Part shown: positions 1 to 17,828 of the stretch, in pieces | How positions within the stretch are numbered: the stretch's first letter is position 1 | How the letters are laid out: each line of letters opens with the position of its first letter | NCBI GenBank assembly: GCA_031279525.1 | Contig: JAITIH010000114.1 | Coordinates: 1 to 17,828 of the forward strand | Source: Deltaproteobacteria bacterium | Lineage (GTDB): Bacteria; Desulfobacterota; Desulfarculia; Adiutricales; Adiutricaceae | Direction of reading: 5' to 3' | Length of the DNA stretch: 17,828 bases | Made by a program: the position numbers and the translations under genes | Notes under the pieces: generated by a model | Told to the model about the DNA's origin: nothing | Databases searched by the model: none | The model's input: the letters and a program-made list of their open reading frames with translations, nothing else

Positions 1-254
1 CAATGATAGAGTAGTTTGGCCTAACTGTTTTGGGGCGGGTATGTTCGTTTTCATAAAAGCATTATACACGACATACCTATTTAATGCAATAGGCTAAAAA
101 ATATTTTACAAAAATTTTACATTTTTTTTTATTTATATCCTATGTCTTTTGACAATATTTATAGCAATATTCCTTATGGCTTATAGGTTACATGGTGTAG
201 CAAAATAAAAATGCTTACTTGGTAAGGTCCTAACATTTACCCGCCGGGGTAATA
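1..254 (-). mobile_element. IS630/mariner-like element, left end, copy B (runs off the window)
   Basis: This AT-rich block is repeated at 420-674 with roughly 85-90% identity by eye. Read on the minus strand, it starts at TTACCCCGGCGGG next to a TA dinucleotide (253-254), continues through an AT-rich leader with a perfect TATAAT (complement at 61-66), and reaches an ATG at 54. The 18 codons before the window edge are one base out of frame relative to copy A. If the downstream sequence matches copy A, a TAA would follow at once. TA-flanked ends plus a helix-turn-helix transposase start in copy A suggest the IS630/Tc1-mariner superfamily; the family is inferred. The other end lies outside the window. 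Confidence 0.6.
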
Positions 255-474
255 GTCTGCCACTGACAGTTGGTCGAATGCGCTTCCTGTATCTCATGTC
301 TTCAGGCCCTTCAGCTGAATACCTCTTCCACTGAAAGTATACGGTTGATTTGGCTAAGCAAAGCATTGAGGCGATTTTCACTGCAGGAGCGTTGTTGTTA
401 AAGCGAAGGGCAACCCTTACAATGATAGAGTAGTTTGGTCTAATTGTTTTGGTGTAGGCATGTACGTTGTTCAT
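255..474 (-). pseudogene. Transposase N-terminal fragment (helix-turn-helix), interrupted
   Basis: About 73 codons from an ATG at 474; a GTG at 489 is also in frame. Residues in the stretch VALRFNNNAPAVKIASML, then LAKSTVYFQWKRYSAEGPEDM, look like the N-terminal helix-turn-helix of IS630-type transposases: repeated short helices, a KSTVY recognition helix and a WxxRY..EG linker. The frame runs on into copy B DNA and ends without the DDE catalytic part. A perfect TATAAT lies just before the ATG (complement 481-486), with TTGCAT 17 bases upstream, which would give an almost leaderless transcript; this is an inference. The gene cannot encode an active transposase. Confidence 0.5.
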
Positions 475-674
475 AAAAGCATTATACACTACATACCAAT
501 TTAATGCAATATGCTAAAAATGATTTTACAATAATTTTACATTTTATTTATTTATATACTCTGGCATTTGACAATATCGATAGCAATATTCCTAAAAGGC
601 TTATGGGTTACAGGGTGTAGCAAAATAAAAATGCTTACTCAGTAAGGTTCTAACATTTATCCACCGGGGTAATA
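255..674 (-). mobile_element. IS630/mariner-like element, left part, copy A, interrupted by copy B
   Basis: On the minus strand the element starts at TTACCCCGGTGG beside a TA (673-674), passes through an AT-rich leader, and enters a transposase reading frame. That frame continues to about 255, where it meets the left end of copy B at another TA (253-254). The simplest reading is that a sister element inserted into the transposase gene of this one at a TA site, in the same orientation. The number of differences between the copies argues that the event is old or that the two elements came from different lineages. Confidence 0.55.
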
Positions 675-944
675 AATGACCAGAACTGAGTAAAAATTAC
701 CCAACCCGAGTCCAACAGCCTTAACCGAATCCGATTCAGGTTTTCGGACCGAAGAAAAAGTCGTGAACGATTACCCGCCTTGAGCCTTCGCTAAACTTTT
801 CCCCACAAAATCCCCAAGTTCGCGAAAATCCTTTTTCCCCTCCCTTACTTTCGGGGCGAGCCCCCTTTTTCCCGCCTAACGACCCCTTCCAGCGACCTTA
901 CCGGCGAGCCTATCCCGCGACCAACCACCGCGACTGCCTTTAAA

Positions 945-1152
945 CGCCCCATTCCCTTAGCGGCCCTGGGCCACCGACTCCCCGACTGGCCCCCGCGACC
1001 CGCCTAAGCGGCCGCCTCCCGCGCTCTCCCCGGCGCCTCCACCCACAACCTCCCCCATCGATCCCCTTTAGCCGCGGCTTTAGGGCCCCATTCTTAAACG
1101 GCCCCGGACGGCCAATTCCCCGACCGTCCTAAAGCGCCTCCACCCGCGAATT
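945..1152. repeat. Degenerate direct repeat, two partial copies
   Basis: Copy one (about 945-1048) and copy two (about 1075-1152) share, in the same order, TTTA, CCCCATTC, CGGCCC, TCCCCGAC and GCGCCTCCACCC, with gaps between the matches. This is a weak, visually aligned repeat with no coding interpretation. Confidence 0.3.
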
Positions 1153-1584
1153 CCCTTGGATCCCGAAAGGCGACCGCCCCGCCCGTTGGTCTCGCCGTCG
1201 CCCTAGGATCTTCAAGATCCACCGAGCCTTTCCGGCAATTTTTTGGGCTTTTGGCCAACTAATTTTCCCTCCTATTTTCGTTTATCCACGAAAAGGAAGT
1301 TCTTCCAGCTGGAGTTTACCGTATCGCCGACTGAACGCTAGCCAATATATAGCGGTAAAAAGTCAAAACCGGCCTAGATAGCGAATTTACAGGACGATCG
1401 CCAGTTTTGACGACCCAATAATCGTCAAAAATCCCCCAGATTTCCGCCTTAGGTTAAGGTCATTCAACTATTTTTTCAACGTTTATGTCGGATTAACTCC
1501 CGAAGAATTCCGCTTAAAAGGTCAGAAAAGGGCATTTAGCCAGTTTTTTTGACCAAAACCAGACCAATTCGTCAAAGAAAAAAA

Positions 1585-1613
1585 TTGCCTCTAAATTCAT
1601 TATGAAGTAAAAT
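1585..1613 (+). promoter_or_regulatory. Putative sigma-70 promoter of the glutamate synthase-like gene
   Basis: TTGCCT (1585-1590), a 17-base spacer and TAAAAT (1608-1613) match the sigma-70 consensus at 4 of 6 and 5 of 6 positions. It lies in the AT-rich island before the gene and would give a 5' leader of about 210 nt. The leader has GC-rich inverted sequences around 1715-1760, but I recognise no riboswitch. Confidence 0.35.
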
Positions 1614-1810
1614 TCCAACATGCCCATTTTTTTTAATCTGGGCCGCTGGTGGGCCAATCGACTTTTATCCCTCTTAAGGGCGGATCGGCGCCATGCTCTA
1701 CCTAAAAAAGTTTTAACGCGGCCCTCCGGCCTCCCCGGAGTTCCGGCCATAAGGCCTTAGCCCCATAGGGCCCGCATATATCGCCAGCCTTTCCGGCCGG
1801 TTACTCTTTG

Positions 1811-1816
1811 AAGGAG
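1811..1816 (+). promoter_or_regulatory. Ribosome binding site AAGGAG
   Basis: A perfect AAGGAG lies 13 bases before the ATG at 1830. The spacing is slightly long, but no better start is near, and this fixes the start of the following gene. Confidence 0.6.
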
Positions 1817-1829
1817 ATTTTTCGCCAAC

Positions 1830-3470
1830 ATGACCAATTACCTAAAATCCAACGACGCCTTAGGCGTCGCCAATCGCGGCAACCCCGCCGAGTCCGGCCT
1901 TTGCGGCCTGTGCCGCTCCGACTGCCAAGGTCGCTGCGAGGTCTGGTCCTCCTGCTTGACGGGCCGGGAACTCCTGTACCCCCGGGACTTTGGCTCCACC
2001 GTGGCCGGGGCCTTAAACGTCGCCCCCTCGGGCCTTTCCTATAACGGCATAAGGATCATGGGGCCCTGCTACGGGGCCCACGAGGCCCCGCCCTCGGCGG
2101 CCAAGGGCGACGCCCTGTTTACGGAAGTCTCCTTGGAGACGAGCTTTGGGGCCAAGAAGAAGACTAAGTGCCGAGCCCCCTACATGGCCGGGGCCTTAGG
2201 TTCCACCTTTATCGCGGCCAAATACTGGGACGCCATGGCCGCCGGCTGCGCCGTCTGCGGGGTGCCCATCGTCATAGGGGAAAACGTGGTCGGCGTCGAC
2301 CGGGCCTCGGAGATCAAAAAAGGCCGCATCGTCAAAAGCCCGGAGATGGACCGACGTTTAGCCTCTTACCTTAAGTACTACGACGGCTACGGGGCGGCCA
2401 TCGTTCAGCTGAACGTGGAAGACACCCGCAACGGCGTGGCCGAGTACATCGCCGAGCATTACGGGGACAAGGTCATCATTGAGCTGAAATGGGGCCAAGG
2501 GGCCAAAAACATTGGCGGGGAGATCCAGGTCAAAGACATTGAGTACGCCGACTTTCTAAAAAACCGCGGCTACCTGGTCGACCCGGACTGCTCCAAACCC
2601 GAGGTTCGGGAGGCCTGGCGGAACCGCTCCATCGACGGCTTCGCCCGCCATAGCCGCTTAGGCTACACCAACCTCTCCTCCTGGGGCGAGGTCCGGGAGG
2701 CCTTCCTCAAAGAGGTTAAGCGCTTAAGGAGCCTAGGCTACGAGCGGATTTCCTTAAAGACCGGGGCTTACGGCATGGAGCCTTTGGCCATGGCCATCCG
2801 CCTGGCCACCGAGGCCGAGCTGGATCTTTTGACCATCGACGGGGCCGGCGGCGGCACGGGCATGAGCCCTTGGGACATGATGGAGCACTGGGGGGTGCCC
2901 TCGGTCCTCCTCCACGCCAAGGCTTACGAGTACGCCAACATCCTCGCCGCGGCCGGCCACAAGGTGGTGGACATGTCCTTCGCCGGCGGGTTCGCGAAAT
3001 CCAGCTCCATCTTTAAAGGCTTAGCCCTAGGCGCCCCCTACGCCAAGATGATCTGCATGGGTCGGGCCATGATGATCCCGGGCTTTTTGGGCTCCAATAT
3101 CGAGGGCGTCTTAAAGCCGGCCAACAAAGCCAAGGTCAACGGCAACTGGGACGCCCTGCCGCCCTCGGTTAGCTCCCATGGGACCACGGCCGAGGAGATC
3201 TTCGCCTCCTACTACGACGTGCAGAAAAAGGTCGGGGCCAAGGCCATGAAGGAAATCCCCTTTGGGGCCATCGCCATGTGGGGCATGCTGGACAAGCTCT
3301 CCGCCGGCCTCCAGCAGCTGATGGCCGGGGCCAGGAAATTTAAGCTCTCGGCCATCGACCGGGGCGACGTAGCCGCGGCCAACCGGGAAGTGGCCAGGGA
3401 GACTAATCTGCCTTTCGTGACCGAGCTGGGCGACGAGACGGCCAAGAACATCTTAAGGGAAAAGTTCTAA
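1830..3470 (+). CDS. FMN-binding glutamate synthase family protein (stand-alone GltB central domain)
   Basis: The 546-residue protein resembles the FMN/synthase domain of the glutamate synthase large subunit, which joins 2-oxoglutarate with ammonia from glutamine. Visible motifs are IELKWGQGAKNIGGEI (about 217-232), the phosphate-binding DGAGGGTG (337-344) and AGGFAKSSSIFKGLALGA (385-402). It lacks the N-terminal glutamine amidotransferase and the GltB-type Cys cluster. Instead it has N-terminal cysteines at 25, 28, 32 and 36 (CxxCxxxCxxxC) plus C42, a likely iron-sulphur site. Short forms like this are common in anaerobic deltaproteobacteria and archaea, and their true substrate is often unproven. 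No GltD-like subunit is nearby. It is the only protein gene I call on the plus strand. Its transcript would run toward tolB, with terminator-like repeats between them. The family is certain, the reaction less so. Confidence 0.9.
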   Translation: MTNYLKSNDALGVANRGNPAESGLCGLCRSDCQGRCEVWSSCLTGRELLYPRDFGSTVAGALNVAPSGLSYNGIRIMGPCYGAHEAPPSAAKGDALFTEVSLETSFGAKKKTKCRAPYMAGALGSTFIAAKYWDAMAAGCAVCGVPIVIGENVVGVDRASEIKKGRIVKSPEMDRRLASYLKYYDGYGAAIVQLNVEDTRNGVAEYIAEHYGDKVIIELKWGQGAKNIGGEIQVKDIEYADFLKNRGYLVDPDCSKPEVREAWRNRSIDGFARHSRLGYTNLSSWGEVREAFLKEVKRLRSLGYERISLKTGAYGMEPLAMAIRLATEAELDLLTIDGAGGGTGMSPWDMMEHWGVPSVLLHAKAYEYANILAAAGHKVVDMSFAGGFAKSSSIFKGLALGAPYAKMICMGRAMMIPGFLGSNIEGVLKPANKAKVNGNWDALPPSVSSHGTTAEEIFASYYDVQKKVGAKAMKEIPFGAIAMWGMLDKLSAGLQQLMAGARKFKLSAIDRGDVAAANREVARETNLPFVTELGDETAKNILREKF

Positions 3471-3481
3471 AGCCAATTTTA

Positions 3482-3560
3482 GCGGGGCCCCCCATAAAGG
3501 CTTTTTTTTGGCTTTAGCCGTCGTTTTGGCTTTAGCCGCCGGCCTTTATAGGGCCCCCGC
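3482..3560 (+). terminator. Long imperfect inverted repeat after the glutamate synthase-like gene
   Basis: The arm 3482-3501 (GCGGGGCCCCCCATAAAGGC) and the arm 3542-3560 are nearly complementary. The 40-base loop contains ggctttagccg twice and a T8 run. It sits 11 bases after the stop codon at 3468-3470 and could end the upstream transcript; alternatively it is a repeat hairpin. Confidence 0.45.
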
Positions 3561-3585
3561 TTTTGGCCCATTCGCCGCGGCTCCT

Positions 3586-3736
3586 TCGCCTCTCCCTTCG
3601 CTTTCTTACCCATAAGCCCAAGGGAAGCGCGGCTAACGTTCCCAGCCAAAAAAGGTCGCTTTACGGCGGCCTTTTTTTGGGGGGCTGTCCCCTTGGCCTT
3701 TAAGGGCCATTTTAGTTGCGTTCGCTTAAGAGGCTA
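3586..3736. repeat. Direct repeat copy 1 (about 150 bp) of the tolB 3' flank
   Basis: It is highly similar to 3746-3900. Both begin TCGCCTCTCCCTTCGCTTTC, hold a hairpin with A and T runs, and end TTGCGTTCGCTTA(A)GAGGCTA. In copy 2 this last CTA is the complement of the tolB stop codon. Here it is followed by unrelated sequence. Confidence 0.85.
3646..3680. terminator. Bidirectional terminator hairpin in repeat copy 1
   Basis: CC-A6-GGTCGCT, loop TTAC, GGCGGCC-T7-GG. The stem is complete if G-T pairs are allowed. The A run on one side and the T run on the other make it able to act in both directions. Confidence 0.7.
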
Positions 3737-3745
3737 GCGGCCCCC

Positions 3746-3900
3746 TCGCCTCTCCCTTCGCTTTCTTACCCGTAACCCATAAGCCCAGAGGAACCGCGGC
3801 TAGCGTTCCCAACCAAAAAAGGTCGCCTTACGGCGACCTTTTTTGGGGGCTAGCCCCTTGGCCTTTAAAGGCCATTTTAGTTGCGTTCGCTTAGAGGCTA
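3746..3900. repeat. Direct repeat copy 2 (about 155 bp), ending exactly at the tolB stop codon
   Basis: This is the copy next to tolB. Similarity to copy 1 stops at 3900, the first base of the tolB stop on the minus strand. The duplication therefore covers the 3' flank and the stop codon but no further sense codons. Confidence 0.85.
3813..3846. terminator. Bidirectional terminator between tolB and the glutamate synthase-like gene
   Basis: A perfect 15-bp stem, CC-A6-GGTCGCC with GGCGACC-T6-GG and a TTAC loop, lies about 50 bases beyond the tolB stop. It has a T run on each strand. It fits the convergent gene arrangement. Confidence 0.85.
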
Positions 3901-5229
3901 TTGGCTCAAGTCCGGCATAACCGGGCTCCAGGAGGGCAGCGACTGGGAGCCCTGGAGCAGGGGGCTTAGAATCTGTTGGCGGTCGCCGTTGGCCGACATG
4001 ACGTACAGCTTTTCCCCGCCGGATCTCGTGCTGGAGAAGACGATCATCCGCCCGTCCGGGGAGAAGCTAGGATGTAGGTTCCGGCCTTGGCCGCCGGTCA
4101 ACTGCCTAAAGCCTGAGCCGTCGGGGTTAATGATCGCGATATCCCGCTCGCCCACCACGAAGGCGATTTTATCGCCCTTGGGCGACCAGGCCGGATCGGT
4201 GCTCTTGCCGCCCGGCGACAAGCGCACCCCGGGGCTCCCTGGGCCCGCGGCCACGTAAACGCTGGCGGTCCCGGCTTGGTCGGAGACGTAAGCCATCCGC
4301 CCATCCGGGGCGAAGGTCGGGGAGATCTCAATGCCGCCCCCATTGGTGATGACCCTAGGAGACCGCCCATCGAACATGGCGATGTTCGTGCTGGTCCGGC
4401 CGGACAGTCCGGCCACCACCACCCCGCCCGGGGTGAAGGCCGGGGCGATGACCGGCTCGCCGCTATAGACGACCCGGCCGTTGACCAAAAGCTCCCACTT
4501 CTTGCCGTTGCGGTGGACCCAAGCCGTCTTATCGCCGGGTCCCAAGGTCGGCTGGGTCGAGGGCCCGCCCCGGGAGCCGGCCAGGATGGTCTGCTCGTCG
4601 CCGCCCAACTCGGTCATGGCCACGGACCGGTTGGCCCGGTCGCCGGTCACGTAAATGATTTTCGTGCCAAAGACCCCTGGGATCCCGGTGATGGCCAAGA
4701 TGACCTCATTGGTGAAGCGGCCAATCATGGCCTTGCCGTCTTTGGTCGAGCCCGAGAGCTTTTTGGCCAACATCTGCTGGCCGCTGGCCACGTTAAAAAG
4801 CCTTAGTTCCAAAGTCAAGCGCGAGCCGGAAGGTTGGGCTATCCCTTTTATAACGAAGTTGGCCCCGATCTGGGCCCAAGGGGCGTAGTCGATCGGCGGG
4901 CCTTCGGTCACCCCGGCCCGAGGATTGGCCTCCAAGGAAGAGCGGGGGTCGACCAGTCGAAATAGGCCGGTCATTTCCAGGTTGTCGGCCAGACGCTTAT
5001 TTAAGACTGGGGCTACGCCCTCGGCTCTTTCCGGGCCTTTAGGGCCCAAAAAGTCGGCCACCACAATGTTAAAGCGATTCATGGTCCCGGAAAGGTCCAC
5101 CGGGATGATGACGGAGGGGTTTTGGTACTCCAGCCCGCCGCCGTCTTGGGCCAAAAGGCTGGGGGCCGCCGCTAGGCAAAGGCCCGCGAAAAGAAGGATA
5201 ACGCCTAAAAACGCGAGTTTACGCCTCAT
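3898..5229 (-). CDS. tolB: Tol-Pal system protein TolB
   Basis: TolB is a periplasmic protein that links Pal and outer-membrane components to the TolQRA motor during cell-envelope constriction. The protein is 443 residues from the start chosen here, close to the usual length. It has a Sec signal peptide (MRRKLAFLGVILLFAGLCLA), an N-terminal alpha/beta domain with the RFNIVVADF and IGANFVIKG strands, then a beta-propeller with the repeats SPTFAPDGRMAYVSD, DPAWSPKGDKIAFV and HPSFSPDGRMIVFSS. I start at ATG 5229, not at the upstream codon at 5274, because GAGGTG lies 7 bases before it and the signal peptide then starts correctly. Neither pal nor tolQRA is in the window. It lies downstream of bamA on the same strand with a 223-bp gap, so separate transcription is possible. 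Confidence 0.95.
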   Translation of the reverse strand: MRRKLAFLGVILLFAGLCLAAAPSLLAQDGGGLEYQNPSVIIPVDLSGTMNRFNIVVADFLGPKGPERAEGVAPVLNKRLADNLEMTGLFRLVDPRSSLEANPRAGVTEGPPIDYAPWAQIGANFVIKGIAQPSGSRLTLELRLFNVASGQQMLAKKLSGSTKDGKAMIGRFTNEVILAITGIPGVFGTKIIYVTGDRANRSVAMTELGGDEQTILAGSRGGPSTQPTLGPGDKTAWVHRNGKKWELLVNGRVVYSGEPVIAPAFTPGGVVVAGLSGRTSTNIAMFDGRSPRVITNGGGIEISPTFAPDGRMAYVSDQAGTASVYVAAGPGSPGVRLSPGGKSTDPAWSPKGDKIAFVVGERDIAIINPDGSGFRQLTGGQGRNLHPSFSPDGRMIVFSSTRSGGEKLYVMSANGDRQQILSPLLQGSQSLPSWSPVMPDLSQ

Positions 5230-5236
5230 GTTTAAA

Positions 5237-5242
5237 CACCTC
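5237..5242 (-). promoter_or_regulatory. Ribosome binding site that decides the tolB start
   Basis: GAGGTG on the minus strand, 7 bases before ATG 5229. No comparable site precedes the alternative start at 5274. Confidence 0.75.
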
Positions 5243-5415
5243 AAAATAATACGAGCGAAAAGCATTTCCCCCAAAAATATGGCCTAAAAAAAGCGGGCCC
5301 CGGTAGGTCGAAAGGCCCCCATAAAGGCCTTTTATTCATAAAAAAGCCCTAAAAACCCATAATAGGCCATGATTTAGCTAAAAAAGGCTTTTTTGGCCCT
5401 TTGGCCGCCACTGGC

Positions 5416-5462
5416 CTTTTAGCCTTAAGAACATGTCATGACGCTTTTAGCCTTAGAACATG
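5416..5462. repeat. Short tandem duplication across the bamA stop codon
   Basis: CTTTTAGCCTTAAGAACATG (5416-5435) and CTTTTAGCCTTAGAACATG (5444-5462) are copies 28 bases apart. The inner copy holds the last two codons and stop of bamA (Met-Phe-stop). The outer copy has one extra base that changes the stop. Confidence 0.75.
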
Positions 5463-8122
5463 GCCCCCATGGTGAACTCCCAGCGCCCGGCCGGGTCGCC
5501 GGCGTCGGCGTCGAGAGCCCGGCCATACTCAATGCGCAACGGCCCCATGGGGGAGAGGTAGCGTAAGCCGGCCCCGTAGCTGCGCTTTAAGTTGGAGAAG
5601 CTATAATCTTGGAATTTGGTCCAGACGTTGCCCATGTCGTAGAAGACCACCCCAAAAAGCCCTGAGTCCTTAATCAACGGGAAGGTCAACTCAAAGTTTA
5701 AGACCATCATTTTTTCGCCGCCGATGTTCTCTTGCGTCTCCGGGTCCTTGGGCGAGACGTCGTACCAGTCGTAGCCGAGGATGGAGTTGATGCCGCCTAG
5801 CATGTATTTTTCGTAGACCGGCAAGCCGCCCCTTTTGGTCTCGTCGGCGAAGCCGCCCTCGAAGTGGGCCATGAAGGCCATGCCGTTAAAGTAGGGCACC
5901 GGGACCCATTTGGCGAACTCGACTTCGTAGCGGTTAAAGGCTGTCTCCCCGCCCAGGAGGCTAACGCCGACGGTGTAGCCTAACCGGGCCGTGGACCCGG
6001 AGGTCGGCTGGAAGAAGTGATTCCGGGTGTCGCGGCGCAGGGCGAAGGAAAAGGTGCTGTTGACGGAGTTGCCCATCATGGACCTTAAGTAGGCCGAGGA
6101 ATTGATCCCGACGTCGGAGATTTCCACCTCTTCCCAAGAGTAGGTGCCGGTCAGGTAGAAGCGCTCGAAGACCGGGTAGCCGACCCGGATGGCCGCGCCC
6201 TTGGAGTCTTTGCGGTAGTAGTCGAAGTTATTGTAATACTTGAACAAGTCGAGCCCCATCATAAGGGGGATGTCGCCAACCCAAGGGTCGGTGAAGGAAA
6301 AGTTAAAGTAGTTGCTCTCGCTGCCGATGTTGGCCTCCAAGGCGATCCGGCGGCCGTAGCCGAAAAGGTTGTCCTGGGTTAGGCGGATCGTCCCGAAGAT
6401 GGAATTGTAGTTGCTGTAGCCGGCCCCGATCTGGAAGGATCCGGTCGGCCGCTCCTTGACCTCGACCCTTAAGTTCATCTTGTCGTTGGCGTCCGAGGGA
6501 CTGGGCACGAGGTTAATGTCCTCGAAAAAGGAGCTGCGCATTAGGTTGTTTTGGCTGTCTCTGAGCTTGGAGTTGGAGGTCAGGTCCCCTTCGGAGAACT
6601 CCAAGTGGCGCCTAATGACCTTGTCGCGGGTCTTGTCGTTGCCGACGATGGTGATGCGGTCGTAGTAAACCGTGTTTTTGGGCATGACCGAGAAAGCCAC
6701 GGGCAGGACGTTGGCCTCGTCGGGCTCTCCAAACACGGGCTCGACCTCATTGTGGGCGTAGCCCTGGTCGGCGTAATAGTTCTTCAGCCGATTGACGTCC
6801 TCTTGGAGGAGCTCCCGGTTCCACCAGGTCTCGTCTTTAATCTGGACCAAGTCTTCCAGCATCTCGTCGGGTTTATCGGTCTCCAATAAATCGCCGGTCA
6901 AGGTTACCTGGCCCACCTTGAAACGGGCCCCCTCGTTAATGGGGAAGGTGACCACGAAGCCGTCGGTCCCCTCCTCGCTCTCGACGCTGGGCTCACCGAC
7001 CCTAGCCAAAAGAAAGCCGTTATTGTGATAGTACTGGGTCAAGAGCTGGGCGTCGTTGGCCAGCTTTTCCCGGTCCAACTTCCCCGACCCGGTCAGCCAA
7101 GAGGTCAAAAAGAAGCGGGTCTCGCTCTCGATTTGGCCTTTTAAGGCCCAGCCGGCGTAAAACTCGTTGCCCTCAAAGCGGATTTCCCGAATGTAAAGCT
7201 TCCCGCCCTCGACGATCTGGAAAACTAGCCTGGCTTTCCCTTCTTCCCCAGGCTGGAGCTCGTAAGTCACCTGGGCCATGGGGTAGCCCTTGTCGGAGTA
7301 AAATTTCTGGAGGTTGTTGACGGCCGTGGTCAAGCGTTCGTCGGTGGCCAAGTCCAGGACCTTGACCCCCACGACCTCCTCTAGGTCCTCGGCGTCGAAC
7401 TTGGAGTTGCCTTGGTAAACGATGACCCCGATCTGCGGCCTTTCGGTCACCCTAAAGTGGACCGCTTTCCCGCCGGGCACGTCGTCGACCTCAACGCTGA
7501 CCGTCTCGAAATAGCCCATGGAGTGTAAGCGCCTAATGTCCGAGGCCGCCTTGGTCTCGTTGTAGGTGCCGCCTCGCCGGATCCTCAAGGAGTTTAGAAT
7601 GGCCTCGTTCTCGACCAGGCCGCTGCCGGTTATGGAGACCGACACGACCCTGGCCCCGCCGCCAAAAAGGTGGTCGGTGACCATCAAAACCAGTCGCTCG
7701 GCCGTCTGGGGCAGGTTCTCCGAGGCCGCCGAGGAAACGCTCGCGCGCTGGCTGCCCTGCAGGCCCTGAGTCAGGGGCTGCAATTGGCCGGTTAAGGTGA
7801 AGGAGGTTCCAGACCGCGTCAAGCTTGGCGCGAACAGAAAGTCCGCTCCCAACTGGCGGGCCTGGGCCAGCACGGCGCTTTCCCCCTGGCTAAGGGTCTG
7901 GGCCCCCATGGCCAGCGGCTGGAAGCCCTGGGCCTGCAAAGCGGACACCGTTAGCTCCAAAAGCCCCCGGCTGATGTTGCTCAGCTGCTCTAGCTGGGTC
8001 CCAGTCACCCCCACCACCTGGTAAGGGGCCACGGCGATCTTTTGCCCGGTCTGCCCCCAGGCCTGGGCCGCCCCAAAGGTCAGACAGCCAAAAATCAGGA
8101 GGACAAGCGGTTTTTTAAGCAT
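5453..8122 (-). CDS. bamA: Outer membrane protein assembly factor BamA (Omp85)
   Basis: BamA inserts beta-barrel proteins into the outer membrane. The 889-residue protein has a signal peptide (1-21), an extra N-terminal alpha/beta domain (about 25-150), five POTRA domains (about 157-229, 230-309, 310-401, 402-485, 486-558) and a C-terminal barrel (about 559-889) ending in Phe. E. coli BamA is about 810 residues; the added N-terminal domain, also known in other deltaproteobacterial BamA proteins (recalled), explains the difference. Start ATG 8122 has CCGGAG 7 bases upstream. One oddity: the barrel motif usually written (V/I)RG(F/Y) reads Ile781-Leu782-Gly-Tyr, so the conserved arginine is replaced (codon CTC at 5777-5779). 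Upstream lies the long repeat array separating it from lolD; downstream is tolB. Confidence 0.97.
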   Translation of the reverse strand: MLKKPLVLLIFGCLTFGAAQAWGQTGQKIAVAPYQVVGVTGTQLEQLSNISRGLLELTVSALQAQGFQPLAMGAQTLSQGESAVLAQARQLGADFLFAPSLTRSGTSFTLTGQLQPLTQGLQGSQRASVSSAASENLPQTAERLVLMVTDHLFGGGARVVSVSITGSGLVENEAILNSLRIRRGGTYNETKAASDIRRLHSMGYFETVSVEVDDVPGGKAVHFRVTERPQIGVIVYQGNSKFDAEDLEEVVGVKVLDLATDERLTTAVNNLQKFYSDKGYPMAQVTYELQPGEEGKARLVFQIVEGGKLYIREIRFEGNEFYAGWALKGQIESETRFFLTSWLTGSGKLDREKLANDAQLLTQYYHNNGFLLARVGEPSVESEEGTDGFVVTFPINEGARFKVGQVTLTGDLLETDKPDEMLEDLVQIKDETWWNRELLQEDVNRLKNYYADQGYAHNEVEPVFGEPDEANVLPVAFSVMPKNTVYYDRITIVGNDKTRDKVIRRHLEFSEGDLTSNSKLRDSQNNLMRSSFFEDINLVPSPSDANDKMNLRVEVKERPTGSFQIGAGYSNYNSIFGTIRLTQDNLFGYGRRIALEANIGSESNYFNFSFTDPWVGDIPLMMGLDLFKYYNNFDYYRKDSKGAAIRVGYPVFERFYLTGTYSWEEVEISDVGINSSAYLRSMMGNSVNSTFSFALRRDTRNHFFQPTSGSTARLGYTVGVSLLGGETAFNRYEVEFAKWVPVPYFNGMAFMAHFEGGFADETKRGGLPVYEKYMLGGINSILGYDWYDVSPKDPETQENIGGEKMMVLNFELTFPLIKDSGLFGVVFYDMGNVWTKFQDYSFSNLKRSYGAGLRYLSPMGPLRIEYGRALDADAGDPAGRWEFTMGAMF

Positions 8123-8164
8123 GTGTTTTCTCCGGCTCCAAAAATAGCGACTAACTTCGATTTT

Positions 8165-8193
8165 ATAATGGCAATAAAGAAAATTTTTGTGAA
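8165..8193 (-). promoter_or_regulatory. Putative bamA promoter
   Basis: On the minus strand TTCACA (8188-8193), a 17-base spacer and CATTAT (8165-8170) match the -35 at 5 of 6 and the -10 at 4 of 6 positions. It lies about 42 bases before the ATG in the only AT-rich tract (8140-8220) of the gap. With the array beyond it, bamA probably has its own promoter. TATAAA, two bases further along, is an alternative -10 with a poorer spacer. Confidence 0.35.
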
Positions 8194-8222
8194 TGCATTG
8201 ACATATTTTACAAACAAATCAG

Positions 8223-8381
8223 ATACGCGTCAACCAAAATCTTCCAAAAGCCAACCCGAGCCCAGACCCGCCTGGCTCTCTTAAGGCCATTAACTCCTTA
8301 AAGAGCCAAAATAAAGCTAAAGCCTAAAAGTCGCCCGGACCGGACATAGGGTCTATAAAGCCTTCCTAACCTAAAGCCAAA
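8223..8381. other. Non-coding spacer between the bamA promoter and the repeat array
   Basis: I see no gene or recognisable RNA here. The sequence shares short words (CCTAAAG, AAGGCC, CTAACC) with the neighbouring array but does not align with its units. Confidence 0.4.
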
Positions 8382-8960
8382 GGCCTGGCCCGCCCTAGCG
8401 CCCTTAGGGGCTTTTGGCCCTGGCCTAACCCGGCCAAAGCCACGGTCTCCTAAGCCTAGCCAAATGGGCCTGGCCCGCCCTAGCCGCCCTTACGGGCTTT
8501 TTGACCCTGGCCTAACCCGGCCAGGGCCCCGGTCTCCTAAGCCTTAGTCAAATGGTTCGGCTCGCCCTAGCCGCCCTTACGGGCTTTTTGGCCCTGGCCT
8601 AACCCGGCCAAAGCCACAATCTCCTAAGCCTATCCAAATGGGCCTGGCTCGCCCTAGCCGCTCTTACGGGCTTTTTGGCCCTAGCCTAACCCGGCCAGGG
8701 CCCCGGTCTCCTAAGCCTATCCAAATGGTTCGGCTCGCCCTAGCCGCCCTTACGGGCTTTTGGCCCTAGCCTAACCCGGCCAAAGCCCCGATCTCCTAAG
8801 CCTATCCAAATGGTTCGGCTCGCCCTAGCCGTCCTTACGGGCTTTTTGGCCCTGGCCTAACCCGGCCAGGGCCCCGGTCTCCTAAGCCTTAGTCAAATGG
8901 TTCGGCTCGCCCTAGCCGCCCTTACGGGCTTTTTGGCCCTAGCCTAACCCGGCCAGGGCC
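8382..8960. repeat. Seven-copy tandem array of about 86 bp, reaching into the lolD 3' end
   Basis: The anchor CGCCCTAG occurs at 8391, 8476, 8563, 8650, 8736, 8821 and 8908, a period of 85-87 bp. Each unit has CTTACGGGC followed by a T run, then a CCTAACCCGGCC core and, except in the last unit, TCTCCTAAGCC. The last unit ends inside lolD, so its core is the lolD stop codon and last codons (Pro-Trp-Pro-Gly-stop). Units alternate between two types, with CCAAAGCC or CCAGGGCC after the core (A, B, A, B, A, B, B). Units lack spacer-like variable segments, so this is not a CRISPR array. It separates lolD from bamA. Confidence 0.95.
8935..8960 (-). terminator. Hairpin enclosing the lolD stop codon
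   Basis: In the lolD transcript GGCCCUGGCC and GGCUAGGGCC form a 10-bp stem with one G-U pair and a GGGUUA loop, so the stop codon lies across the loop and stem. There is no T run just after it on this strand. A second small hairpin (GCCC, loop GTAA, GGGC) follows with its T run on the plus strand. It may protect the 3' end or terminate antisense transcription rather than terminate lolD. Confidence 0.4.
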
Positions 8961-9762
8961 TTAAGCGGCCATTGACCAGCTCCAGGCGGGTTTCCATCTG
9001 TCGAGCCAGATCGGCGTTGTGGGTGACCACCACCGCGCTCATTTTTTTCTCGGCCACCAGCTCGCTAATGAGAGCGTTGACCAGGGCGGCGCTCTGAGCG
9101 TCTAAGTTGCCGGTGGGCTCGTCGGCTAAAAGAACCTTCGGCGAAAGGACCAGGGCTCTAGCCAGGGCCACTCGCTGCTGCTCGCCGCCGGAGAGCTTCC
9201 CGGGCCGGTGGCTGAGCCTTTGGGCCAAGCCCACCCTTTCCAATAAAGGCTTGGCCAGTCCCTCGGCCTGGGCCTGGGACAGACCGGCCACTAAGGCCGG
9301 CATGGCCACGTTTTCTAAGGCCGCGAACTCGGACAGAAGGTGGTGATACTGAAACACGAACCCCACCTCCCTCGCCCGCCAGCGAGCCAACTCCGGCTCG
9401 CTCAGTCGAAACACGTCCAGCCCCCGCGACAGGACCTGCCCGCCACTGGGCCGGTCTAAGCCCCCTAGTAGATATAGGAGGGTGGATTTCCCCGAACCCG
9501 AGGCCCCTAAGATGGCCAAGGACTGGCCCGAGGCCACTTTAAGGCTTAGGCCTTTTAAGATGGCGAGCTCCTGGCCCCCGGTCGCGAAGGTTTTTTTTAG
9601 GTCCCTGGCCTCAAGGAGAGGCCCGGTCGTCGCCTTTTCGGCCTCAAGGGCCTGGTCCCCGGGGCCGGCCTCGCTCCCGCCTAACTCAGGCGCCCCGTCC
9701 CGGCCGGGCCGCCGGCCCGCCTTACTGGCTTGCCTGGCCCGAGCCTGGGCGACCCTACTCAT
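8944..9762 (-). CDS. lolD: Lipoprotein-releasing system ATP-binding protein LolD
   Basis: This cytoplasmic ATPase powers release of lipoproteins from the inner membrane. The 272-residue protein has Walker A GASGSGKST (86-94), Q-loop Gln138 in FQYHHLL, signature LSGGEQQR (190-197), Walker B VLLADEP (210-216) and H-loop His248. The YHHLL after the Q-loop and the TGNLD after Walker B suit the LolD/MacB group. Compared with the usual 230 or so residues it has about 45 extra N-terminal residues, rich in Ala, Gly and Arg. The start ATG 9762 overlaps the end of the permease gene by 8 bases (ATGAGTAG) and has GGAGG nine bases upstream. This supports translational coupling and the long N-terminus. Its last codons and stop lie in the final unit of the tandem array. 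Confidence 0.95.
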   Translation of the reverse strand: MSRVAQARARQASKAGRRPGRDGAPELGGSEAGPGDQALEAEKATTGPLLEARDLKKTFATGGQELAILKGLSLKVASGQSLAILGASGSGKSTLLYLLGGLDRPSGGQVLSRGLDVFRLSEPELARWRAREVGFVFQYHHLLSEFAALENVAMPALVAGLSQAQAEGLAKPLLERVGLAQRLSHRPGKLSGGEQQRVALARALVLSPKVLLADEPTGNLDAQSAALVNALISELVAEKKMSAVVVTHNADLARQMETRLELVNGRLRPWPG

Positions 9763-11278
9763 AGCGGAGGGCCTCCACCGGGTCGTAACTGGCCGCCCTT
9801 TTGGCCGGGTAGACCGTGGCCAGGTAGCTGATGGCCATGGAGACCACGGCGATGGCCGTGGCCTGGGGCCAACGCAGCTCCACCGGCAATGAGCTCATTA
9901 AATATATCTCCGCCGGCAGGGTAATGAACTCGTAACGCTTAAGCAATAAGCATAAGGCGATCCCGAAAGCCAGGCCCCCGACGGTCCCGACCAGGCCCAC
10001 CAATAGACCTTGGAGGGTAAAGATCCGGCGAACCTGGGCCGAGGTGGCCCCCATGGCCTTGAGGATGGCGATGTCTCTGGTTTTCTCGGCCACCATCATG
10101 ATGAGGGTCGAGGCGATGTTAAAGGCGGCCACCAAGATGATCAGGGTCAAGATGACGAACATGGCCGTCCTTTCCAGCTTTAAGGCGGAAAAAAGGCTTA
10201 GGTTCATGCGCATCCAGTCTCGGCCCCAGTAGTCGGGGCCCAACAGCTCGACGATCTCGCGGCGGATCAGGTCGGCCTTATAGATGTCGTCCACCTTGAC
10301 CTCCAAGTAGGTGACCTCGCCCGGGGCCAGGCCCAGAAGGCTGGCCGCCTCCTCTAAGGTCGTAAAGGCCAGCTTGGAGTCAAAGTCGTAATAGTGGGCC
10401 TGAAACGTCCCGGCCACCTTAAAGTAGCGCGTCAAAGGAGCCCTCTGGCCTAAGGGGGTGACCCGACCAAAGGGGGAGATGACCCGCACGGTGGAGAGGG
10501 TCCCCACCCCTAAGCTCATGGCCAGCTCTCGGCCCAGCATTATGGGCCTTTCCGGATCGGGCTCAGGCGGTTCGGCCGCCGGCGCGGCTAGACTTGGCTC
10601 GCTAGATCCAGCTTCGGCCGGCTCTTTCCGGTCGGCCTGGGCCTCAGTCGCCCCATCTTCAGTCGCCCTTTCTTCGGTGACCCCTTCCTCAGTCGCCCCT
10701 TCTTCGGTCGCCCCTTCTTCGGCGACCCCTTCTTCGGTGGCCCCTTCTTCAGTCGCCCCATTGGCGGGCGCGGGATCGTCGGGCAGAAACTCCTCATCCT
10801 CGGCGAACTCGGGAAAATAGAACTCCCCCGGGAAATTGGCGATCATGGGTTGGCGGGTCAGGTTAGCCACCGCCGCCGGGGAGACGTTTAGAGTCTCAAA
10901 GAACCCAGCCTCGGCCGTGGCCGCCGGGTCTAGCCCCATGAGGACGACGCCGGTGGCCCCGGACCCGCTGGCCAACAAGGCCTGGCCTTGGATGAAGGGG
11001 AGGACGGTCCGGACCCCGGGGACGGTTTTGATTTTGGCGACCAACTCCGGCCAACCGGCCAGGTTGCCGCCGGAGCGAAAAATCGAGACGTGGGGCGAAA
11101 GGCCCAAAAGCTTATTTTTAAGGTTAGTCTCAAAGCCGTTTAGGACGGCCAAGACCACGATAAGGGCCGCCACCCCCAGGCCCACCCCGCCCACGGCCAG
11201 GACCGAAATGAGGGAAACCAAGCTGTCGCGCCGCTTGGCTCGCAAGTAGCGGATGGCGATGGTCCGTTCTATCGACAT
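9755..11278 (-). CDS. Lipoprotein-releasing ABC transporter permease (LolC/LolE family) with a pentapeptide-repeat insertion
   Basis: This inner-membrane permease works with LolD to pass lipoproteins to the periplasmic carrier. Of 507 residues (the family is usually near 410) there are four membrane segments: about 22-48, 373-396, 424-447 and 472-490. A large periplasmic domain lies between the first two. The region FSALKLERTAMFVILTLIILVAAFNI, then EKTRDIAILKAMGA, is characteristic of the family. Only one permease gene is present, so a homodimer is likely, as in other bacteria with a single LolC/E gene. Residues about 152-244 are extra, acidic and of low complexity, and include eight 5-residue repeats of the GATEE type (174-213). 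The start at ATG 11278 has no clear Shine-Dalgarno sequence. lysS ends 105 bases upstream, and lolD overlaps its end. I leave the symbol blank because LolC and LolE cannot be separated here. Confidence 0.93.
   Translation of the reverse strand: MSIERTIAIRYLRAKRRDSLVSLISVLAVGGVGLGVAALIVVLAVLNGFETNLKNKLLGLSPHVSIFRSGGNLAGWPELVAKIKTVPGVRTVLPFIQGQALLASGSGATGVVLMGLDPAATAEAGFFETLNVSPAAVANLTRQPMIANFPGEFYFPEFAEDEEFLPDDPAPANGATEEGATEEGVAEEGATEEGATEEGVTEERATEDGATEAQADRKEPAEAGSSEPSLAAPAAEPPEPDPERPIMLGRELAMSLGVGTLSTVRVISPFGRVTPLGQRAPLTRYFKVAGTFQAHYYDFDSKLAFTTLEEAASLLGLAPGEVTYLEVKVDDIYKADLIRREIVELLGPDYWGRDWMRMNLSLFSALKLERTAMFVILTLIILVAAFNIASTLIMMVAEKTRDIAILKAMGATSAQVRRIFTLQGLLVGLVGTVGGLAFGIALCLLLKRYEFITLPAEIYLMSSLPVELRWPQATAIAVVSMAISYLATVYPAKRAASYDPVEALRYE
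10640..10759. repeat. 15-bp coding minisatellite in the LolC/E permease gene
   Basis: About eight in-frame 15-bp units (on the plus strand of the form GGTCGCCCCTTCTTC with variants) encode GATEE, GVAEE, GVTEE, RATED and similar. Unit-length changes keep the frame, so the tract is likely to vary in length between strains. Confidence 0.9.
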
Positions 11279-11383
11279 ATTAGGGGCATGTTTGAACGCG
11301 CCTGGCTTTTTAGGGGCCTAAGCTTTCGCCGGCCGATCTTGGCCTTTGGCCGTATTTGGCCGGCCTTTAAGACCTTATGGGCC

Positions 11384-12910
11384 TTATTTTTCCGGCCTAA
11401 GATGCGGGAACAGGATCACGTCCCGGATGCTGGCCGAGTCAGTGAGAAGCATGACCAAGCGGTCGATCCCCACGCCCTCCCCGGCGGCCGGGGGCATGCC
11501 GTACATAAGGGCCCGGACGTAATCCTCGTCGAAATACATGCCCTCTTCGTCCCCGGCTTCCCGCTCGGCCACCTGGGCCAAAAAGCGCCGCCTTTGGTCC
11601 ATGGGGTCGTTCAGCTCGGAAAAACCGTTGGCCAGTTCCCGGCCGGCCACGAAAAGCTCGAAGCGGTCGGTTAGATCCGGGTTGGTCTCATTGCGGCGGG
11701 CCAAGGGGCTAATGTCGGCCGGGTACATGGTCACGAAGGTGGGGTCGATAAGCTTCGGCTCCACGGCCAGGTCGAAAATCTTGGCCAAGATCTTACCCAA
11801 AGAGTCGGTCTGGGAGCGCTCCCCGCCTATGGCGGCTAAATAGGCCAAGGCCTTTTCCCGGTCGGTTAGGGCCTCGGCCGGAGCCCCGCCTAAGGTCTCG
11901 ATGGCCTTTAAAAACTCGATCCTCCGCCAAGGGCTCTTTAAAGAAATCTCCCGGCCCTGGTAGACGATCTCGGTCGTCCCCAAGACGGTCTCGGCCGCCC
12001 CGGCGAACATGGCCTCGGTCAATTCCATAAGATCGCGAAAGTCGGCGTAGCTCTGATAGAACTCCAGCATGGTGAACTCGGGGTTGTGCTGAACCGAGAC
12101 GCCTTCGTTCCGGAAGTTGCGGTTGAGCTCAAAGACCCGGCCCAGGCCGCCCACCAAGAGCCGCTTTAAGTAAAGCTCCGGGGCCACCCTTAGGAAGAGC
12201 TTCCGATCCAAGGCGTTATGGAACGTCTCAAAGGGCCGGGCCGCGGCCCCCCCGGGGATGGGCTGCATCATGGGGGTCTCGACCTCCAAGAACCCCCTCT
12301 CCTCCAAAAAGCCGCGAACGTAAGAGACGATCTGCGAGCGGATCTTAAAGACCCGGCGGGTGGCCTCGCTCATGATGAGGTCCACGTAACGGCGCCGGTA
12401 CTTTAGTTCCACGCTGAGTTCATGGTACTTTTCCGGGAGCGGCCAGAGGCTTTTGGCCACCAGCTCCATCTTCTCGACCAATACGGACAGCTCCCCGGTC
12501 TTGGTCTTAAAGGCCTGGCCCGTGACCCCGACGAGATCCCCGATGTCCAGCTGCCGGCTCAGATCGAAGCAGACCGGGTCGACCCGGTCTTGGCGAAGGT
12601 AGAGCTGGATCTTCCCGGTCGGGTCCATTAAGTCGTAAAAGGTGGATTTCCCGTAGTCCCTTTTAGCCATGAGCCGGCCGGCCACCACGACCTTTTGGCC
12701 TAAGCCCTCCAGATCCTCGGCCGAAAGGGGGCCAAGACGCGACCGTAAGCTCTCGATCTGGTCTTTCGGGCGAAAGGTGTTCGGGAAAATGGGCCGCGTC
12801 TCGGCCAAGCGGGCGGACTTTTGAAACCGGGCCTCCAGCACCTGGCTGGAATCCCCGGCCAGCTCCGACTCCGCCGCGACGGGCGGCCCCGCGTCTATCT
12901 CCTTAGTCAA
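11384..12910 (-). CDS. lysS: Lysyl-tRNA synthetase, class II
   Basis: LysS charges tRNA-Lys with lysine in the cytoplasm. The 508-residue protein has an N-terminal OB-fold anticodon-binding domain (about 72-155, including GRLMAKRDYGKSTFYDL) and a class II catalytic domain with motif 2 FRNEG (266-270, followed by HNPEFTMLEFY) and motif 3 GEGVGIDRLVMLL (477-489). Length is normal. The start is probably TTG 12910: GGGAG lies six bases upstream and no ATG occurs before residue 81. The first 45 residues are a poorly conserved tail typical of the family. It lies downstream of the Hpt gene (131-bp gap) and upstream of the lipoprotein permease, on the same strand. The lysS - permease - lolD order is common in deltaproteobacteria (recalled). 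Confidence 0.97.
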   Translation of the reverse strand: MTKEIDAGPPVAAESELAGDSSQVLEARFQKSARLAETRPIFPNTFRPKDQIESLRSRLGPLSAEDLEGLGQKVVVAGRLMAKRDYGKSTFYDLMDPTGKIQLYLRQDRVDPVCFDLSRQLDIGDLVGVTGQAFKTKTGELSVLVEKMELVAKSLWPLPEKYHELSVELKYRRRYVDLIMSEATRRVFKIRSQIVSYVRGFLEERGFLEVETPMMQPIPGGAAARPFETFHNALDRKLFLRVAPELYLKRLLVGGLGRVFELNRNFRNEGVSVQHNPEFTMLEFYQSYADFRDLMELTEAMFAGAAETVLGTTEIVYQGREISLKSPWRRIEFLKAIETLGGAPAEALTDREKALAYLAAIGGERSQTDSLGKILAKIFDLAVEPKLIDPTFVTMYPADISPLARRNETNPDLTDRFELFVAGRELANGFSELNDPMDQRRRFLAQVAEREAGDEEGMYFDEDYVRALMYGMPPAAGEGVGIDRLVMLLTDSASIRDVILFPHLRPEK

Positions 12911-12970
12911 TTACGTCTCCCTAAAGCTAAAAAGGCCAAAACCAAAAAATATGAGGCCAAGGCCCACGGC

Positions 12971-12988
12971 CGCCCCCGGCTGGGGGCG
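12971..12988. other. GC-rich hairpin between the Hpt gene and lysS
   Basis: CGCCCCC, loop GGCT, GGGGGCG is a perfect 7-bp stem in the 131-bp gap. No T run follows it on either strand, so it is not a convincing terminator. It may be a processing or attenuation site. Confidence 0.3.
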
Positions 12989-13041
12989 ACCAAAAGGGGC
13001 CGCCGTAAAAAAACGAGGGCTTTTCGGCCAAAAAGGCCCCC

Positions 13042-13383
13042 TTAGGCCACCCAGCCAGCCAAAACCTCGCCCAGTTTGTCCAGGTTGCCGACCAGATCGG
13101 CCAAGGCCTCGTCCACCCCTTCCAGGTTTTTCTCGCGGCCCATGAACTCCAGCTTCTTAGCCGCCTCGTAAGGGGCCCCGTTGGAGAAATAACCCATCAT
13201 GCCCTTTATGGTGTGGGCCTCGGCCATCACGACGTCGACGTTCCGGTCGGCCACGGCCTGTTTTAAGTTGATTAGTCGCGTCTTAACGTTTTCCAAAAAC
13301 ATGTTGACGCTTTCGACGAACAGCTCCTCGTCGTCCATGAAAGTTTCCAGGACTTTCTCCTTGGTATAGGTCAAAGAGCTCAC
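13042..13383 (-). CDS. Hpt-domain histidine phosphotransfer protein
   Basis: The 113-residue protein consists almost entirely of one Hpt four-helix domain. Such proteins carry a phosphoryl group between response-regulator receivers in phosphorelays. The motif AEAHTIKGMMGYF (55-66) holds the phospho-accepting His57 followed by the conserved Lys and Gly. The start is GTG 13383, with GGAGGTG eight bases upstream. No kinase or response regulator is in the window, so its partners are unknown. It is the first gene I see of the minus-strand series leading to lysS. Confidence 0.88.
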   Translation of the reverse strand: MSSLTYTKEKVLETFMDDEELFVESVNMFLENVKTRLINLKQAVADRNVDVVMAEAHTIKGMMGYFSNGAPYEAAKKLEFMGREKNLEGVDEALADLVGNLDKLGEVLAGWVA

Positions 13384-13658
13384 TTTGCGCGCACCTCCGT
13401 CAATCCACGCCGACTTCCCAGCCGAGCCGAAAGACGACCGATATTAGTCGCCAATAAGGCGGGGACGAGCCACGCCCCACTTTTCTGGGGCCTTAAAAAC
13501 AATCCCGCGAAAGATATAAAAAAAATTTCCAGCTTTCGCCCTGAGAATTTTAACCTAAACTAAACATTTTGTGAAGAAAAAAAAGACAAACCCAAAATAT
13601 AGACTTCTTTAGCCTCAGCCAATTTAAAAACCGTCCCAAATTAAAGCCAAACAAATCT

Positions 13659-13763
13659 GATGGCTTCGCAAAAAGTCCGGAAAATAAAAACCAGAAAAAT
13701 AACATCATGAAATTATTAAAGGATTTTTCCAACGATTCCCAAAAACAGGGTTATTGCGAGACC
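13659..13763 (-). repeat. Dispersed inverted repeat, copy 1
   Basis: Read on the minus strand, this 105-bp block matches 16909-17014 on the plus strand, with roughly 85% identity by eye. Shared segments include GGAAAAATCCTTT, GTTATTTTTCTGG and a 27-base identical core ending GCGAAGCCATC. The AT-rich composition contrasts with the neighbourhood. Confidence 0.9.
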
Positions 13764-13930
13764 GTCAAATCTATCCAAGCCCAGGCCATCGGCCTCCAAC
13801 CCTGGCCCGAGTCGCTTGCCCGTCTTTATAGGGTCTGACCCTAAGGCCCTGCGAGAGCCAAAGCCAACTCGCCTTAAGACGGCTTTTTTCCCAAGGGCCT
13901 AAGCCAGGCGGCCGCCGCCCTTTTAGGCCC

Positions 13931-14193
13931 TTTAATCGCTTGGCCTTTTTTGGCTCAATAACCCGTTAAGATAAGGTTCAAAGCCGCAGGCCCAGGCCAA
14001 AATCGCAAACAAAACGTTTTTACCCGCCGAAAAAGCCCTAAGGCCATAGGCCGCCGCGAAGCGGCGTCTTTAACCGCCTGGCCTTTTTTGGCTCAATAAC
14101 CGTTAAGATAAGGCTCAAAGCCGCAGGCCCTGGGCAAAATCACAAGCAAAAACTCTTTAACCGTCTAAAAGCCCAAGGCCCAAGGCCGCCGCC
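13931..14193. repeat. Two-copy direct repeat of about 125 bp, 138 bp apart
   Basis: Copy 1 (about 13931-14057) and copy 2 (about 14068-14193) share GGCCTTTTTTGGCTCAATAA, CGTTAAGATAAGG, TCAAAGCCGCAGGCCC and a closing AAGGCCGCCGCC-like block. Between them is a small perfect hairpin CGCCGC-GAA-GCGGCG (14052-14066). I see no coding potential. Confidence 0.85.
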
Positions 14194-14480
14194 GGGAAAA
14201 TTCTTTAAAGTCAAAAGCCCCAGACCCATATAGCCGTCGGAAAGCGGTTTAAGATACAAGATTTTGGCCAAAATCTCCACCCGGGAACTTTTAAGCCTTT
14301 TTGACGTTTTGACGTTTTGGCCAAAATAAAGGTCGCGACGCGTTTTTTTAAAGCTCGGGCCACGGTCGACCCCGCCGCCATGGCCCGATTTTCTGGCCAC
14401 AGGCCTTGCCGCCCACAGACGTAAACCCGCCACGGCTCTAGCTCTTTGGCTTACCGCGAATCTACCTCGGCTTTTTCCTG

Positions 14481-14505
14481 AACCCGCCGTGGATCCGCGG
14501 CGGTT
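14481..14505. other. Hairpin just after hemA
   Basis: AACCCGCCG and CGGCGGTT pair around TGGATCCG with one bulge, about 22 bases beyond the hemA stop. The stem is strong but there is no T run, so termination is uncertain. Confidence 0.35.
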
Positions 14506-14526
14506 CTCGCCTAAGCCGCCGTGGCT

Positions 14527-15780
14527 CTACCGCGGGTCCAGCCCAAATATCCGCCGGACCATGTCCAGGTTGTAGTCGACCCGGCCATGGCGGTGGCAGG
14601 TTTTGGCGAAGGCCAGGGGATTATGAAGAATCCGCCGGACCAGGGCCCGGCTCATGGTCTCAATGGCCTGGCTTTGGTCGGCGGAGAATTCGTGTTTAGC
14701 TAAGGTTTTTTCCAGCTCCAGCCCTCTGGCCTCCTCGGCCAAGGCCGTCAAAGCCTTAATGGTGGGCCTGGCCCCTAGGCATTTTAACCACTGCCGAAAC
14801 TTTTCCAGTTCCTCCTCGATGATGGCCTCAACTTTAGCCACCTCCCGCCGGCGCGACCTTTGGCTGGCCTCGACCAGGCCGGCGATCTCGTCGATGTTGA
14901 CCAAAACGACCCCGGAATGCTCTTTGGCCCGCGACTCGACGTTCCGGGGGACCCCTAAGTCAAAGAGCCAAACCTTGCCCTTAAGGCCCGCGGCGGCTAA
15001 CGATTTTTTCGTCAACGCCGGCTCGGCCCCGCCTAAGGCCGTAAAAACTAAGTCGCTCTCGACTAAGGCCTCTCCCAGCTCCGCCCAGGGCCTGGCCCTG
15101 GCCCCCTTGGCCGCGGCCAGGCTCTCGGCCTTGGCCAAAGTCCGGTTAACGATGGTCAGCGACCTAAGCTCGCGATCCGCCAGGTGGGCGGCGGCCAGGG
15201 CGGCCATTTCCCCGGCCCCTAAGATCAGGGCCCTTAAGCCCTTAAGGCCTCCAACCAACCGGTCGGCCGCCTCCACGGCCGCCGAGGCCACTGAGACGGT
15301 CCCCTGGGCCAACTCGGTCTCGGTCCGGGCCCTTTTGGCGGCCCGAAAGCTCTTGTGCAGGAGCTTACCCACCACCGGGCCCACCGTCCGGCGCTTTAAG
15401 GCCTCCCGAAAGCTATCCTTGACCTGGCCTAAGATCTGCGGCTCCCCTAGGACCTGGGACTCTAAGCCGGCGGCCACCCGAAATAGGTAACGCGCCGCCT
15501 CCTCGTTCTCGTAATAGTGAAAATACTGGTCCAAACTGGCCAAAGGCAAATTGGCGACCCGGGCCAACTCGGCCCGAAGCCCGTCCCGGGCCTTTAGGGC
15601 CAAAGGCCCCACGCCCACGATCTCCAAGCGGTTGCAAGTGGAAATGACCAAGGCCTCGCTTAAGACCTCGGCGGCCATTAGCCCGTAAATCCCCAGTCCC
15701 AACAGGTCGGCTTGGGTCAGCCTTTCCCTAACGACCAAAGGGGTCCGCCAGTGGTCGGCCCCGTACGCGAAAATCTCCAT
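14527..15780 (-). CDS. hemA: Glutamyl-tRNA reductase
   Basis: HemA reduces glutamyl-tRNA with NADPH to glutamate-1-semialdehyde, the first committed step of C5 tetrapyrrole synthesis. The 417-residue protein has the catalytic Cys49 in STCNRLE (47-53), the active-site His10 in DHWRTPLVVRERL (the family usually has NH here), the substrate-site segment GLESQVLGEPQILGQVK (105-121), an NADPH-binding GAGEMA (188-193) and a helical dimerisation tail (about 310-417). Length is normal. Start ATG 15780 is the only nearby start that keeps the N-terminus, though its Shine-Dalgarno sequence is weak. It lies 22 bp after the precorrin-2 dehydrogenase gene and is likely co-transcribed with it. Confidence 0.97.
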   Translation of the reverse strand: MEIFAYGADHWRTPLVVRERLTQADLLGLGIYGLMAAEVLSEALVISTCNRLEIVGVGPLALKARDGLRAELARVANLPLASLDQYFHYYENEEAARYLFRVAAGLESQVLGEPQILGQVKDSFREALKRRTVGPVVGKLLHKSFRAAKRARTETELAQGTVSVASAAVEAADRLVGGLKGLRALILGAGEMAALAAAHLADRELRSLTIVNRTLAKAESLAAAKGARARPWAELGEALVESDLVFTALGGAEPALTKKSLAAAGLKGKVWLFDLGVPRNVESRAKEHSGVVLVNIDEIAGLVEASQRSRRREVAKVEAIIEEELEKFRQWLKCLGARPTIKALTALAEEARGLELEKTLAKHEFSADQSQAIETMSRALVRRILHNPLAFAKTCHRHGRVDYNLDMVRRIFGLDPR

Positions 15781-15802
15781 AGTCTCTAGACGCCTTGTCG
15801 CC

Positions 15803-16471
15803 TCACAGGGGAAAGCCTTCCGGTAAGCTTAAAGGAGCCAGAAGGCCGTTAAGGCGCTCTCTCAAAAGATCGGCCTCGCCTGTTTGAATTAAGCCGGCAA
15901 GCTTCGGGTCCTCGGCCAGGGCCTGAAACGCCCGCCTTCTGTCGGCCTCGGGCCAGCCCGAGGCCAAAACTATCGGTCTTACCCTCGCCAGAAGCCGGCA
16001 CAAGGCCCCGTAGCCTTGATAGGCCGCCTTAAGGTCCTTAGCCACCTTTGCCGCCAAGGCTGGGGCCGACCCGCCGGTGGAGACGGTCAGCCGGAAAGGC
16101 TCGTCGCTGGCCACCGCCGGCAGAAAAAAATCCGACTCTTTTGGCGATCTGGCCGAGTTGAGCCAAAGGCCCCTTCGTTTGGCCAGCCCCGCTATCCGGG
16201 CGACCTCCCGCTCGTTGGTCTCATCGCCGCCTTTAGCGGCCAAGAACACCCACGGCCCGTCGTCCAAAAACGGCTCCAAAAACTCTTTTTCCAAAAGAAC
16301 CAGCCCTTCGGAGGCCAGTTCCAACAGCCAAGGAGCCGGGTTAGGCTCCACCACCCGAACCTTCGCCCCCGCCTCCAAAAGGGCCGCGAGCTTCCGGCGG
16401 CCAACCGCCCCCGCCCCTATCAATAGGGCCCAGCGCCCCGTAAAGTCCAAGCCGACCGACAAAAGACGCAC
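15803..16471 (-). CDS. Precorrin-2 dehydrogenase / sirohydrochlorin ferrochelatase-type protein (CysG N-terminal, Met8, SirC family)
   Basis: This family oxidises precorrin-2 to sirohydrochlorin with NAD and in some members also inserts iron. The 222-residue protein has the NAD-binding GAGAVGRRK (19-27) and the STGGSAPALAAKV block (131-143). A C-terminal helical part matches the usual dimerisation domain. The segment normally N-x-x-D-x-P reads NSARSP (105-110), so the aspartate considered catalytic is an arginine (Arg108). The start is GTG 16471, preceded by a purine-rich GAGGTAGGG. It is upstream of hemA by 22 bp. In many sulphate reducers sirohydrochlorin feeds both sirohaem and the alternative haem route, which suits this pairing; that is an inference here. 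Confidence 0.9.
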   Translation of the reverse strand: MRLLSVGLDFTGRWALLIGAGAVGRRKLAALLEAGAKVRVVEPNPAPWLLELASEGLVLLEKEFLEPFLDDGPWVFLAAKGGDETNEREVARIAGLAKRRGLWLNSARSPKESDFFLPAVASDEPFRLTVSTGGSAPALAAKVAKDLKAAYQGYGALCRLLARVRPIVLASGWPEADRRRAFQALAEDPKLAGLIQTGEADLLRERLNGLLAPLSLPEGFPL

Positions 16472-16908
16472 GAAAAACCCTACCTCTGCCCACGGCGAGG
16501 GCCTGGCTCGGTCCGACTAGAAGCTTTAATCTGTCTGGGAATAGCGCCTGTCACTGGAGAGCCCATGGGGTCTGGCCGGGCCAAGAGGCCATTATGGCTA
16601 ACTCGCGACCCTTGGCGGCGAATGGCCAACGTTAAGGGGTTTTTCGTCTTTGGGGGCTTAAAAGGGCTTAAACAATTAATTCCTTTTGGTGAGTTGGTTT
16701 CGCCGATCAGGTTAACAAATGCCCCTATATAAGTCAACTTGCCTAAGCCGGCCCGCCTAAAGCCGCCTAAGCCAAGGGGCTTTCCGACCACTTGGCCTTC
16801 GTTAACCTAAAAGCCTTAAGCTTTGGCCGGCCGACTTTTTGGGCGGCCCCCATGGCGCGCGCCGCCCAAAAAGTCAGAGCCCTAAAAAAACCGCGGCCTT
16901 TTTTGTAT

Positions 16909-17014
16909 GGTCTCTCAAAAACCCCTGTTTTCGGGAATCATTGGAAAAATCCTTTTATAATTTCAAGAGGTTATTTTTCTGGGTTTCATTTTCCGGACTT
17001 TTTGCGAAGCCATC
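16909..17014 (+). repeat. Dispersed inverted repeat, copy 2
   Basis: This is the partner of 13659-13763 in the opposite orientation. In both copies one frame stays open and would read ESLEKSF, then LFFW, then FSGLFAKPS. However, most differences change the amino acid, so coding is doubtful. With the first copy it brackets the hemA and precorrin-2 dehydrogenase genes. Confidence 0.9.
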
Positions 17015-17290
17015 TTTTTTGGCTAAAGCCTTTAGATTGGCCGCTTAGGGCTTTAGGGCCAGGGGGCCCTAAAGCTAAAGGCTCGCCAGGCCAAACTTAA
17101 TAGACTATATCTATCAAATAATTTATTAAATAAATAGCTTTTTAATATCTATAAATATTTTTACTAGAAAATATTAATTATTTTCCAGCAAATTAAACTA
17201 TAAAAAACTGTTTTTTAATTATGTTGTCATTTTCCGAGCCCTGGATTAAAATACCTCGCGGGTCAATTTAAGGCTTAACCATTTCTATAG

Positions 17291-17337
17291 GCCCTTAAGG
17301 CCTTAGGGTGGCCAATTGGCCATAAGGCCTTAAGGGC
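17291..17337. terminator. Nested perfect palindrome followed by a T run
   Basis: The arms GCCCTTAAGGCCTTA (17291-17305) and TAAGGCCTTAAGGGC (17323-17337) are perfectly complementary and enclose GGG plus a second perfect palindrome TGGCCAATTGGCCA (17309-17322). TCTTTTTT follows on the plus strand. It could terminate plus-strand transcription or extrude as a cruciform. No plus-strand gene ends just before it. Confidence 0.6.
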
Positions 17338-17481
17338 TCTTTTTTGGCGCATGGCTTTGGGCTCGCGCCAATTTGGGCGCCAGGGCGACCGAGCTCGCGC
17401 CTTATAAAGCAGGGCGGCGAAGGACGCCCAGTCGTTTCGGCCAGTTTCCCTTATGGCCCCGAAAGAAAGAAAAAACAGCCC

Positions 17482-17567
17482 GGAAGCGTGGCCGAGTGGT
17501 TTAAGGCGCTGGTCTTGAAAACCAGAGATGGTTACATCCGTGAGTTCGAATCTCACCGCTTCCGCCA
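17482..17567 (+). tRNA. tRNA-Ser (anticodon UGA)
   Basis: This is a complete class II tRNA of 86 nt. The acceptor stem GGAAGCG (17482-17488) pairs with CGCTTCC (17557-17563), then comes discriminator G and an encoded CCA (17565-17567). The anticodon stem CTGGT/ACCAG carries loop CTTGAAA with TGA at 17516-17518. The long variable arm GATG-GTTA-CATC and the TTCGAAT T-loop fit serine tRNA. It would read UCA and other UCN codons. Confidence 0.97.
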
Positions 17568-17646
17568 ATAGCTCCCAAGCGAGCGAGCGAGCCTTTACCC
17601 CTTCGGCGAGCCGATCGCTTTTCGTTTTCCGCCCGCCCGCCAAACC

Positions 17647-17828
17647 TAAGGCCTCGCCCAAAAAATAAGGCCCACTTTAAATCAAGGCCTGGCCACAAAA
17701 GTAAGGCCCACCTTAAACGCATGGCCTGGCCCTAAAGTCAGGCCCCGCCTCAAAAATAAGGCCCGCCCTAAACGCAAGGCCCGCCGCTAAAGTCAGGCCC
17801 CGCCTCAAAAATAAGGCCCGCCCTAAAC
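17647..17828. repeat. Tandem repeat at the right edge (55-bp period, incomplete)
   Basis: The word TAAGGCCC recurs at 17666, 17702, 17757 and 17812. The stretches 17736-17773 and 17791-17828 are identical over 38 bases. The units hold AGTCAGGCCCCGCCTC and CCTAAACGC. The array continues beyond the window, and the first copies are shorter and more diverged. Confidence 0.85.

Follow-up and report, generated by a model that had tools for sequence, protein, structure and literature searches.

Local tandem duplication throughout the genome, acting together with selection on reading frames and promoters, is the probable source of the repeats that we found at the 3' ends of lolD, tolB and bamA in a stretch of bacterial DNA. 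These repeats would be three such events, with 3' ends forming the unprotected edge of the process. The gene ends seem to mark the border of the duplicated DNA and not to have caused it, so that the case is mostly ordinary. Two readings of gene-end repeats can thus be told apart, one invoking a special mechanism at stop codons and the other the edge of a genome-wide process trimmed by selection, and the second fits better.

Source genome and survey sample

The window, that is, the whole stretch of DNA analysed (17,828 nt), is one entire contig (C6). The metagenome-assembled genome to which it belongs has 355 contigs that add up to 1.75 Mb, and its completeness is put at 64%. The closest named relatives of this genome are bins labelled Deltaproteobacteria and Candidatus Adiutrix, the complete genome Smac51 being more distant. 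Kinship to these bins indicates that the bacterium probably came from a termite gut. A further genome of the same species was not found; those nearest to it belong to other species of the genus. Within the window, Rfam matched tRNA only and no other RNA family. The survey covered 101 of the 355 contigs of the genome itself, 504,555 nt in total. For comparison it took in 248,805 nt of G003, a relative within the genus, and 400,000 nt of Smac51, each as 20 stretches. Survey genes were called with a simple codon-usage script, by which stop positions are exact and start positions approximate.

Duplications at the ends of lolD, tolB and bamA

The order lolD-bamA-tolB is retained in the relatives that hold the three genes. 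The features concerned are as follows.

3577..3733, minus strand: distal copy of the tolB 3' flank (TRF; alignment)
3734..3900, minus strand: proximal copy of the tolB 3' flank, starting at the stop triplet (3898-3900), with a strong symmetrical hairpin (TRF; alignment; fold of 3780-3900, z -5.06)
3898..5274, minus strand: tolB (Pfam TolB_N and PD40)
5416..5435, minus strand: near-copy (20 nt) of the bamA 3' end, outside the gene (sequence; shuffle p=0.002)
5444..5462, minus strand: bamA 3' end matched by the near-copy, coding portion 5453-5462 (sequence alignment)
5453..8122, minus strand: bamA (Pfam Omp85 and POTRA)
8205..8233, minus strand: promoter-like site of bamA, TTGACG-17-TAAAAT, outside the lolD array (consensus scan)
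8375..8960, minus strand: lolD array, six complete units of 85-87 nt and a 67-nt partial unit (TRF; unit alignment)
8944..9762, minus strand: lolD (Pfam ABC_tran; lolD-bamA-tolB synteny with relatives)

The most extensive of the three duplications lies at lolD. Its gene-proximal unit (u0, 8874-8960) reaches 17 nt inside the gene, and six more units run outward to 8375. Each of the seven units, of about 87 nt, carries GGC(CC/TT)TGGCCGGGTTAG, the last 17 nt plus stop of lolD, with a 2-nt difference from the gene end in three of them (u2, u4 and u6). The match covering the lolD stop scores 57, and none of 500 shuffles exceeded 14. Identity between units ranges from 82 to 97%, with both substitutions and small indels. 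The unit is specific to this locus: it occurs at six places in its own genome, all inside the array, and in six genus relatives no match to the array was longer than 42 nt.

The lolD tail, RPWPG*, has counterparts in three genus relatives, RPWRG* in L039 and RPWSG* in both L040 and L041. Because these relatives possess an RPWxG* tail but no array at the locus, the tail is native and was copied outward. The earlier note on this DNA, which read the seven units as copies of the last lolD codons and stop spreading from gene into intergenic DNA, was thus right about the direction. Between lolD and bamA lie 821 nt in this genome, as against 84 to 657 nt in relatives among the matches listed, where the gap was taken up to the point at which the BLAST match starts. 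Most of the excess is accounted for by the 569 non-coding nucleotides of the array. No array was found between lolD and bamA among the relatives listed. The lolD units also alternate in part between CC and TT types, and TRF additionally reports a 258-nt, three-unit period over 8375-8960, and this points to copying in blocks of several units. The exact copy number of the array is uncertain.

At tolB, a second copy of about 150 bp ending exactly at the stop triplet had been described as a duplicated gene end. The second copy is there, with a TRF period of 167 nt, 2.0 copies and 86% matches (3577-3900), and a score of 29.5 against at most 11.5 in 500 shuffles. However, it shares only three coding nucleotides, those of the stop triplet, and zero sense codons; what was duplicated is 3'-flanking DNA and not the end of the gene. 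Elsewhere in the genome the tolB unit has short matches only.

A copy of the last two codons and stop of bamA had likewise been placed just outside that gene. It is present but imperfect, with one T inserted relative to the original, and it includes 10 coding nucleotides. Its p value of 0.002 comes from 2000 shuffles of its own flank and is weaker once the eight 3' ends scored in the window are allowed for. The pair falls under the TRF threshold. All three duplications exceed shuffles, and that of bamA is the weakest of them. The bamA end, WEFTMGAMF*, matches relatives among those listed, with single changes in some. The consensus scan that located the promoter-like site of bamA returned three sites against a shuffle mean of 1.2, and TTGAC sites resembling it were read by eye upstream of bamA in L037, L039 and L041.

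Other repeats in the window

Duplications in the window also lie away from gene ends and inside a gene, and the earlier note had left these out. Two further repeats are of the same kind.

10644..10759, minus strand: 15-nt in-frame tandem repeat within lolC (TRF)
13930..14192, strand not assigned: 137-nt duplication, intergenic, 334 nt from the closest stop codon and unlinked to a gene end (TRF; gene calls)

The lolC repeat encodes an acidic run of the TEEGA type; no such run was found in the aligned segments of eight relatives, where the linker differs. Repeats also lie away from gene ends at 1-674 and 17640-17828. The former is an AT-rich stretch of 420 nt in two tandem copies (77-91% identical in pieces), unlike the remainder of the contig, and a 102-aa open reading frame within it (181-489) had zero Pfam matches. 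The latter is a short-period repeat (19, 36 and 55 nt) downstream of tRNA-Ser that reaches the contig end, and the assembly may have broken there.

A dispersed MITE-like element of about 110 nt is present at 13652-13755 (plus strand) and 16918-17021 (minus strand). Its termini are imperfect inverted repeats, GATGGC-TTCGCAAAAA and TTTTTGCGA-GACCATC, around an AT-rich core, with apparent short target duplications as judged by eye. It has 35 matches in its own genome including itself, and 11 copies were aligned.

Stop codons compared with start codons

A search of the last 60 nt of each gene against the 300 nt downstream, as originally proposed, finds lolD (p=0.003) but neither tolB (p=0.85) nor bamA (p=0.43). 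Since the shared stretches of tolB and bamA are mostly outside the coding part and are missed by that search, we adopted an anchor test, in which an ungapped match with a score of at least 12 is obliged to cover the stop or start triplet.

Over the 101 contigs, 17 of 171 stops and 4 of 185 starts were covered (p=0.0026), and the predicted surplus of self-duplication at 3' ends over 5' ends was therefore borne out. Without the window the counts were 14/163 and 4/177 (p=0.013); raising the threshold to 16 gave 8/171 and 3/185 (p=0.13). The first 81 contigs contributed 12 of 139 stops, where shuffles led us to expect 0.67, and 2 of 146 starts, and 20 contigs added at an unchanged threshold contributed 5/32 and 2/39. 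The same test in the comparison genomes covered 0/78 stops and 1/80 starts in G003, and 1/166 stops and 2/191 starts in Smac51.

A positional profile shows where this difference arises. Among the 171 3' ends, coverage inside the gene was 0 at position -45, 2 at -30 and 8 at -18, and it reached 17 (10%) at the stop. Moving outward, it was 16 just outside the stop, 21/169 at +60, 25/163 at +90 and 31/136 (23%) at +150. There is no peak of duplication coverage at the stop in these 171 ends, only a slope from coding into intergenic DNA, which fits spill-over of random duplications and not a process seated at the stop. On the 5' side, 4 of 185 starts were covered; within the 45 nt upstream the count stayed between 3 and 6 of 185, and it was 8/182 at 60 nt and 14/147 at 150 nt. 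A strip of about 50 nt upstream of starts is almost free of duplications, and the difference between 3' and 5' ends stems largely from this protected strip.

The TRF arrays give a similar picture. Their share of intergenic bases is 7.7%. When every TRF row is counted, and gene ends are limited to those with 60 nt of free DNA, 11 of 187 stops (5.9%) and 3 of 198 starts are spanned. Stops are thus spanned no more than intergenic bases are covered. The idea of a process that starts at gene ends is not supported by these figures, the absence of a peak and the arrays found within genes.

One result is not predicted by random breakpoints alone, namely the short coding extents of the duplications. 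At 18 covered stops they measure 3-20 nt in the ungapped test, less than the leftward extents of interior anchors in intergenic DNA (Mann-Whitney p=0.008). This control is biased, as it places several anchors in each region and draws on regions that repeats had already made longer. Divided by unit length, the distance that stop-spanning TRF arrays reach into the gene is compatible with a uniform spread (11 arrays, KS p=0.28; nine without the window, p=0.32); some of these arrays, in which indels are allowed, extend 25 to 86 nt inside.

Tandem repeats throughout the genome

We found 63 tandem arrays within genes (0.173 per kb), against 9 in G003 (0.054) and 7 in Smac51 (0.022), and 104 in non-coding DNA (0.737 per kb), against 22 (0.265) and 9 (0.116), respectively. 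The genome therefore exceeds both relatives in coding and non-coding DNA alike. As a separate observation, intergenic 9-mers recurring within 200 nt, observed versus expected from a second-order Markov model, numbered 28.5 vs 2.8 per 1000 in the genome of the window (G000), an excess of roughly tenfold. The excess is smaller in G003 (5.8 vs 2.3), while Smac51 is high as well (14.2 vs 0.8).

Of the 104 non-coding arrays, nine cross a stop, three cross a start and the other 92 lie clear of every called gene. Repeats unlinked to any gene end, which the earlier note had named as telling against its own idea, are thus the majority of these arrays. Of the intergenic arrays in the first 81 contigs, 12 of 74 reach a contig end. 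The period is divisible by three in 58 of the 63 in-gene arrays versus 38 of the 92 intergenic ones (p=3e-11), a filter on reading frame.

Proposed explanation

These observations can be accommodated as follows. Local tandem duplications would accumulate throughout the genome, in coding and non-coding DNA, by a copying step that we take to be replication slippage or unequal exchange. Inside genes, selection would let chiefly in-frame units survive. Selection would also protect the 50 nt or so ahead of each start codon, where ribosome-binding sites and promoters lie and may be disturbed by a nearby duplication, while the DNA downstream of stop codons would be unconstrained. A unit straddling a stop would leave the gene intact whatever its breakpoints, and the beginning of an array may accordingly lie a few codons within the gene, with growth directed outward. 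We infer that selection, rather than biased copying, makes the difference between 3' and 5' ends. The short coding extents and the slightly more stable folds at covered stops (see below) leave room for some local bias.

It is conceivable, but doubtful, that the lineage has entered a heightened state of tandem duplication, affecting coding and non-coding DNA alike and recently enlarging its intergenic DNA, with 3' flanks growing outward from native gene ends, as at lolD, and promoters and frames spared. Loss of mismatch repair as a simple cause was rejected, as MutS_III and MutL_C matches are present in the genome itself and in six genus relatives. With mutS and mutL present, the cause of a heightened duplication state would lie elsewhere in replication or repair.

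Alternative explanations

We consider it unlikely that intergenic DNA grows from gene ends through repeated outward copying of the stop region, by polymerase slippage or template switching at 3' hairpins. Such a mechanism accords with the surplus of 3' over 5' ends and with long stop duplications, whose inward reach in the ungapped test was 20 nt at most while they extend far outward. The hairpins that it calls for had been noted in the duplicated pieces of lolD and tolB, and both are there: that of the tolB unit is strong (z -5.06), and that of the lolD unit, on the coding strand, is moderate (z -2.07) and has a 10-pair stem whose loop contains the stop codon. The link between hairpins and covered stops is weak and statistically marginal, the median fold z being -1.12 at 17 covered stops vs -0.40 at 154 uncovered ones (p=0.047). 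No notable hairpin is present at bamA (z -0.71; own stop region, z -0.59), and none lies right at the tolB stop (z -0.36). A terminator scan returned eight sites against a shuffle mean of 9.3, none of them in the lolD array. The lack of a peak at the stop, the level at which stops are spanned relative to intergenic coverage, and the many arrays off genes or within them also speak against a process tied to hairpins at gene ends.

The lolD array might instead be a selected element, in which the lolCD transcript is terminated or stabilised by seven hairpins that also shield bamA. The stop stem can be paired in all seven units, with variable stem positions giving G-U pairs as read from the alignment, and the 17 coding-derived columns vary less among six copies than the remainder (0.071 vs 0.114). 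However, the changes in the stem are too few to assess covariation, no T-run follows the stem on the transcribed strand, the array has no terminator-like site, and the relatives listed have no array there. We regard this account as improbable.

An artefact of assembly is very improbable. The bin is indeed fragmented and incomplete, but the lolD units have diverged from one another by substitutions and small indels, and similar arrays are found on many contigs. Least credible of all is the insertion of a dispersed repeat family (REP/BIME- or MIRU-like) beside stop codons. Intergenic units of 40-170 nt with palindromes resemble such families, but here the units are mutually unlike, the lolD unit is confined to its array and the tolB unit, apart from short matches, to its locus. 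This refutes the account across the 1.75 Mb assembly; further copies in the third of the genome that the assembly lacks would bring it back.

The edge of a genome-wide process trimmed by selection is thus the reading that we retain. With so many diverged duplications, each specific to its locus, this genome could be used to gauge how selection on frames, promoters and terminators shapes intergenic growth.

Comparison with known systems

A literature search on tandem repeats under the exact phrase 'spanning the stop codon' returned no paper, which, for a single phrase, says little. Related systems are nevertheless well described. A survey of prokaryotic satellites reports in its opening parts that their abundance differs greatly between species and that long in-gene units are often multiples of three (PMC6749651). 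Its densities rest on other criteria and are not comparable with those given here, and arrays overlapping stop codons are not treated in its abstract and the first part of its Results (PMC6749651). As in the bacterial minisatellites or VNTRs described there (PMC6749651), the arrays here are locus-specific and head-to-tail. By TRF, lolD consists of head-to-tail units within the minisatellite range of about 10-200 nt, while tolB has two copies only.

Borg elements of archaea, in the portion of their description considered here, carry local, rapidly formed, genome-specific tandem repeats, in which units within open reading frames, unlike intergenic ones, are divisible by three and some arrays start inside gene ends (PMC9879509). 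Both traits recur in the present genome, where in-gene periods are multiples of three far more often than those between genes and some arrays begin within gene ends, with 11 of 187 stops spanned (cf. PMC9879509). By the same portion of that account, Borg units are perfect copies, unlike those of lolD (82-97% identity) and tolB (86% TRF matches), and Borg repeats are enriched in A and lie on archaeal extrachromosomal elements, whereas those described here lie on bacterial contigs (PMC9879509).

Units of the MIRU type can overlap adjoining stop and start codons. The MIRU-VNTR loci of Mycobacterium tuberculosis, as far as the cited portion of their description goes, are intergenic tandem units of 40-100 bp that widen the spacing between genes, at 41 locations in H37Rv (PMC2734929). 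The tandem units described here likewise enlarge intergenic spacing; unlike MIRU, which is a dispersed family, the lolD and tolB units belong to one locus each (PMC2734929). The present case is a further member of this kind of tandem repeat, with units that are diverged, unlike those of Borg elements, and local, unlike MIRU.
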